Shown: piece after piece, positions 1 to 64,000 of the stretch
Position numbering within the stretch: the stretch's first letter is position 1
Layout of the letters: each line of letters opens with the position of its first letter
Assembly (NCBI RefSeq): GCF_022489035.1
Contig: NZ_JAKVTV010000003.1
Span: forward strand, 186,001 to 250,000
Length of the DNA: 64,000 nt
Origin: Christiangramia lutea
GTDB taxonomy: Bacteria; Bacteroidota; Bacteroidia; Flavobacteriales; Flavobacteriaceae
Direction of reading: 5' to 3'
Position numbers and translations under genes: made by a program
Notes under the pieces: model-generated
What the model was told of the DNA's origin: nothing
The model's input: the letters and a program-made list of their open reading frames with translations, nothing else
Databases searched by the model: none

Positions 1-274
1 CTTTAAGACCAGAGCCATTCTGCATGACTTCGTGATTTCGGTCATATACAGTAGAGCCATCTGTATAAAAAAGCATGTTGCCATTTCTGTCTGAGATTGA
101 GGCGCAACCTTCGATAGTTTGAATTCTCCCATCGGTCAAAGGAACAGGATTACCTGTAGTGAATGAAATTCCTGCACCATCCCCAAAATACCAGTTGGCA
201 GCTTCCTGTTGAGCTGTAGTAGTGGAATAAATAAAGATGGAGAGAATACATGTGATAAAATAGATAATCCTCAT
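1..274 (-). CDS. T9SS type B sorting domain-like secreted protein, N-terminal part only
   Basis: The gene runs off the left edge; about 91 N-terminal residues are visible. They start with a signal peptide (hydrophobic IIYFITCILSIFIYS, then TTTAQ), giving a mature protein that begins with Gln. The next residues, with NWYFGDGAGISF, a G-I-Q-T-I-E-G segment and LFYTDGSTVYDRNHEVM, match the N-terminus typical of large flavobacterial proteins that end in a type B sorting domain for type IX secretion. The sorting domain itself lies outside the window, so the export route is inferred from the N-terminus. The start codon lies 24 bases downstream of the stop of the ABC permease gene on the same strand. 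Confidence 0.75.
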   Translation of the reverse strand, partial: MRIIYFITCILSIFIYSTTTAQQEAANWYFGDGAGISFTTGNPVPLTDGRIQTIEGCASISDRNGNMLFYTDGSTVYDRNHEVMQNGSGLK

Positions 275-298
275 TTCTCCTGCCAAACCTCCAATATA

Positions 299-1135
299 TT
301 ATAAATCCCTCTTTTTTAAAAGCATTAAAGACAGATATACAAATATGGCTATCCATGCTATTACGATAAGAAGCTGATACCAGTGAATTCCGTAGTCTTT
401 ATTTAATTCACTTCCTATTTGAGTGGCGGCTGCCTGTACCGCATTCAATCTCGAAAAAGGTTCCACGATTAGATTGCTCATAGATTCCAGAGGAAAGAAT
501 TGCATGATACTGGAAGCCAGATCGGTTCCTTTAAACAATTTAAATTCCATTATCGCATGAACGATCCCTTCGAATATTGCCCATACCACGAGAAAACCTA
601 AGGCAAAAGCTGACCTTTTTACCAGAATTCCAAGAAACATACAGAAGGCAAAAAAACCGGTGAGTTTTACAAAATAGGCCAGCAGGTATTCCAGGTCAGA
701 AAAGATAATGGACAGTTCATTAAAATCAGAAAATGAAAGACCCAAAATCATAGTGACAATAAAAAGGAATAAGGTTGAAATTCCGGAGAATACCAGTACG
801 GTCAAAAACTTTGAAAGTATGAATTCTTTCTTGCTAAGCCCATCAATCAGATTTTGCTTTATGGTTCGGTTGCTATATTCATTAGACATCATGGAAACGA
901 TCACAATGGCCAGGAATAATTTAAGAATAGCAGCGATGTAACTGTTGAAATGCCAGATGTAAGGGAAATTAAATATTCCCTGGTCCGCCACTCTGAATTC
1001 AATTTCACCAATGTTGAATTCTATGGAAGCTATAAGAGCTATAAAAGTTATGAGGATAAAATAGGTGATAATAAGTATCCTTGCCGAGCGGCTATAGCGT
1101 AATTTGTTATATTCTATTTCCAGTAATCGTAACAT
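299..1135 (-). CDS. ABC-2 type transporter permease
   Basis: A 278-residue integral membrane protein with about six hydrophobic segments (near residues 20-40, 62-85, 110-135, 150-175, 178-200 and 255-275). A cytoplasmic stretch after TM2 carries SNEYSNRTIKQNLIDGLSK, the pattern of ABC-2 permeases of the bacitracin/copper/gliding exporter type. It forms a two-gene operon with the ATP-binding protein just upstream: the ATG overlaps the stop of that gene (TAATG). Together they would form a homodimeric export complex in the inner membrane. The substrate cannot be read from the sequence. It is not clearly GldF/GldG. Confidence 0.85.
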   Translation of the reverse strand: MLRLLEIEYNKLRYSRSARILIITYFILITFIALIASIEFNIGEIEFRVADQGIFNFPYIWHFNSYIAAILKLFLAIVIVSMMSNEYSNRTIKQNLIDGLSKKEFILSKFLTVLVFSGISTLFLFIVTMILGLSFSDFNELSIIFSDLEYLLAYFVKLTGFFAFCMFLGILVKRSAFALGFLVVWAIFEGIVHAIMEFKLFKGTDLASSIMQFFPLESMSNLIVEPFSRLNAVQAAATQIGSELNKDYGIHWYQLLIVIAWIAIFVYLSLMLLKKRDL

Positions 1136-2040
1136 TAATTCTGTTCAGTTTGGTTGGTTAATTGCAGGAACTGTTCTTCAAGGCTTTCCTTGCGTTTATT
1201 CAGGTAAGAGAGTGAAAGGCCTTTTTCAAAAAGGTAACTGTTTATCTCGTTCGCTTCCATTGGTTCCTCCAGAAAAGCAGTTAAAGTTTCTTCCTTGGTT
1301 GTGATCTTACCTATCTTGGGATGAGTGCCCAGAAGTTCTTCCAGCTTCTGCATATCTGTAGCTTTCAATTCAAAGAAGCCAAAACTATTAATGATCTCAT
1401 CTACCGGCCCGCTATATAATTTCTTCCCTTTTCTTATTATTACCACATGTGAACAAACTTTTTCCACTTCATCCAAAAGGTGCGATGCTAATAAAATTGT
1501 GGTTCCACCGGCTGCGATCTTTCTTATTATTTCCCTTATCTGATGAATTCCCTGTGGATCTAGTCCGTTAGTGGGTTCATCCAGGATAAGAATTTCCGGG
1601 TCGTTAAGCAGGGCAGAGGCAATTGCCAGACGCTGTTTCATCCCTAAGGAAAAAGTTCTGAATTTGCTGTCCTTCCGATCTAAAAGTCCTACGATTTCAA
1701 GCTTTTCTAATACCTTATCCTTACTAGTCCCCTTTATTTTACATACCAGTTTCAGGTTCTGCACCGCAGTCATGTATGGATAGAAATTAGGATGCTCGAT
1801 AATGGCACCCACTTTTTTAAGAGCCTGATGAGTAGACATTTTTCCGTCGAACCATTGAAAATCTCCGGAGGTTTTATTTACAACATTCAGGACCATTCCC
1901 AGCGTGGTGGATTTACCACTCCCGTTTGGTCCCAGGATACCGTAAACATTCCCTTTTTCAATGCTAAAACTTAAATTATCGACAGCTGTGAGTCCGCCAA
2001 ATTTTTTAGTGAGGTTATTTAAACTTAAAATTGTTTCCAA
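1135..2040 (-). CDS. ABC transporter ATP-binding protein
   Basis: A 301-residue nucleotide-binding subunit. It has Walker A GPNGSGKST (about residue 38), the signature FSLGMKQR, Walker B ILILDEPTNGLD and the switch histidine in LASHLL. A C-terminal extension of about 80 residues is typical of ATPases paired with ABC-2 permeases (CcmA/DrrA-like). It is the first gene of the operon and overlaps the permease by one base. It energises export by the adjacent permease; the substrate is unknown. Its promoter should lie in the 94-base divergent gap shared with the kinase-like gene. Confidence 0.9.
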   Translation of the reverse strand: METILSLNNLTKKFGGLTAVDNLSFSIEKGNVYGILGPNGSGKSTTLGMVLNVVNKTSGDFQWFDGKMSTHQALKKVGAIIEHPNFYPYMTAVQNLKLVCKIKGTSKDKVLEKLEIVGLLDRKDSKFRTFSLGMKQRLAIASALLNDPEILILDEPTNGLDPQGIHQIREIIRKIAAGGTTILLASHLLDEVEKVCSHVVIIRKGKKLYSGPVDEIINSFGFFELKATDMQKLEELLGTHPKIGKITTKEETLTAFLEEPMEANEINSYLFEKGLSLSYLNKRKESLEEQFLQLTNQTEQN

Positions 2041-2108
2041 GATTGGTTAGATGTTTAAAATACGACGTCTAAAATAGGATTTTGTTACAGCTTTCCCTAT
2101 AATAAGCT

Positions 2109-2116
2109 TAATTTTG
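2109..2116 (+). promoter_or_regulatory. Putative -7 promoter element
   Basis: TAATTTTG fits the Bacteroidota -7 consensus TAnnTTTG. A TTTTG lies about 24 bases upstream (2080-2084), a little farther than the usual spacing. It would start a transcript about a dozen bases before the ATG at 2135. Confidence 0.45.
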
Positions 2117-2134
2117 AGCAAAACGAGGTAAAAC

Positions 2135-3199
2135 ATGGATGAAAAACTGATGTCAAAAAAAAAGCCGGCATTTCCTATAAATGAGCGCTTCAACCGATAT
2201 CTGGCAAAATATAATCGCAACACTAAAATCCCGGTGTTCTATGACGATCTTTTGAGGTTTTCAGGGTCTATAGTGGTATACGATCAACATGATGAAGATA
2301 CCTTTTGGGTGCGCTGTTATTATCCAGACCATGAAAGGATCGAGATCGATAATAGTCTTAAGAAAGTTTATACCATTCTACATTCCGATGGTAGCGATGA
2401 TTCCCTGGATTACCTGAACGTAGATGCGATCGACTACTGTACCTTTGGGAATTCCAAACCTTTCAGAATTAAGGTAAGGAACATTTTGAATGATAGTTTT
2501 ACCTATTTTTATGTAAAAAAGGCTGATGCTTCAAGGCTTTATGGTCTTGAATTTGAACACCTTCTTTCTCCTCACCGAATCAATTTCCTGGTATATAAAG
2601 ACACCCTTATTGAAGAACATATTGCAGGAATTCCCGGGGATGTCTTTATTGAAGATCATCTTCCTGAATGCGACTTAAGAGCACAAACCCAGATCGCAAA
2701 ACAGTTCGTGAAGTTTAATGAAAGATGTACCGTACGCTTGTTAGGGGATATGAGATCTTATAATTATGTAGTGATCCCAACCCATGATTTCGATCACGTG
2801 GAATATCAGATCAGGGCTATCGATTTTGATCAGCAATGTTTCGAGGGGAATTTAAAGGTCTACCGTCCTCAATTCTTCAAGGAGAACTATACTATGGTGA
2901 AACTGGTTTCAGATAAACTGGAAGATTCATCGATAGACCAGTATCGCAGGGAGGAACGGTCTCTCCTGGCCAAAAGAATGATCAATACTCAAAGCAGGTA
3001 TAAGGAGCTAATTAGGTGTATGATCAATGATCATGTTTCTACCAAGGAGAATGTCAAGGAGCTAAGGAACGACCTTTATGCATTTTCCAAGGATATGAAA
3101 TTCAAGCGAGCGAGTACCATGGGACAGATCCTAAGAACCGCCCTGGATTTTGTGAAGCGTAATTATGAAAATGTGAATATGCAACGATTGCTGGAATAG
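2135..3199 (+). CDS. Conserved flavobacterial protein with kinase-like motifs, function unknown
   Basis: A 354-residue soluble protein that I do not recognise as a named family, although its style is that of proteins conserved across Flavobacteriaceae. Residues 1-120 look like a beta-rich domain (PVFYDDLLRFSG, TFWVRCYYPDHERIEID). The middle part resembles a degenerate protein-kinase/phosphotransferase fold: a Lys pair in FYVKKAD (128-129), an acidic helix LEFEHLL (138-144), LLGDMRSYNYVV (D205 and N210, like the HGDxxxxN catalytic loop) and AIDFDQQ (D230 and D232, like DFG/DFD). The C-terminal 80 residues are helical and charged. It is monocistronic and divergent from the ABC operon. The kinase reading is inference. 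Confidence 0.7.
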   Translation: MDEKLMSKKKPAFPINERFNRYLAKYNRNTKIPVFYDDLLRFSGSIVVYDQHDEDTFWVRCYYPDHERIEIDNSLKKVYTILHSDGSDDSLDYLNVDAIDYCTFGNSKPFRIKVRNILNDSFTYFYVKKADASRLYGLEFEHLLSPHRINFLVYKDTLIEEHIAGIPGDVFIEDHLPECDLRAQTQIAKQFVKFNERCTVRLLGDMRSYNYVVIPTHDFDHVEYQIRAIDFDQQCFEGNLKVYRPQFFKENYTMVKLVSDKLEDSSIDQYRREERSLLAKRMINTQSRYKELIRCMINDHVSTKENVKELRNDLYAFSKDMKFKRASTMGQILRTALDFVKRNYENVNMQRLLE

Positions 3200-3237
3200 G
3201 TAACCGCGAATAAAGGGAAGCAGTCTCAACAGAGTGT

Positions 3238-3263
3238 GATTCCTTCACTTCATTCGGAATGAC
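3238..3263. repeat. Short intergenic palindromic repeat, family B
   Basis: GATTCC at 3238-3243 and GGAATGAC at 3256-3263 form a 5-bp stem around a 12-base loop. A related copy lies at 16981-17013 with a changed but still pairing stem (ATTTC/GAAAT). It sits between two convergent genes, in the place of a terminator, but lacks a T-tract. Confidence 0.5.
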
Positions 3264-3265
3264 GT

Positions 3266-4324
3266 TTATTTTTTCTCTTCCTTATTAAAATAAACCAGGT
3301 AGTAATACATCTGTTTGTCTTCGTCCCAACCTTTTTCCACGAATTTCTCGGCAGAATCTGCATTTACAAAATCCATTTTGATCTGAATATTAGTGTCGAG
3401 AGTGATCACATTTTTGATCTTCTTTCGAGCATCTGTAACTGCCTTGTTTGCGATAGGGAAATTGGTAAGATCTTCAACCTTGTATTTTGGAGCTTTTTCA
3501 GTTTTATAATTCTGAAATTCAGGAATTAGGGCAGGGTTATCGATCACCGAATTGATATAGTTCGATTCTTCGAAATCATCATTTTTGGCAAAATAATCCA
3601 TGCTTCTGTTCATGAACATCACCTCCTGCTTCTTGTCTTCTGCAGGAAGTACCACATCCTTCGCGAAATTCTTGGCGAAATTCAGGTAGTTCTTGGTGAA
3701 ATAATTCTCATCGGCAAGTACATCTACTCCCAGGAAATTCTCTAACCAGTATTTAGTGTCATATTTATTTGAATCTACGGAAAGGATCTTATAACCCTCG
3801 TCGCGATTCTTGTTGAAAATGATCGCTCCCTTGTCCAGTTTCTGAAGATTCACTCCCTGCTGAACGATCATCTCAAGATTGCTTTGTTTCTGCTCGAATT
3901 GCAGGAAATCATGTTTTAGCTCAGACTTAAAGATCCCAATCGCGGAAACTTTTTCATTATCCAATTGCATTCCTTCGAAATACACTACATACACTTCACC
4001 GCTTTTAATATGTGGGTGAGTGGACTGTTCGTATAAAAGAGTAGCAATTTTCTTCGAATATTCATGTGTGTTAAATGGATCGTCAAAAATCTGGTTCGAT
4101 AAATTATATAATTCATTGAACTCTATGTCGGTTTCATGATGAAAACGATAATAGGATTCTTCTTTTTCACGGAAAGGTTTCAGAAAATATTCCTTGATCA
4201 AAGGTTTGATTTCATCATTCAAATGAAATGTAGAGGCAGAAACGAACATGTTTTCACCACGATTCTTGTTTCCTACGCGATGTATGGAAAGCGATTCGAT
4301 TTGGGCATTAAAAAGATTGATCAT
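3266..4324 (-). CDS. Nucleoid-associated protein (37 kDa NdpA/YejK family)
   Basis: A 352-residue protein of the NdpA family (PF04245). Family-like features are the start INLFNAQIESLSIHRVGNK, the repeated acidic/aromatic segments, KGAIIFNK-like strands and the conserved end WDEDKQMYYYLV. In other bacteria members bind DNA and are found with the nucleoid; the role in Bacteroidota is not defined. It is transcribed convergently with the kinase-like gene and shares a strand with the pRiA4b-like gene upstream (96-base gap). No membrane segment or signal peptide is present. Confidence 0.85.
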   Translation of the reverse strand: MINLFNAQIESLSIHRVGNKNRGENMFVSASTFHLNDEIKPLIKEYFLKPFREKEESYYRFHHETDIEFNELYNLSNQIFDDPFNTHEYSKKIATLLYEQSTHPHIKSGEVYVVYFEGMQLDNEKVSAIGIFKSELKHDFLQFEQKQSNLEMIVQQGVNLQKLDKGAIIFNKNRDEGYKILSVDSNKYDTKYWLENFLGVDVLADENYFTKNYLNFAKNFAKDVVLPAEDKKQEVMFMNRSMDYFAKNDDFEESNYINSVIDNPALIPEFQNYKTEKAPKYKVEDLTNFPIANKAVTDARKKIKNVITLDTNIQIKMDFVNADSAEKFVEKGWDEDKQMYYYLVYFNKEEKK

Positions 4325-4420
4325 CTATATCTGAAATTTTGCTAAATAAAGTTGAAAAAAATGAATTCCGAAAGAAGTTTTTTCAGAAGAAATTAACCGG
4401 CGTAAAAAAGAAAAATCTGA

Positions 4421-4933
4421 TTAATTCCAGTTCTCGTCGAATTCAAAATCGTCGTATCCATCCACGTCGAAATCGTCATCAAAATCACCATTCAGAGAGC
4501 CTTCAGTTTCTCCTTTGAATTCTTTTTCCGGAGCATTATCTGGAATTTGGCCATGAACATACATGAGGTTAGGATAATCACGTCCCTCCTCGATATCGGC
4601 GATCTGTCCCAGCTCCACGAAAAAGGTCCACATTTTAAGAAAGTCGTAAACGTAGATAAGTTTGGTTTGTTTTTCAGAAAGAATACTATCCAGGGAAGTT
4701 TCATTCATCAGTTTTATGGAGGTATCGTTCCCGCTCATATCGAATTGGTGGATCTCCTCGCCCTGGTTCCATTCTTCATCACTAATATAAAACGAAGCCA
4801 TCTCTGTGCCATCAAATCCAAAGGACTGAACGATAGTATTATGAAGGTCTTCCAGGGTACTTTCCTGAAGCATTTCTATGTCTCTGAAAACATCTTCATC
4901 AGCATCGAGAATTACTCGGAATCTATAAACCAT
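4421..4933 (-). CDS. Plasmid pRiA4b ORF-3 family protein
   Basis: A 170-residue cytoplasmic protein. The start VYRFRVILDADEDVFRDIE, then STLEDLHNTIVQSFGFDG and ASFYISDEEWNQG, are the hallmarks of the pRiA4b ORF-3-like/IS1096 TnpR-like family (PF07929). The last 30 residues are almost entirely acidic and aromatic (DFDDDFDVDGYDDFEFDENWN-like), a low-complexity tail. No molecular function is established for the family. It follows the heme A synthase gene by 33 bases on the same strand and may be the last gene of that operon. Confidence 0.85.
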   Translation of the reverse strand: MVYRFRVILDADEDVFRDIEMLQESTLEDLHNTIVQSFGFDGTEMASFYISDEEWNQGEEIHQFDMSGNDTSIKLMNETSLDSILSEKQTKLIYVYDFLKMWTFFVELGQIADIEEGRDYPNLMYVHGQIPDNAPEKEFKGETEGSLNGDFDDDFDVDGYDDFEFDENWN

Positions 4934-4966
4934 AATTAAAATTTTAACGCGGCAAAGTTACAATTT

Positions 4967-5983
4967 TTAAATCTTCTTTTGAGCATACTGGCTTTCCATT
5001 AACAGGTAAAACTGGTAGCCAAATAGGAGTGAAGCGATCACCAGGTGTAAAGGCTGGGACAGAAAGGGGAAGTCGAAATTATACATAGCAATTCCGGTTG
5101 CAACCTCCAGCAATATTAAAGCTATTACAATATTAATTCTGTTCAGATTAAGGTTTAATTTCCTGTTCTTCCACCATAAAAATAAATTCAGGGCAAGAAC
5201 AATTATGGAGAAAGACCTGTGGATGTAAAAGGTGATATTGGGATCATTTAGCCATAGTTCTTTGGTGTCATAACCAAGGCTACGTATTTGCTCATCTACA
5301 AATTGGCGAACCTGAGTACCTAAGACTACCTGGATAAGGGTCAGGATCACTGCAACTGCGAGCAAGGTTTGAAATGTCTTTGTTTTGAACTGATCTGTCT
5401 CTTTTTCTGAAGATATTTTCAACAGGTAAAGTAATACAGCTACAATTACCAGGGCCATAACCATATGAATGGTGATCTTTGCTGGCGCAAGCACCGAATA
5501 TACTACCGTTGCTCCCAACCAGGCCTGGAATCCCATCAGGAATACGCAGATCCATGAAAGAATAGGAATCCTCTTACGAGATTTGAACTTACTGAATGAT
5601 AAAATAGCCATTATTAAAACTGCCAGCCCGGCGAGTGCACCTAAAAGTCTGTTGATATATTCCACCCAGGTGTGAGTTGGGTTAAAGATCGCATAATCGT
5701 GCTTCTCGTAATTCTCCCAGTTAGCAGATTCGTAATTTTCAGATGAAACAAAGTCGCTCGCGGCTACTTTAAGAGTTTCGTCAACGATAATTACCTGGCC
5801 TTTTTTGTATTCCCGGTTTGGCTGAAATTCTATTTCAGAAATTTCTGTAGGAGGGATATAATAACCAAAGCATTTTGGCCAGTCCGGGCACCCCATACCG
5901 GAACCGGTCATTCTCACGACCGCACCGGCAATAATAACCAGGTAAACCAGGATAAGAGAGACTTTTACAAAATTCCTGTACAT
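4967..5983 (-). CDS. ctaA: Heme A synthase, COX15/CtaA family
   Basis: A 338-residue membrane protein with eight predicted helices. It oxidises the methyl group of heme O to make heme A for cytochrome oxidase. Visible marks are the N-terminal VVRMTGSGMGCPDWPKCFG with the cysteine pair C32/C38, and heme-ligand histidines in NPTHTWVEYINR (H104), ITIHMVMAL, FYIHRSFS and QPLHLVIAS. The extracytoplasmic loop after TM1 is longer than in Bacillus CtaA. The start lies one base after the stop of the tRNA nucleotidyltransferase gene, so the two are co-transcribed. No ctaB/cox genes are in the window. Confidence 0.9.
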   Translation of the reverse strand: MYRNFVKVSLILVYLVIIAGAVVRMTGSGMGCPDWPKCFGYYIPPTEISEIEFQPNREYKKGQVIIVDETLKVAASDFVSSENYESANWENYEKHDYAIFNPTHTWVEYINRLLGALAGLAVLIMAILSFSKFKSRKRIPILSWICVFLMGFQAWLGATVVYSVLAPAKITIHMVMALVIVAVLLYLLKISSEKETDQFKTKTFQTLLAVAVILTLIQVVLGTQVRQFVDEQIRSLGYDTKELWLNDPNITFYIHRSFSIIVLALNLFLWWKNRKLNLNLNRINIVIALILLEVATGIAMYNFDFPFLSQPLHLVIASLLFGYQFYLLMESQYAQKKI

Positions 5984-5984
5984 T

Positions 5985-7415
5985 TTATTCTACTTTGGTT
6001 AAACCAAGCTTTTCACCTTTAGCGATCATAAAATCCCTGGCAGGTTCATATTCATTGGGAATATCACCTTCAAGGATCGCTTCTTTAATAGCATCTTTGA
6101 TAAGGCCAACTTCCCTGCTAGGCTTGATCCCAAAAGTTTCCATGATCTCTTCACCGCTAACCGGCGGTTGAAAATTTCTAACATGATCCCGCTCTTCAAC
6201 TTCCTGGATCTTTTTTCGAACCAATTTAAAGTTATTATGATATTTTTTGAACCTCTTTGGATTTTTAGTGGTGATATCAGCCTCGCAAAGGGTCATTAAA
6301 TCTTCGATATGATCCCCTGCGTCAAAAATGAGACGGCGCACTGCAGAATCGGTGACACTATCATCTGCAATTACAATTGGCCTTGAACTCATTAACACCA
6401 TTTTTTGAACGAATTTCATTTTATCGTTCAATGGTAATCTAAGTCTTTTGAATAGTTTGAAAACCATTTTCGCGCCAACGAATTCGTGACCGTGGAAGGT
6501 CCAGCCGATCTTCTTATGGAATTTTTTAGTGGGCGCTTTACCGATATCATGGAGCAAGGCCGCCCATCTTAGCCAAAGATCATCTGTATTTTTAGCAATA
6601 TTATCTACCACTTCCAGGGTATGCCAGAAATTGTCTTTATGAGTCTGTCCTTCCACCTCGTCTATTCCTTGAAGAGCAGTAAGCTCGGGAAGTATTTTAT
6701 TTAATAATCCGGTTTTGTAAAGCAAAGCAAAACCTTTGGAAGGCTTATCGCTTAACATGATCTTGTTCAATTCATCAAGAATCCTTTCTTTAGAAATGAT
6801 CTTTATTCGATCCCTGTTTCGCCGGATCGCTTTTAGGGATTCGGTTTCAATGATAAAATTCAACTGAGTCGCAAAGCGAATCCCCCGGTACATTCTTAAA
6901 GGATCGTCTGAATAAGTAATGTCTGGGTCCAAAGGGGTTTTAATGATCTTGTTTTTGAGGTCTTCGTAACCATCAAAAGGATCAAGCAGATCTCCAAAAC
7001 CATCTTTATTTAACTTCAGTGCAAGCGCGTTGATAGTAAAATCTCGGCGGTTCTGGTCATCTTCCAGGGTACCGTCCTCAACAATTGGTTTTCTACTATC
7101 CTGGCGATAACTTTCCTTTCGGGCACCCACGAATTCTATTTCCATGTCGTAGGCACGCAGCATCGCTGTTCCGAAATTCTTAAATACCTGTACCTTGGGT
7201 TTATTGGGAAGTTTTTCGGCTACCTTTTTTGCCAGTTCTATTCCACTGCCAACCGCAACAATATCCACATCTTTATGATCTCCACGATCAAGAATATGAT
7301 CGCGAACAAAACCACCAATTACATAGGCGTCTACAGATAGCTCATCTGCAGCCTCTGAAATTATACTGAAAATTTTATGATGTAAAGCTTTGCTGTAATT
7401 GTGGTATTTCGGCAT
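5985..7415 (-). CDS. cca: tRNA nucleotidyltransferase (CCA-adding/PcnB family) with HD domain
   Basis: A 476-residue class II nucleotidyltransferase. Residues 1-150 form the palm, with GGFVRD (34-39) and the metal-binding DVDI (49-52), then RRDFTINALA and DPLRMYRGIRFA of the head/neck region. The middle carries an HD phosphohydrolase domain (HTLEVVDNIA, LLHDIGKAPT and HGHEFVGA). It adds or repairs the 3' CCA of tRNAs; the HD part may remove phosphates. In Bacteroidota this HD-containing form is the usual single Cca. It sits between the Sua5-like gene (3-base gap) and ctaA (1-base gap) in one operon. I cannot tell from the sequence whether it adds CCA alone. Confidence 0.9.
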   Translation of the reverse strand: MPKYHNYSKALHHKIFSIISEAADELSVDAYVIGGFVRDHILDRGDHKDVDIVAVGSGIELAKKVAEKLPNKPKVQVFKNFGTAMLRAYDMEIEFVGARKESYRQDSRKPIVEDGTLEDDQNRRDFTINALALKLNKDGFGDLLDPFDGYEDLKNKIIKTPLDPDITYSDDPLRMYRGIRFATQLNFIIETESLKAIRRNRDRIKIISKERILDELNKIMLSDKPSKGFALLYKTGLLNKILPELTALQGIDEVEGQTHKDNFWHTLEVVDNIAKNTDDLWLRWAALLHDIGKAPTKKFHKKIGWTFHGHEFVGAKMVFKLFKRLRLPLNDKMKFVQKMVLMSSRPIVIADDSVTDSAVRRLIFDAGDHIEDLMTLCEADITTKNPKRFKKYHNNFKLVRKKIQEVEERDHVRNFQPPVSGEEIMETFGIKPSREVGLIKDAIKEAILEGDIPNEYEPARDFMIAKGEKLGLTKVE

Positions 7416-7418
7416 CTG

Positions 7419-7988
7419 TTATTTGCGTATCACACTCACCTGACCGTCATTGCTCAACTTAATGATGGCAGAAGGTCGCGGTGATTTTTTTGAACGCTGC
7501 AAATTTACTACATAGTCTACACCTTTTAAAATTTGCGGGGTGATTTGATCGAATGATTGTGGTGTAGGTTGCCCGCTTACATTTGCCGAAGTAGAGACCA
7601 AGGGACGTTTCATTTTTTTGATAAGGTCTGAACAAAAGGTATCCCTTACCACCCTTATACCAAGTGATTCATCTTCACCTACCAGGTTCTCTGCAATCCT
7701 AATTGGTTTATCATAGATCACTGTAGTTGGTTTTTTAGCATATTTCAGAATGTCGTAGGCCATTTCTGGCACTTCTTCCACGTACTGCTCCAGCATTTTA
7801 AAATTAGAAACCAGGCAGATCAGGGCCTTGGATTCTTCCCTTTTTTTAAGCTGATAAATTTTATCCACTGCTTCCGCATTGGTAGCATCACAGCCTATTC
7901 CCCAAACCGTATCTGTGGGATACAAAATGATACCTCCTTTTTTTATTACTTCGAGACAATTTCTAACTTCCTGATCTATTTTCTCCAT
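7419..7988 (-). CDS. tsaC: L-threonylcarbamoyladenylate synthase (TsaC/Sua5 family)
   Basis: A 189-residue YrdC-fold enzyme that makes threonylcarbamoyl-AMP from Thr, bicarbonate and ATP, the first step of the t6A37 tRNA modification. Family marks are GGIILYPTDTVWGIGCDA, the KKREESKALICLV segment and the late RPLVSTSANVSGQPTP motif. It is a short, single-domain TsaC/YwlC type without the C-terminal Sua5 domain. Its 5' end overlaps the glycosyltransferase gene by 26 bases, and it lies with cca in the same operon, so two tRNA-maturation genes are co-transcribed. Confidence 0.92.
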   Translation of the reverse strand: MEKIDQEVRNCLEVIKKGGIILYPTDTVWGIGCDATNAEAVDKIYQLKKREESKALICLVSNFKMLEQYVEEVPEMAYDILKYAKKPTTVIYDKPIRIAENLVGEDESLGIRVVRDTFCSDLIKKMKRPLVSTSANVSGQPTPQSFDQITPQILKGVDYVVNLQRSKKSPRPSAIIKLSNDGQVSVIRK

Positions 7989-9081
7989 ATAGCACTTTTT
8001 TATATTCAGCCAGGGTTTGCCTGGCCATTTCTGTAGTGGTAAAGTTCTCGATCAGCTTTTTATACGACCTTTCAGTGAATTTTTTCTGAAGAACTTTATC
8101 CTGGGACAAAGCTATCAATTTATCTGCTAATCTGGAGGCTTCGAATGGATTGCTTAACATACCATTTTCACCATCTGTTATTATTTCGGGGATTCCCCCA
8201 ACATTGGTGCTTACCACCGGAACTCGGTTATAAAAGCTTTCGTAGATGAATTGTGGGATACCTTCACTTTGTGAGGTCATAAGCGAAATGTCGAACTGGG
8301 ATATCAATTCTGAAGCTTCCGTTAAAAAGCCCGTAAACATACAATAATCCTGAAGGTTCTTTTCCCTGATCTGTCGATTGAAATCTTCGGTTCTTTCGGT
8401 GATCTTTCCAATTTCGATGAAATAGAAATTTTTCATCCCCAGCCGGTTGACTACATAATCTATGGTAGCTATCCAGGTGTCAAGATCTTTGGCCCTGATA
8501 TGGTTTGCGATGGTTCCAACCAGGATCTTTTCTTCCGGAATGTTATATCTTTCCCTTAGGGAAATAGCAGATCCGGTTTTTTTCGTAATTTTGGTACCAT
8601 GATAAACCGTAGATAATTTATTTCTTTCAACTATACAATTTGCAGTTACTTCCTTGGTGAAATTTGATACACAAAGAATCTTTTTAATCTGGGGATGGTT
8701 GTATTTAAAAAGTGTTTGTTCTCTCTTTTTTATTGGAAAAGAGGTCTTCTTACTAAGAACAAAAGGAGGTAATTTTGAAAGGAAGGTTGCCATAACGGCA
8801 AGGGTAAGAGCGGTGGTATCATGAATATGGACAAGGTCTATTTTTTCCTTTTTACATATCCTTATAATTTTCCAAACATATCTCAAATCAAATTTCACCA
8901 GCAAAGGTGAAATAATTGTTCTGATGGCAAGCCTGGGAAGTCTTTTATGCGCCTCAGAGTTTCTCAGGCATAAAACATAATGTTCAGCATCTTTAAGATC
9001 TGTGCATAAATTACAAAGGTGGTTTTCACCTCCTCCCCAGTTTTTGGCAGCGGATAGATGCAGAATTTTTAACTTTTTCAC
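7963..9081 (-). CDS. Glycosyltransferase family 4
   Basis: A 372-residue GT-B fold glycosyltransferase. The N-terminal domain has LKILHLSAAKNWGGGENHL, with the Gly-rich donor/acceptor loop. The C-terminal domain has VGTIANHIRAKDLDTWI, the SEGIPQFIYESFYNRVPVV loop with the catalytic E-x7-E region, and VGGIPEIITDGENG. The start codon is GTG: it gives the usual family N-terminus, and no in-frame ATG precedes the domain. It probably transfers a sugar from an NDP donor to a surface glycan. It heads an operon with tsaC, cca and ctaA, an unusual pairing. The 239 bases upstream (9082-9320) hold no gene, only a terminator at 9197-9227. Confidence 0.85.
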   Translation of the reverse strand: MKKLKILHLSAAKNWGGGENHLCNLCTDLKDAEHYVLCLRNSEAHKRLPRLAIRTIISPLLVKFDLRYVWKIIRICKKEKIDLVHIHDTTALTLAVMATFLSKLPPFVLSKKTSFPIKKREQTLFKYNHPQIKKILCVSNFTKEVTANCIVERNKLSTVYHGTKITKKTGSAISLRERYNIPEEKILVGTIANHIRAKDLDTWIATIDYVVNRLGMKNFYFIEIGKITERTEDFNRQIREKNLQDYCMFTGFLTEASELISQFDISLMTSQSEGIPQFIYESFYNRVPVVSTNVGGIPEIITDGENGMLSNPFEASRLADKLIALSQDKVLQKKFTERSYKKLIENFTTTEMARQTLAEYKKVLYGENRSGS

Positions 9082-9196
9082 CAGGTGGTTAGATTTTAGA
9101 AACCGTAAATATAATGTGGATTCCTAACTCTAGTATTCGAACTACTTTAATTTCATGAAATTTTTAGATAATAACATTTGTCAATCCAGACCTTTT

Positions 9197-9227
9197 AAAA
9201 AAAATGCCCCTGCTTTAACAAGGGCAT
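9197..9227 (-). terminator. Rho-independent terminator after the broken secreted-protein gene
   Basis: Read on the minus strand, ATGCCC and GGGCAT pair (9222-9227 with 9204-9209) across a 12-base loop, followed by seven T residues (9203-9197). It would end the transcript of the gene at 9321-9886. Confidence 0.75.
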
Positions 9228-9320
9228 AATTATGAAAATCTATCAGAACTGAAAAAACACTTTCTTTTAGAATAATGGGAATTATCTAAATTCCTGAAAT
9301 GAATTAACAAAAAAATAGAA

Positions 9321-9886
9321 TTAATAACATCTGTTGGACTCCATGATCTCCTTAATTCTTTTATTTACGCTTAGGGTTTTAATACACTGGTCTGTCCTGC
9401 TATTATACCAAACCCGATAAGTTTTTCCATCGTTCGAGTGATTTTTACCTTCCTTGAATCCTCTATATTCCAATTCATCATAGGCCCGTAGAGCCATTTC
9501 ACCTTCAAGGTCCTGGTAACGAACATAATTACGGTTTCCTCCACTATTTCTTCCTCTATCGCGATCTCTATAACTAGAGTCTGAGTATCTTCCTTTGTCA
9601 CAGTCGGCCTCTGGGGCTCGAACTGCAGATTTCACTCTTCCATCGGCAATTCTAACAATAGCACAACGGTCTTTCCTGTGTTCCACCAGTACTGGTAAAT
9701 CTGCCCAGAACTTTTATCAACTTTAATCAAATCATAACCTCTGTCTTCAATTGCAATTTCTGAAGAACTCCCCCTTGCACCAATAAGATCTCTAAGGTCG
9801 TATGCTGTTTCCTGAGACTGTACAATTTCTGAGCTCAACAGAATGATACAGGGTAATAGTAGCAACATTAAATTTTTCATAATCAT
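9321..9886 (-). pseudogene. Secreted protein with two tandem YWWN-type repeats, frameshifted
   Basis: Two overlapping frames together encode one small exported protein. The first frame (9632-9886) has a signal peptide, mature start near QSQETAYDL, and a domain with DLIGARGSSSEIAIEDRGY and QIYQYWWNTGK. The matching continuation DRCAIVRIADGRV is in the -1 frame (9321-9686). One missing A or G in the GGAAAGACC run (about 9671-9675) would rejoin them. The second frame continues into a second copy of the same domain (DLEGEMALRAYDELEYRGF, TYRVWYNSRTDQC). I know this domain as a short Bacteroidota family without assigned function. It is either a real inactivating frameshift or a sequence error; the start is ATG at 9880 or 9886. 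Confidence 0.75.
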
Positions 9887-10043
9887 CTGTTTTATAGGTA
9901 AATAAAATTTAATTTACGTTTTTTTCAGAATAATTAACCGAAATAAAAAAAAATTAATTTCAGATATTCCTATTTGAATGATATAAGGGCTTTTGTTTAA
10001 CATTATGGCGTTGGTTGGTAGATATTTCAGGAAAAAAAACTTG

Positions 10044-10943
10044 TTAGAGTTTTAGATAATCGGCAACCTTCATGTAGAACTTTTTATTGATTTCAATCGA
10101 TTCTTCCCTTATGCCGGTATATGCCCTGGCCTTTTTATATTCATCCAGGCAGTCTTCAAAAGTTGAAATATTAGGGGCATATTTGAAATCGTAGAATTTT
10201 GAAGAGTTGGGAACAACTGTAACTTTTTTATTTAATATCATTCCCCAGTACATGGCGTGGTAGCTATTCGTGATAAGATGTTCACAGGAACCAATAAAAC
10301 CTGATAATTCTTCAATATCATCGTTATTAGCACTACTGGGTAAAATCGAAAATTTCTGCAGAAGTTTTTCATCTTTCAGGCTTTTAGTGTGAAACACGAT
10401 ACCCACTTCATTTTCGACCGAATATTCCCTGTCGAATACCGGGTGCATGCAGCTAACACACGGGACGTACTCCCCTGGGCCTGTGAAATCCCTGGTTCCC
10501 GATAATCCAAACCTGGATATATCTATGTTATAATTGGAGAGCTTTTTAAAATCTCCAGTTTTTTTAGAATTGTGCCCTGCACCCCAAAAAACAATTTTTT
10601 TACCTCTCTGTGCAAGTTCCTCGAATAACTTCATTTGCTTCTCAAAACTCCCGCGGTTCAGCAAGCCACCGCCACCTACGATCAAAGAATTTTTATTGAT
10701 AGTGTTCACAAAGTGATCTTGCTTTTCCTTTTCAGTCTCTCGATATAAAAAGATATCGAGTTCAGTATTCTTCAGACTGTCGAAATAATGGTGAGGTGCG
10801 CAGTAAAAATCACCAACATTCTGTTTATTAATTCGGTGAATGTTTATTACATCTTCGTTAGACTGAACAGAATTGCGAATCCTTTTTAAAGATCTTCGAC
10901 GTGATTTTTTCCTTTCTAAGGAATTCAGGAATTTTTTGACCAT
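10044..10943 (-). CDS. Polysaccharide pyruvyl transferase family protein
   Basis: A 299-residue protein of the CsaB/WcaK-like family (PF04230). Typical features are the early KQNVGDFYCAPHHYFDSL, the GGGGLLNRGSF loop, KKIVFWGAGHNS and the late HLITNSYHAMYWGMIL segment that replaces the usual TxRxHGxxxA motif. Members transfer pyruvate from PEP to sugar residues, or in some cases act as glycosyltransferases of surface polysaccharides. A basic N-terminus (KKSRRRSLKRIR) may bind membrane or acidic glycans. It stands alone on the minus strand beside other polysaccharide genes. The gap to the broken gene downstream (9887-10043) holds nothing I recognise. Confidence 0.8.
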   Translation of the reverse strand: MVKKFLNSLERKKSRRRSLKRIRNSVQSNEDVINIHRINKQNVGDFYCAPHHYFDSLKNTELDIFLYRETEKEKQDHFVNTINKNSLIVGGGGLLNRGSFEKQMKLFEELAQRGKKIVFWGAGHNSKKTGDFKKLSNYNIDISRFGLSGTRDFTGPGEYVPCVSCMHPVFDREYSVENEVGIVFHTKSLKDEKLLQKFSILPSSANNDDIEELSGFIGSCEHLITNSYHAMYWGMILNKKVTVVPNSSKFYDFKYAPNISTFEDCLDEYKKARAYTGIREESIEINKKFYMKVADYLKL

Positions 10944-11053
10944 ATAAGTGAGTTGACCTCAAAATTAAGAGATTTTTTTGCTTTTAAAGTCTGGAAGTAT
11001 AAAACATAATTCATTTTAGGTCTTTCCAAAAGTAGAATAATCCGGTATTATTT

Positions 11054-11061
11054 TAAATTTG
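11054..11061 (+). promoter_or_regulatory. -7 promoter element of the LPS kinase gene
   Basis: TAAATTTG matches TAnnTTTG exactly. Only four bases separate it from the ATG at 11066, so the mRNA would have almost no leader. Confidence 0.5.
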
Positions 11062-11065
11062 AAGC

Positions 11066-11827
11066 ATGAATTTTAAGATTTCACCGGAATATAAAGATCA
11101 TCAGGCTGAAATTATCGACCTGGTTAAGAATTTCAATGAAGAAGGAGAAACTATTTTTCAATCCCGAAATACCTTGAAAATAGTTCAGATAAATGGAAAG
11201 GATATCAATATTAAATCTTTTCGAATACCAAATCTTGTAAACCAAATAGCTTATAGGTTTTTCAGAAAATCTAAGGCTCAAAGATCATTTGAATACGCAA
11301 GCCTGTTGACATCCAAAGCTGTAGGTACCCCAACGCCTATTGCATATTTCGAGAAAAACCATGCTTTAACCTTTGGGCAAAGTTATTATATAAGTAATCA
11401 AATGCATTACGACCTCACTTATCGTGAACTGGTCACTGAGCCAGATTATCCAGATCACGAGTATATCCTTAGAGCTTTTACCCGTTTTACTTTCGATTTG
11501 CATGAAAAACAGGTCCAGTTCCTGGATCATTCTCCAGGAAACACGTTAATTCAAAAGGAAGGTGGGGATTATAAATTTTTTCTGGTAGACCTAAACCGAA
11601 TGAACTTCAAAGAGCTTTCATTTGAAGAACGAATGCTTAATTTCTCACGGCTTACCCCAAAAAAGGAAATGGTTGAAATTATGGCCGATGAGTATGCAAA
11701 GTTAATAGGAAGGCCAAAACCGGAAGTGTTCGCGAAGATGTGGTTTTATACGAACCAGTTCCAGGAAAAATTCCAGCGGAAAAAAAGAATCAAGAAAAAA
11801 CTGAAATTCTGGAAAAAGACTAATTAG
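11066..11827 (+). CDS. Lipopolysaccharide/Kdo kinase family protein (InaA/KdkA-like)
   Basis: A 253-residue protein with a kinase-like fold. Visible elements are a possible nucleotide lysine in INIKSF (K50), the catalytic-loop equivalent FLDHSPGNTL (D154, N159) and LVDLNRMNF (D175) in place of DFG. These match the InaA/KdkA group that phosphorylates Kdo or heptose of the LPS inner core at the cytoplasmic side of the inner membrane. The C-terminus is strongly basic (RKKRIKKKLKFWKK), suiting membrane contact. It is transcribed convergently with the CDP-glycerol transferase gene; the 3' ends overlap by 8 bases. The exact acceptor sugar is not known. Confidence 0.8.
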   Translation: MNFKISPEYKDHQAEIIDLVKNFNEEGETIFQSRNTLKIVQINGKDINIKSFRIPNLVNQIAYRFFRKSKAQRSFEYASLLTSKAVGTPTPIAYFEKNHALTFGQSYYISNQMHYDLTYRELVTEPDYPDHEYILRAFTRFTFDLHEKQVQFLDHSPGNTLIQKEGGDYKFFLVDLNRMNFKELSFEERMLNFSRLTPKKEMVEIMADEYAKLIGRPKPEVFAKMWFYTNQFQEKFQRKKRIKKKLKFWKKTN

Positions 11828-12890
11828 ATTCAGGGATGGTATATGCTTTGGAGTAAGTTTTTAATGTCCAGTAATTCAATTGCTTCCTGATCTTATATTT
11901 CCTAATCAGGTTCAAAGGTTTAGGTTTCAGATAAGATTTGTCCTTATGCAGAAAGTCTATACAGGCCTGGATCACTCTTCCACTAGATCTACCATCTGTA
12001 AAAGGCTGGGAAAACTCCGCAAACTTATCGATCTCCTTGATTAAGTCTGTAGGATATTCCAGAGCTTTATCGAAAGCTTTCTCGATCTCTGAAGGCTTGG
12101 AGATATCAATCAAATAAGATCCCGGCATGTTATTCTGGAAAGTGACCACAGGTTTTCTTTGTAGCAGGAACTCTATGATCGCTGAGGTAGTATCAGAGAA
12201 CATGATATCTGCCTTTTTGAATAAAGGGATAAGGTCTGTAGTATCGTAAAACTTGAAATTCTCGTTTTCCATGCTTCTGAATTTCTCCCTGGTTTCATTT
12301 CCGAGTTTAGGATGTAACACCGCCATGAACTGATACTTTCCCGTCCTGGAAAGCCTTTCAATTTCAGCGACTACATCTTCTTTCAAAGCCAGGCTGTAAT
12401 ATCTGGTAAAAGTCGAAGAAATTAGGATAATGGGTTTTTCGTTTTCAGTTTTTTCAAGAGGAAAAAGTGGATCCATTTTGGACCAGCCGGTTTCTTTTAC
12501 CTCAAAACTTTTATATTTTTCCTGTCTTTTCTTGAACGGACCCGTACTCGATGGTCCCTGAGTGCAGTAAAGGTCAAAGAAACCACGTATGGTAAACTGG
12601 TCGGTGCCTTTTCTTTTGTTAGCCGGAAAACCGTGAAATACCTGCACCTTTAGTCCAGAGATAAAATCTGGAACGGTATCGGTAACTGCCAGAACAACAT
12701 GCGGCTTATAGTCTACTGCGTCCTGAATTTGATCTATCAACTCTCCATTTTGGGGAAACAGGTTTTTAGGATCCTCCAATCCAGAAAACCATTTTACCTG
12801 ATAACCACGTCTTTGAATTTCTTCCTGTAAAGGTTTGCCGATGGGAATGGCGTAGGCGTGGTTTATATAAATGAGGAAACGGTATTTCAT
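11820..12890 (-). CDS. CDP-glycerol glycerophosphotransferase family protein
   Basis: A 356-residue GT-B-like enzyme of the TagB/TagF group (PF04464). Motifs seen are VFHGFPANKRKGTDQF (the His-Gly-rich N-terminal loop), ILISSTFTRYYS, AVLHPKLGNETREKF, and the C-terminal ADIMFSDTTSAIIEFLL with the RPVVTF strand. Family members transfer glycerol-phosphate or ribitol-phosphate from a CDP donor; in a Gram-negative a glycerol-phosphate decoration of LOS or capsule is likely. It overlaps the GT9 gene by four bases (ATGA), so translation is coupled. A basic tail ends the protein. Donor and acceptor are inferred. Confidence 0.82.
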   Translation of the reverse strand: MKYRFLIYINHAYAIPIGKPLQEEIQRRGYQVKWFSGLEDPKNLFPQNGELIDQIQDAVDYKPHVVLAVTDTVPDFISGLKVQVFHGFPANKRKGTDQFTIRGFFDLYCTQGPSSTGPFKKRQEKYKSFEVKETGWSKMDPLFPLEKTENEKPIILISSTFTRYYSLALKEDVVAEIERLSRTGKYQFMAVLHPKLGNETREKFRSMENENFKFYDTTDLIPLFKKADIMFSDTTSAIIEFLLQRKPVVTFQNNMPGSYLIDISKPSEIEKAFDKALEYPTDLIKEIDKFAEFSQPFTDGRSSGRVIQACIDFLHKDKSYLKPKPLNLIRKYKIRKQLNYWTLKTYSKAYTIPESN

Positions 12891-13936
12891 TTTGAATTGA
12901 TTTTTAAGAATTTATCCAGTTCCCCGGTGATATACTCAGGCTTAAAGGCTTTATAAAGTCTTTCCCAATCCTTTTTTAGCTGCTTTTCGGGCTTAGCCTT
13001 AAAAATACTACTGTCATAATCTCGTAAGTGAACCGAAATGTTCCGCTTCCCGTCCTCATAAATATTCCAGTTCTCTTTGTTCAAAGGAGGGGAGAAAATA
13101 GCAAAAGTTGGAATGTTTAAAGCCTTGGCCATATTTACCGATCCGCCTTCATTACCAATTAAACCATCGCAATGGTAGGTAAGGGAAAGAAATTCACGCA
13201 AACTTTTTCCATAAATTTCAAGATGTATATTGTTCCTGGTTTCTGGCTGGCAAAGCTTATAAAGTTCTTCAATATCATCTTTCTGGGAAGGGATATAATT
13301 AAATAACAAATTTGCATTTGTCTTTTCAATAATTCCATCCAGGAGTGGAGCCAGATAGGGTAGTGGATAGGTCTTTCGGGGAGAGCTTCCTAAGGCTCCA
13401 ATCATATAAAGGTTTTTAGAAAGATCTATCCCTGTATCTGTAATAAGTTGTTTTGCCTGCGCAACTTCCTCCTTTTTCAGATAAATTTTAGGCTTTATTT
13501 CTTTCGGGAAATTATCAGAAAGAGGGGAGAGCATTCTGAGCCTTTTTTCAATTGCCGCACCGGCAGAGGTTTCCGCTTCGATTTTTCTGCTGAAAACATG
13601 AGTGCATAGCGGTCTTGTATATTTTTTACTGTAAGCGATCCTAAATTTAGCCCCGGAAAGCCCGGTTAACAGAGCAGTTCGAAGATTGGAGTAAACATCG
13701 ATCACCGCATAATATCCCTCATTTTTGGCATTTTTTATCAGACTTCTTAAGCTCTGATCTTTTTCGGGCATGATGATCCTGTCGATATTGGGATTGTTCT
13801 GAACAACAGGAAATGTATTTTGGTAGATCATGTAATGCAATTCGGCTTCTGGAAATTCTTTCCGAAGAGCCTCAAATAGGATTGAGGATGTAAGCACATC
13901 CCCAATCATTTTCATTTGTATTACAAGTATCTTCAA
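12887..13936 (-). CDS. Glycosyltransferase family 9 (heptosyltransferase-like)
   Basis: A 349-residue GT-B protein of the LPS heptosyltransferase family. It has KILVIQMKMIGDVLTSSILFEALR at the N-terminus, a central YMIGALGSSPRKTYPLP donor-binding segment and GLIGNEGGSVNMAKALNIPTFAIF near the C-terminus. The start is TTG: this codon gives the standard family N-terminus, while the next ATG would cut off the first beta strand. It adds a sugar, classically heptose, to the LPS inner core. It lies 9 bases after the dapD stop and overlaps the next gene, so dapD, this gene and the CDP-glycerol transferase gene form an operon. Confidence 0.85.
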   Translation of the reverse strand: MKILVIQMKMIGDVLTSSILFEALRKEFPEAELHYMIYQNTFPVVQNNPNIDRIIMPEKDQSLRSLIKNAKNEGYYAVIDVYSNLRTALLTGLSGAKFRIAYSKKYTRPLCTHVFSRKIEAETSAGAAIEKRLRMLSPLSDNFPKEIKPKIYLKKEEVAQAKQLITDTGIDLSKNLYMIGALGSSPRKTYPLPYLAPLLDGIIEKTNANLLFNYIPSQKDDIEELYKLCQPETRNNIHLEIYGKSLREFLSLTYHCDGLIGNEGGSVNMAKALNIPTFAIFSPPLNKENWNIYEDGKRNISVHLRDYDSSIFKAKPEKQLKKDWERLYKAFKPEYITGELDKFLKINSK

Positions 13937-13945
13937 ATCTTATTT

Positions 13946-14761
13946 CTAAACAGCTACGTTATATTCACGCAGGGCATCGTTAAGGGAAGTCTTCTTATTA
14001 GTGCTCTCTTTCCTTTTTCCTATGATCAAGGCGCATGGAACCTGGAATTCTCCAGCAGGAAACTTTTTGGTGTAACTGCCAGGGATCACTACCGACCGTG
14101 CCGGAACGTATCCTTTAAATTCTTTTGGTTCATCCCCGGTCACATCTATGATCTTTGTTGAACCTGTAAGTACTACATTCGCACCTAGAACAGCTTCTTT
14201 TTCAATTCGAATTCCTTCAACCACAATACTTCTGGATCCAAGAAAAGCATTGTCTTCAACGATCACTGGTGCAGCCTGCAAAGGTTCCAAAACACCTCCA
14301 ATTCCAACTCCGCCACTTAGATGTACATTTTTCCCAATTTGCGCACAACTTCCAACGGTTGCCCAGGTATCTACCATCGTGCCCTCGTCTACATATGCAC
14401 CAATATTTACATAACTCGGCATCATGATAACGCCCGAAGAAATATAGGCACCATGTCGAGCTACAGCATTAGGTACAACTCGAATTCCTTTTTCCTTATA
14501 ACCCCTTTTAAGAGGCATTTTATCGTGGTACTCAAATATGCCGGCTTCCAGAGTCTCCATCTTCTGAATAGGGAAGTAAAGCACAACTGCTTTTTTAACC
14601 CATTCGTTCACCTGCCAGCCATCAGCAGTAGGTTCTGCGACCCTTAGTTCACCCTTGTCTAAAAGGTCAATTACTTTTTTGATTGTATCTGTTGTATCTG
14701 TATCTTGAAGCAGGTCCCTGTTTCCCCAGGCGGCCTCGATTTTCGTTTTTAGCTGATTCAT
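13946..14761 (-). CDS. dapD: 2,3,4,5-tetrahydropyridine-2,6-dicarboxylate N-succinyltransferase
   Basis: A 271-residue hexapeptide-repeat (left-handed beta-helix) acyltransferase. It makes N-succinyl-L-2-amino-6-oxopimelate from tetrahydrodipicolinate and succinyl-CoA in the lysine/meso-diaminopimelate pathway. The usual pieces are all present: PTADGWQVNEWVKKAVVLYF, RVVPNAVARHGAYI, VMMPSYVNIGAYVDEGTMVD-like repeats, GVLEPLQAAPVIVEDNAF and ARSVVIPGSYTKKFPAGEF. Length is standard. It leads an operon with two LPS core genes, so peptidoglycan precursor and LOS genes share a transcript. Confidence 0.96.
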   Translation of the reverse strand: MNQLKTKIEAAWGNRDLLQDTDTTDTIKKVIDLLDKGELRVAEPTADGWQVNEWVKKAVVLYFPIQKMETLEAGIFEYHDKMPLKRGYKEKGIRVVPNAVARHGAYISSGVIMMPSYVNIGAYVDEGTMVDTWATVGSCAQIGKNVHLSGGVGIGGVLEPLQAAPVIVEDNAFLGSRSIVVEGIRIEKEAVLGANVVLTGSTKIIDVTGDEPKEFKGYVPARSVVIPGSYTKKFPAGEFQVPCALIIGKRKESTNKKTSLNDALREYNVAV

Positions 14762-14775
14762 TTTCTAATTTTTTT

Positions 14776-14783
14776 CAAATATA
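14776..14783 (-). promoter_or_regulatory. -7 promoter element of dapD
   Basis: On the minus strand TATATTTG matches TAnnTTTG, 14 bases before the dapD ATG. Confidence 0.5.
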
Positions 14784-14825
14784 ACAGCTATAAGGCAATA
14801 TTTATGGACAAACGAATATAAACCT

Positions 14826-14833
14826 TACCTTTG
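14826..14833 (+). promoter_or_regulatory. -7 promoter element of ruvX
   Basis: TACCTTTG matches TAnnTTTG, 14 bases before the ruvX ATG. No good TTG is seen at -33. It forms a divergent pair with the dapD element. Confidence 0.5.
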
Positions 14834-14847
14834 CCTAAAATTTTGAA

Positions 14848-15255
14848 ATGGCCAGAATTTTAGCCCTGGATTACGGAACAAAAAGAACAGGAATAGCGGT
14901 TACCGATGAGCTTAAGATGATCGCTTCTGGTCTTACTACCGTTCAAACGCCAGATCTTATAAAATTTCTTGAAGACTATTTCAATAATGAAAAGGTGGAA
15001 CGCGTTTTGGTTGGAGAACCAAAGCAGATGGATGATTCGCCTTCACAAAGTGAAGTTCATATTCAGGAATTTTTAAAGGAATTCTCCAAACGTTTTCCGG
15101 GAATGCCACTGGAAAGGGTAGATGAGCGATTTACCAGTAAAATGGCTATGCAGAGCATGATAGATGGAGGGCTGAAAAAGAAAAAGAGGCGCGATAAAGC
15201 TTTAGTAGATGAAATTAGTGCGACCATCATTTTGCAGACCTGGCTGTATGAATAA
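14848..15255 (+). CDS. ruvX: Holliday junction resolvase-like protein RuvX/YqgF
   Basis: A 135-residue RNase H-fold nuclease. Motifs are ILALDYGTKRTGIAVTDE (first catalytic Asp), VLVGEPKQMDDSPS (Glu), DERFTSKMA and the basic C-terminal GGLKKKKRRDKALVDEISATIIL (last catalytic Asp). YqgF is implicated in 16S rRNA 5'-end processing and may resolve Holliday junctions. It precedes the four-helix bundle protein and def on the same strand, with short gaps that suggest one transcript. Confidence 0.93.
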   Translation: MARILALDYGTKRTGIAVTDELKMIASGLTTVQTPDLIKFLEDYFNNEKVERVLVGEPKQMDDSPSQSEVHIQEFLKEFSKRFPGMPLERVDERFTSKMAMQSMIDGGLKKKKRRDKALVDEISATIILQTWLYE

Positions 15256-15286
15256 TTATTTTATAATGGATATTGAATAATAATTC

Positions 15287-15649
15287 ATGAAAAATGATTT
15301 AATAGTTCGCTCTAAGAAATTTGCACATGAATGTGTTAAACTGGCATTAGGTCTTCCTAAAAATAAACTTGGAGATCATATTCAAGGTCAGTTAATTAGA
15401 TCATCGACTTCGGTTGCGGCCAATTACAGGGCAGCGTGCCTTGGACAGTCTAAGAAAGCATTTGTTTCCAAGTTGGGGATTGTGATTGAGGAAGCTGATG
15501 AATGTATCTTTTGGATAGAATTTCTTAAAGATGAGAATCTGCGAAGCGATGAAACAACTAATATATTATTAGGTGAAGCTAGAGAACTCACTAGCATATT
15601 TATTGCATCTAGAATTACTGCGATTAAAAACATCAACCAGGCGAAATAG
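15287..15649 (+). CDS. Four-helix bundle protein (S23/IVP family)
   Basis: A 120-residue all-helical protein of the family first seen as ORFs in 23S rRNA intervening sequences (TIGR02436). Family marks are KSKKFA-like helix 1, LIRSSTSVAANYRAA and SKLGIVIEEADECIFWIEFL. Here it is freestanding, between ruvX and def, not in an rRNA gene. Function is unknown; structural members form pentamers and may bind nucleic acid. Such genes are scattered in Bacteroidota genomes and behave like small mobile passengers, which is inference. Confidence 0.9.
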   Translation: MKNDLIVRSKKFAHECVKLALGLPKNKLGDHIQGQLIRSSTSVAANYRAACLGQSKKAFVSKLGIVIEEADECIFWIEFLKDENLRSDETTNILLGEARELTSIFIASRITAIKNINQAK

Positions 15650-15688
15650 ATTATAAAATATCAATTATAAAATATTCAATTAAAAGAA

Positions 15689-16279
15689 ATGATTTTACCA
15701 ATTGTAGCATACGGAGATCCTGTTTTAAAAAAGAAAGCAAAAGAAATAGATAAGGATTATCCAAAACTTGAGGAATTGATCGACAATATGTGGGATACCA
15801 TGTACAATGCTTATGGTGTTGGACTTGCTGCTCCGCAAATTGGATTGCCTATTAGAATGTTCATGATAGATCCGGCTCCATTTGCCGAGGATGAGGAACT
15901 TCCTGAAGATGAAAAAGAGCAGTTAAAAGACCTTAGAAAAGTTTTTATCAATCCGCAGATTATCGAGGAAGAAGGAGAAGAATGGGCTTTTAGCGAAGGA
16001 TGTTTAAGTATTCCCGAGGTTCGTGAGGATGTTTTTAGAAAGCCAGATATCACAATTGAGTATTATGATGAAAACTGGGAAAAGCATACCGAAAAATACT
16101 CAGGTCTCGCGGCAAGAGTAATTCAGCATGAGTATGATCATATCGAGGGGATTCTTTTTACCGATAAGCTTTCCAGTCTCAAAAAGAGATTGATAAAAGG
16201 GAAGCTTGCCAGTATTTCCAAGGGTAAGATCAATGTAGAATATAGAATGCGTTTTCCTTTGGCTAAAAAAGCCCGTTAA
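15689..16279 (+). CDS. def: Peptide deformylase
   Basis: A 196-residue metallohydrolase that removes the formyl group from nascent proteins. All three motifs are intact: GVGLAAPQIG (45-54 region), EGCLSIPE with the Cys ligand, and QHEYDHIEG with both His ligands and the catalytic Glu. An acidic insert (DEELPEDEKEQ) lies between motifs 1 and 2, as is common in Bacteroidota. It follows ruvX and the four-helix gene and precedes the DUF5606 gene by 58 bases. Confidence 0.96.
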   Translation: MILPIVAYGDPVLKKKAKEIDKDYPKLEELIDNMWDTMYNAYGVGLAAPQIGLPIRMFMIDPAPFAEDEELPEDEKEQLKDLRKVFINPQIIEEEGEEWAFSEGCLSIPEVREDVFRKPDITIEYYDENWEKHTEKYSGLAARVIQHEYDHIEGILFTDKLSSLKKRLIKGKLASISKGKINVEYRMRFPLAKKAR

Positions 16280-16337
16280 AGGCTTTGATAATTAATTCTG
16301 GCAATTGATATTTGCCAACCTAAATTTAAAAACTACT

Positions 16338-16766
16338 ATGGGATTAGATAAAATTCTTGCTATTTCGGGAAAACCAGGTTTATTCGAGCTTACGGCTCAA
16401 ACCAGGGGTGGCTTTGTTGCAAAATCTTTACTTGATGGAAAGAAGATCGCTGTGAATATGCGTCATAATGTGAGTATTTTGAGTGAGATCGCAATTTATA
16501 CATATACCGAGGAGATTCCTCTTGGAGAAGTTTTTCAAAAGATCAAGGAAAAAGAGAATGGCGAGGAAACTATTAGTCACAAATCTTCAAAGAAAGAACT
16601 TGAGAACTATTTTTCTGAAGTACTACCAGATTATGACGAAGACAGGGTGTATGCCAGCGATATGAAAAAGATCTTCCAGTGGTACAACATTTTGATCAAG
16701 AATGGCTTTTCAGATTTTTCTAAAGAAGATGAAAAAGTTGAAGAAGGAAGTAGCGAAGAGGAATAG
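16338..16766 (+). CDS. DUF5606 domain-containing protein
   Basis: A 142-residue conserved Bacteroidota protein. The ATG at 16338 (MGLDKILAISGKPGLFEL) is chosen because it gives the family's start; an upstream TTG in frame adds 11 unlikely residues. The N-terminal half is a small beta-rich domain (GLFELTAQTRGGFVAKSL), followed by a helical part and a very acidic tail (EDEKVEEGSSEEE). No function is known. It is last in the ruvX-def run and is followed by a clear terminator. Confidence 0.88.
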   Translation: MGLDKILAISGKPGLFELTAQTRGGFVAKSLLDGKKIAVNMRHNVSILSEIAIYTYTEEIPLGEVFQKIKEKENGEETISHKSSKKELENYFSEVLPDYDEDRVYASDMKKIFQWYNILIKNGFSDFSKEDEKVEEGSSEEE

Positions 16767-16792
16767 ATTCTAATTCGTTCCATTATAGATGA

Positions 16793-16824
16793 AAGCTGAA
16801 ATTTTAAAATTTCAGCTTTTTTTG
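16793..16824 (+). terminator. Rho-independent terminator of the ruvX-def operon
   Basis: A perfect 14-bp-per-arm inverted repeat (AAAGCTGAAATTTT and its complement, 16793-16820) runs into a T-tract. It resembles the family A palindromes (CTGAA/TTCAG) just downstream but has a different centre. Confidence 0.85.
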
Positions 16825-16870
16825 TTTTTTTATAATACCTCTGAATTAGATTTAGAATTCTTAAAATAAG

Positions 16871-17013
16871 ATGCTGAAATCAGTTCAGCATGATGATGGT
16901 TTCTTTTACTTCCCATCACCCTGGACTTGTTTCAGGGTCTAAAGTAATCTCGACCAACATTAGAGATCTCTAATTTTGTAGATTTCTCAGTTATTGCACT
17001 TCTTCGAAATGAC
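16871..17013. repeat. Composite palindromic repeat: inverted pair of family A plus one family B copy
   Basis: Two 21-base palindromes, 16871-16891 (ATGCTGAA, loop ATCAG, TTCAGCAT) and 16918-16938 (ACCCTGGA, loop CTTGT, TTCAGGGT), sit in opposite orientation 26 bases apart, both flanked by GATG on the loop-proximal reading. A family B hairpin (GATTTC / GAAATGAC) follows at 16981-17013. The region lies between convergent genes. The stems match the copies at 26117-26183 through compensatory changes. Confidence 0.65.
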
Positions 17014-17026
17014 ATAAGATTTGAAA

Positions 17027-19492
17027 TTAAAACTTCAGCCCGAAAATAAAGGCACCATCTCTTCTTCCTCCAAAATCTGAAACAACGTAATCCAGTCTTA
17101 GGAACCTGTATTTTCCGAAGCCGAGGTTATCTATCCCCACAGAATATTCTGAATAAGGATTCCTGTCTGCCGTGGTTAAGCGATGTGCTCCCAGGATCAG
17201 GTTAAAATTAAGCTTATTAATAAGCGGTAATTTCCCCAGAGCCCAGCCCTGGAAATCGTGCTCAGCATGAAATTCAGCATAATTCTTATTGGTGCTGAAT
17301 TCATAATAGGGCATTAGATTGAACTTGCCTACATAACTCCCAAAACCTATCCTGGTCTGGTTTCCGTCAAAATGCCGGTAATCTACAAGGCTAATATCAT
17401 CGGCGTTGGAAAATATTCCTCCGTTGATGAGGTATTTTAGTTCTCCTTTATTTCCAAATTTAAGGGTCTGACTAACTTCCGCTTTAAACTGATCGTAATT
17501 GTATTTCCGTTCGCTACCGCCAAAACCTTTTTCCCAACCTAGCTTCAAATTTGGATATTTTGGATCTTCAATATTATATTTTCCATTTGGATAGGTCATA
17601 TATTTCTGGCCAAAGGAAATATCAGCGATAAAATTCAATTTAAACAATGAATGTTCCTCGAAGGGCTTACTCCCCAAATTATCAGGTTCAAGTGGGTTAT
17701 TGGAAGTGTAGTTTCTTTCATCCCAATTAATGAAAACATGATCTGTATTATTCACTAGAGCCTGCCGGTTCTCCCAGCTTATTTCATTGAATAGACGGAC
17801 TCCATTAGTTATCTCCTGGGCATAAGCGGCTCCTATAAAACTTTTCTCATACAGCTTTAAATAGTTTCTTTCAAAGAAGATCGTTGTTGCATTGTTCAAT
17901 AATCGGGAAATAGGCTCTCTATGGTTGATTTGTTCCGTAGAAACACCGCCCTCAATTCTTAGATAAGGTTTTGAGTAATTATTGAATTTTTTTTCAAATC
18001 TCCCGTTGATTCTGAACCTATCTTCGCTGAGGCCATAGCTGAGATTGGAAGAGATCTTCCAGTAATTCTCCTGGTCTTCACCCTGTCTCTGAGTATAACC
18101 AATGTCAATATTCGTATTCCAGCCCTGTACCGTATTAAAGGCAACACCAGTGATAGGAGCACCAATACTGAAATATTTGTTCTCCCAGGAATTTGCATAA
18201 CTATATCCAAAAAATATATCGGTAAAACTGAACTTATTATTCACTGCATCAACAGAATCCTTGTACTTTTTACTGTCTCTAATTACCTGGATGCTATCCT
18301 TTTTTACATAATCTTCGATTTCTTCTGTAGTTAGAGGTACCGGTCTTTTTTCTTCCCAGTATACCGAATCTTTTTTATTGGCAAGTTCCTGAAAACTCAG
18401 GATCTCCCTGCCGAAACTTTCATCGTCAAAATCTGGCTTGAAATTATAATCGCTGTAAACGGCAGTAAATCTCCCGTCGCCTCCAAAACCAAAGATCTTA
18501 AAGCTGAAATCCACGCTCTGCGATATTTGAATATAAAGACCATTCTCTTTAGAATACTTATAATTCTGCCTGAAGACAAGTTCTTCAATTGGTGGTACCT
18601 GGATAGCCTGTCCGGTAGCGGTTAATTCAACTCCGTAAATCTGCCACAGGTCTTCAACAATATAAATAAAACCGGTAAAAATTCGGTCGTTCTTCCTTTT
18701 AGGTATCACCCTGATTTTATTGATCAGATTTCCTCGGTCGTCGAAGAAAGTTCCCTCGAGCTTATACCGATAGTAATTGAAGCCATATTCGGCAATTGGA
18801 GAAACCATTTCGCTGTTTATTTCCAGCGTGTTTTCATAAAATGAAAAATATGCCTCCTGGGCAGAATTCAGGCTGAAACCATTATCATCACCACTTACTT
18901 TTGAAGCGATGATCTTTTCATTGAAATCGTCAGGTTTTTGAAAGGCGATTTTCGAAATGGTTTCGCTGAGGTAAACAATTCCGCTTCTGGTGGAATCCAG
19001 ACCTCCTCCAAGGTCACCAACGTCCTGACCTAAAATTTTCTCTGGAGCGTTCTTAATACGCCATAAACCTCTGGAATAAAAATCGGCGGTGAAAGATTCC
19101 AGTTTCGCTGAATTAATCTTTCTTTGATCAATCGCATTTCTAATGATCCTGATTGCCGGGTCTTCTCCGCTTTGTACGGTTACTTCGTCCAGGCTGGTAC
19201 TTTCAGCATTTAACATCACATCGATCTTGATCGGGAAGCTGTTTGCTTCCACATTCCTTTTAATGGTTTTATACCCCAGGAATTGATAAACCAGACTGTA
19301 GTTTCCGGGATTATCGATTTTAAGCTCGTAAACACCATCTTCATTAGTGGTAGTGCCTTTTGAACCAGATTCCGTATAAATATTTACATAGGGTAGTGGC
19401 TGGCCATTTTCGTCCTTAACCGTCCCGGTAATTTGTGCATACATCTGGGGAATTGTAAACATGAACAATAACCCCAATAGCTTTTTCAGCAT
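17027..19492 (-). CDS. DUF5686 and carboxypeptidase-regulatory-like outer membrane protein
   Basis: An 821-residue exported protein. A signal peptide ends at MYAQ, so the mature protein starts with Gln. Residues 20-110 form a CarboxypepD_reg-like beta-sandwich (ITGTVKDENGQPLPYVNIY, GYKTIKRNV), followed by a periplasmic DUF5686 region and a C-terminal beta-barrel of alternating aromatic strands, ending in GAFIFGLKF with the terminal Phe typical of OMPs. Family members are common in Bacteroidota outer membranes. Unlike TonB receptors it has no plug domain. Function is unknown; a role as a surface assembly or channel protein is a guess. It is monocistronic. Confidence 0.88.
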   Translation of the reverse strand: MLKKLLGLLFMFTIPQMYAQITGTVKDENGQPLPYVNIYTESGSKGTTTNEDGVYELKIDNPGNYSLVYQFLGYKTIKRNVEANSFPIKIDVMLNAESTSLDEVTVQSGEDPAIRIIRNAIDQRKINSAKLESFTADFYSRGLWRIKNAPEKILGQDVGDLGGGLDSTRSGIVYLSETISKIAFQKPDDFNEKIIASKVSGDDNGFSLNSAQEAYFSFYENTLEINSEMVSPIAEYGFNYYRYKLEGTFFDDRGNLINKIRVIPKRKNDRIFTGFIYIVEDLWQIYGVELTATGQAIQVPPIEELVFRQNYKYSKENGLYIQISQSVDFSFKIFGFGGDGRFTAVYSDYNFKPDFDDESFGREILSFQELANKKDSVYWEEKRPVPLTTEEIEDYVKKDSIQVIRDSKKYKDSVDAVNNKFSFTDIFFGYSYANSWENKYFSIGAPITGVAFNTVQGWNTNIDIGYTQRQGEDQENYWKISSNLSYGLSEDRFRINGRFEKKFNNYSKPYLRIEGGVSTEQINHREPISRLLNNATTIFFERNYLKLYEKSFIGAAYAQEITNGVRLFNEISWENRQALVNNTDHVFINWDERNYTSNNPLEPDNLGSKPFEEHSLFKLNFIADISFGQKYMTYPNGKYNIEDPKYPNLKLGWEKGFGGSERKYNYDQFKAEVSQTLKFGNKGELKYLINGGIFSNADDISLVDYRHFDGNQTRIGFGSYVGKFNLMPYYEFSTNKNYAEFHAEHDFQGWALGKLPLINKLNFNLILGAHRLTTADRNPYSEYSVGIDNLGFGKYRFLRLDYVVSDFGGRRDGAFIFGLKF

Positions 19493-19535
19493 TTGAAAGA
19501 TTTTCGGTTGAAAGAAGAACGAAGAAATTCAGAAA

Positions 19536-19991
19536 TTATTTGTATTCTTTCTGAATTCGGTCTAAACGACGTTTATTTTCCCTGTCTTTGATCGTTTCTC
19601 TCTTGTCATATAATTTTTTACCCTTGGCGAGGGCGATCTGCAATTTTGCCAAACCACGGTCATTGATAAATAATCGAAGAGGAATGATCGTTAATCCAGA
19701 ATTGGTCACTTCTTTTTCAAGTTTTCTTAATTCCCTTCGTTGTAATAACAATTTCCTTTCACTTTTTGGATTATGATTAAAATGCGTGGCATGGGAATAT
19801 TCCTCAACATGCATATTTATCACAAAAAGTTCATGATTATTGAATTCACAAAAACTTTCAGCAATATTGGCCTTGCCCTCTCTAATGGCTTTTATCTCGG
19901 TTCCGGCAAGTTTTATACCTGCGGTATACTTATCCAGAAACTCATAATTGAACTTAGCCTTTCGGTTTTTAATGTTGATAGAATTCTTCAT
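19536..19991 (-). CDS. smpB: SsrA-binding protein SmpB
   Basis: A 151-residue tmRNA-binding protein needed for trans-translation. Marks are INIKNRKAKFNYEFLDKYTAGI, the GTEIKAIREGKANIAESF core, SHATHFNHNPKSERKLLL, GLTIIPLRLFINDRGLAKL and the basic C-terminal tail KGKKLYDKRETIKDRENKR. The ATG at 19991 (MKNSINIKN) is preferred over an in-frame codon six residues upstream because a -7 element lies between them. tmRNA itself is not in the window. Confidence 0.95.
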   Translation of the reverse strand: MKNSINIKNRKAKFNYEFLDKYTAGIKLAGTEIKAIREGKANIAESFCEFNNHELFVINMHVEEYSHATHFNHNPKSERKLLLQRRELRKLEKEVTNSGLTIIPLRLFINDRGLAKLQIALAKGKKLYDKRETIKDRENKRRLDRIQKEYK

Positions 19992-19998
19992 ATTGCAA

Positions 19999-20006
19999 CA
20001 AAAATA
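19999..20006 (-). promoter_or_regulatory. -7 promoter element of smpB
   Basis: On the minus strand TATTTTTG matches TAnnTTTG, seven bases before the smpB ATG at 19991. This supports the shorter start and predicts a leader of only a few bases. Confidence 0.5.
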
Positions 20007-20077
20007 CAAGCTTTAAGCTAAATTCATGCTAAAGCCAATTTAAATTTCCCGGCGACTGCTTCCTGAACAAAAATTTT

Positions 20078-20085
20078 TATTTTTG
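20078..20085 (+). promoter_or_regulatory. -7 promoter element of the DUF6503 lipoprotein gene
   Basis: TATTTTTG, 20 bases before the ATG at 20106, in a divergent gap with the smpB promoter. Confidence 0.5.
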
Positions 20086-20105
20086 CAGCTTTCAAATTAC
20101 CCGTT

Positions 20106-20867
20106 ATGAAATACATTCATTTGCTGCTTTTATTAGGTCTTCTTACTTCTTGCGCTAACAATAATGAGGAACTTTCGGTAAGCCAGATCGTAGATAAAGC
20201 CATCAAGAATGCCGGAGGTGAAAGGTATGAAAATGCCGAAATTGATTTTGTTTTTAGGAATATCAAGTATAAAAGTATCAGGAACGGTGGAGAGTACCAG
20301 CTTGAAAGGAAACTGCAAGATTCACTGGGTAATGAGGTTCATGATATTCTGAATAACGAAGGTTTTAAGCGCCTGATGAATGATAGTTTGGTTAAGGTGT
20401 CAGATTCAATGAAAGTGGTGTATGGTAATTCAGTGAATTCAGTCCATTATTTCGCTCAGTTGCCGTTTGGATTGAATGATTCTGCAGTGAACAAGCAACT
20501 TATTGGAAAAGACAGTATAGCCGGTAGGGAATATTATGAAGTTAAGGTGACTTTTTCTGAAAATGGAGGAGGAACCGATCATGAAGATGAATACATGTAC
20601 TGGATCGATACGCAGAATTTCGAGGTGGATTATCTCGCCTATAATTTTGAAGAAAACGACGGTGGAGTTAGATTCAGAAAGGCTTTTAATCACCGTATCA
20701 TTGAAGGGATAAGATTTGTAGATTACGAAAATTACAAATATGAAGACATCTATATTCCATTAAAATCCCTGGATAGTCTTTATGAAAAGCGGGAGTTGGA
20801 CTTGTTGTCTTTGATAGAAACAAAAAGTGTAAATGTAGAATTGACCCCGAAGAAAGACAGGTCTTAA
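20106..20867 (+). CDS. DUF6503 family lipoprotein
   Basis: A 253-residue SPII lipoprotein: LLLLLGLLTSCANNNE gives a lipobox with Cys at about residue 16. The mature part is a beta-rich fold of long strands like LolA/LppX-type or lipid-binding lipoproteins (DFVFRNIKYKSIRNGGEYQLER, GREYYEVKVTFSE, DEYMYWIDTQNFEVDYLAY). Such proteins are restricted to Bacteroidota and have no proven role. The 3' end overlaps the convergent phosphatase gene by four bases. Confidence 0.8.
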   Translation: MKYIHLLLLLGLLTSCANNNEELSVSQIVDKAIKNAGGERYENAEIDFVFRNIKYKSIRNGGEYQLERKLQDSLGNEVHDILNNEGFKRLMNDSLVKVSDSMKVVYGNSVNSVHYFAQLPFGLNDSAVNKQLIGKDSIAGREYYEVKVTFSENGGGTDHEDEYMYWIDTQNFEVDYLAYNFEENDGGVRFRKAFNHRIIEGIRFVDYENYKYEDIYIPLKSLDSLYEKRELDLLSLIETKSVNVELTPKKDRS

Positions 20868-21388
20868 TTGATATAAAGAACCTGGCTTTGGGTAGATCCG
20901 TCGGCGAAAACCTGAACTATAAAAAGCGCTCCGTTTTCTGAATCATCGATATCTTCATACTTCTTTTCTGCCAGGATCGCATTGGCGAACTGGGGAGTCG
21001 TATTGCTATGACCGACTACTAGAACGGTTTTTCCAGCGGTAGTTTTTTCGAAGTTTTCGTCAAAAAGATTGTTCGCATCATATTTAATGATCTCCAGTTT
21101 ATTTGCGTCTGCAGTAGGTTTTGCGGTTTGCATGGTTCGATTGTAGTCCGTACTGTAAACGGCATCAAAATCGATATTCTTTAAAACTTCTGCCCAATTC
21201 TGCGCCCTTTCCATCCCTTTTTTAGTTAGGTCTGGATTTCTGTTGGATCTATCACTACGATCCTTTTCCGCGTGGCGAATCAAGTAATAAGTCGATACCA
21301 GTTCTTGCTGGATTTCCATGTTTAATTCTTCCGAAGGATTGTTGACTCCTAAAATTAAGGAAAAGAAGATAGTGATGATGCCTGCCAT
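20864..21388 (-). CDS. Histidine phosphatase family protein (exported)
   Basis: A 174-residue phosphoglycerate mutase-like phosphatase. The phospho-acceptor is in YYLIRHAEKDRSD (RHAE type, as in SixA-like and other small members). The second catalytic His is in VLVVGHSNTTPQF, and DAVYSTDYNRTMQTA gives the supporting Arg. About 25 hydrophobic residues at the N-terminus (GIITIFFSLILGV) suggest export or a membrane anchor. The substrate is unknown. It lies between two lipoprotein genes and is convergent with the DUF6503 gene. Confidence 0.85.
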   Translation of the reverse strand: MAGIITIFFSLILGVNNPSEELNMEIQQELVSTYYLIRHAEKDRSDRSNRNPDLTKKGMERAQNWAEVLKNIDFDAVYSTDYNRTMQTAKPTADANKLEIIKYDANNLFDENFEKTTAGKTVLVVGHSNTTPQFANAILAEKKYEDIDDSENGALFIVQVFADGSTQSQVLYIN

Positions 21389-21444
21389 GATTTGTTATTT
21401 AGATTTCGAAAGGTTTGACGTTCAGGAAACAGGTTTGTTACAAT

Positions 21445-22545
21445 TTATAAATTCTTAAAATCAATTTCCATGAGTATGAATTGATTGATCTGTTTGGCGA
21501 AGCTGTTAAAGTTATTATCTGAAACCAGCAACAGGGAATTTTTACCATTTTCCAGTTTAGGCCCCAGGCACATTCCCTCGATATTATCGATGATGCGATC
21601 GGATAACTGATCCCTCACAGATTTAAAGTTATAGATTAGTTTTTTTTCAGCAACTTCATATTCTTCGCCTTTTAATCTATCTATTCCCAAAGTATTGCTA
21701 GCCTGATTTGAATCTACCTGGAAGATCTTTACCGTATTTCCGCGGGATCCGTATCCGGCTGAATAAGACCTTTCCAGAACCAGGAATTTATTTTCGGCAT
21801 ATTCCAGTATCTCGGTAACTCCATTTACAGCAAAGTAATTGATGGGAAGTTTAGCGATCCCATCCAGCTGGTATGAAAACTGACTTACGGCCTCACCACT
21901 TTTTTTATCGAATTTTGTGATCCTTATATGAGACCTGGATGGAAATATTTTAGGTTTAGAGGCATCTTTTTCAAGGGGTAATTCAGTAGCAACCCAATAT
22001 CCTGTTTCATCATAACTTTCGGAAATTCCTTCAAAAACCCCGTTGTTTCTTGGCTGCTGTTCGTTTCCAGCTTTAAAATATACTGGAATGGAGTAGGATT
22101 CTTCGATATGCCCGAGGTTGGAAAGCTTGAAAATGCCCGGATCTTTACCGTCATCGATTTTACCTTCACTAACTACAAAGAACTCTTCCTTGTCTTCGTC
22201 AAAACTTAAGGCTTCCAGGTCTAAAAATTCATCAGAGTGTAATTTGTTCTTTTTAACAGTGATTAATTGCTTTACCTGAATTTTCTCAATCTTATCCCTC
22301 TTGATTTCGATCGAGGCACGGTAAATTCTGGGATTTGCTGCATCGTCACATATTAGGAAATATTTGCCATTTTTATAATCTATACCCGATAAGCCACCAA
22401 CCACGGTGTTGTCTAATTCTGTATTCGGAGGCAGCACATATTCATCCAAGAACTTCAGTGAAATATCCTCATTTTCAATTTTACGAGTTACTGCGCAGCT
22501 ACTAAAGAGAAAAGCTAAACAACACAGAATAAATAAATTTCTCAT
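21445..22545 (-). CDS. Esterase-like activity of phytase family lipoprotein
   Basis: A 366-residue protein with lipobox LFSSCAVTRK (Cys near residue 17). The body is a beta-propeller-like domain (PF13449): VVGGLSGIDYKNGKYFLICDDA, LDLEALSFDEDKEEFFVVSEG, PRNNGVFEGISES, and the C-terminal DNIEGMCLGPKLENGKNSLLLVSDNNF with acidic calcium-binding character. The name comes from weak similarity to phytases; activity of this member is unproven. It is on the same strand as the histidine phosphatase gene 56 bases downstream, and both may act on exported phosphate compounds. Confidence 0.82.
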   Translation of the reverse strand: MRNLFILCCLAFLFSSCAVTRKIENEDISLKFLDEYVLPPNTELDNTVVGGLSGIDYKNGKYFLICDDAANPRIYRASIEIKRDKIEKIQVKQLITVKKNKLHSDEFLDLEALSFDEDKEEFFVVSEGKIDDGKDPGIFKLSNLGHIEESYSIPVYFKAGNEQQPRNNGVFEGISESYDETGYWVATELPLEKDASKPKIFPSRSHIRITKFDKKSGEAVSQFSYQLDGIAKLPINYFAVNGVTEILEYAENKFLVLERSYSAGYGSRGNTVKIFQVDSNQASNTLGIDRLKGEEYEVAEKKLIYNFKSVRDQLSDRIIDNIEGMCLGPKLENGKNSLLLVSDNNFNSFAKQINQFILMEIDFKNL

Positions 22546-22663
22546 GTGAATTTTTTTGGATTCAAAAATAACAAATGTTTAAGACAAAAATGGGAGTTTT
22601 TTGGGAGGTCTAACCGTGGTATAAAGGTACTTTTAATGAATTAACAACTTAAATCAAAATGTT

Positions 22664-22849
22664 ATGAATGAAGATCAGATTGAAGGAAAATGGAAACAGA
22701 TTCGCGGAGAGTTCAAGCAGAAATATGGAAAACTCACCGATGATGATGTAACCTATTCTGAAGGGAAGTTTGATGAGATGCTAGGTCGCATGCAAGAGAA
22801 GACTGGTAAGTCTAAAGAAGAATTGAAGAAAGAAATCGATCGCTGGTAG
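22664..22849 (+). CDS. CsbD family stress-response protein
   Basis: A 61-residue hydrophilic protein. MNEDQIEGKWKQIRGEFKQKYGKLTDDD and the ending KTGKSKEELKKEID follow the CsbD/YjbJ pattern closely. Members are abundant under general stress in many bacteria but have no known molecular role. It is monocistronic and ends at a strong bidirectional terminator shared with clpB, so two stress genes converge here. Confidence 0.93.
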   Translation: MNEDQIEGKWKQIRGEFKQKYGKLTDDDVTYSEGKFDEMLGRMQEKTGKSKEELKKEIDRW

Positions 22850-22868
22850 CATTCGATCTAAATCAATA

Positions 22869-22900
22869 AAAGGCGGTAGATTAATCTACCGCCTTTTTTA
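22869..22900. terminator. Bidirectional terminator between csbD-like gene and clpB
   Basis: AAAGGCGGTAGA pairs with TCTACCGCCTTT (12 bp, 4-base loop), with T-tracts on both strands. Confidence 0.9.
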
Positions 22901-22915
22901 TTTCAATTATTTATT

Positions 22916-25522
22916 TTAATCGTTTTGAGCAAGTTGCTCCTGGTTTCTAAAAACAAGCTCTTCATTGAACTCATCCAGTAAAATAATACTATCTGTATGA
23001 ATTTTACCGGCAAGGATCTCTTTAGATAGTTTGTTTAGAACTTCTCTCTGCACAACCCTTTTTACCGGCCTGGCTCCAAATTGTGGGTCAAATCCTTTTG
23101 CTGCCAGGTAATCTATGGCTTCTTCAGTAGCATCCAGCACAATATTTTGTTTAGAAAGCATTTTCTTAACGCCTTTCAATTGCAGACCTACGATCTCTTT
23201 GATATCCTTTTGAGTAAGCGGACTGAACATTACGATATCATCTATCCTGTTAATGAATTCAGGTCTCACGCTCTGTTTTAATAAACCAAGAACTTCCGAT
23301 TTGGCGGCTTCCATAGCCGAATCAAGATCTTTGATATTTTCAAATTTTTCCTGGATAATATGGCTTCCCATATTCGAGGTCATGATAATGATCGTATTCT
23401 TGAAATCTGCCAGTCGGCCTTTATTATCTGTAAGTCTACCTTCGTCCAGAACCTGAAGAAGTATATTAAAAGTATCAGGATGTGCTTTTTCGATCTCATC
23501 AAGAAGCACTACAGAGTAAGGTTTTCTTCTTACAGCTTCGGTTAACTGGCCTCCTTCATCATATCCAACATATCCCGGAGGTGCACCTACCAGTCTGCTT
23601 ACCGAATGTCTTTCCTGATATTCACTCATATCGATTCTGGTCATTGCAGATTCATCATCGAATAGATATTCCGCAAGAGCTTTTGCTAATTCCGTCTTAC
23701 CAACCCCGGTGGTACCAAGGAACAGGAATGAACCAATTGGTCTTTTCTGGTCCTGTAATCCTGCGCGACTTCTTCGAACAGCATCACTAACCGCTATTAT
23801 CGCTTCATCCTGGCCAACAACACGTTTGTGTAATTCCTCTTCAAGTTTCAGCAATTTTTCACGATCACTCTGCAACATTTTGGTCACAGGAATTCCGGTC
23901 CATTTAGCAACAACTTCGGCTATATCTTCATTAGTTACTTCTTCCTGGATCAATGATTTCTCATTTTGATTTTCAGCTACCTTTTCCTGTAAGTTTTCAA
24001 GTCTTTCCTGAGCTTCCTTGATCTTACCATACCTTATCTCGGCAACCTTTCCATAATCACCTTCGCGCTCTGCTTTTTCAGCTTCAAGTTTGTATTCTTC
24101 AATTTCAGATTTTGCGGTCTGGATGTTATCTACGATCTCTTTTTCGCTCATCCAGCGGGCATGAAGATCGTTGCGTTCTTCTTTCAGGTTCGCCAGATCA
24201 GCTCGAAGGGCTTTTAATTTTGCCTCGTCTTTTTCCCTTTTAATTGCCTCAATTTCGATCTCTAGCTGCATGATCTTACGGTCCAGAACATCAAGTTCTT
24301 CCGGTTTGGAGTTAATCTCCATTCTTAATTTTGAAGCAGCCTCATCCATCAGGTCTATTGCCTTATCTGGAAGAAACCTGTTGGTAATGTATCTTTGAGA
24401 TAATTCAACAGCAGCGATGATAGCTTCATCCTTGATCCTTACCTTATGGTGAGTTTCATACTTTTCCTTGATTCCACGAAGAATGGAAATGGCACTTTCA
24501 GTATCTGGCTCCTCAACCGTAACTTTCTGAAAACGACGTTCCAGAGCCTTATCTTTTTCAAAGTATTTCTGATACTCATCCAGAGTAGTTGCTCCAATTG
24601 CTCTCAACTCTCCACGAGCTAAGGCGGGTTTAAGGATGTTCGCCGCGTCCATTGCTCCCTGGCCACCACCGGCTCCAACCAGCGTGTGAATCTCATCGAT
24701 AAATAGAACAATATTTCCGTCACTGGAAGTTACCTCCTTGATAACCGATTTTAATCTTTCCTCGAACTCACCTTTATATTTTGCACCGGCGATCAAGGCA
24801 CCCATATCCAGAGAATAAATTCTTTTATCCTTAAGGTTTTCGGGTACGTCCCCATCTACTATTCTATGAGCAAGACCTTCTGCGATCGCTGTTTTACCCG
24901 TTCCCGGTTCACCAACCAGCATTGGGTTGTTCTTTGTTCTACGAGATAAGATCTGAAGTATTCTTCTTATCTCTTCGTCCCGACCAATCACCGGATCCAG
25001 TTTGCCTTCCTCCGCAAGCTGATTTAGATTACGGGCATATTTATCGAGCGAATTATAAGTGTCTTCTGCACTCTGTGAAGTTACCCGGTCTCCCTGACGT
25101 AATTCATCAATCGCTGCTTTCAATCCTTTCTCAGTGGCTCCCTGATCTTTCAAGATCTGGGCAACTTTGCTGGAAGATTTAAAAATTGCCAGAATTAGAT
25201 GTTCAATTGAAACATATTCATCATCCATTTTCTTGGCGATGGAAGAAGCTTCATTTACAGTTTTACTGGCCTCCCTGGATAGCATGATATCTCCTCCGCT
25301 GACTTTCGGAAAGCTTTCCAAACTTTTATCGAGAATCTGTGTAAACAGATTTACGTTGATATTCAGCTTTTTCAACAGGAATGGAGTTACATTTTCGTCT
25401 ACCATGGTAATGGCTTTGAAAATATGTTCGTTCTCTATCTGCTGATGGCCCATTTCCTGAGCAAGCTGCTGGGCTTGCTGGATAGCCTCTTGTGATTTTA
25501 TGGTAAAATTATTAAAGTTCAT
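22916..25522 (-). CDS. clpB: ATP-dependent chaperone ClpB
   Basis: An 868-residue Hsp100 disaggregase that works with DnaK to recover aggregated proteins. It has the double N-terminal Clp domain (1-145), AAA1 with Walker [10 protein letters not shown] and [15 protein letters not shown], a long coiled-coil middle domain (about 400-520; many [17 protein letters not shown]-like repeats), and AAA2 with [16 protein letters not shown] and [13 protein letters not shown]. The start at 25522 ([14 protein letters not shown]) is the family start; the frame is open 14 codons further up. The 180-base gap to ytxJ is AT-rich and should hold the heat-shock-type promoter, which I cannot define. Confidence 0.97.
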
Positions 25523-25702
25523 CTGTATTGTTTTTTGAAATTCATATGGCAATACATATACCATTCAAAATAAATGTCAAAATGACGTGTATTATTAAAA
25601 AATAAACGACAAAACGACAGTTTGGTTGAATAGTATTAAAAATTCGTGGATATTTTTGGCCTATTAAATTTACTTAGTTTTATTTTCGCGGAAAAGAATG
25701 TT

Positions 25703-26101
25703 ATGGGATTATTTGATAAAATTTTCAATTCTGAAAAGAAGGAAACTTCTGAAAATAAAAGTAGTACGCCTTGGATAGATTTAAATTCGATGGAACAAAT
25801 AGATGAAATCGAAAAAGCTTCGGAAGAGAAGACCGTGGCGATCTTAAAACATTCCACTCGTTGTGGGATTAGCAGGATGGTGTTAAGAATGTTCGAATCA
25901 GATTATGATCTGGATGAAAGCACACCCATAAAATTATATTTTCTTGATCTAATTAGTCACAGAGATATTTCTAATGAGATCGCAGAGCGTTTTAAGGTAA
26001 GACATGAAAGTCCGCAGCTAATTGTTCTTAAGAACAGGGAAGTGGTTCATCACTCTTCTCACCAGGGAATTTCTGCAGATAAATTGAAAGAATTAGTATA
26101 G
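25703..26101 (+). CDS. ytxJ: Bacillithiol system redox-active protein YtxJ
   Basis: A 132-residue thioredoxin-fold protein (BrxC/YtxJ, PF11009). The active-site segment is ILKHSTRCGISRMVL with a single Cys in TRCGIS, as in the bacilliredoxin-like members. The C-terminal RHESPQLIVLKNREVVHHSSHQGI holds the cis-Pro. It is thought to remove bacillithiol from protein thiols. The ATG at 25703 (MGLFDKIF) is the family start. The bacillithiol synthesis gene bshC lies in the same window (58.4 kb), which supports use of bacillithiol by this organism. Confidence 0.9.
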   Translation: MGLFDKIFNSEKKETSENKSSTPWIDLNSMEQIDEIEKASEEKTVAILKHSTRCGISRMVLRMFESDYDLDESTPIKLYFLDLISHRDISNEIAERFKVRHESPQLIVLKNREVVHHSSHQGISADKLKELV

Positions 26102-26116
26102 AATTGAAACAGAAAT

Positions 26117-26183
26117 ATCCTGAAACAAGTTCAGGATGACAAGAAAGCAATTGAAATACGTCAAGCTGAACTTGTTTCAGCTT
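26117..26183. repeat. Inverted pair of 21-base palindromes, family A
   Basis: 26117-26137 reads ATCCTGAA, loop ACAAG, TTCAGGAT; 26163-26183 reads AAGCTGAA, loop CTTGT, TTCAGCTT. The 13-base cores are exact reverse complements of each other, each unit is followed on its own strand by GAC, and the spacing (25 bases) is nearly that of the pair at 16871-16938. The outer three stem positions differ but stay paired. It lies just before the shared terminator of ytxJ and fahA. Confidence 0.7.
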
Positions 26184-26190
26184 CTAAATA

Positions 26191-26221
26191 AAAAAGCCCC
26201 GCAAAATGCGAGGCTTTTTTT
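26191..26221. terminator. Bidirectional terminator between ytxJ and fahA
   Basis: AAAAAGCC(CC)GC pairs with GCG(A)GGCTTTTTT around an AAAAT loop, with A/T tracts on both sides. Confidence 0.85.
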
Positions 26222-26236
26222 ATAGTTCCTGTGAAC

Positions 26237-27526
26237 TTATTTTTTCTTCGGTTGGTATACCGGAAGTAATTTTGATCTCACTTCACCAAACCCAATTCGA
26301 GAATTTCCATTCTGGCAGAATCCTTTCATGATAACGGTGTCATTATCTTCAATAAATTTTCTTTCTGAACCGTCATTCAATTTAATAGGCTTGCTACCAC
26401 TCCAGGTAAGTTCCAGCATAGACCCGAAAGAATCTTCAGAAGAACCTGAAATAGTTCCCGAAGCCATCATATCTCCTGAATTAACAGGGCAACCATTAAC
26501 GGTATGGTGAGCCAGTTGCTGACTCATGTTCCAGTAAAGATATTTAAAATTCGATTTTGAGAGTGACTGTTCTTCGCCTCCTTCAGGCTGTAGGAATACT
26601 TCCAGATTAATATCGAAGCTTTTTTCGCCCGAATACTTCAAATAGGGAAGTAATTCTTTTTCAGGTTTTGGGCTGGCAGTTCTAAATGGTTCCAGTGCAT
26701 CCATGGTGACGATCCAAGGAGAAATTGAAGATGCGAAGTTCTTAGCAAGGAATGGCCCTAATGGTACATATTCCCATTTCTGGATATCTCTCGCACTCCA
26801 GTCATTGAAAAGAACCATTCCGAAGATGTAATCTTCGGCTTCGTCAACCGGTATAGGCTCTCCAAGATGATTCGCATCTGTAGTGATAAAAGCCATTTCC
26901 AATTCGAAATCTACTCTTTGAGATGGCCCAAAAACGGGAGCATCAGAATCTGCTGGTTTAGTTTGTCCCTGAGGGCGGTGAACCGGAATTCCCGAAGGAA
27001 TTATTGAAGAACTTCTTCCGTGGTATCCAACCGGGATATGCAACCAGTTAGGCAGTAATGCGTTATCTGGATCACGGAACATGGTTCCAATGTTGGTAGC
27101 ATGTTCTTTAGAAGAATAGAAATCGGTGTAATCTCCAACCTGAACCGGCATTTGCATTTCGATCTCGTCTAGAGTGAAAAGTACTGTGTTTCTATGTTTC
27201 TGATTATCCTTTAATTTTGAATTATTGGCATCGAAAATATCTGCAATACGATTTCTAACCAGTCTCCAGGTCTTCTTTCCGTCTGAGATAAAATCGTTTA
27301 AAGTATCCTGTAAAAATATATCGTCAGTTAGTGGGATCCCTTCAAAATAGCCTAATTGGTGCAATGCTCCAAGGTCGATCGCGTAATCCCCAATTCTGGT
27401 ACCAATAGTGATCACATCATCACGAGTAAGGAATACTCCAAATGGAATATTTTGTATAGGGAAATCGGTGTCGCCGGGGATATCCAACCAGGTTTTTCTA
27501 TTTGGATCGTTAGCGGTAATTGACAT
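26237..27526 (-). CDS. fahA: Fumarylacetoacetase
   Basis: A 429-residue full-length FAH that cleaves fumarylacetoacetate to fumarate and acetoacetate, the last step of tyrosine breakdown. It has the small N-terminal SH3-like domain (FPIQNIPFGVFL, then RIGDYAIDL) and the catalytic beta-roll: DFYSSKEHATNIGTMFR (the general-base His), HIPVGYHGRSSSI, DFELEMAFITT (metal ligands), FNDWSARDIQKWEY and SGSSEDSFGSML. The ATG at 27526 (MSITANDP) is chosen over an upstream non-ATG codon. No other tyrosine genes are adjacent. A separate short FAH-like gene lies at 43.7 kb. Confidence 0.95.
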   Translation of the reverse strand: MSITANDPNRKTWLDIPGDTDFPIQNIPFGVFLTRDDVITIGTRIGDYAIDLGALHQLGYFEGIPLTDDIFLQDTLNDFISDGKKTWRLVRNRIADIFDANNSKLKDNQKHRNTVLFTLDEIEMQMPVQVGDYTDFYSSKEHATNIGTMFRDPDNALLPNWLHIPVGYHGRSSSIIPSGIPVHRPQGQTKPADSDAPVFGPSQRVDFELEMAFITTDANHLGEPIPVDEAEDYIFGMVLFNDWSARDIQKWEYVPLGPFLAKNFASSISPWIVTMDALEPFRTASPKPEKELLPYLKYSGEKSFDINLEVFLQPEGGEEQSLSKSNFKYLYWNMSQQLAHHTVNGCPVNSGDMMASGTISGSSEDSFGSMLELTWSGSKPIKLNDGSERKFIEDNDTVIMKGFCQNGNSRIGFGEVRSKLLPVYQPKKK

Positions 27527-27636
27527 AAAAAGTGTTGGTTTTTTGTTAAAATCTAGTTGATTCAAATATATTATTTTCCTGTAATTAACCGAATGTATTT
27601 GTTACTTTTACCGAATATTTAACGTAAAAGATTGTA

Positions 27637-28911
27637 ATGCAAAGAGACACCCAAGTATTTGATTTAATAGCGAAAGAAAAAGAGCGCCAATTAAATGGTT
27701 TGGAGCTTATTGCGAGTGAAAATTTTGTGAGTGAAGCCGTGCTTGAAGCTGCCGGTTCTGTCCTAACAAATAAATATGCTGAAGGCTATCCTGGAAAGCG
27801 ATATTATGGAGGCTGTGAAGTGGTAGACCAGGTGGAACAACTCGCTATAGACCGTCTAAAGGAATTATTCAATGCTGAATATGCCAATGTGCAGCCGCAT
27901 TCTGGTTCGCAGGCCAATACAGCAGTATTTCATACCTGCATGAAGCCGGGGGATAAATTTCTAGGTTTCGATCTTTCTCATGGCGGTCACCTTACCCATG
28001 GTTCTCCCGTAAACTTTTCAGGAAAATTGTATAATCCTGTATTTTATGGTGTAAATAAGGAAACCGGTCTTATAGATTATGATGCAGTTGCTGAAATTGC
28101 TGAAAAGGAAAAGCCAAAAATGATCATCGCTGGTGCTTCTGCTTATTCCAGAGAGATCGATTATAAAAGATTTAGAGAGATCGCTGATAGTGTAGGAGCT
28201 ATTCTACTTGCTGATATTGCTCATCCTGCCGGATTGATCGCTAAAGGATTGATAAGTGATCCTGTTCCGCATTGTCATATTGTAACTTCTACTACGCATA
28301 AAACCCTTCGTGGTCCAAGAGGTGGAATCATCTTGATGGGTAAAGATTTTGACAATCCATTTGGTGAAAAACTGAAGAACGGAAATCTAAAGAAAATGTC
28401 GGCCATGTTGAACTCCGGAATCTTCCCAGGAAATCAAGGTGGACCTCTAGAGCATATTATCGCTGCTAAAGCAATCGCTTTTGGTGAAGCTCTTACAGAT
28501 GAATTTCTACACTACATGGTTCAGGTTAAGAAAAATGCCAAGGTTCTGGCTCAGGCATTCGTAGATAAAAAATATGAAGTGATCTCTGGTGGAACCGATA
28601 ACCATTGCATGTTAATTGATCTAAGAAATAAGAATGTAAGTGGAAAGGATGCTGAAGAAGCTTTGAGTAGAGCTGATATTACGGTAAACAAGAACATGGT
28701 TCCTTTTGATGATAAATCACCTTTTGTTACTTCCGGAATTCGAATTGGTACTCCTGCAGTGACTACCAGAGGTTTAAAAGAGGAGGAGATGCACAAGATC
28801 GTTGAACTTATTGATCGTGTAATTAATAATATAGATAACGATTCAGAAATTGAAACAGTGAAAAAAGATGTGAATGCGATGATGCATGGTCTTCCACTTT
28901 TTCAAATGTAA
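27637..28911 (+). CDS. glyA: Serine hydroxymethyltransferase
   Basis: A 424-residue PLP enzyme that interconverts serine and glycine and loads tetrahydrofolate with C1 units. Marks are [52 protein letters not shown], and the PLP lysine in [14 protein letters not shown]. It is monocistronic, divergent from fahA (110-base gap), and followed by a strong terminator. Confidence 0.97.
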
Positions 28912-28927
28912 TTTCTATAAAATTGAA

Positions 28928-28960
28928 TAAAAAAGCCATTCCACAGAATGGCTTTTTTAT
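28928..28960. terminator. Bidirectional terminator between glyA and the DoxX-like gene
   Basis: AAAAAGCCATTC pairs with GAATGGCTTTTT around a short CACA loop, with T-tracts on both strands. Confidence 0.9.
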
Positions 28961-28961
28961 T

Positions 28962-29324
28962 TTACAACCAGATGATCAATCCGCAAATAACGAGAAGGCT
29001 CAATGCAGGTAAAGTTTGTTTAAAAGTATCTTTGATTTTAAGGTGCATAATGATGGCACCTAGCATCATTATGGCCATTCCCAAGGCGGCAGGAAAAACA
29101 AGCGATTTTATCCAGATACCTGCAATTAGCATGATGGCAAGACTTACTTTAATAAAACCAACTATATAGATCAAGGTTTCTGGTAGTCCGTAAGCCTTGA
29201 ATTCTTCTTTCATACTCCCGGCATCCCCACCACGGTAGGAGGTATCTTTGTTAAATCTAAGAAGCCAGACGTTTAAAATTCCCAGTCCAACTACAAGCTG
29301 TAGAATAATCTTTAAAATTTCCAT
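28962..29324 (-). CDS. DoxX-like small membrane protein
   Basis: A 120-residue protein with four predicted helices (EILKIILQLVVGLGILNVWLL, ETLIYIVGFIKVSLAIMLIAG, SLVFPAALGMAIMMLGAIIMHL, ALSLLVICGLIIWL). The layout and the KEEFKAYGLPE loop between TM1 and TM2 fit the DoxX-like family (PF13564/PF07681). Function is not known beyond links to redox or quinones in some members. The start at 29324 (MEILKIIL) is an ATG; an upstream TTG is less likely. Monocistronic. Confidence 0.75.
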   Translation of the reverse strand: MEILKIILQLVVGLGILNVWLLRFNKDTSYRGGDAGSMKEEFKAYGLPETLIYIVGFIKVSLAIMLIAGIWIKSLVFPAALGMAIMMLGAIIMHLKIKDTFKQTLPALSLLVICGLIIWL

Positions 29325-29435
29325 AATTGAATTTTTACTCAATATAGAAATGTTTAATCTTTAAATAAAAAGATTAAACAAAGTTTAGCAGAAAGCTTTA
29401 AAGAAATACAAAATTCTGATAACCAGATTTCTCGG

Positions 29436-29840
29436 TTATTTCTGAAAAACACGTTTAAGTTCTTCAGATATCTTTACCGGTCTTTTGGTTTTTTTATTGA
29501 GTAAACACCAGGTGGTTCTAGCCTCTGCCAGAAGTTTCTCGGTTTCAGAATCTTTAATGATAACGTGTCTTACCGAAGTTACATGTGTGGTTTCACCTAC
29601 ATAAGTTTGAAGTGAAATATTAGCTCCAAGAAAGGCCTCTTTTTTGTAATCTATTTCGTGTCTTACCACAACCCAGATAACATTTGATTTTTGCTCTTCT
29701 GAAGCTCTCGCTTCCCAGTGCTCTTCTGCCACATCCTGAACCCATTGAAGATACTGAACGTTATTAACATGCCTTTGCTTATCGAGGTGTTTCTCCTCAA
29801 CTACCAGTTTTTTCTCATAGATCTCAGGATTGTTATCCAT
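29436..29840 (-). CDS. Acyl-CoA thioesterase (4HBT hot-dog fold)
   Basis: A 134-residue YbgC/FcbC-type hot-dog protein. The active-site region reads EKHLDKQRHVNNVQYLQWV, with D before RHVNN as in 4-hydroxybenzoyl-CoA thioesterases. The rest (VVVRHEIDYKKEAFLG, ARTTWCLLNKKTKRPVKI) matches the family. It hydrolyses acyl-CoA, with unknown chain preference. Its ATG overlaps the stop of the glutaminyl cyclase gene by one base, so the two are translationally coupled. Confidence 0.9.
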   Translation of the reverse strand: MDNNPEIYEKKLVVEEKHLDKQRHVNNVQYLQWVQDVAEEHWEARASEEQKSNVIWVVVRHEIDYKKEAFLGANISLQTYVGETTHVTSVRHVIIKDSETEKLLAEARTTWCLLNKKTKRPVKISEELKRVFQK

Positions 29841-30892
29841 TATTTTTCTACGATTTTTACTTCAAAGATCTTGTCCCAGTTCTTTCCGGTAACATATAGT
29901 TTGTCCGTTGTAGGATTGTAGGCAATGCCATTGAGCACATCCAGCTTGTCGTGTTGAGTAACCTTGTTTCTTAGGTTCTTGAAATTCACCAGTCCTTCTA
30001 TCGCACCATTTTTTGGGTTTATAATAGCGACACCATCTCTTTGGTAGGTATTGGCATAAATCAATCCGTTTACCCATTCCAGTTCATTGAATTTCTCAAA
30101 AGTAGACTTGTTGGTAGATGGTTGTAGATAGCTTTTTTCGACCAGTGTTTCCGGATCCAGAATCCAGATCTTCTCGCTTCCGTCGCTTTTAAAGATCTTT
30201 TCCCCGTTGTTGCAAAGTCCCCAGCCTTCTTTACTCTGGTTGTATCCAAAAGTGCCGGTTTTTTCAAAAGAATCCAGGTCGTAAATAAAGCCCTGACCTT
30301 CCTGCCAGGTTAGCTGATAAAGCTTGTCTCCAAGAATAGTAATGCCTTCGGCGAAATATTGGTCGTCCAGGCGGATTTCCTTTAATACTTCACCAGATTC
30401 AAGGTCTACCTTTCTCAATTTTGAACTGCCGTACTGGCCAATACTTTCATATAAAGTGTCGCCATGAAATTCCAGTCCCTGGGTGTATGATGTAATATCG
30501 TGTGGATATGAATTAACAATTTCGTAGGTGTATAAAGTCGGAGCTTCAGTGTTCAGGATCTTTATATTTTCTGAAAGAGTGTCTGTACCCTCTTCAGAAT
30601 AAACGATCGCTTTTAAACTTTGATTTCCCAGTAAGGCGTTTTGAAGTTCCAGGCTGAATTCACCATTTTTCGAACTATTTAAATATTGATTTCCTAAAAA
30701 GAAAGAAACAGAATCGATACTTCTGTTCTTTTTGTTCAGGATCGTTGCTTTCAGGTTCTCACTCAGGTTAAATTCCGATTGATTTTCGGCAATTTTAAGG
30801 CTGAAATCAGATTTTTTATTCCCGTTATTGCTTCCGCATGAAAAAAATAAAAAGTTTAAAATGAAGAGAAACAGTAAGTTAAATTTATTCAT
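29840..30892 (-). CDS. Glutaminyl-peptide cyclotransferase, lipoprotein
   Basis: A 350-residue type I (plant-like) glutaminyl cyclase (PF05096) with lipobox FLFFSCGSNN (Cys near 19). The catalytic five-bladed beta-propeller occupies about 120-350: NSYPHDITSYTQGLEF, YESIGQYGSSKLRKVDLESG, YFAEGITILGDKLYQLTWQEG, EGWGLCNNGEKIFKSDGS, FNELEWVNGLIYANTYQRD, HDKLDVLNGIAYN and KLYVTGKNWDKIFEV. Residues 30-110 are an extra Ig-like domain. It converts N-terminal Gln of exported proteins to pyroglutamate in the periplasm. Most exported proteins in this window start with Gln, which makes this enzyme's role here concrete (inference). Confidence 0.93.
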   Translation of the reverse strand: MNKFNLLFLFILNFLFFSCGSNNGNKKSDFSLKIAENQSEFNLSENLKATILNKKNRSIDSVSFFLGNQYLNSSKNGEFSLELQNALLGNQSLKAIVYSEEGTDTLSENIKILNTEAPTLYTYEIVNSYPHDITSYTQGLEFHGDTLYESIGQYGSSKLRKVDLESGEVLKEIRLDDQYFAEGITILGDKLYQLTWQEGQGFIYDLDSFEKTGTFGYNQSKEGWGLCNNGEKIFKSDGSEKIWILDPETLVEKSYLQPSTNKSTFEKFNELEWVNGLIYANTYQRDGVAIINPKNGAIEGLVNFKNLRNKVTQHDKLDVLNGIAYNPTTDKLYVTGKNWDKIFEVKIVEK

Positions 30893-30946
30893 TGTAAAAT
30901 TGGCTTATTTGCAAGGCTAAATTAACCAATTCACTTTAAAAAAAGC

Positions 30947-30976
30947 TTGCCAAAATATACAAAGATTGTATATTTG
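30947..30976 (+). promoter_or_regulatory. Promoter of the SRP RNA gene
   Basis: TTG at 30947-30949 and TATATTTG at 30969-30976 are separated by exactly 19 bases, the Bacteroidota optimum for -33/-7 elements. The predicted start falls at the 5' base of the SRP RNA closing stem (about 30981). Confidence 0.8.
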
Positions 30977-30978
30977 CA

Positions 30979-31080
30979 CCGGCAAGTCCCACACAACCAG
31001 CTCCTGCTGAATCCCCCAGGGCGGGAACGCAGCAAGGGTAAGCGGTCGTAGCGGTGTGATGTGGGTCGCTTGCCATTTTT
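30979..31080 (+). ncRNA. ffs: Signal recognition particle 4.5S-type RNA
   Basis: A roughly 100-base RNA with the bacterial small SRP fold. GGCAAG (30981-30986) pairs with CTTGCC (31069-31074); CCCACAC pairs with the late GTGTGATGTGGG arm. The universal domain IV tip is present: CAGGGCGGGAACGCAGCAAGGGTA-like sequence around 31018-31040, with the GGAA tetraloop and the symmetric/asymmetric internal loops that bind Ffh. It ends in TTTTTT. The start of an SDR gene follows 41 bases later on the same strand. Its receptor gene ftsY is at 46.8 kb. Confidence 0.96.
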
Positions 31081-31121
31081 TGTTTCTATTAAGTCCTAAA
31101 TTTATTGCATATTTGTGCGAT

Positions 31122-31940
31122 ATGAAAAATGGGGAATCTTCAAAAAAAGTGGTGCTCATCACCGGCGCTTCATCCGGGATCGGAAAGTCAGTCGCGACCT
31201 ATCTAAGCAAACGTAATTTTAAGGTATACGGAACAAGCAGGAAAGAGAATAATTCTTCCCCAGATTTCAATTTTGTGCAATTAGATGTCACTAATGAAGA
31301 CTCTATAAAAGAGGCTGTAGAGAAGATTTCAAAAAAAGAACAAAGATTAGATATCCTTATTAATAATGCCGGAGTTGGGATTACGGGCCCAATTGAAGAA
31401 ACTCCGGAAATCGAAATAAAGAAAGCTTTCGAGACCAATTATTTTGGTCCGCTGAACATGATAAAACATGTGGTTCCCATCATGCGAGAACAAAAAGGCG
31501 GTCTAATTATAAATGTGACCTCTATTGCAGGTTATATGGGATTGCCTTATCGTGGAATATATTCTGCAACCAAAGGTGCTTTGGAAATCACGGCCGAGGC
31601 ATATCGTATGGAGTTAAAGCAATTCGGTATTAAAATGACCAATGTTGCTCCGGGAGATTTTGCGACCAATATTGCTTCCGGGAGATACCACGCCCCGGTT
31701 ACCAAGGGATCTCCTTATGAGGAAGTGTATGGCCGTACTCTGGAATTGATGAACAAACATGTTGATGCAGGGCAGGATCCTGAATTGATGGCCAGGGAAA
31801 TTTTCAAGATTATCGAAAATCCTGAACCGAAGGTGCATTACAAAGTAGGCGAGAGGCTACAGAAATTTTCTGTAAAGTTAAAAGGTTTACTGCCAGATAA
31901 ACTATATGAAAAGATGCTCATGAAGCATTATAAATTGTAA
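31122..31940 (+). CDS. SDR family oxidoreductase
   Basis: A 272-residue short-chain dehydrogenase. The NAD(P) loop is VLITGASSGIGKSVA, then NNAGVGITGP, the catalytic Ser in INVTSIAG, YSATKGALE with Tyr and Lys, and NVAPGDFATNI. The C-terminal KGLLPDKLYEKMLMKHYKL resembles the atypical SDRs with a basic tail. An ATG at 31122 is chosen because the longer frame would begin inside the SRP RNA. CATATTTG (31108-31115) is a near-consensus -7 element six bases before it. The substrate is unknown. Confidence 0.9.
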   Translation: MKNGESSKKVVLITGASSGIGKSVATYLSKRNFKVYGTSRKENNSSPDFNFVQLDVTNEDSIKEAVEKISKKEQRLDILINNAGVGITGPIEETPEIEIKKAFETNYFGPLNMIKHVVPIMREQKGGLIINVTSIAGYMGLPYRGIYSATKGALEITAEAYRMELKQFGIKMTNVAPGDFATNIASGRYHAPVTKGSPYEEVYGRTLELMNKHVDAGQDPELMAREIFKIIENPEPKVHYKVGERLQKFSVKLKGLLPDKLYEKMLMKHYKL

Positions 31941-31991
31941 TTTTAGTAATTAGAGAACCATATTTCATTAATATTCAAATAACACACAACT

Positions 31992-32648
31992 ATGAAATTT
32001 TTTATTGATACTGCTAATCTTGATCAAATTAAAGAAGCTCAGGATCTGGGAGTATTAGACGGAGTAACTACAAACCCGTCTTTGATGGCGAAAGAAGGAA
32101 TTACCGGAAAGGATAATATTTTTAAGCATTATAAGAAGATCTGTGATCTTGTTGAAGGTGACGTAAGTGCTGAGGTGATCGCTACAGATTTTGAAGGGAT
32201 AGTAAGAGAAGGTGAGGAACTTGCTGAACTGCATGACCAGATTATCGTAAAAGTTCCTATGATCAAAGAAGGAGTAAAGGCTTTAAAATATTTCAGTGAC
32301 AAAGGAATAAAAACGAACTGTACTTTAGTATTTTCAGCTGGACAAGCTCTTTTAGCGGCTAAAGCCGGTGCAACTTATGTGTCACCATTTATAGGGCGAC
32401 TTGATGATATTTCAACAGATGGATTGAATCTTATTGCTGAGATACGTTTGATTTATGATAATTACGGATTCGAAACAGAAATACTTGCCGCTTCGGTAAG
32501 ACATACCATGCACGTACTGGAATGTGCTAAGATTGGTGCAGATGTGATGACCGGGCCGCTTTCGTCTATTGAAGGTTTGTTAAAACATCCTTTAACCGAT
32601 ATTGGCCTTGAGAAGTTCCTTGCTGATTATAAAAAGGGAAATCAGTAG
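31992..32648 (+). CDS. fsa: Fructose-6-phosphate aldolase (transaldolase-like)
   Basis: A 218-residue short TAL/FSA enzyme. It opens with [15 protein letters not shown], then [13 protein letters not shown], the Schiff-base Lys in [39 protein letters not shown] and [24 protein letters not shown]. This length and these motifs are those of FSA or MipB rather than full-size transaldolase; which activity dominates cannot be decided from the sequence. It is followed by a terminator, and is probably separate from the SDR gene 51 bases upstream. Confidence 0.92.
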
Positions 32649-32676
32649 GTTTCCGATTAAAATAATTGAGATATAA

Positions 32677-32709
32677 AAGGTCGTCTGGAAAAGGCGGCCT
32701 TCTTTTTAT
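32677..32709 (+). terminator. Terminator of fsa
   Basis: AAGGTCGTCT pairs with AGGCGGCCTT (10 bp including G-U pairs), followed by CTTTTTATTT. It reaches into the end of the convergent gene and may serve both strands. Confidence 0.75.
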
Positions 32710-34118
32710 TTGTTTAAAAATTCAAGCACTTCTCCTTCGAATTCTGGACTTCCAAAATTGACATCTCCTTTTACAATAGTGCCATCAGCGTTTACAAAGA
32801 AAACCTTGTTCAAATATTTTTTATAGGTTTCTCTCGAGGTGGACCTGTGCGCAATCTGAAATTCATTTTCTTTACTGTAGCCAAAGGTTTCCAGTGTCCT
32901 TAGCCATTCTTCGCGTTCTCCTAAATCGATATTTACACCCAGGAATTTAATCTCTGGATATTTTTCTTTCAGATTAGATATAATATCATGTTGCCAACGA
33001 TGATGGGCTGGCGAATATATAGACCAGCCGAAAGTAATAGTTGGGCTATCAATAATATTTTTATATTTCAAAAGATTGCCTTTAGTGTCTAATGCCGTAA
33101 ATTCATTTAAAGATTTTCCGTTAAAATAATTCTTTTGAATTTCTGCAAGTTGCCTTGCTTCATTAAGATTTGAATAATTTATAGATTCAAGAAGGTTTAA
33201 AACTGAATCTAGCCGGCTTTCCCGCTCTGCCATAGTAATTGCCTGCGTGGCCAGGCGATCCAGAAATTCATTTTTGAGCTGCTCAATATCTGAAATCGAA
33301 TCAATTAATAAGATCCTCCTTTCAATATTTTTATATGAATTTAAATTGAAGCATCTTTTATGATCCTCGTGATTCTCTGCACAATATTCTATAGATTTTG
33401 ATCGGAGGTAGTCATCGATAAGATTGGTGTAGATATAATAATCCTGCAGTTCGGCATCATTAAAATCTATTTCCTTCCTGTAATCATTAAAATTATCCGG
33501 AATCTTTTCGGAGAAATTGTTATAATATTTTTTTATCAAAAATGTATATCGCTCTCTCAGGTCATAAAATTCGTAATCTATACTGGCTCTGGCGATCTTT
33601 AGAAAATCTTCTGAAAATTCATTATTCTCCTTAAGTTTTTCGAGCCGGTCCAGCCTATTAGATTTTATAGAATCGGTTATTCTTGCAAATTCGGCAGGCT
33701 CAATCTTGTAATAGGTGATAATAAGGTCGTTGTTTTTCCTGTTCTTCAGAAACATATCCAATAAAAAGTTACTTTTTTCAGAACCTTTTCCACTGAAATT
33801 CAGGGACTCGTCAAAAGCAAGGGTGTTTAACCAGATCACAAGACTGTCGCCGGGTTCAGCATACATGATCTGACTTTCGGGTGGATGGGTGAAAGTGTAG
33901 ATGCCACTATCCAGACTCGGAAAATCTTGCCCAAATTGGTTGTTTTCATCAAGATAAAGCGTATCCAGATTTTTATTTTCTTTGGAAATAATTACGAAAT
34001 CTGTCTCTGGATTGTTAATCTGCCCACCAATATATACCGATTCTGAATCACCGGAATTATCATCGCATCCTGTGATAAGAAACGCCATGGCAGCAATGAT
34101 GAAAATAATATTCTTCAT
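32706..34118 (-). CDS. TlpA-like lipoprotein without catalytic cysteines
   Basis: A 470-residue SPII lipoprotein (lipobox LITGCDDN). Residues 25-110 are a DUF4369-like beta domain (VYIGGQINNPETDFVIIS, YAEPGDSLVIWLN). The middle is helical. The last 140 residues have a TlpA/AhpC-TSA thioredoxin fold (FTALDTKGNLLKYKNI, EIKFLGVNIDLGE, YLNKVFFVNADGTIV). Where active members have WxxWCGPC, this one reads WSIYSPAH (33002-33032), so both redox cysteines are lost. It looks like a periplasmic, membrane-anchored binding or scaffolding protein rather than a disulfide reductase. Monocistronic; role unknown. Confidence 0.8.
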   Translation of the reverse strand: MKNIIFIIAAMAFLITGCDDNSGDSESVYIGGQINNPETDFVIISKENKNLDTLYLDENNQFGQDFPSLDSGIYTFTHPPESQIMYAEPGDSLVIWLNTLAFDESLNFSGKGSEKSNFLLDMFLKNRKNNDLIITYYKIEPAEFARITDSIKSNRLDRLEKLKENNEFSEDFLKIARASIDYEFYDLRERYTFLIKKYYNNFSEKIPDNFNDYRKEIDFNDAELQDYYIYTNLIDDYLRSKSIEYCAENHEDHKRCFNLNSYKNIERRILLIDSISDIEQLKNEFLDRLATQAITMAERESRLDSVLNLLESINYSNLNEARQLAEIQKNYFNGKSLNEFTALDTKGNLLKYKNIIDSPTITFGWSIYSPAHHRWQHDIISNLKEKYPEIKFLGVNIDLGEREEWLRTLETFGYSKENEFQIAHRSTSRETYKKYLNKVFFVNADGTIVKGDVNFGSPEFEGEVLEFLNK

Positions 34119-34258
34119 GAGGGGTATTAGGTCCTGAGGCCTTTTCGGTTAACCTCATTTTTTAACAAATATATAGGCTGCTATTTCCGGCCTATGTTAA
34201 GTGTGCGTTAAAACGAATATTTAAAACGTTAATCTTTCTTAGTGATGTTGATAATAAC

Positions 34259-34266
34259 TACTTTTG
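34259..34266 (+). promoter_or_regulatory. -7 promoter element of the ABC-F gene
   Basis: TACTTTTG matches TAnnTTTG 23 bases before the ATG. No TTG lies at the ideal distance. Confidence 0.45.
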
Positions 34267-34277
34267 CAAAAAATTAA

Positions 34278-35915
<1,638 letters not shown>

Positions 35916-35935
35916 ATTGGTATTATAAAATTAGT

Positions 35936-35970
35936 AAAAGCCTGGATAATTGATATTCAGGCTTTTTTTA
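35936..35970 (+). terminator. Terminator of the ABC-F gene
   Basis: AAAAGCCTG (35936-35944) pairs with CAGGCTTTT (35958-35966), followed by a T-tract. Confidence 0.85.
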
Positions 35971-35995
35971 TTATTTTTTTCTGTAAAAGTTGCCC

Positions 35996-36030
35996 TAAAA
36001 AGAAAAGCCCTTACACCGGGTAAGGGCTAT
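35996..36030 (-). terminator. Terminator of the TonB-dependent receptor gene
   Basis: On the minus strand AGCCCTTAC pairs with GTAAGGGCT (36028-36006), followed by TTTCTTTTT. Confidence 0.8.
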
Positions 36031-36051
36031 TCTGGCTATCAAATTATATGT

Positions 36052-38412
36052 TTAAAAGATGCCTCCACCACCTGCATCGTTATTATCGCGGTTCTTTCTT
36101 TTAAAGGCAAGGTTTTTTCCGCCTCCAAATCTATAGGAAAAGCCAAGATAGACGGTTTGAGTTTCACCCTTAAATCTACCTTGTTGAGGAAAAGGCCTTC
36201 CTCCGGTAACACGGAATTCCTGTGTATCGAAAACATCATTGAAGTTAAGACTTAGGGTCGCATTCTTATTTTCAAGGAAAGTATATCGAGCCCCAATGTT
36301 CACAAAGTAAAAATCATCTACATCAAGCTGAAGATCTTTCGATTTACTGCGGTAAAAACCGAAAAGCGAAAAAGTCAGGTTCTCAGTAGCGCTGAAATTA
36401 TGGTTAGTCCTGAAGGTGAAAGCCTCATTCTCAACTTCTATAAATTCGGTGCCGGCAACACCCTTCAACGTTTGGCCATATAATTCTAAGGAAGTATTGG
36501 TGCTCCACCAGTCGGTGAACTTATAGTTGGATGAGAATTCTAACCCGTAAGAATCGTTGTTTTCAAAATTCTGATAGGTAAGGAAAATAGATCCCGGCTC
36601 ATCTTCAACCTGGTTAAAGACCTGGTTGATCTCGTCTTTAGTTCTTCTGTAAAATAGTCCGGCAGTTAAACTTCCTTTCTTTTTGAAATTCCGTGTATAA
36701 TTGAATTCAAGGGAGTTGGTGAACTGCGGGTCTAATTCTGGGTTACCGGCAACGGTAAGTCTTGGTGAAGCAACTTCTCGTATAGGATTCAACTGTCCAA
36801 AGCCAGGACGATCTACTCTTCGGCTATAACTAAGCTGATAGGAATTCTTTTCACTCTGATTAAAATTTACAAAACCGGAAGGATAAAGAGTTACATAATC
36901 ATCCCTGTACACTTCTTCGCCGTTATATATAGCATTCACCTGGTAGTTTTCAATTCTTGCCCCAACCTGATAAGACCATTTTTCAAAATTCTGGCTGAAA
37001 GTTGAATATGCACTGTAGATATCACGGTCATATTGATAAGTTGCATCAGAGAATAGTGGATTAGTGGTGTTATAATCATTATCTGTATCCAGGAGTCTTG
37101 CTTCAACACCCATTTCGAACTTACTGGTGTTATTCAGCGGATTTACATAATCTATATTCGCAGTTAGGTTACTTCTATTCTGCATAACCAGCTCTTCATA
37201 AGCTAGAAAATCAAAGGTGTTTTCTTCGAAATCAACATTCGTGTCTTCCTGTCCTTCAAAATCATTAAAGTCCAATTCAGCCTGGATGTTATGGCCTTCT
37301 TTCTCAAATTCATGATCATATAGAAGATTGTAGGTGGAGTTCAGGTTGTCTAAATTTAGTTCCAGAATTTGGGTGAAGCTATTGGAGGCATCATTTAGAT
37401 CTTCAAAGCTTATATAACCTACGGGACCGCCAAAAAATCTGTTCTGATTTGTATAAAAAGAAAGAGTATTTTTTTCGTCTATATAAAAATCCAATCCAAT
37501 TTTATATAAATAATTATTGCGTTCATTATCAATTCTGAATTCCTGACTCGCATCCTGTGCAGGAAGGAATATGTTACCGCCATTTTCACGATCTCCCATA
37601 TTGGTTCCAAGGTTCGTGTAAAGATTGAATTTTCCTTTTCGGTAATTTAGGTCTAGCGATCCGTTAAGGCGATTATTTACTCCTTGCGTAGATCCGGTAT
37701 TCACCGTACCGTTGAATCCTTCATTTGAATTTTTGTGCAGTACGATATTAATAATTCCGCTCATCCCTTCCGGATTATATTTAGCGGAAGGATTTGTGAT
37801 AAGTTCAATACTTTTAATGGAGGTGGAAGGAATTTGCTTTAGTAATTGAGCGGGGTCCATATTGGTTGGTTTCCCGTCAACCAAAATTCTCACATTTGAA
37901 TTACCTCGTAAAGAAATGTTTCCATCCTGGTCTACGTTTACAGATGGAACATTAACCATGATTTCTGATGCACTTGCCCCTGTAGTCATAAGATCTTTTC
38001 CAACATTTATAACCTTACGGTCTACTCGTTGTTCTATGGTGGTTCTTTCGGCCACCACTACGGTTTCATCGAGCATGGATACGTCTGGTTCCATTTCTAT
38101 GACTCCAAGATTTATTTTCGTGTTATTCCGGTCCAGAACGATCTCCTTAGAGAAGGTTTTGTATCCTATAAACTGAACCCTAAAATCATATTTTCCAGCT
38201 CTGACCCCCGGGATTATGAAACTACCGTCTTCTTCAGTAGTAACTCCGGTAACCAGATTTCCCTCAGCATCATTGATGATCACCGTAGCGTAGGGTATGG
38301 GTTCTTTTAGTTCCCGGTCTATAACTGTTCCGGAGATTTGTCCTGCCGGATCGTTATAGGCCAGGCTGATGGTTGCGCTTAATAAGCATAATAATAGAAA
38401 TAACTGTTTCAT
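36052..38412 (-). CDS. TonB-dependent receptor-like outer membrane beta-barrel protein
   Basis: A 786-residue exported protein (signal peptide to about SLAYN). It has a CarboxypepD_reg-like domain (25-110: ISGTVIDRELKEPIPYATV, IPGVRAGKYDFRVQFIGY), a TonB plug (115-215: LMTTGASASEIMVNVPSVNVD, SLRGNSNVRILVDGKPTN, NPSAKYNPEGMSGIINIV) and an outer-membrane beta-barrel (PF14905) of about 22 strands. It lacks the usual terminal Phe, ending in a Gly/Asn-rich tail (GGGKNLAFKRKNRDNNDAG). No SusD partner is adjacent, so it is a stand-alone receptor, perhaps for peptides or metal chelates. The 299-base upstream gap holds unusual structures (see 38446 and 38541). Confidence 0.9.
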   Translation of the reverse strand: MKQLFLLLCLLSATISLAYNDPAGQISGTVIDRELKEPIPYATVIINDAEGNLVTGVTTEEDGSFIIPGVRAGKYDFRVQFIGYKTFSKEIVLDRNNTKINLGVIEMEPDVSMLDETVVVAERTTIEQRVDRKVINVGKDLMTTGASASEIMVNVPSVNVDQDGNISLRGNSNVRILVDGKPTNMDPAQLLKQIPSTSIKSIELITNPSAKYNPEGMSGIINIVLHKNSNEGFNGTVNTGSTQGVNNRLNGSLDLNYRKGKFNLYTNLGTNMGDRENGGNIFLPAQDASQEFRIDNERNNYLYKIGLDFYIDEKNTLSFYTNQNRFFGGPVGYISFEDLNDASNSFTQILELNLDNLNSTYNLLYDHEFEKEGHNIQAELDFNDFEGQEDTNVDFEENTFDFLAYEELVMQNRSNLTANIDYVNPLNNTSKFEMGVEARLLDTDNDYNTTNPLFSDATYQYDRDIYSAYSTFSQNFEKWSYQVGARIENYQVNAIYNGEEVYRDDYVTLYPSGFVNFNQSEKNSYQLSYSRRVDRPGFGQLNPIREVASPRLTVAGNPELDPQFTNSLEFNYTRNFKKKGSLTAGLFYRRTKDEINQVFNQVEDEPGSIFLTYQNFENNDSYGLEFSSNYKFTDWWSTNTSLELYGQTLKGVAGTEFIEVENEAFTFRTNHNFSATENLTFSLFGFYRSKSKDLQLDVDDFYFVNIGARYTFLENKNATLSLNFNDVFDTQEFRVTGGRPFPQQGRFKGETQTVYLGFSYRFGGGKNLAFKRKNRDNNDAGGGGIF

Positions 38413-38445
38413 TTTTTGATTGATTATGATGATTAATGGTTATTG

Positions 38446-38457
38446 CAAGGTACTTTG
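38446..38457. promoter_or_regulatory. Near-palindrome upstream of the TonB-dependent receptor gene
   Basis: CAAGGTACTTTG reads almost the same on both strands and is flanked by TATTG and TATTGC. It lies 34 bases before the receptor ATG, over the expected promoter, so it could be an operator. I recall similar GTACTTTG-type sites near PadR-regulated flavobacterial genes; that link is a guess. Confidence 0.3.
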
Positions 38458-38540
38458 TATTGCATAATTATATGACGCAATGCGCCGCATTTTGATGACC
38501 TTACACTATAATGACGACCCAGAAATAGGATTGTTACAAA

Positions 38541-38585
38541 AAAATTCAAAAAAAGAACCTGCACTTCCGTAAGGAAATGCAGGTT
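38541..38585 (-). terminator. Orphan terminator-like hairpin in the receptor leader
   Basis: On the minus strand AACCTGCA pairs with TGCAGGTT (38585-38556) with an inner TTCC/GGAA stem, followed by CTTTTTTTG. No minus-strand gene ends here. TAATTTTG on the same strand (38623-38616) could start a short RNA of about 60 bases that ends at this hairpin, or the hairpin could attenuate receptor expression. Confidence 0.5.
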
Positions 38586-38679
38586 AACAAGATCATCTTT
38601 ATTAACACTAACCATCAAAATTAATAGGATGATCTCGCAAGGTCCGGAACCTTATTTTAAAGACTGTGTATAAGATAGA

Positions 38680-38707
38680 TTGTTACACTAAAATTTCTTT
38701 AACTTTG
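38680..38707 (+). promoter_or_regulatory. Promoter of the CoA-binding protein gene
   Basis: TTG at 38680-38682 and TAACTTTG at 38700-38707 are 17 bases apart. Only four bases separate the -7 element from the ATG at 38712, which predicts a leaderless mRNA. Confidence 0.55.
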
Positions 38708-38711
38708 AGAT

Positions 38712-39074
38712 ATGAAGAAAAAAACTTTGGTTCTGGGAGCCTCATTGAAACCTAATCGATATTCCAATCTGGCCATTAACAGGCTCGTTAGACATGAACA
38801 GCCAACCGTTGCTATCGGGCTCAGAGAGGGTAACGTTGCTGGTGTTGAAATTAAAACTGAAAAATATCCTTTTGAAGATATAGATACAATTACCCTTTAT
38901 CTTAATGCTAAACGGCAACAGGAATACTATGATTATATTCTATCCCTGTCTCCAGAAAGAGTGATTTTTAATCCGGGAACCGAGAATCCTGATTTGTATG
39001 ATCTTTTAAAGAAGAAAGGGATCTATTTTGAAAATGCCTGTACGTTAGTCATGCTTTCTTCGCAGCAGTACTAG
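38712..39074 (+). CDS. CoA-binding domain protein
   Basis: A 120-residue Rossmann-like protein (PF13380, YccU type). It begins KKTLVLGASLKPNRYSNLAINRL, the pattern that binds the CoA pyrophosphate, and contains TITLYLNAKRQQEYYDYIL and VIFNPGTENPDLYDLLKKKGI, then ENACTLVML. It is likely a small nucleotide/CoA-binding protein of unknown purpose. Its 3' end overlaps the convergent symporter gene by 30 bases, an unusually long antisense overlap. Confidence 0.88.
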   Translation: MKKKTLVLGASLKPNRYSNLAINRLVRHEQPTVAIGLREGNVAGVEIKTEKYPFEDIDTITLYLNAKRQQEYYDYILSLSPERVIFNPGTENPDLYDLLKKKGIYFENACTLVMLSSQQY

Positions 39075-40490
39075 GCCCAGGAAGGTTAAAAATCCGTTCA
39101 GGATGAGGATAAAGAATCCAAATTCAAAACCAAACCATTTCAGGCTGTTCACGCTAATTATATAAGATAGAATAGGTGCACCGATGGCTATTACAGGAAC
39201 CAGTTTATCTTTGACTTTCCATTTGGTAAAAAGTCCGAAGGAGTAGAGTCCTAGTAAAGGCCCGTAAGTATATCCGGCAAACTGGAATAATTTGTTGATC
39301 ACACTTTTATCTGCGATCGCGTATTTGAAAGCAAGCATCACCAGGATAAGGATCACGGAAATTGCAATATGGATCTGTTTCCTGATCTTTACCTGTGTCT
39401 TTTCATCATACTTCTCTTCAATATTCAGAATATCTATACTAAAGGAAGTAGTAAGAGAGGTAAGCGCGCTGTCTGCACTGGAATATGCGGCAGCGATCAA
39501 GCCCAGGATAAAAAATACCGCTACGGCAAAACCAAGTTCTCCGCTGGTGGCGATCGCCGGGAAGAGATCATCACGAACTTCGGTTACACCATTTATTTCC
39601 GCGTAGTCTGTAAGCAGAACTCCCAGGGCAAGGAAAAGAAAATTCACGAATACCAGTACGATGGTGAACCAGAACATATTCTTTTGAGCATCCTTTAAAC
39701 TTCGGCAGGTAAGGTTCTTCTGCATCATATCCTGGTCCAGTCCGGTCATCACAATTGCAATAAAGGCACCGGAAAGGAATTGTTTTACGAAATGATCCTT
39801 ACTCTTCCAATCTTCTAAAAAGAAAATTTGTGAGTGTTCGCTTTCGGCCAGATATCCCATGAGATTACTAAGTGAGAATCCAAGATCTTCAGAAATAAAA
39901 TAAATGGTAATTCCCAGGGCAAGTAACATGAAAAATGTTTGCAGAGTATCTGTCCAGATAATGGTTTTAATTCCGCTTTTAAAAGTATACAGCCAGATCA
40001 ATAAGATGGTGATGGTAACCGTAACATAATAGGGGACTCCCATTGCGTCAAAAACCACTAATTGCAGTACGTTAGCCACCAGGAAAAGTCTGAAACTCGC
40101 ACCGACCACCCTTGATAAAAGAAAAAAGGAGGCTCCAGTCTTGTATGATGAGTTGCCAAACCTGGTTCCCAGGTAAGTGTAAATAGAGGTAAGGTTCAAT
40201 TTATAATAAAGAGGAAGTAGAACCTGGCCAATAACCGCATAACCAGCGGTATAGCCAAGCACTACCTGGAAATAGCTAAAAGAATCTGTTTCTACAGTTC
40301 CTGGAATAGAAATAAAAGTGATCCCGCTTAAAGAAGCACCTATCATTCCAAAGGCTACCAGATACCAGGGAGCCTGTTTATTGGCTTTGAAAAATTCGGC
40401 GTTACTGCCGCCGCGTCCTGTAAAATAAGAAATGAGAATAAGTACTGCGAAATAGGCAGCTATTAAAATGAGGACCTGGTATGGTTGCAT
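39045..40490 (-). CDS. Sodium:solute symporter (SSS family)
   Basis: A 481-residue inner membrane transporter with about 13 helices. It shows the SSS pattern: PWYLVAFGMIGASLSGITFISIPG in TM2 (substrate/Na+ site region), GYAVIGQVLLPLYY, SRVVGASFRLFLVANVL, TGLDQDMMQKNLTCRSLKDAQKNM, and the Na2-type AAAYSSADSALTSLTTSFSIDIL in TM8. The solute cannot be read; homologues take up sugars, amino acids or organic acids. Monocistronic; divergent from recR (77-base gap). Confidence 0.92.
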   Translation of the reverse strand: MQPYQVLILIAAYFAVLILISYFTGRGGSNAEFFKANKQAPWYLVAFGMIGASLSGITFISIPGTVETDSFSYFQVVLGYTAGYAVIGQVLLPLYYKLNLTSIYTYLGTRFGNSSYKTGASFFLLSRVVGASFRLFLVANVLQLVVFDAMGVPYYVTVTITILLIWLYTFKSGIKTIIWTDTLQTFFMLLALGITIYFISEDLGFSLSNLMGYLAESEHSQIFFLEDWKSKDHFVKQFLSGAFIAIVMTGLDQDMMQKNLTCRSLKDAQKNMFWFTIVLVFVNFLFLALGVLLTDYAEINGVTEVRDDLFPAIATSGELGFAVAVFFILGLIAAAYSSADSALTSLTTSFSIDILNIEEKYDEKTQVKIRKQIHIAISVILILVMLAFKYAIADKSVINKLFQFAGYTYGPLLGLYSFGLFTKWKVKDKLVPVIAIGAPILSYIISVNSLKWFGFEFGFFILILNGFLTFLGLVLLRRKHD

Positions 40491-40567
40491 AGTAAGTAGT
40501 TCTGCGCGGCAATTTACAAATTAAGGTTTAAGTAATTTCATCAGTCAAAAAAATCATAAATTCGCAT

Positions 40568-41185
40568 ATGGATTTTTCTTCAAAATTACTGGAGCAGGCG
40601 GTAGATGAGATGTCTCAATTGCCTGGAATTGGAAAACGTACTGCGCTTAGATTGGTGTTGCATTTACTTAAACAACCGGAAGACCAGACCACTCAGCTGG
40701 CTAATGCTTTACAGAATCTAAGGTCTAACATTAAATTATGTAAGAATTGCTATAATATTAGTGATACGGAGTTATGTGAGATCTGCTCAAATTCGTCACG
40801 TATTTCAGAAATCGTATGTGTTGTTGAGGATATAAGGGATGTAATGGCCATTGAAAATACCGGGCAGTATCGAGGGCATTATCACGTGCTTGGTGGGAAA
40901 ATTAGTCCGATGGATGGAATTGGTCCTTCTCAATTAAACATCAAACCTCTTATCGAAAAGGTAAAAGCAGGTAAGATAGAAGAGATCATTTTTGCTCTGA
41001 GTAGTACCCTGGAAGGGGATACCACGAATTTCTATATTTTTAAGCAACTGGAAGGTACAGGGATAAAGACCTCTACTATCGCAAGAGGAATTTCGGTTGG
41101 AGATGAACTGGAGTATGCCGATGAGGTAACCCTTGGGAGAAGTATCACCAACAGAATTCCGTTCGAAGATTCCATGAAAGAATAA
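40568..41185 (+). CDS. recR: Recombination protein RecR
   Basis: A 205-residue protein of the RecFOR gap-repair path. It has the helix-hairpin-helix [16 protein letters not shown] region, a zinc finger with [16 protein letters not shown], and a Toprim domain ([66 protein letters not shown]). Length is standard. Monocistronic. The 216 bases to the next gene hold no other ORF that I can support. Confidence 0.96.
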
Positions 41186-41401
41186 AATTCGGACTCTGCG
41201 CTACTGCATCCAAACCTTAAAAAAGCCAAAATCTTTTTCAATTCCGTAGCTGAAATTGTAATTTTAGCGGGAATTTCATCTCTTACCTCTGATGTAAGAA
41301 ATTCAGTAAAAACTTTTTTTATTGATTTTTTAATATTCAATGAGGGGTTTTTTGATTAAATTCGCAACTCAAACAACAAAAATCACATCTGATTTAACGA
41401 T

Positions 41402-42736
41402 ATGGCAAAATTTGAATTGAAATTACCCAAAATGGGTGAAAGTGTTGCAGAAGCAACCATAACTAGCTGGCTTAAAGAGGTTGGAGATACGATTGAAATG
41501 GATGAGCCGGTACTTGAAATAGCTACCGATAAAGTTGATAGTGAAGTTCCTAGTGAAGTAGACGGTAAATTAGTAGAGAAACTTTTTGAAGCTGATGATG
41601 TAGTTAAAGTAGGGCAGACAATTGCCATTATTGAAACTGATGGAGAAATAGAAGATGATGCGGGTGCCGGTGACGAATCTTCTGCAGATGAAGAAGAAAG
41701 TGCAGAAGTAGCGGAAGTTGAAGAAACAGTCGAGGCTGCAAAATCGACAGCATCCGGATCTACTGGAGAAGATTATTCCGATTCTTCAAGGTTCTATTCT
41801 CCTTTAGTAAAGAATATTGCTAAGGAAGAAGGGATTCCGGTTTCAGAATTAGATCAGATAGAAGGAACTGGGAAAGAGGGTAGAGTTACCAAAAATGATA
41901 TTCTTGGGTATGTGGAGAATAGAGGTTCTCAACCGCAAAAAACGAAATCTTCAGGAAAATCTGTAGACACCAGTAAAATAGAAAAAGGAGTTTCTTCACA
42001 ACCTGAGCCAGTAGTTTCAGGAGAAGATGAGATCATCGAAATGAGCCGTATGGGTAAAATGATCGCTCACCATATGGTGGAAAGCGTTCAGAAATCTGCC
42101 CACGTTCAATCGTTTATCGAGGTAGATGTTACCAATATCTGGAATTGGAGAAACAAGCACAAAGCTGAATTTCAGAAAAAAGAAGGTGAGAAGCTTACTT
42201 TCACTCCAATCTTTATGGAGGCGGTTGCCAAAGCAATACGTGATTTCCCAATGATCAACATTTCAGTGAATGAGGATGCCACGAAAGTGATCAAGAAGAA
42301 AAATATTAATCTTGGAATGGCGGCTGCGCTGCCAGATGGAAACCTGATTGTTCCTGTGATCAAAAATGCTGACAGATTAAATCTGGTTGGTATGGCAAAG
42401 GCAGTGAACGATCTTGCTAACCGCGCGAGACAGAATAAACTGAAGCCGGATGAAATTCAGGGTGGAACGTATACAGTAACTAATGTTGGTACCTTTGGAA
42501 GTATTATGGGGACTCCAATTATCAACCAACCTCAGGTAGGAATTCTTGCACTTGGTGCTATTAGAAAAATGCCAGCGGTGATCGAAACTCAAGATGGAGA
42601 TTTCATCGGGATTCGCTATAAAATGATACTTTCTCATAGTTACGACCACAGGGTTGTAAATGGTGCTCTTGGTGGGCAGTTTGTACAAAGAGTTGCTCAG
42701 TACCTGGAAGGATTTGATAAAAACAGAGAGATTTAA
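41402..42736 (+). CDS. 2-oxoacid dehydrogenase E2 (dihydrolipoamide acyltransferase)
   Basis: A 444-residue E2 component. One lipoyl domain (1-80, lipoyl Lys in EIATDKVDSEVPS) is followed by an acidic/Ala/Ser linker, a peripheral subunit-binding domain (about 130-170: FYSPLVKNIAKEEGIPVSELDQ, GTGKEGRVTKNDIL) and the acyltransferase domain (200-444) ending in SHSYDHRVVNGALGG with the catalytic His and Asp. A single lipoyl domain and the DKVDSEVPS motif point to a branched-chain 2-oxoacid complex, but E1 and E3 are not nearby, so the substrate is open. Own terminator downstream. Confidence 0.93.
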   Translation: MAKFELKLPKMGESVAEATITSWLKEVGDTIEMDEPVLEIATDKVDSEVPSEVDGKLVEKLFEADDVVKVGQTIAIIETDGEIEDDAGAGDESSADEEESAEVAEVEETVEAAKSTASGSTGEDYSDSSRFYSPLVKNIAKEEGIPVSELDQIEGTGKEGRVTKNDILGYVENRGSQPQKTKSSGKSVDTSKIEKGVSSQPEPVVSGEDEIIEMSRMGKMIAHHMVESVQKSAHVQSFIEVDVTNIWNWRNKHKAEFQKKEGEKLTFTPIFMEAVAKAIRDFPMINISVNEDATKVIKKKNINLGMAAALPDGNLIVPVIKNADRLNLVGMAKAVNDLANRARQNKLKPDEIQGGTYTVTNVGTFGSIMGTPIINQPQVGILALGAIRKMPAVIETQDGDFIGIRYKMILSHSYDHRVVNGALGGQFVQRVAQYLEGFDKNREI

Positions 42737-42757
42737 AATCCTAGAAATATAAAGAAA

Positions 42758-42785
42758 GAAGCCACGTTTATCGTGGCTTTTTTAT
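42758..42785 (+). terminator. Terminator of the E2 gene
   Basis: AAGCCACG pairs with CGTGGCTT around TTTAT, followed by TTTTTATT. Confidence 0.88.
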
Positions 42786-42874
42786 TCAGAAAAGTGAATA
42801 AAAGAGCAGCTTAGATTTTGCTTTAATTGAAGCAAAAAACTCAAATTATGCTAACTTTACCCAAATTTTAAAAG

Positions 42875-43651
42875 ATGGACCTCAAGCTTACCAAACCTAT
42901 TTGTTTTTTTGACCTGGAAACTACCGGGACCAATATTTCCAAAGACAGAATAGTTGAAATTGCAATTTTAAAAGTGTATCCCAATGGAAATAAAGAAAGC
43001 CATACCTGGCTGGTTAACCCGGAAAGAGATATTCCTGCTGAGGTTATTGCAATTCATGGGATTTCCAATGAAAAAGTTGCTAATGAACCTACTTTTAAGG
43101 AACTGGCGAATAGGATACATGACTTGATTAAAGGATGTGATCTTGGAGGTTATAATTCTAACCGATTTGATATTCCGCTTTTGGTTGAAGAGCTGCTTCG
43201 AGCCGGGATAGATTTTGAAATGAAGAATGTTGTGGCAGTTGATGTTCAAACCATTTTTCATAAAAAGGAACAGCGAACGCTGTCTGCTGCTTACCAATTC
43301 TATTGCGGTAAGGAATTGGAGGGTGCTCATGGTGCCGAGGCAGATACAGAAGCCACCTACGAGGTACTTAAGTCTCAGCTCGACAAATATGAGGATCTGG
43401 AAAATGATATGAAATGGCTGGCAAATTTTAGTGCAAGGAAAAAATTTGCTGATTTTGCTGGCTTTATAAGCTATGATAAGAAAGGAAAAGAGGTATTTGC
43501 TTTCGGAAAATATAAAGGCAAGCATGTTGAAAAAGTACTGGAAGAAGAACCAGGATATTTTGGATGGATCCAGAATGCCGATTTTCCCTTGTATACAAAG
43601 AAAGTATTGACTGCGATCAAGCTCAGAAAACTGAATAATAAACTTAGCTAA
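42875..43651 (+). CDS. 3'-5' exonuclease (DnaQ-like) with C-terminal GKYKGK module
   Basis: A 258-residue DEDDh exonuclease: ICFFDLETTGTNIS (Asp, Glu), IHGISNEKVANEPTF, NSNRFDIPLLVEELLRAG (Asp) and HGAEADTEATYEVL (His, Asp). The last 80 residues (EVFAFGKYKGKHVEKVLEEEPGYFGWIQNADFP) form a small extra module seen in nuclease proteins of Bacteroidota. It could be a polymerase III epsilon-like proofreader or a general DNA/RNA trimming enzyme. It ends where the FAH-family gene begins (one-base overlap), leading an operon of four genes. Confidence 0.9.
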   Translation: MDLKLTKPICFFDLETTGTNISKDRIVEIAILKVYPNGNKESHTWLVNPERDIPAEVIAIHGISNEKVANEPTFKELANRIHDLIKGCDLGGYNSNRFDIPLLVEELLRAGIDFEMKNVVAVDVQTIFHKKEQRTLSAAYQFYCGKELEGAHGAEADTEATYEVLKSQLDKYEDLENDMKWLANFSARKKFADFAGFISYDKKGKEVFAFGKYKGKHVEKVLEEEPGYFGWIQNADFPLYTKKVLTAIKLRKLNNKLS

Positions 43652-44265
43652 TGAAGATCATTTGCGTAGGCAGAAATTATACAGATCATATTGAGGAACT
43701 AAAGAACGAGAAGCCCGATGATCCGGTACTTTTTCAGAAACCAGATACCTCGATATTATTAAAAAAACAACCATTCTTTATTCCAGATTTTTCCGATGAC
43801 GTGCATTATGAGGTTGAAGTCCTGGTTAAGATCAGGAAGATTGGTAAACACATTCAGGCGAAATTTGCGCCTAAATATTATGATGAAATTGGCCTGGGGA
43901 TCGATTTTACAGCCAGGGACCTTCAGCAAAAACTGAAAGAAAAAGGTTTGCCCTGGGAAAAAGCCAAGGCCTTCGATGGTGCTGCAGTAATTGGGAACAA
44001 CTGGCTGGACAAAAAAGAGCTAGGAGATCTCAATGATCTGGATTTTAGCCTGGAAAAAAACGGAGAGATCGTGCAGAAGGCAAATACCTCCCACATGCTG
44101 TGGAAAATTGATGAATTAATTGCTTATATTTCGACGTATTTCACCCTGAAAATAGGTGATATCATATTTACCGGAACTCCTGCCGGTGTTGGTAAAGTGT
44201 CTCCTGATGATCGACTAACAGGTTACCTGCAGGATCAAAAAATGTTTTCAATTCGAGTAAAATAA
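43651..44265 (+). CDS. Fumarylacetoacetate hydrolase family protein (short form)
   Basis: A 204-residue FAH-fold protein of the FAHD1/YcgM type. It has KIICVGRNYTDHIEEL, PVLFQKPDTSILL, DVHYEVEVLVKI with acidic metal ligands, GLGIDFTARDLQQKLKEKGLPWEKAKAFDGAA and DIIFTGTPAGVGKV. Known relatives are acylpyruvases or oxaloacetate decarboxylases. It is co-transcribed with the exonuclease and the Hpt gene, so its role may be metabolite repair rather than tyrosine breakdown (inference). Confidence 0.92.
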   Translation: MKIICVGRNYTDHIEELKNEKPDDPVLFQKPDTSILLKKQPFFIPDFSDDVHYEVEVLVKIRKIGKHIQAKFAPKYYDEIGLGIDFTARDLQQKLKEKGLPWEKAKAFDGAAVIGNNWLDKKELGDLNDLDFSLEKNGEIVQKANTSHMLWKIDELIAYISTYFTLKIGDIIFTGTPAGVGKVSPDDRLTGYLQDQKMFSIRVK

Positions 44266-44273
44266 CCAACTGA

Positions 44274-44612
44274 ATGAGCAACTATAACCTAGACGAAGTT
44301 AAAGAAATGGCAGGCGGCGATGATGAATTCATGCTTGTAGTAGTACAAACTTTCCTTGAAGAAATTCCCCCAGATGTAGAAGCGATGAACGAGGCTATTG
44401 GAAACGATAATCCTTCTCTGGCTTATCAATATGCCCATAAAATGAAGCCTAACCTTCAGCTTTTCGGCTTGAATCTGATGGATCAGATTAAAGTGATCGA
44501 AGCCTGGTCTAAGCAAGGGCGCAGAAAGGATGAGGTGCCGCAGGCAGCGGAAGCAATTACCAAAAAGGTAGATGTGGCTTCTATTGCCTTAAAACGTGAT
44601 TTCGGGTTATAA
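44274..44612 (+). CDS. Hpt domain histidine phosphotransfer protein
   Basis: A 112-residue four-helix phosphotransfer protein. The phosphorylated His is H55 in [13 protein letters not shown]; the [20 protein letters not shown] helix before it is family-typical. It should relay phosphoryl groups between a hybrid sensor kinase and a response regulator. No kinase or regulator is adjacent, so partners are unknown. It sits inside the exonuclease-FAH-cinA operon; its stop overlaps the start of cinA. Confidence 0.92.
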
Positions 44613-45871
44613 TGACCGCTGAGATAATTACCATAGGCGACGAAATTCTTATAGGTCAGATCATTGATACTAATTCAGCCTACATTTCAAAAGAGCTCAA
44701 TAAGATAGGTGTAAGCGTTCACCAGATAACTTCCATTGAAGATGAGCGCCATCATATTCTTCAAACTTTAAAGAAGGCTTCTGAAAGAGCTGATATTGTC
44801 ATTATAACCGGTGGTCTTGGGCCTACCAAAGACGATATTACCAAAAAATGCCTGTGTGATTTTTTTGATGATGATCTTATTAGAAATGAAGAAGTATTAA
44901 AACATATTGAAGATCTATTTGAAAAGTATATAGATACCCCAATTTCCAACCTGAACAGAGACCAGGCTTTAATACCATCTAAGGCTATCGCCTTACATAA
45001 CGAATATGGTACAGCCCCGGGAATGTGGTTTCAGGAAAATGGGAAAGTCTTCGTTTCCATGCCCGGTGTACCTTATGAGATGAGGGGATTGATGGAAAGA
45101 GAAATTATTCCAAGGTTAATAAGGAGTTTTTCAAGACCGGTGATCTTACATAAGACGGTAATAACTTATGGATTAGGGGAGAGTGCTATCGCAGAAAAGA
45201 TCGAAGCATGGGAAGATGGGCTACCTAAAGAAATAAAACTTGCCTATCTGCCAAACCTGGGGAGGGTTAGATTAAGACTTACGGCCAAAGGTTCAAACGA
45301 AGCACATTTAAAGAACCTGATTGATGAACAGATCTTGAAACTTCACCAGATTATTGGAAATATCATTTTTGGTTATGAAGATGATGATCCCATAGAGGTG
45401 ATAATTGCCAACATGTTAGTGGAAAAGAACTGGACATTATCTACAGCGGAAAGTTGTACCGGTGGAAGGTTGGCCTCGAAATTCACCAAAGCGCCAGGTT
45501 CTTCAGCTTCTTTCAAAGGAAGTGCGGTTTGCTATTCTACGCAGGCCAAGACCGATATTCTGGATATTCCAAAGGAAGTTATAGAGAAATACTCTGTGGT
45601 GAGTGCAGAGGTTGCTGAAGCCATGGCAGAAGGAGCCATGAAAAAGTTCCATACGGAATTTTCCATTTCCACTACCGGAAATGCCGGACCATCCAAGGGC
45701 GACAGTGATGAAGAGTTAGGGACTGTATTTATTGGAATTGGAACTCCCAGGGGAATTCATTCCTTTAAATTCAATTTTGGGAATCACCGGGAAAAGGTGA
45801 TAGGAAAAACTGTAAACAAAGCGATGAATTTACTTCAGGAAAGTATTCTTAAAATGGATAAGGATAATTGA
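44612..45871 (+). CDS. cinA: CinA family nicotinamide-nucleotide amidohydrolase
   Basis: A 419-residue two-domain protein. Residues 1-165 form the MoCF/COG1058 domain ([60 protein letters not shown]); residues 255-419 form the CinA C-terminal NMN deamidase domain ([35 protein letters not shown]). It recycles NMN and may act on ADP-ribose. Last gene of its operon. The TAATG overlap with the Hpt gene couples translation. Confidence 0.94.
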
Positions 45872-45919
45872 TCTTCAGTTTATTGATTTGAAAACTTTAA
45901 AAAATCACCGGGTATTCTC

Positions 45920-45951
45920 TTGATTCGTATCGATTAAAAATATTATTTTTG
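45920..45951 (+). promoter_or_regulatory. Upstream promoter of the rpmB operon or of a short RNA
   Basis: TTG at 45920-45922 and TATTTTTG at 45944-45951 are 21 bases apart. The start would fall near 45956, about 145 bases before rpmB. An 8-base T run at 46017-46024 after a weak hairpin could end a roughly 65-base RNA. Confidence 0.45.
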
Positions 45952-46032
45952 CACCCTGAACAGCGCCAGAGCAAGAGCTTAACGATGATTCTAAAGAATT
46001 ATTTCAAGTCTTAAATATTTTTTTTGAATTAG

Positions 46033-46063
46033 TTGCCTGTTAGGTAAAAAAATCGTTAATTTG
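46033..46063 (+). promoter_or_regulatory. Proximal promoter of rpmB
   Basis: TTG at 46033-46035 and TTAATTTG at 46056-46063 (one mismatch to TAnnTTTG), spaced 20 bases. The start would give a leader of about 30 bases. Confidence 0.5.
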
Positions 46064-46099
46064 CAGCCTGTTTTGAAATAACGAGAAAAGTATAGAGCA

Positions 46100-46339
46100 A
46101 TGTCAAGAGTTTGTGAACTTACCGGGAAAAGAGCTATGGTTGGGAATAATGTTTCTCACGCCATGAATAAGACTAAACGTAAATTCAACGCCAACTTGGT
46201 GAAGAAGCGTTTCTTTATTCCTGAAGAAGACAGATGGATCACACTTAAAGTGAGCACGTCTGCATTAAAAGATATCAATAAAAAAGGCATTTCTGCCGTA
46301 ATTAAGGAAGCTAAAGCAAAGGGATTTCTTCAGAAATAA
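46100..46339 (+). CDS. rpmB: 50S ribosomal protein L28
   Basis: A 79-residue ribosomal protein. RVCELTGKRAMVGNNVSHAMNKTKRKF is the family start; the rest matches bL28. It is first in the conserved Bacteroidota block rpmB-rpmG-DUF4295-ftsY. Confidence 0.97.
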   Translation: MSRVCELTGKRAMVGNNVSHAMNKTKRKFNANLVKKRFFIPEEDRWITLKVSTSALKDINKKGISAVIKEAKAKGFLQK

Positions 46340-46365
46340 TTCTTAGCACTTAAAAATTTTTCACA

Positions 46366-46548
46366 ATGGCAAAGAAAGGTAACAGAGTTCAGGTAATTCT
46401 AGAATGTACAGAACATAAAGAATCTGGTCAACCAGGTACTTCAAGATATATTACTACAAAAAACAAAAAAAATACACCGGACAGAATGGAGTTGAAGAAA
46501 TTCAATCCTATTCTTAAGAAAATGACGGTGCATAAAGAAATAAAATAA
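46366..46548 (+). CDS. rpmG: 50S ribosomal protein L33
   Basis: A 60-residue bL33 ([44 protein letters not shown]). The zinc-binding cysteines of some L33 forms are absent apart from one Cys, so it is the zinc-free type. It lies 26 bases after rpmB. Confidence 0.96.
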
Positions 46549-46555
46549 TTGAGTC

Positions 46556-46705
46556 ATGGCAAAGAAATCAGTAGCATCTATTCAAACAGGATCTAAAAGA
46601 TTAACCAAAGCGATAAAAATGGTTAAATCTGAGAAAACCGGTGCCTACACTTTTGTAGAACAAATCATGGCTCCGGAAGACGTAAACGACTTTTTGAAAA
46701 GGTAA
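46556..46705 (+). CDS. DUF4295 family small protein
   Basis: A 49-residue basic protein, MAKKSVASIQTGSKRLTKAI and so on, ending in VNDFLKR. It begins 7 bases after rpmG. The family is found between rpmG and ftsY throughout Bacteroidota; its fixed place and its basic character suggest a ribosome-associated protein, but no function is proven. A strong terminator follows. Confidence 0.92.
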   Translation: MAKKSVASIQTGSKRLTKAIKMVKSEKTGAYTFVEQIMAPEDVNDFLKR

Positions 46706-46736
46706 GGATCGTTCACAAACGATTTAGAATAATCTT

Positions 46737-46772
46737 AAAAAGCCGTCCTGGATTTAATCTGGACGGCTTTTT
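46737..46772 (+). terminator. Terminator after the ribosomal protein block
   Basis: AAAAAGCCGTCC pairs with GGACGGCTTTTT, with a short inner GATT/AATC stem, followed by a T-rich run. It separates the ribosomal genes from ftsY. Confidence 0.9.
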
Positions 46773-46844
46773 CTTTTTATGTATATTTATTCCCGCTTTA
46801 TGATAGGGCTTAAGCCTTATACGTTATAAAACCTGCCAAATAAA

Positions 46845-47798
46845 ATGAGTTTATTTAAAAAAATATTTTCTAAGGAAAAAAAGGAGAACCTGGATAAAGG
46901 TTTGGAGAAATCTAAATCCAGCTTCTTTGATAAGATGAGTAAGGCTGTTGCCGGAAAGTCCAAAGTAGATGAGGAAGTTCTTGATGATCTGGAAGATGTG
47001 TTAATTAGTAGTGATGTTGGTGTTGCTACCACCATTAAAGTGATCAACAGGATAGAAGATCGCGTGGCCAAAGATAAATATCTAGGCACCGATGAACTTA
47101 ATAAGATACTTCGTGAAGAGATCGCTGCACTTCTTTCTGAAACGAATACTGGAGAGGCCTCTGAGATCCATGTTCCTGAAAACAAGAAACCATATGTAAT
47201 TATGGTTGTAGGTGTAAACGGTGTAGGGAAGACTACTACCATTGGTAAGCTAGCTCACCAGTTCAAGAGTAAAGGAAAGAAAGTAGTTCTTGGAGCTGCC
47301 GATACTTTCAGGGCTGCGGCCATTGATCAGCTTCAAATCTGGGCAGAAAGAACCGAGGTACCTATCATCAAACAAAAAATGGGAAGCGATCCTGCTTCCG
47401 TGGCTTTTGATACTGTTCAAAGCGCTGTGAAAATGGAAGCAGATGTTGTTTTGATCGATACAGCTGGTAGACTACATAATAAAGTAAACCTGATGAAAGA
47501 ACTTACCAAGGTGAAAAGAGTGATGCAAAAAACCATTCCAGACGCTCCTCATGAGGTACTTCTGGTTCTTGATGGTTCTACAGGTCAGAATGCTTTTGAG
47601 CAGGCTAAGCAGTTTACAGCGGCTACCGAGGTGACCTCACTTGCGGTGACCAAACTTGACGGTACTGCTAAAGGAGGTGTGGTGATTGGAATCAGTGACC
47701 AGTTTAAAATCCCTGTAAAATATATTGGTGTTGGAGAAGGAATTGAAGATCTACAGGTATTTAATAAATACGAATTTGTAGACTCATTCTTTAAATAA
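46845..47798 (+). CDS. ftsY: Signal recognition particle receptor FtsY
   Basis: A 317-residue SRP GTPase. The N domain is short and charged (FSKEKKENLDKGLEKSK). The G domain has VVGVNGVGKTTTIGKLA, DTFRAAAIDQLQ, LIDTAGRLHN, VTKLDGTAKGGV and YIGVGEGIEDL. There is no long acidic A domain as in E. coli. It docks the SRP-ribosome complex at the membrane; its RNA partner ffs is at 31.0 kb in this window. Confidence 0.97.
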   Translation: MSLFKKIFSKEKKENLDKGLEKSKSSFFDKMSKAVAGKSKVDEEVLDDLEDVLISSDVGVATTIKVINRIEDRVAKDKYLGTDELNKILREEIAALLSETNTGEASEIHVPENKKPYVIMVVGVNGVGKTTTIGKLAHQFKSKGKKVVLGAADTFRAAAIDQLQIWAERTEVPIIKQKMGSDPASVAFDTVQSAVKMEADVVLIDTAGRLHNKVNLMKELTKVKRVMQKTIPDAPHEVLLVLDGSTGQNAFEQAKQFTAATEVTSLAVTKLDGTAKGGVVIGISDQFKIPVKYIGVGEGIEDLQVFNKYEFVDSFFK

Positions 47799-47802
47799 GA
47801 CC

Positions 47803-49437
47803 ATGAAAAAAACTTTACTTCTTCTTGCTGCAGTTGCTTCGTTCAGCTGTAAAAATGATAATGCTGAAAAAACTGCGGAAACAGAGGCAGTTCAGGTCGA
47901 TTCAACTAATGTTGAGGAGATCGAATATAAACAGGTAGATTCCAAAGTGATCGATAATGATAGCCTTTGGAAACCTTTTGAAGAGGATCTATCAGACTTT
48001 TCCTCTGAAATCTATGAAGAAGTAAAAGTCCTGATTTTTGAAAAATCGATTCCTGAAATTCAGCAGGCTATTAAGAACGATAAGCTTACCTATGAAGAGT
48101 TAGCGATGTTCTATTTAACCAGGATTAAAGAATATGATCGCGAGAATGAATTTTCACTGAACTCGGTGATTTCTTTGAATCCTAATTTAATTAAGGAAGC
48201 CAGAGAAAAAGATCAGCAAAAAAGCAAAGCAGTAAATAATCATCCTATTTTTGGGATTCCAGTGTTGCTTAAAGATAATATCAATGCCTCTGGAATGCCT
48301 ACCACGGCAGGTTCCTTCGCCCTTCAAAATAATAAAACAGGTGATGCTTTTATTGTAAAGCAGCTAAAAAATAACGGAGCTTTAATTCTTGGGAAAGCCA
48401 ATCTTAGTGAATGGGCCAACTTTTTCTGTGAGGGCTGTCCTAACGGATTTTCAACGGTTGGAGGTCAAACCCTGAATCCTTACGGAAGAAAGATCCACGA
48501 TACTGGAGGATCAAGTTCAGGTAGTGGAGTGGCCGTTGCCGCAAATTTAGCACCTGTGGCTGTGGGGTCTGAAACTTCAGGTTCTATACTTTCTCCGTCA
48601 AGTTCAAATTCTATTGTGGGTTTAAAGCCTACTATCGGAGTTTTAAGTAGGGGCGGAATTATTCCAATTTCGAGCACTTTAGATACTCCCGGGCCAATGA
48701 CCAGAAATGTTATTGATAATGCAATTCTTCTGGACGCAATGCTTGGGGTAGACGATGCCGATCCTGCTTCCAAAGCGGCGGGAGGGCAAAGAACTGGCTA
48801 TTACAGCGAGATTACGGAAACCAGCCTGGAAGGTAAAAGGTTTGGCGTTATAAAATCTCTGATGGAGGATTCATTATATGTTAGAGCAATCAATGACCTG
48901 AAAAATGCGGGGGCTGTAATTGTTGAATTCGAAGCTGAAGAAATAGATCTTCCTAATTTCATCAGGCTTTTAAATCTTGATATGAAAAAAGACCTTTCAG
49001 CATATTTAAAAAATTATGGGGGAGAGGTAAATTACAAGAATGTTCAGGATATCATCGATTACAATAACCAGGATACATTGAACCGTGCACCATATGGCCA
49101 GGCTTTATTTATGGGTATCGTGGACGATTCAGCTACAAGCGAAGAATTTGCAGGCATAAAGGATTCCCTGAAAACCAATGGAACCAGATTTTTAGAAAAA
49201 CCAATCAAGGAAAATAAGCTCGACGCTATCCTGTCTATAAATAATTATCATGCCGGCTATGCAGCTGTAGCGAAATACCCGGCAATTACGGTTCCTATGG
49301 GTTATACTTCTGAAAATAAACCCGCAGGACTTACATTCATAGGGGAGCCGTTTAATGAAGAACAATTATTACAGTTCGCCTACAATTTTGAGAAGACTAC
49401 CCAAAGAAGAAAAACTCCGGAAAACTACGATGAGTAA
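47803..49437 (+). CDS. Amidase-signature lipoprotein
   Basis: A 544-residue SPII lipoprotein ([11 protein letters not shown]). After an acidic linker it has a full amidase signature domain: the catalytic Lys in [19 protein letters not shown], cis-Ser and nucleophile Ser in [29 protein letters not shown], and [10 protein letters not shown] near the end. Homologues are extracytoplasmic amide hydrolases, and some resemble secreted peptide amidases. The start lies 4 bases after ftsY, so the two share a transcript, although a functional link is not obvious. Confidence 0.9.
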
Positions 49438-49714
49438 TAATACCCAGAGATATCTAGTTCTAATTTCAAAGATCATATTCTTTTACAGTATTTTCTATGT
49501 GGTAATGAAGATCGTGGCCATGTTCCAGGGAGCCTGGGTAATTCCAAACCTCATCCTTTCAATCCCTTACCTGGTATTTGCCGTGGTAGGTGGTTTTATG
49601 GTAAAAAGGAATTCCTATCACTGGGCTTATGTGATTGCCGGGGCGATTTTGATAAGCATCGTAAGATATTATGAAAAGGACTGGATGATCCAGTTGCACG
49701 AATATTTCTCCTAA
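49430..49714 (+). CDS. Small conserved membrane protein
   Basis: A 94-residue protein with three predicted helices (LVLISKIIFFYSIFYVVMKIVAM, IPNLILSIPYLVFAVVGGFMV, WAYVIAGAILISIVRYY). The ATG at 49430 overlaps the end of the amidase gene by 8 bases; a longer frame reaching back into that gene is not convincing. I do not recognise a family. Coupled translation with the amidase gene suggests some joint expression. Confidence 0.65.
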   Translation: MSNNTQRYLVLISKIIFFYSIFYVVMKIVAMFQGAWVIPNLILSIPYLVFAVVGGFMVKRNSYHWAYVIAGAILISIVRYYEKDWMIQLHEYFS

Positions 49715-49758
49715 AATCTTCAATCTAAAGACTTTCAGGTAAATCTAATTTTAGATTG

Positions 49759-49766
49759 TATCTTTG
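49759..49766 (+). promoter_or_regulatory. -7 promoter element of rimO
   Basis: TATCTTTG matches TAnnTTTG, 53 bases before the rimO ATG. Confidence 0.45.
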
Positions 49767-49819
49767 CACCCGCTTTGATGATTCCTTCGGAATTTTTCAT
49801 GGCTAAAAAGTAGAAGTTT

Positions 49820-51172
49820 ATGAGGACGAAGTCACTAAAGAAGAACAGGATCAACGTAGTAACGCTTGGTTGTAGCAAGAATGTATACGACTCAGAGGTT
49901 TTGATGGGGCAGCTGAAGGCGAATGATAAAGACGTTGTGCATGAAGAAGATGGAAATATTGTAGTGATCAACACCTGCGGATTTATCGATAATGCAAAGG
50001 AGCAATCGGTGAATACCATCCTGGAATTCGTCGAAAAAAAGCAACAGGGAGATGTAGATAAGGTTTTTGTGACCGGTTGTTTATCTGAAAGATATAAGCC
50101 AGATCTTCAAAAAGAAATTCCAGATGTAGACCAGTATTTTGGGACTACAGAACTTCCTGGACTTCTATCTGCTTTGGAAGCTGATTATAAACATGAACTT
50201 ATCGGGGAGCGATTAACTACAACGCCGAAAAACTACGCTTATTTAAAGATCGCTGAAGGTTGTGACCGTCCGTGTTCGTTTTGTGCGATTCCGTTAATGC
50301 GTGGTGGTCATAAATCCACTCCAATCGAGAACCTGGTAAAAGAGGCTGAAAAGCTGGCTGCAAACGGAGTAAAAGAATTGATCCTTATTGCCCAGGACCT
50401 CACATATTACGGACTCGACCTTTATAAAAAAAGAAACCTTGCCGAACTTCTAGAAAACCTTGTAAACGTGGAAGGTATTGAATGGATCAGGCTGCATTAT
50501 GCATTTCCAACAGGATTCCCTATGGACGTGCTGGAAGTGATGAAGCGTGAACCAAAGGTTTGTAATTATCTTGATATTCCGCTTCAGCACATTTCAGATG
50601 ATCTTCTGAAATCTATGCGACGTGGAACTACTCATGAAAAAACAACCAAGCTTTTGAAAGAATTCAGAAAAACGGTGCCGGAAATGGCCATTAGAACCAC
50701 TCTTATTGTGGGATATCCCGGTGAGACCGAAGAGCATTTCCAGGAATTAAAAGAATGGGTTAAGGAAATGCGTTTTGAGCGTCTTGGATGTTTTACTTAT
50801 TCTCACGAAGAAAATACACATGCGTATAATCTTGAAGATGACGTGCCACAGGAGGTGAAACAAAATAGGGCGAATGAGATCATGGAGATTCAATCCCAGA
50901 TATCCTGGGAACTCAACCAGGAGAAAATTGGAGAAATTTTTAAGGTTGTGATAGATCGCAAAGAAGGGAATTACTTTATTGGTCGAACAGAATTTGATTC
51001 TCCAGATGTTGATAATGAGGTTTTAATAGATGCTTCTTCAGTGTACCTTAAAACCGGAGATTATTACGAAGTTAAGATCACCGATGCGGCCGATTTTGAC
51101 CTTTACGGAGAACCATTAAATGTTACTGCTGAAAAACCTAAGCGCCAAGAGTTGAAAATAAAGTCTGTTTAG
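49820..51172 (+). CDS. rimO: Ribosomal protein S12 methylthiotransferase RimO
   Basis: A 450-residue radical SAM methylthiotransferase that modifies Asp88 of uS12. The UPF0004 domain has NVVTLGCSKNVYDSEVLMGQL and two further Fe-S cysteines (NTCGFI, TGCLSERY). The radical SAM cluster is GCDRPCSFCAIPLMRGGHKS; the distinctive CSFCAIPLMRGGH is RimO-specific rather than MiaB. A C-terminal TRAM domain (about 385-450) binds the substrate. It converges with the TIGR02117 gene, 16 bases away. Confidence 0.96.
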   Translation: MRTKSLKKNRINVVTLGCSKNVYDSEVLMGQLKANDKDVVHEEDGNIVVINTCGFIDNAKEQSVNTILEFVEKKQQGDVDKVFVTGCLSERYKPDLQKEIPDVDQYFGTTELPGLLSALEADYKHELIGERLTTTPKNYAYLKIAEGCDRPCSFCAIPLMRGGHKSTPIENLVKEAEKLAANGVKELILIAQDLTYYGLDLYKKRNLAELLENLVNVEGIEWIRLHYAFPTGFPMDVLEVMKREPKVCNYLDIPLQHISDDLLKSMRRGTTHEKTTKLLKEFRKTVPEMAIRTTLIVGYPGETEEHFQELKEWVKEMRFERLGCFTYSHEENTHAYNLEDDVPQEVKQNRANEIMEIQSQISWELNQEKIGEIFKVVIDRKEGNYFIGRTEFDSPDVDNEVLIDASSVYLKTGDYYEVKITDAADFDLYGEPLNVTAEKPKRQELKIKSV

Positions 51173-51188
51173 GCAGATTCTTTAGCTC

Positions 51189-51854
51189 TCACCAGTTTAA
51201 TTGCCAGAATAAGGGTTTGGCAAAGGGAGTCCATAAACAGGTTCTGATTCCAGAGTATTTTAAGGCATTATTCACCCAGGTGTTACATGTTCTGAATAGG
51301 TTGAATTCAGAATCTGATCTGTAAAAAACATCATTTTCAGAATATCTGAAATCCAGTGGTTCTAAATCATTTTCTGAATTTTCCAGGTGTTTCAAGATAT
51401 ACTGAACCAGCATTTTATATTGTTCTTCGTTAATATTTAAAATGGCAAATTCTTTTCCCTTGATTGCCTTTAGCCTGTAAATATGAATTGCCGAAGGGGT
51501 ATTTTTGAATAATGTCCTTAATCCTGTTTTTAACTCCAGGTCTTCCCAGGATGGAGTCTTTTTAAAGAATTCAAGATCTCCCCAGCCAAAGGAGTAATAC
51601 TTGATTCCCTTTGAAACGGATGGAAAGTGTGCAGGTTTAATGTAATTCTCCCAGTTTATAATATGGTTGGAAACAGGAAGGACAATATCTGTATGTAGTC
51701 CATTTTGAGTTACGAATATTTGAATAGGACCAGTTTCCTGAAATTTTCTGTTTACGGGAATCAAAGCTCCAAACAGGGCGATTCCGGCATAAACTAATAC
51801 CGGGCTAATTATTATAAATAAGATCCTTCCCAGAGATTTAATTAGCCTTTTCAT
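51189..51854 (-). CDS. TIGR02117/DUF2459 family protein
   Basis: A 221-residue protein with one N-terminal membrane helix (ILFIIISPVLVYAGIALFGAL). The body has the family pieces IFVTQNGLHTDIVLP, YYSFGWGDLEFF and FNLFRTCNTWVNNALKYSGI, with a conserved Cys/His/Asn pattern suggesting a papain-like (NlpC-type) hydrolase fold. This is an inference; the family is uncharacterised. It faces the periplasm. Monocistronic. Confidence 0.85.
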   Translation of the reverse strand: MKRLIKSLGRILFIIISPVLVYAGIALFGALIPVNRKFQETGPIQIFVTQNGLHTDIVLPVSNHIINWENYIKPAHFPSVSKGIKYYSFGWGDLEFFKKTPSWEDLELKTGLRTLFKNTPSAIHIYRLKAIKGKEFAILNINEEQYKMLVQYILKHLENSENDLEPLDFRYSENDVFYRSDSEFNLFRTCNTWVNNALKYSGIRTCLWTPFAKPLFWQLNW

Positions 51855-51941
51855 CCTTACTATACCTTTAACTCAAAGTAGTAATAAATACCGAAATCGA
51901 TTTCCCGGGAGATTGATCAGTGAAAATGTCTATTAAATGCC

Positions 51942-51974
51942 ATAAAAAAGGCGGATATTATAAATTTCCGCCTT
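51942..51974 (-). terminator. Terminator of the M16/M14 peptidase operon
   Basis: On the minus strand AAGGCGGA pairs with TCCGCCTT (51974-51948), followed by TTTTTTA. Confidence 0.85.
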
Positions 51975-51997
51975 CCTATTTCTTCCGCTAAGATGGT

Positions 51998-54823
51998 CTA
52001 TTTTTCATTTTCTTCTGAGTTGAGCAGAACTGGCTTTCCATACCCCAGCTCTTCAAGTTTGTCCATTTGAGTTTCAGCATCTCCCACGATTAGATAGAAC
52101 ATTCTGTCTGGGTCTACATACTTTTTCGCCAGATCCTGAATGTCAAGAACACTTAGTTCACCAACTCTTTCCTCTCGTTTCTTCACATAATCAAAATCAT
52201 AGCCATAATCGTTAATTTCCCTAAGCATATTTAACTTTGCTCCAAGAGTCTCAAATTTTCTAGCATTACTTTTAATCATGTAACTTTTGGTTACTTCAAG
52301 GTCTTCAGCGTTAAAGGTAGAGGAGTAATCCTTCACAATATCCCGAACCAGTTCCGCAGCCTCATAAGTGATATTTGTTCTTACCCCGCTGGTGATCATA
52401 AATGGTCCAATATAAGTTCTGTCCATAAAATGTGACCGAATGCCGTAAGTATAGCCCTTACCTTCCCTAAGTTCCTGAGTTAGTCTCGAGGCGAAACTTC
52501 CACCCCCTAATCGATAGTTCATAACTTCTGCAGGATAAAATTCTTCATTTTTTGCGGAAAGGGCTGGAGCACCAAAAGCGAAAACCGATTGTTTGGCACC
52601 GGGAACATCATAGAAATATACCTTGGATTCTTCAGGAAGTTTAAAATCAGGAATTTCAGGGAAGTCTAAGTTTTTTGGAGCCCAGCTGGCAGAAATCCCC
52701 TTAATCCCGTTTACCGTCTTTTCCTTTGAAATTGCTCCAACTGTAAGAAAAGTTGCTGCCATAGGTGAAAGGTTATCCTCATAAAAATTCTTAAGCTCCT
52801 TCAGGCTAAGGGCTTCCACAGTTTCTGGAGTCCCTAACTCGTTATAAGAAAGAATATGATCTTCGCCATAGATGAGTTTTTTGAATTCATTCTGAGCAAT
52901 AGCATTAGGATCTCCCTTCTCCTCCTGAAGCCTACTCAAGGTTTCCTGCTTTATCAAATTGAATTCTTCTTTATCCCATCTTGGCTCAAGTAATATTTCT
53001 TTCACCAGGTCCATGGTTTCAGCATAGTTTTTTGCAAGAGTATTTCCGGATATGGTAAGTTTTTCTTCACTTGCGTTTACGTAAATTGAAGCCCCCAGTA
53101 ATTCGATGGCTTCTTCCAGTTCGGCAGGTGTTTTTCTGGAGGTTCCCCTGGTCATTATTTCGGCAAGCATGTTTGAAAGACCTGCTTTTTCAGGTGTTTC
53201 CAGAAGTTGGCCACCTCTCATCTCCAGGCTGAACTGTACCAGTGGAACTTCATTATTTGTAATTCCCATGACCTTCATTCCCGAAGGCATGCGGGCATCC
53301 CATATTTCCGGAACTTTAATTTCGGGTTTTCCCTGGTAAGGTGGTTCAATCGTTCTGTCGAAACTGGAAGGAGTTCTTTCATAACTCACTTCCTGACTAG
53401 CATCAAATTCTTCCTCAGCCCCTTCTACGATCTCTTCTTCTACCACTTCAGCTTTTTCTGAATTCTCCAAAGCCAGGTCTTGCATTCCTTTAGGAACAAA
53501 ACTCGTTGCAACATAATTCTTATCCTTGATGTATTTTTCATAAACTCTCATTACATCTTCGGCCGTAACTTCAAGAAGCTTATGAACTTCTTTATTGATG
53601 AAATTTGGGTCTTTTGCAAAGATCTCATATTGGGCTAATTGAAAGCCCTTCCCCAGAACACTGGAAATAGAATTGTAGAAACCGGTTTCTAGTCCTGCTT
53701 TGATCCTTTTCAAATCTTTTTCCGGGATTCCATTCTTCTCGAATTCGACAAAGGTTTCTTCAATGGCATATTTTACTGAATCCAGGTCTTTATTGTCGTA
53801 GGCTCTAACCTGGAGCATTAGCTGCCCGGCCAGTTCAGAGGTGTAATTGAACATACTCACATTGGAAGTAAGCTGTTTTTCCTTCACTAAATGCTTGTAA
53901 AGCGGGGCATTTTTACCATCGGCTAGATAATTTGATAAAATTTCCAGTGCGAATGAATCTTCGTGGTAAGAATACACCGAAGGCCAGGTAAGTGTTAATT
54001 CTGGAAGCTTCGCAAAATTATCCTCATGATACAAGCTTTTTGTTTTTTCAAGTTTCACAGGCTGTTTCTCAAGATCTTTAATTTCGGGACCACGCTCTAT
54101 TTCATCAAAATATTTATGCACCCATTCCTTTGCCTGTTCTTTATCAAAATCTCCTGAAATTGTTAGAATAACGTTATTCGGAACATACCATTGATTATAA
54201 AAATCTTTAACGTCCTGTAAAGTCGCATTCTGAAGATCTTCCAGGCTACCAATTACCTGCCAGTTATACGGATGGCCTTGCGGATAAAGGTTCCTGTCTA
54301 TTACATAAAATGTGTGGCCATAAGGACGATTATCTACTCTTTGGCGTTTTTCATTTTTAACTACCTGTTTTTCTTTGGCCAGTACGGGTTCTGTAACAGT
54401 ATTGATAAAGAATCCAAGCTTATCGGCTTCTGCCCAGATCATTTTTTCCAATGCATCCTTTGGTACGGTCTGAAAATAGTTTGTTCTATCGCGGCTTGTA
54501 GAACCATTTGCTCCAGAGCCGCCTATCCTGGCGCTAAGTTTATCCAATCCTCCCTTTCCAAGATTTTCCGATTCTAAAAAAAGTAAATGCTCAAAAAGAT
54601 GGGCAAAACCTGTTCTGCCTTCTTTTTCCCGGGCCGAACCTACATGCGCAGTTAGAGCTACTGCCACAACCGGGTCTGAGGTGTCCTGATGAAAAATGAC
54701 TTTCAAGCCATTTTCAAGGTTGAAAGTTTCGAAATCTACCGAGAAATTTTCAGTTTTCTGACTAAAAGTATGTCCTGATATAAGTAAAAACAGGAACATG
54801 ATAATTGAGTTTATTTTTTTCAT
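51998..54823 (-). CDS. M16 family metallopeptidase, two-domain exported form
   Basis: A 941-residue protein made of two M16 halves. The signal peptide ends at HTFSQ, giving a mature Gln start. The first half is catalytic: zinc motif HLFEH (H75, E78, H79) and the distal Glu in VVKNEKRQ (about E158). The second half (about 510-941) lacks HxxEH and is the inactive closing half (MPSGMKVMGITNNEVPLVQFSLEMRGG). A Glu-rich linker (EEEIVEGAEEEFDA) joins them. It should degrade peptides in the periplasm. Stop and start lie 15 bases from the M14 gene upstream, so they form an operon. Confidence 0.93.
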   Translation of the reverse strand: MKKINSIIMFLFLLISGHTFSQKTENFSVDFETFNLENGLKVIFHQDTSDPVVAVALTAHVGSAREKEGRTGFAHLFEHLLFLESENLGKGGLDKLSARIGGSGANGSTSRDRTNYFQTVPKDALEKMIWAEADKLGFFINTVTEPVLAKEKQVVKNEKRQRVDNRPYGHTFYVIDRNLYPQGHPYNWQVIGSLEDLQNATLQDVKDFYNQWYVPNNVILTISGDFDKEQAKEWVHKYFDEIERGPEIKDLEKQPVKLEKTKSLYHEDNFAKLPELTLTWPSVYSYHEDSFALEILSNYLADGKNAPLYKHLVKEKQLTSNVSMFNYTSELAGQLMLQVRAYDNKDLDSVKYAIEETFVEFEKNGIPEKDLKRIKAGLETGFYNSISSVLGKGFQLAQYEIFAKDPNFINKEVHKLLEVTAEDVMRVYEKYIKDKNYVATSFVPKGMQDLALENSEKAEVVEEEIVEGAEEEFDASQEVSYERTPSSFDRTIEPPYQGKPEIKVPEIWDARMPSGMKVMGITNNEVPLVQFSLEMRGGQLLETPEKAGLSNMLAEIMTRGTSRKTPAELEEAIELLGASIYVNASEEKLTISGNTLAKNYAETMDLVKEILLEPRWDKEEFNLIKQETLSRLQEEKGDPNAIAQNEFKKLIYGEDHILSYNELGTPETVEALSLKELKNFYEDNLSPMAATFLTVGAISKEKTVNGIKGISASWAPKNLDFPEIPDFKLPEESKVYFYDVPGAKQSVFAFGAPALSAKNEEFYPAEVMNYRLGGGSFASRLTQELREGKGYTYGIRSHFMDRTYIGPFMITSGVRTNITYEAAELVRDIVKDYSSTFNAEDLEVTKSYMIKSNARKFETLGAKLNMLREINDYGYDFDYVKKREERVGELSVLDIQDLAKKYVDPDRMFYLIVGDAETQMDKLEELGYGKPVLLNSEENEK

Positions 54824-54838
54824 TTTTTGATTCTGATG

Positions 54839-57328
54839 TTAATAATCGAAACCTGTATTATTTGTAAAGAAAATGGCATTTGCGAAAAATAATTTTCCAT
54901 TCTCCCAGAATGCCCTGAATAAAGGATTGTCTACCATGTAGATCACACTACCTTTACCCATAGGGACTTCTCCAAATACCAAAGAGTTGTTTAGTTTTTT
55001 TAAAGCCTCGCTTCCGGCGAAGCCAGAAACAATTTCCGGTTCCTCAATATAAGAAATATTGTAACCCTCGCTTAATAACTGGTAGCTGTCGCTGCTTAAT
55101 TTCAGACTGAAATAGGTATCCTCATATCCAAATGCCATAGGATGAGAATTGTCTATTTTGGTTTTAATTATACTACCGGTGATCAGGTTTTTGATACTTT
55201 CACGTTCCCTTTTTGAGTAAGGTGTAAGATTAGGATGTGTAGCTGTAGTATCTTTCTCTTCAATTTTATTTTCCGCTATGCCGAAACCTTCCTTATTTTT
55301 GAAGGCGCCAACTGCGTTTCCAATGGCAATTAATTTTCCTCCTGCCTTAATCCAGGAAGTTACTTTTTCCAGGGTGTCTTCAACTAGAAAATCAATGTAC
55401 CAGCCTTCAGGAATAATCAAAACATCAAATTCATCCAGATCAATTCGGTCAAAATAACTGCTGTTAATTGGAGTAACCGGGTAATTAAGATCCTGTTCGA
55501 AGAAATACCAGATCTCACCGAAATTAAGAGAAGAAACCTCGTCTCCTTTTAGCAATCCAATTTTCTGCTGATTGATGATCTTTATATCAGATGACCCAAA
55601 ATCTGGTCCGCTTCCTGCAAAACTTGTTTCAGCCGTTAAAAGTTGCCTTTGGTGGGAATCAGCGAGCTCAATTACCTTTGAATCAAATTCTGGTTTTTGC
55701 AGATTGTCACTTTTTGTGATGATAAGGCTTCCGGGAGCGAATTCTTTACCGTTGCTCATAAAAGGAACCTCACTAAAACGAACTTTTATATCATTTTGCA
55801 AAAGCTCAGCCAGGAAGTTTGCGTCCTTCATGCTATTCCATTTGGTGATATACCCGGCTGCATCCGGATTTGCAATATTCTCGATAATTTGCTTTTCAGG
55901 TCTTCCAGAACCATTGATGATTTTTGTGCTGGCAATGGCTTCAAGTCCGTAAGCATAAGGCAAGCTCCAGGCGGTAATATCATAGGTAAGGGAATCCATC
56001 AATTTGGTCTTAGGCTCAAAAAGGACCTTTACCATTTTTCCTTTGGGCTGATCTGTAGAAACGATAAGAGTATTTTCATCGCTATTCAGATTGCCATTTC
56101 CATTCTCCCTGAAACTATATCCGCTTACACGTCCTGAACCCGAATATGAATATTTAATCTGGTGTCTGTTTAGAAGTTCTTTTAAAGTTTTCAGTTTATC
56201 ATAACTACCATTTAAGGCGTAGCTTTTATAGACGAAGTCTTCATTTGCAAAGTAATTCTGAAACTCTTTGTTCAATTCAGAAGCATTGCTGGAGGCAACC
56301 TCAATAGTAGATAATCCAGTGGTATGATGATGTTCTAACCTGTTTTTGAGGGTTAGAATATATCCTTCGTCAGTTTTTATTCCCAAACCGGCACGTCCAT
56401 GCCCTGCCTGTTCGTAGGTCATCCCAATTGCTCCCATATATGTAGGATAGGTATCTCCGTAACTTGGATACAACAGGTCAAATCTTTCTCCTGTAAAATA
56501 AAGCCACCCATTCTTATCGAAATACCTGGCGTGATTCTTACCTATTGTTTTTTGAAATTCTCTTTGAAATGGAGTGATGATCTCGTGAAATGGTTCAGCC
56601 GCAGGTGCGAAATAATAAGGATCATTGATGCCCTGTTCATGGAAATCTACATGAATATGCGGCAACCATTCATTATAAACCTTTAGTCTTTGTTTGGTTT
56701 CTATCTGGGTGGCCCAGGCCCAGTCACGATTTAGGTCGAAAAGGTAATGGTTTGGTCTTCCTCCGGGCCAAGGTTCATTATGTTCTGCAGCATTCTGGTA
56801 AATGTTATATGGTTCTGTTTTTACCTGGTTATACCAGTTTGCATACCTATCTCTTCCATCAGGATTAATACAGGGATCAATGATCACGATTGTATTTTTT
56901 AGCCAGTCTGTTTTTTCCGTAATTAGGCTATAAAGGGTTTTCATGGAGGCTTCAGTGCTGGAGGCTTCATTTCCATGCACATTGTAACTCAGCCAGACTA
57001 TAGCTGTTTCTGAATTTTCAGTAGAACTACCTATTCCGGCATTATTTAAATGAGCTTTCCTAATTTTTTCAAGATCGGCCATATTCTCTTCAGAAGAAAT
57101 TATCGCATAGGTAAGAGGGCGCCTTTCATTGGTTTTTCCATAAGTATGGTATTCTACTAATGGCGAATTTTCAGCAACATGCTTGAAATAATTCACAACA
57201 TCTGCATGCCGCGAAAACTGACTCCCTAATTCATATCCTAGAAAATCTGAGGGCGACTGGAATTGCTGCGATAATAAGTTTTGTGTTATTAGAAAGAAAA
57301 AACAAAGGAATAGAATCTGGCGTTTCAT
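54839..57328 (-). CDS. M14 family zinc carboxypeptidase, exported
   Basis: An 829-residue protein. The signal peptide ends near NLLSQ, so the mature protein starts with Gln. Residues 25-340 are the M14 domain: zinc ligands in YNVHGNEASSTEA (H118, E121) and HIHVDFHEQG, substrate Arg in FDLNRDWAW, and catalytic Glu in MTYEQAG. Residues 350-829 hold extra domains, one GATase-like (DEFDVLIIPEGWYIDFL, GGKLIAIGNAVGAF). This layout is typical of large flavobacterial secreted peptidases. It is first in the operon with the M16 peptidase, suggesting joint peptide degradation. Confidence 0.92.
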   Translation of the reverse strand: MKRQILFLCFFFLITQNLLSQQFQSPSDFLGYELGSQFSRHADVVNYFKHVAENSPLVEYHTYGKTNERRPLTYAIISSEENMADLEKIRKAHLNNAGIGSSTENSETAIVWLSYNVHGNEASSTEASMKTLYSLITEKTDWLKNTIVIIDPCINPDGRDRYANWYNQVKTEPYNIYQNAAEHNEPWPGGRPNHYLFDLNRDWAWATQIETKQRLKVYNEWLPHIHVDFHEQGINDPYYFAPAAEPFHEIITPFQREFQKTIGKNHARYFDKNGWLYFTGERFDLLYPSYGDTYPTYMGAIGMTYEQAGHGRAGLGIKTDEGYILTLKNRLEHHHTTGLSTIEVASSNASELNKEFQNYFANEDFVYKSYALNGSYDKLKTLKELLNRHQIKYSYSGSGRVSGYSFRENGNGNLNSDENTLIVSTDQPKGKMVKVLFEPKTKLMDSLTYDITAWSLPYAYGLEAIASTKIINGSGRPEKQIIENIANPDAAGYITKWNSMKDANFLAELLQNDIKVRFSEVPFMSNGKEFAPGSLIITKSDNLQKPEFDSKVIELADSHQRQLLTAETSFAGSGPDFGSSDIKIINQQKIGLLKGDEVSSLNFGEIWYFFEQDLNYPVTPINSSYFDRIDLDEFDVLIIPEGWYIDFLVEDTLEKVTSWIKAGGKLIAIGNAVGAFKNKEGFGIAENKIEEKDTTATHPNLTPYSKRERESIKNLITGSIIKTKIDNSHPMAFGYEDTYFSLKLSSDSYQLLSEGYNISYIEEPEIVSGFAGSEALKKLNNSLVFGEVPMGKGSVIYMVDNPLFRAFWENGKLFFANAIFFTNNTGFDY

Positions 57329-57423
57329 TAAAAATAGGGTTTTTGAATAATGCCAGTAAATATAAAACCAACTTAGCAGATAAGCCGAATGCCAGGAAAA
57401 TATTTACGATCCAGGAAAATTAA

Positions 57424-58218
57424 TTAATCCCATACATCATTTTCAAGCCAAATTGCTGCATTTTTCACGTGATCAACATAGTTACAGGGTTCATTGTGGG
57501 TTAGGCCTGGAGCTACTTCCAGGGTGATCTCTGTACCTGCACTTCTCGTTGCTTCAACCCAATTCTGGGTTCGTTGCAGAGGAAATAACTCATCGTTCTC
57601 ACCATGTATCACATACATGGGGACATCAATTCGCCTGGCTTCTCCGGCTGTATTGAAGGTATTATAGGAACTTGCCATGGGAATGGATGCAGTTACTACC
57701 GTAGGTTGGGTTTCTCCGTAAAACCAGGCTCCATTACCCCCGTTGCTGTATCCATTCACAACTACTTTTGTATCATCTACAGGCAAATAGTTTATGGCGA
57801 GGTCAAAAAGGCTTAGCACTAGGACCTGATTTGCAAATTCTATCCAATCAAGATTTCCACCGTTAGGACTAATAATTATAGGATTTATAGCTGCAAATCC
57901 CTCCTCGGCAAAACAACCAGTATTTTTGTGAGCATCGGGATTCCCACCAGAGGCACCATGTAAAGTCATGACCAGTGGTCTGAGGTTACTGGAAAGATCT
58001 CCTTCCGGGATTATTACTCTAAAGAATCTAAGAACTCCATTTATATCTCTAATGGAAACATCATTCACTCCCGTTTGGAAATCTATCGCCTGAAAATCGG
58101 TTTTCACATCTTCGTAGCTTCTATCTGGTTCACTGGGTGTGGAATCATCTGATGAACTACAGGAAAAGAATAAAAAGGCAATAAATATTAAGCAGATTTT
58201 AAGAAGACGTGATGACAT
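57424..58218 (-). CDS. Alpha/beta-hydrolase lipoprotein (PHB depolymerase/feruloyl esterase-like)
   Basis: A 264-residue SPII lipoprotein (LFFSCSSSDD). The catalytic triad is visible: the nucleophile Ser in VVNGYSNGGNGAWF, Asp in VIHGENDELFPLQ and His in GLTHNEPCNY; MTLHGASGG supplies the oxyanion loop. The type resembles LpqC/PHB depolymerase-like esterases of polysaccharide or polyester degradation. The substrate is unknown. Monocistronic; the 120-base gap to bshC is shared divergently. Confidence 0.85.
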   Translation of the reverse strand: MSSRLLKICLIFIAFLFFSCSSSDDSTPSEPDRSYEDVKTDFQAIDFQTGVNDVSIRDINGVLRFFRVIIPEGDLSSNLRPLVMTLHGASGGNPDAHKNTGCFAEEGFAAINPIIISPNGGNLDWIEFANQVLVLSLFDLAINYLPVDDTKVVVNGYSNGGNGAWFYGETQPTVVTASIPMASSYNTFNTAGEARRIDVPMYVIHGENDELFPLQRTQNWVEATRSAGTEITLEVAPGLTHNEPCNYVDHVKNAAIWLENDVWD

Positions 58219-58359
58219 AATGATGAAATTTATCTATAGAAAGTTAGAAATTAAATAATTAGCTAAATTTTATCGCTTGTTAAGACTTTCCTAAATAATC
58301 CTGAATTTATTTTAGTCTTTAAAAGACCTTATCTTTACGTGAAAATTTCAAAATCGCTA

Positions 58360-59973
58360 ATGTCGGCAGACTTCGTTAAATATCCCGAAACCAACTACTT
58401 TACTTCTTTGATCCTGGACTATTTATCTGAAAAGGATGAACTGAAAGAGTTATATAACAGATTTCCACGCATCGAGAATTTTGATTCTCAGATTGAGGAA
58501 AAAAAGAAATCCTACAATAATAAGATCAGGAAAGATCTTGTTGAAGTTCTACAGGATCAGTATTCTGGAATTACCGTTTCGGAAGCTACCAAAGCCAATA
58601 TTGATTCGCTGAGTTCTGAAGAAACCTATACCGTGGTTACTGGTCACCAGCTTAATTTGTTCACAGGACCATTGTATTTTCTGTATAAGATCGTTTCAAC
58701 TATCAATCTCACTAAAAAGCTAAAGAAACAGTTTCCGACAAAGAATTTTGTCCCTATTTACTGGATGGCTACAGAAGACCATGATTTTGAAGAGATCAAT
58801 TTTTTCAATCTGAATGGTAAAAAATTCAAATGGAATAATGCTGATGATAAAGCTGGGATGACAGCCGTGGGAAACCTTTCCACAGAAGGCCTGGATGAGG
58901 TATTCAAGCTTTTTTCGGCAGAGATTGGAGGAGGAGAGAATGCGGAATATTTAAAAAAGCTTTTTGAAAGAGGATATCTGCAACATGATAATCTTACCGA
59001 TGCAACCAGGTTTATCGCCAACGAGATTTTTGGAAAGTACGGTCTGGTGATTATTGCGGCAGGAGATAAAAGATTAAAAAAACATTTTGTTCCCTTTGCC
59101 AAAAATGAACTTACCAGGCAAATATCTTTTCAGGAGACTTCAAAAGCAGTGGGAAAACTGAATGAACTTGACTATAATGTACAGGTGAACCCACGGGAAA
59201 TTAATTTGTTTTACCTGGATCACGAAATTCGCGAAAGGATCATAGGCAAGGAAGACAAGTATTTTGTAAATGATACAGAGATCTCGTGGACCAAAGATGA
59301 AATTCTGAAAGAGCTTGAAGATCATCCGGAAAGATTCAGTCCTAATGTTATGATGAGACCTCTTTACCAGGAAGTGATCCTGCCAAACCTATGTTATATT
59401 GGTGGTGGGGGAGAGCTGGCATACTGGCTTGAATTGAAATCATATTTTGAAGCCGAAAAAGTGACTTTTCCCATGTTGTTACTTCGGAATTCGGCACTAT
59501 TACAAACAGAAAAGCAGAATACTAAACGTGAAAGGCTGAATATCTCACTTCAGGAGTTATTCCTGAAACAGCATGAACTTATCAATAGAAAAGTGCGAAA
59601 AATATCAAATATCGATATAGATTTTTCACCACAAAAAGAGCATCTAGTTGAGCAATTTCAGGGGATGTATGAACTAGCCGAAAAGACTGATGAATCTTTT
59701 CTTGGCGCAGTAAAAGCACAGGAAGTAAAGCAGTTGAAAGGCCTTGAAAATCTTGAAAAAAGATTGTTGAAAGCTCAAAAAAGAAAGCTCAAGGACGAAG
59801 TGGAAAGGATTGCAGAACTTCAAAATGATCTTTTCCCGAATCGCAGTTTACAGGAGAGACAAACCAATTTCTCTGAGTTTTATGTTGAATATGGCGAAGA
59901 TCTCATCTCTAAATTAATGGAAGAACTAGATCCTTTAGAGTCCAATTTTAAAATCCTGACTTTTGGAAAATAA
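58360..59973 (+). CDS. bshC: Bacillithiol biosynthesis cysteine-adding enzyme BshC
   Basis: A 537-residue enzyme that joins Cys to glucosaminyl-malate to give bacillithiol. Family marks are TYTVVTGHQLNLFTGPLYFLYK, VPIYWMATEDHDFEEINFF, RPLYQEVILPNLCYIGGGGELAYW, and a long C-terminal coiled coil (about 380-500). The ATG at 58360 (MSADFVKYPETNYF) fits the family N-terminus; a GTG at 58339 would add seven residues. TATCTTTA (58330-58337), a near -7 element, lies right at that GTG and favours the ATG. bshA and bshB are not in the window. Confidence 0.93.
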   Translation: MSADFVKYPETNYFTSLILDYLSEKDELKELYNRFPRIENFDSQIEEKKKSYNNKIRKDLVEVLQDQYSGITVSEATKANIDSLSSEETYTVVTGHQLNLFTGPLYFLYKIVSTINLTKKLKKQFPTKNFVPIYWMATEDHDFEEINFFNLNGKKFKWNNADDKAGMTAVGNLSTEGLDEVFKLFSAEIGGGENAEYLKKLFERGYLQHDNLTDATRFIANEIFGKYGLVIIAAGDKRLKKHFVPFAKNELTRQISFQETSKAVGKLNELDYNVQVNPREINLFYLDHEIRERIIGKEDKYFVNDTEISWTKDEILKELEDHPERFSPNVMMRPLYQEVILPNLCYIGGGGELAYWLELKSYFEAEKVTFPMLLLRNSALLQTEKQNTKRERLNISLQELFLKQHELINRKVRKISNIDIDFSPQKEHLVEQFQGMYELAEKTDESFLGAVKAQEVKQLKGLENLEKRLLKAQKRKLKDEVERIAELQNDLFPNRSLQERQTNFSEFYVEYGEDLISKLMEELDPLESNFKILTFGK

Positions 59974-59977
59974 CAGA

Positions 59978-61354
59978 ATGCATACCATCGATATGGACCT
60001 GGTAGAAATGACCCTGGATGTCATGAAGTATACCATAGACCGTATCTCTAACGTTACCCCTGAATTAGGTTCCCCAAAGAAAGAAGAGGATCTTTTACGA
60101 ATAGTGGGAGAGACAATTACTCCGGAAGGAATTGGAGGAGAAAATGCCTTTCAGTTATTCCGAGATGTTTTGGTGAAAGCAACAGTGCCAATAGATCATC
60201 CACGACACCTGGCCTTTGTGCCAGCAGCTCCAACAAGAGCGGCAATCATGTTCGACCTGGTAACTTCAGCATCAAGTATTCACGGAGCCTACTGGATGGA
60301 AGGCGCTGGCGGTATTTTTTGCGAGAATCAGGCGATGAAATGGCTGGTTTCTTTAACTAAACTTCCGGAAGGTGCTTTTGGTGTTTTTACGAGTGGGGGA
60401 ACTGCGGCAAATCTTTCAGCCCTGGTTACCGCCAGGGAGGAATGGAGGGATCAAAAACCCGATTATGCCAGTGAGCGCGCATTATTGATAACTTCAACCG
60501 GAGCTCATAGTTCTATAAAATCTATGGCCAAGGTCATGGATGCAGATGTACACCTGGTAGATTCCGGAGAGGAATTCCTTTCCGGGGAGGAGTTGCACAA
60601 TGCAATCACAAATCTTAATGAGAAGGATAGAAACCGACTCTTTGCCGTGGTTGCTACCGGTGGTACCACCAATGCGGGAATTATTGATGATCTTAAAGGA
60701 ATTGCAGAGGTTTGTGAAAAAGAAAATGTTTGGTTGCATGTAGATTGTGCTTATGGTGGTGGTGCCCTGGCGGCAAATTCTGTGCGCCATCTGTTCAATG
60801 GTATCGAAAAAGCAGATAGTATTACCATAGATCCACATAAATGGCTTTTTTCACCATACGATTGTGGAGCCGTTATTTATAAGGATCTGGAACTTGCCAA
60901 AAAGGCTCACTCCCAGAAAGGTGCTTATCTGGAGATTTTCAAAGATGAAGGTGCTCAGGGCTTTAATCCTGCAGATTATCAGATTCAACTTACCAGAAGG
61001 TTAAGGGGAATGCCTTTGTGGTTTTCCCTGGCCATGCATGGAACCAATAAGTACAAAGAAGCAATTGAGCAGGGTATAGAACTGGCAAAGCTGGCTGCTA
61101 AAAAGGTTGAAGAAAATAATAACCTTGAATTGGTGAGACCGGCAAGTTTGTCTGTAGTTCTTTTTAAAAGGAAGGGTTGGAGCGCTGAAGATTACAGGGA
61201 TTGGACCTACAGAAATCATAATTCGGGTTTTGCATTGGTGACTCCGTCTATTTGGAAAGGTGAAAGCGTAATACGGTTTTGTTTTATTAATCCTGATACT
61301 ACCGAAAATGATATCGACCAGATTCTGGAAACCCTGGAAGAGAAGGCTGGATAA
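59978..61354 (+). CDS. PLP-dependent decarboxylase (group II, aromatic/aspartate-type)
   Basis: A 458-residue fold-type I PLP enzyme. Motifs are HPRHLAFVPAAPTRAAIMFD, FTSGGTAANLSALVTARE, STGAHSSIKSMAKV, VVATGGTTNAGIIDDL, HVDCAYGGGALA and the PLP Lys in SITIDPHKWLFSPYDCGA. It is of the aromatic-amino-acid/glutamate decarboxylase group; the substrate cannot be fixed. The ATG at 59978 (MHTIDMDL) lies 5 bases after the bshC stop; an upstream TTG inside bshC is less likely. It is co-transcribed with bshC, but a bacillithiol role is unlikely. Confidence 0.9.
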   Translation: MHTIDMDLVEMTLDVMKYTIDRISNVTPELGSPKKEEDLLRIVGETITPEGIGGENAFQLFRDVLVKATVPIDHPRHLAFVPAAPTRAAIMFDLVTSASSIHGAYWMEGAGGIFCENQAMKWLVSLTKLPEGAFGVFTSGGTAANLSALVTAREEWRDQKPDYASERALLITSTGAHSSIKSMAKVMDADVHLVDSGEEFLSGEELHNAITNLNEKDRNRLFAVVATGGTTNAGIIDDLKGIAEVCEKENVWLHVDCAYGGGALAANSVRHLFNGIEKADSITIDPHKWLFSPYDCGAVIYKDLELAKKAHSQKGAYLEIFKDEGAQGFNPADYQIQLTRRLRGMPLWFSLAMHGTNKYKEAIEQGIELAKLAAKKVEENNNLELVRPASLSVVLFKRKGWSAEDYRDWTYRNHNSGFALVTPSIWKGESVIRFCFINPDTTENDIDQILETLEEKAG

Positions 61355-61486
61355 AAGCTATTCCATTGATTTTTAGAAAGTTTGTATTTTAAACCGAGTC
61401 TGAAAAATGATTCTATGAAAATGGGGATTTTCAAATGAATTCAATTTTTTCGGCTTTTAATTTACTAACCAACTAAATTTCAAATC

Positions 61487-61908
61487 ATGAAAAAATTTAT
61501 TTGTTTCATTCTTTTGCTATTTCTTGCATTTGGTAGCAATGCTCAAGATTCATCAGAGTTAAAAGGAACGATCGAATCCAATTCCGATAAAATGCAAGCA
61601 GCGATCGCAGCTGCTGATATGCAAAAATTTGGAAATTTCTTTGCTGAAGACGTAATGTTCAAAATGTCTGGTCAGCAGCCTCTCAATGGAAAGGCAGCCG
61701 TTATTTCGGCTCATAAACCCATGGCCGAAGGAGGGCTTAAACTTAAAGTAAATACTGAAGAGGTAATGGATTTTGGCGAATATGCGTATGAAAGAATTAT
61801 GAAATTTATACTCCTGATGGAAATAAAGTAGATCACGGACATTATTCCACCTTATGGAAAAAAATAGATGGAGAGTGGAAAATCTATCGTGACGTGATAA
61901 GTTCGTAA
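61487..61908 (+). pseudogene. Secreted SnoaL/DUF4440-like protein, frameshifted
   Basis: The first frame (61487-61831) has a signal peptide ending FGSNAQ, so mature Gln, and an NTF2-like fold (KMQAAIAAADMQKFGNFFAEDVMFKM, NGKAAVISAHKPM). Near 61795 the frame turns into MKFILLMEIK and stops, while the other frame carries the expected end YEIYTPDGNKVDHGHY, STLWKKIDGEWKIYRDV and a stop at 61908. One missing base between TATGAAAG and AATTATGAA explains it. It is either a recent pseudogene or a sequence error. The intact form would be a 140-residue ketosteroid-isomerase-like protein of unknown role. Confidence 0.8.
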
Positions 61909-61949
61909 GTGGCTGCCAAGTAATTACTTACTTCTTAAAAGCAATAAAA

Positions 61950-61979
61950 AAAACCTCATGTAGTTCGTGAAGTTTTTTT
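61950..61979 (+). terminator. Terminator of the SnoaL-like gene
   Basis: AAAACCTCATG pairs with CGTGAAGTTTT (one mismatch, one G-U) and is followed by a T-tract. Confidence 0.6.
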
Positions 61980-62044
61980 ATAAATAATCTTCAATAATTT
62001 TAAAGATTTTCAATGTAGGGCAAAATAAGGATTTAAATCAAAAG

Positions 62045-62188
62045 CTATATTATAAAGTAGGCCAGAGAAACGGTGAGTATCAGAATAATCAAATACTTCA
62101 AAATAGTTTCCCGGGTTCTTGCAGGATTCAAAAGCCATTCAGACTTTTTCATTCTGTCCAGATCACCATATTTAGAGATCTTATTCAA
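62045..62188 (-). CDS. Possible small tail-anchored membrane protein
   Basis: A 47-codon frame from TTG at 62188 (or 35 codons from ATG at 62152). It encodes a charged N-terminal half (KISKYGDLDRMKKSEWLL, NPARTRETI) and one C-terminal membrane helix (LKYLIILILTVSLAYFII) before the stop. TATCTTTA, a near -7 element, lies a short way upstream on the same strand, and an in-frame stop sits just before the TTG. I know no family for it. The rest of this gap (61909-62044 and 62189-62411) shows no gene. Confidence 0.45.
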   Translation of the reverse strand: MNKISKYGDLDRMKKSEWLLNPARTRETILKYLIILILTVSLAYFII

Positions 62189-62411
62189 GCTTTAGATTTT
62201 TGGCTTTATAAAGATAACCTGCGGTTTCTAAATAAATTATCAACGTTTGAAAATTAAAGCCTAAATTTTATAGTAAGATGTTAAAGAAATTAGTTTATTT
62301 TAGGATTTTAGGGTCTAACTGAAAAAACCAGAGGGTGTAATTTGCCTTGTAATTCTCTAAAATACTCATTTGAAAGGTTTTGAGTTTGCTAATCTTAACT
62401 AAGCGTAGATA

Positions 62412-63137
62412 TTAATCAATTTCGAATTCGAGTCTCATGGTGATGGAAGCGGTTTTATTTTTATCTGCCGTATTATATGCTCCGCTCCAACTATAATCCT
62501 CACCGCTATTCTGTCCTGTAATTTGAAAAACTCCCATATTGGCATTTTTAAGATCACCTAATTTTTCACCGCTGTTCGCTGCGATCTTTTCTGCCCTTAA
62601 CCTGGCATCTTCAGTAGCCTTAGAGATCATTTCAATTTTAAGGTCGGCAATTTTTGTGTAATAATATCTTGGAGGAGCTGAATTGAACTGTACACCTTTA
62701 TTGAGGAGTTCAGTGATTTCCCTGGAAACAGCTTCGATGAGCTCCACTTCGGTTGATTCAATTTTTATGGGCTGGATCAATTCATATCCTTTAAAAATAC
62801 TGCCAGTAAAATTCCCATTCTGATACTGGTTCTCTCTTTGCTCATTCGTTTGAACCGAATTAAAAACGATATTTTCAGGTTTTATGCCCTGGTCTATAAG
62901 GTAGTTCCTAACTATTTCCTTGTCCCTGTTCAATTGATTGTAAGCCTGCTCGAGATTTGGATTCATCCTGCTAAATCTGCCTTCCCAAACAATAAGATCT
63001 GAAACGAAATTTTCGCTTCCTGAACCAGTAACCGAGATCACTCCATCTGGGTTGGCCCGGGAAACATAGGAATTACCCAAAAAGAAAGCTGAAATAACGA
63101 TAGCGATGGAAAAAATGATGGCAGTAAGGTATTTCAT
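62412..63137 (-). CDS. SIMPL domain-containing protein
   Basis: A 241-residue protein with one N-terminal membrane anchor (LTAIIFSIAIVISAFFLGNSYV) and a periplasmic SIMPL/DUF541 domain (ISVTGSGSENFVSDLIVWEGRFS, KPENIVFNSVQTNEQRENQY, ARLRAEKIAANSGEKLGDLKNANMGVF). Members occur across bacteria, with ties to outer-membrane stress in some, but no proven mechanism. The ATG at 63137 (MKYLTAII) is used; an upstream frame extension adds a non-typical leader. Divergent from guaA (83-base gap). Confidence 0.9.
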   Translation of the reverse strand: MKYLTAIIFSIAIVISAFFLGNSYVSRANPDGVISVTGSGSENFVSDLIVWEGRFSRMNPNLEQAYNQLNRDKEIVRNYLIDQGIKPENIVFNSVQTNEQRENQYQNGNFTGSIFKGYELIQPIKIESTEVELIEAVSREITELLNKGVQFNSAPPRYYYTKIADLKIEMISKATEDARLRAEKIAANSGEKLGDLKNANMGVFQITGQNSGEDYSWSGAYNTADKNKTASITMRLEFEID

Positions 63138-63184
63138 ATGAGGAGTATTAAGCTTTATTAAATATAGAAATTTTATCAAATCCT

Positions 63185-63217
63185 TTGCCTGCATTTTTTC
63201 TCGTTTTCCTATTTTTG
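63185..63217 (+). promoter_or_regulatory. Promoter of guaA
   Basis: TTG at 63185-63187 and TATTTTTG at 63210-63217 are spaced 22 bases. Only three bases separate the -7 element from the ATG at 63221, which predicts a leaderless mRNA. Confidence 0.6.
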
Positions 63218-63220
63218 CGC

Positions 63221-64000
63221 ATGCAAAACAACGTACTCATCCTAGACTTTGGTTCGCAGTATACCCAGCTAATCGCGCGAAGAGTAAGAGAGCTAAATAT
63301 TTACTGCGAAATTTATCCTTTTCATAAAATACCTGAAGATCTATCAGGCTTTAAAGCGGTCATCCTTTCGGGGAGTCCCTTTTCAGTTAGAGCAGAAGAT
63401 GCTCCGCATCCAGACCTTTCTGAAATACGCGGTAAACTTCCAATCCTGGCCGTTTGTTATGGAGCTCAATATCTTGCTCATTTCTTTGGCGGAAAAGTGG
63501 AGCCTTCAGATACCAGAGAGTATGGAAGAGCGAATCTTTCGGTTATAAAAGATGCTGAACCTTTATTTGAGAATATAAAAGAGAACTCGCAGGTTTGGAT
63601 GAGTCATAGTGATTCTATTATCAAGCTTCCTGAAAACGGGGTAAGACTGGCAAGTACTTCAGACGTATTAAATGCCGCATATAGGATTGAAGGTGAAGAA
63701 ACTTTTGCAATTCAATTTCATCCTGAGGTTTATCATTCTACTGATGGTAAACAGTTACTGGAGAACTTCCTGGTAAAGATTTCGGGTACAAAACAAACCT
63801 GGACACCTGGTGCTTTCGTAGACCTTACTGTATCTGAACTTAAAGAAAAAATTGGTGATGATAAGGTAGTTCTTGGCTTAAGTGGTGGGGTAGATTCAAC
63901 TGTAGCTGCCGTGCTGCTTCATAAAGCAATTGGGAAGAATCTATATTGCATTTTTGTAAATAATGGTTTGCTGCGGAAGAACGAATTCGAAAGCGTTCTG
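63221..64000 (+). CDS. guaA: GMP synthase (glutamine-hydrolysing), N-terminal part
   Basis: About 260 residues are visible; the gene continues past the right edge. Residues 1-190 are the class I glutamine amidotransferase: [30 protein letters not shown], the nucleophile Cys in [14 protein letters not shown], and [12 protein letters not shown] with His and Glu. From about 205 the ATP-pyrophosphatase domain begins, with [18 protein letters not shown] (P-loop-like SGGVDS). It converts XMP to GMP. No riboswitch-like leader exists because the promoter abuts the ATG. Confidence 0.97.

Follow-up and report, generated by a model that had tools for sequence, protein, structure and literature searches.

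CGTC-tagged REP hairpins of Christiangramia lutea and the single-domain GIY-YIG nucleases found between them

Described CGTC repeats and related systems

The superfamily of CGTC-tagged REPs has been published, and one of the carriers named there is G. forsetii, today Christiangramia forsetii; the repeats considered here are therefore not new (Di Nocera 2013, PMC3733652). According to that paper, its members present a CGTC, TGTC or CCTC tag, a stem of 8 to 9 bp and a loop of 4 to 5 nt, with complementary A and T at the first and second stem positions and a CCA tail in most, not all, of them. Their inverted pairs mostly have the tags outside, pairs with the tags inside being rare, and the tag is taken as the tail when dimers are named; furthermore, dRS3 of Neisseria was equated with CGTC-1. 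The same source describes the REPtron, a RAYT gene located between GTAG REPs, and in its available text reports no dedicated enzyme for the CGTC repeats; what moves or maintains them was left open there, as the repeats did not enclose any transposase gene (PMC3733652).

Among the matches listed from an incomplete literature collection, no paper linked REPs to GIY-YIG nucleases in its title or at the start of its abstract. Ssn of Neisseria is a site-specific single-strand GIY-YIG nuclease with a repeated target, NTS, which cuts single-stranded repeats and modulates transformation. Work on Ssn from 2025 reportedly may already state part of the link between REPs and nucleases.

The hairpins of the window and their genomic family

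The window, that is, the whole stretch of 64,000 nucleotides that was analysed, contains four palindromes at 16871-16891, 16918-16938, 26117-26137 and 26163-26183, and we could confirm from the sequence both these positions and the spacing of the partners, 26 bases at the first locus and 25 bases at the second. The original prediction regarded the 21-base palindrome as the element; it is a part of it, since each copy continues into a tag at its 5' end, which is CGTC, TGTC or CATC, and into a tail at its 3' end. The first site consists of a copy of type ATG on the minus strand (16867..16895; tag CATC, loop CTGAT), which folds as an 8-bp hairpin and scores 41 bits with the covariance model R1, and of a plus-strand copy of type ACC (16914..16942; tag CATC, loop CTTGT, 42.8 bits), which shows the weakest fold of the four. 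At the second site, a minus-strand copy of type ATC (26113..26141; tag TGTC, loop CTTGT, 46 bits) is followed by a plus-strand copy of type AAG (26159..26187; tag CGTC, loop CTTGT, 48.7 bits), both of which fold. The inner stem CTGAA/TTCAG, described beforehand as constant, becomes CTGGA/TTCAG, with one G-T pair, in the 16918-16938 copy, and the loop that had been assigned to three copies is CTTGT in three when read on the tag strand, the copy at 16871 having CTGAT.

These scores compare with 15.3 bits for the next best place in the window, where near-matches to the 15-nt core numbered 9, against a mean of 3.06 and a maximum of 8 in 100 shuffles. At neither hairpin locus did Rfam give a family match, its single match in the window lying elsewhere. 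Both window pairs have the tags inside, which makes them TT dimers in the published naming, the rarer form.

The expectation of a structured, REP/BIME-like element present in high copy was borne out by a genome-wide search with the covariance model, which matched at least 142 places at E<=0.1 and at least 140 once overlaps were removed; this copy number is a lower bound, because scoring covered 150 of the 4934 candidates from the first look. The core pattern occurs at 71 places in the genome, against 1 for the reversed control, and reversed controls gave 0 in all of 59 genomes and in all of 392 genomes, so that chance palindromes of an AT-rich genome, which have their short length alone to recommend them, are hardly conceivable as an explanation.

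The full-length copies (n = 139) share an architecture of CGTC tag, 8-bp stem, 5-nt loop and CTN tail. In particular, the tag is CGTC in 87 and TGTC in 21 and ends in GTC in 119; all 8 stem pairs are formed in 110 copies and 7 pairs in 22; the loop has 5 nt in the main classes and 27 nt in 6 copies; and the unpaired tail is CTN in 124. The first stem base is A in 136 of them and the second is T in 71. The CGTC or TGTC tag, the 8-bp stem starting A-T and the 5-nt loop recall CGTC-2 as published; different from CGTC-2, the tail is mostly CTN instead of the CCA of most published members, and T occupies the second stem position in only those 71 of 139 copies (PMC3733652).

The stem changes, described earlier as compensatory, represent genuine covariation, but the stems do not drift freely with pairing as the sole restriction, inasmuch as four main types (ACC, 33 copies; ATG, 31; ATC, 30; AAG, 29) pair by rule. 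Neighbors within 60 nt of each other are inverted in 58 of 59 cases, and in 52 of the 58 inverted pairs the two copies disagree at both of the variable positions of the stem, a value compared with a shuffled mean of 23.7 and reached in 0 of 10,000 shuffles. The tags are outside in 44 of these pairs and inside in 14. Based on ORFs predicted by length, without annotation, 3 of 72 REP sites lie inside ORFs of more than 150 aa, 47 have co-directional ORFs on either side, 19 convergent and 3 divergent ones, with a median of 33.5 nt to a predicted gene 3' end. The family thus consists mostly of inverted pairs near gene 3' ends, and the prevalence of tags-outside pairs, the heterodimers and the intergenic position at gene 3' ends are all in line with the published superfamily (PMC3733652).

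Gene ends and congeners at the two window sites

Both window loci lie between convergent genes, as anticipated, according to ORF prediction. The first site is enclosed by ORFs at 16338..16766 (plus strand) and 17027..19492 (minus strand), and the second by ORFs at 25703..26101 (plus) and 26237..27565 (minus), each gene ending before the site. Two terminator-like hairpins distinct from the repeats are found here: one with a T run at 16791..16820 on the plus strand, given by a terminator scan and recognized by eye in similar form in most of 21 genomes, and one between A and T runs at 26190..26222, with no strand assigned, which is not among the sites given by that scan and was seen by eye in 24 of 24 genomes. 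The REPs themselves occupy the first site in 8 of 21 genomes, with one more marginal case, and the second in 5 of 24 (own genome counted in both). At the window sites, therefore, most congeners are without the REPs, and the separate terminator-like hairpin, judged by eye, is kept in most.

A role as intrinsic terminator was rejected as the main one at these sites, because the REPs are not kept with the gene end (5/24 and 8/21 genomes). More generally, the hairpins could be kept as RNA elements, for termination or for protection of mRNA 3' ends, with the nuclease association described below being secondary. The avoidance of divergent gaps (3 of 72 sites), the short distance to predicted gene 3' ends and the terminator-like score by consensus of the minus-strand copies at both loci agree with such a role, but it appears doubtful, since most congeners dispense with the repeats at the window sites while retaining the separate hairpin in most cases, and since it leaves the inverted-pair rule, the two-difference rule and the bracketing of the nuclease unexplained. 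With tags that have partly decayed and no counterpart in most congeners, the copies in the window have the look of old passengers.

Nuclease and transposase genes in the genus

The original prediction suggested looking for a REP-associated tyrosine transposase (RAYT); in this reading, such an enzyme would move the hairpins as REP/BIME elements. The genome does contain one Y1_Tnp gene, and over 392 Bacteroidota genomes Y1_Tnp shows a weak association with the repeats, at an odds ratio of 3.3 (p 0.006), as it does within the genus, where 8 of the 17 REP-carrying genomes and 0 of the 7 REP-poor ones have it (p 0.054), kinship being ignored in both comparisons. That gene, however, is flanked by a different palindrome, of the CCTCACAGG type, none of the 11 Y1_Tnp loci of the genus showed a covariance-model match or a strict hairpin, and the REP-rich congeners G003, G013, G005, G001 and G022 gave no match in the Y1_Tnp search. 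The same absence is noted for CGTC repeats in the published account, with which the 0 of 11 loci found here agree (PMC3733652). We consider mobilization by a RAYT very unlikely. A GTAG REP mobilized by such an enzyme was likewise rejected, the tag being CGTC-like rather than GTAG and none of the 11 Y1_Tnp loci of the genus being flanked by the repeat.

Outside the window, a gene of about 94 codons encoding a single-domain GIY-YIG nuclease sits between two CGTC hairpins. This genome has an intact copy at G000:C1:588128-588406 and a frameshifted neighbor at about 585494-585774. The protein belongs to Pfam PF01541, with Y7, Y18-I19-G20, R28 and E65 invariant over 9 alignment rows; searches of NCBIfam and PADLOC gave it no informative name, and the nearest solved sequences to the nuclease alignment (A3) are the distant UPF0213 GIY-YIG proteins 1zg2 and 1ywl (E 2.4e-4 and 3.3e-4).

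Within one subfamily of the genus, strict CGTC hairpins stand on both sides of 11 of 11 genes, two of which are disrupted, whereas among the other small GIY-YIG genes this holds for 2 of 78, and it holds for none of the 26 large ones and none of the 11 Y1_Tnp genes; the GIY-YIG set comprises 89 small and 26 large genes among the matches listed (of 180). Since the subfamily was first spotted partly through its flanks, we repeated the assignment by clustering on sequence only, excluding proteins of fewer than 60 residues, and at >=60% identity we obtained a single cluster whose 11 members are all bracketed. By presence in the genus, the nuclease does no better than Y1_Tnp: 8 of the 17 REP-carrying genomes have it, and 0 of the 7 REP-poor ones. 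Nine of the 10 units of nuclease and hairpins examined share two adjoining syntenic sites, which argues that the unit rarely moves. As a separate observation, ORF clustering also returned other clusters, some of them larger. A scan of 71 loci gave 88 matches in 18 of them, the same places being counted repeatedly because the loci partly overlap.

A GIY-YIG gene inside a hairpin pair distinguishes these genomes from the published account of CGTC repeats as far as it is available (PMC3733652). The arrangement resembles the REPtron in that inverted REPs enclose a small nuclease gene and short REP pairs occur elsewhere, and differs from it in the enzyme, GIY-YIG instead of tyrosine HUH, and in the tag, CGTC instead of GTAG (PMC3733652). 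CGTC-1-like hairpins bracket some relatives of the nuclease. By its description, the Ssn/NTS system would likewise combine a single-domain GIY-YIG protein with a repeated target, and the REP-flanked nucleases are probably akin to Ssn.

Distribution beyond the genus and a proposed two-part element

Among 27 testable genes of Bacteroidota relatives (30 loci, less two on short contigs and one with the gene unlocated), 16 are bracketed by hairpins, 8 have one on one side and 3 have none. Across 392 Bacteroidota genomes, REPs and nuclease co-occur with an odds ratio of 34, or 28 by genus, kinship being ignored. In this set, five genomes with at least 3 strict copies are without the nuclease at E<=1e-15 (four of them with at least 5, and one with 125), and nine encode the nuclease at E<=1e-33 without any strict REP. 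Outside Bacteroidota, the nuclease is encoded in 21 of 30 genomes carrying the exact 26-mer, a sample of 30 from at least 80 such loci and without a REP-free control; among 30 loci of 52 matches, 13 are bracketed, 5 have a hairpin on one side and 12 show no strict hairpin. Hairpin density there is 3.70 per kb near the nuclease gene and 0.16 further off (loci of at least 3100 bases). Many of the genome records are MAGs.

On a tree of 61 nucleases, restricted to those with at least one flanking hairpin, the loop class changes 3 times, compared with a shuffled mean of 7.8 and with 0 of 500 shuffles as low; the hairpin class bracketing the gene tracks nuclease phylogeny. Moreover, near-identical hairpins and related nucleases in distant phyla suggest joint transfer.

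We regard it as likely that the CGTC REPs are cognate sites of the REP-flanked GIY-YIG nucleases, the window hairpins being old copies of the family. The nuclease would recognize the hairpin in single-stranded DNA, either on the lagging strand or in incoming DNA, and could cut at the unpaired CGTC tag or close to it. The gene with its two hairpins would represent the master unit, from which the gene-less short inverted pairs may derive, spreading, now or formerly, through nuclease-dependent breakage and repair. It is possible to hypothesize further, with about an even chance of being right, that REPs and single-domain nucleases constitute one two-part element, present in many bacterial phyla, including small CPR genomes, in which each nuclease would recognize, as single-stranded DNA, the hairpin class that belongs to it and would drive the spread of that class.

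The mobility of the REPs is inferred, because comparison of the congeners G005 and G014 (400 kb each, 87% identity) yielded no clean empty site. This pair was chosen because a long block of it can be aligned (90.3% over 3.7 kb); G012 and G016 are slightly closer over a shorter one (91.0% over 2.2 kb), and congener pairs at 94-95% identity have almost no repeats. Nuclease and hairpins might instead form a resident, mostly immobile system, for instance one processing single strands at repeats in natural transformation, with the repeats as kept targets rather than spreading parasites. The action of Neisseria Ssn on single-stranded repeats and the shared syntenic sites of 9 of 10 genus units speak for such a system, whereas the hairpins and nucleases common to distant phyla, suggestive of joint transfer, and the variable occupancy of both window sites among congeners speak against it, and we hold it to be possible but rather unlikely.

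Returning to the REPs as cognate sites, a nuclease gene between two REPs, with a hairpin class that tracks nuclease phylogeny across phyla, provides a concrete candidate enzyme. If the two-part element is real, it would provide CGTC REPs with an enzyme of their own, which they were said not to have; and if the nucleases cut their own hairpin specifically, the REP type of a genome would predict the target of its enzyme.

Anatomy, copies and pairing of the repeat

In the window, the four palindromes of the original prediction were found where it had placed them, two at site 1 (16867-16942) and two at site 2 (26113-26187), and the predicted ORFs on each side agree with the claim that both loci lie between convergent genes (16338-16766 (+) and 17027-19492 (-) at site 1; 25703-26101 (+) and 26237-27565 (-) at site 2). 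Near-matches to the repeat core number nine in the window, against a shuffled mean of 3.06. The alignment of the four window copies with 16 others gave a 29-nt consensus, composed of the tag CGTC, the 5' arm A-N-N-CTGAA, the loop CTTGT, the 3' arm TTCAG-N-N-T and the tail CTN. The proposed folded stem was upheld. All 152 stem cells pair in the 19 distinct aligned copies; two-sided changes affect 17 cells (shuffled mean, 6.2), and the stem pairs having any two-sided change are two, the same as in the shuffles.

The core pattern occurs at 71 places in the 3.47-Mb genome, compared to one for the reversed control, and the covariance-model count proposed by the original prediction yielded 142 places, that is, at least 140 copies once opposite-strand overlaps were removed. 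Among the 139 full-length copies, eight stem pairs form in 110, seven in 22 and six in 5 (2 unscored), and the main stem types, named after the first three 5' bases, are ACC (33), ATG (31), ATC (30), AAG (29) and ATT (7). In six copies (L054, L061, L062, L068, and L091), a 27-nt CTTGTTTAACTTCGTTGAATCTTCGAT-like loop replaces CTTGT, and at one locus (G000:C23:25598-26044, L081) a unit of about 123 bp, made up of an ATG/ACC inverted pair, is repeated four times in tandem.

Neighbors at most 60 nt apart are inverted in 58 of 59 cases, with tags outside in 44 pairs (HH in the published convention) and tags inside in 14, the latter being the form of both window pairs. Both variable stem positions differ between partners in 52 of the 58 pairs, compared to 23.7 with shuffled partners (0 of 10,000 as high), the commonest combinations being ACC plus ATG (19) and ATC plus AAG (18), and identical 5' arms occur in 2 pairs versus 9.2 shuffled (31 of 10,000 as low). 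When 62 pairs of other genomes were compared, partners were unlike at one or both variable positions in 56 and at neither in 6. Between the congeners G005 and G014, one aligned position carries ATC/AAG in the former and AAG/ATC in the latter, as if inverted (joined G005 offset 385177, L423 to L438 block end, L438; joined G014 offset 392417, L458), and a copy shared by the two species differs in its loop, which is CTAGT in one but of a longer TCCCGATACTTCGGGA type in the other (offset 105410 of the joined G005 stretch, L424; G014 offset about 108040, L444).

The element matches the published CGTC-tagged repetitive extragenic palindromes (REPs), with stems of 8 to 9 bp, loops of 4 to 5 nt and inverted dimers, while differing in its tail and in a less fixed second stem position; the repeats are members of an already known superfamily. 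In that source, Gramella forsetii (now Christiangramia forsetii) is among the CGTC-positive species named as having tyrosine transposase genes without flanking CGTC repeats, a dedicated transposase is seemingly lacking, and Neisseria dRS3 is equated with CGTC-1 (Di Nocera et al. 2013, PMC3733652).

Terminator and transposase readings

Among 72 REP sites of the genome, 3 lie within ORFs and 47, 19 and 3 between co-directional, convergent and divergent ORFs, respectively, compared to 33, 11 and 12 for adjacent ORFs of the window. At the two window sites, the reading of the repeats as a conserved terminator was rejected as the main explanation, since they are absent there from most congeners while a separate terminator-like hairpin stays, recognized by eye in 24/24 genomes for site 2 and in the majority for site 1. 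By script, repeat copies occur in 5/24 genomes at the site 2 orthologue and in 8/21, plus one marginal, at that of site 1, own genome included; eight of the 21 site 1 gaps are empty (64 to 106 bp), and some others hold different repeats. The window copies, two of which carry the tag CATC, are most plausibly old passengers. A further repeat adjoins site 1 (16980-17013 (-); GTCATTTCGAAGAAGTGCAATAACTGAGAAATCT on the minus strand, likewise with a GTCA start) and has numerous copies in congeners. Elsewhere in the window, a weak model match (38552-38589 (-), 15.3 bits, E 0.0075) is perhaps a decayed copy or chance, and a small SRP RNA lies at 30973-31079 (+) (Rfam RF04183, 102 bits).

The link to a REP-associated tyrosine transposase (RAYT) did not hold, and RAYT was rejected as the mover: the sole Y1_Tnp gene of the genome (L001) lies between two CCTCACAGG...CCTGTGAGG palindromes of the CCTCACAGGTTTTGGAAACCTGTGAGG type (about 1277-1304 and 1892-1918), a separate repeat family, and none of 11 Y1_Tnp loci from the genus gave a hit with the covariance model.

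A GIY-YIG nuclease associated with the hairpins

The strict pattern matches 24 of 59 genomes (own plus relatives) and 67 of 392 Bacteroidota genomes, and the reversed controls match none of them. At least 117 stretches contain the exact 26-mer GTCATSCTGAACTTGTTTCAGSATCT, where the chance expectation for that collection is estimated at well under one; by title, the carriers among 80 loci listed include Bacteroidota, Treponema, Endomicrobium, Alphaproteobacteria, Gastranaerophilales, Ignavibacteria and several CPR lineages. Many records are MAGs, and lone odd titles, e.g., Nanoarchaeota, may be misbinned. The 26-mer also occurs in 27 stretches of IMG/VR viral contigs (L459-L485), which may be viral or host DNA.

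The repeat is tied to a small GIY-YIG nuclease by bracketing of the gene, by co-occurrence and by the matching of hairpin class to nuclease. ORF clustering of the 80 loci gave, among other clusters, one with three small ORFs carrying a GIY-YIG domain, two between hairpin copies and one beside a copy. Within Christiangramia, one subfamily was aligned (A3, nine genes). In eight of the nine, an ACC hairpin begins 33 to 41 nt 5' of the start codon, and directly 3' of the stop lies one of type ATG, tags outside; in the exception, from G010, ATG is upstream and ACC downstream, and the distance is greater. The downstream tail overlaps the stop codon in 6/9. A strict hairpin lies within 160 nt on each side of 11/11 subfamily genes (A3 plus two disrupted copies), compared to 2/78 other small GIY-YIG, 0/26 large GIY-YIG and 0/11 Y1_Tnp genes. 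Of 71 small-GIY loci, some of which overlap one another, 18 held covariance-model hits, 88 in all, and 26 large-GIY loci held none; clustering by sequence only (≥60% identity) recovered a cluster of 11 nucleases, all bracketed. Thirty loci of the best relatives in Bacteroidota were also considered; of the 27 that could be assessed, 16 were bracketed, 8 had a hairpin on one side and 3 had none. In L393 (genome G372), an A3-like gene lies within a long array of alternating REP hairpins. The window's genome has one intact and one frameshifted nuclease gene, with 25 of the 140 copies within 20 kb of the two.

With cutoffs of at least three strict REP copies and nuclease E ≤ 1e-30, 31 of 392 Bacteroidota genomes have both, 13 REP only, 23 nuclease only and 325 neither (odds ratio 34, p 3e-21, phylogeny ignored); by genus, the counts are 18, 5, 18 and 138 (odds ratio 28). 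The REP-Y1_Tnp association gave an odds ratio of 3.3 (p 0.006). There are counter-cases: five genomes with ≥3 REPs have no nuclease even at E ≤ 1e-15, including G379 (2.3 Mb, Bacteroidota), with 125 strict matches and no A3-like nuclease at that threshold, and nine with a nuclease at E ≤ 1e-33 have zero strict REPs. Within the genus, the nuclease has no advantage over Y1_Tnp, each being present in 8/17 REP-carrying and 0/7 REP-poor genomes.

Hairpin class beyond Bacteroidota and proposed mechanism

Among 26-mer genomes with non-Bacteroidota titles, a set with no REP-free control, 21/30 encode the nuclease at E ≤ 1e-10. Hairpins flank 13 of 30 outside nuclease loci on both sides, 5 on one and 12 on none. 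Hairpin density is 3.70 per kb near the gene, 0.16 further away and 0.023 in base-shuffled flanks. The 13 bracketed loci belong to Wolfebacteria (2), Daviesbacteria (2), Levyibacteriota, Paceibacter, Moraniibacteriota, Treponema, Gastranaerophilales, Endomicrobium, a Heliobacteriaceae MAG, an Alphaproteobacterium and an Ignavibacteria MAG, and not every one of them has its two tags outside. Some outside nucleases are bracketed by 4-nt-loop hairpins, e.g., ATTCCCGC-GCAG-GCGGGAAT, whose loop length assigns them to the CGTC-1 type. On the tree of 61 hairpin-flanked nucleases (94 columns, many forks unresolved), this class requires 3 changes versus 7.8 shuffled (0/500 as low), and 6/8 members fall, together with one 5-nt-loop member, in one group spanning several phyla, one congener included. 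Such tracking is the pattern expected from recognition of its own hairpin by each nuclease and joint transfer.

We infer that the nuclease recognizes the hairpin in single strands and cuts near CGTC, and that the repeats spread through repair. A Neisseria GIY-YIG nuclease, Ssn, reportedly cuts a single-stranded genomic repeat. Easy mobility of the unit, i.e., the gene with its two hairpins, is disfavored, because 9 of 10 genus units examined share the same two neighboring syntenic sites (that of G010 is unmatched) and the G005-G014 comparison yielded no clean empty site. We suggest that the association between REPs and the GIY-YIG nuclease that they flank is the part worth following.
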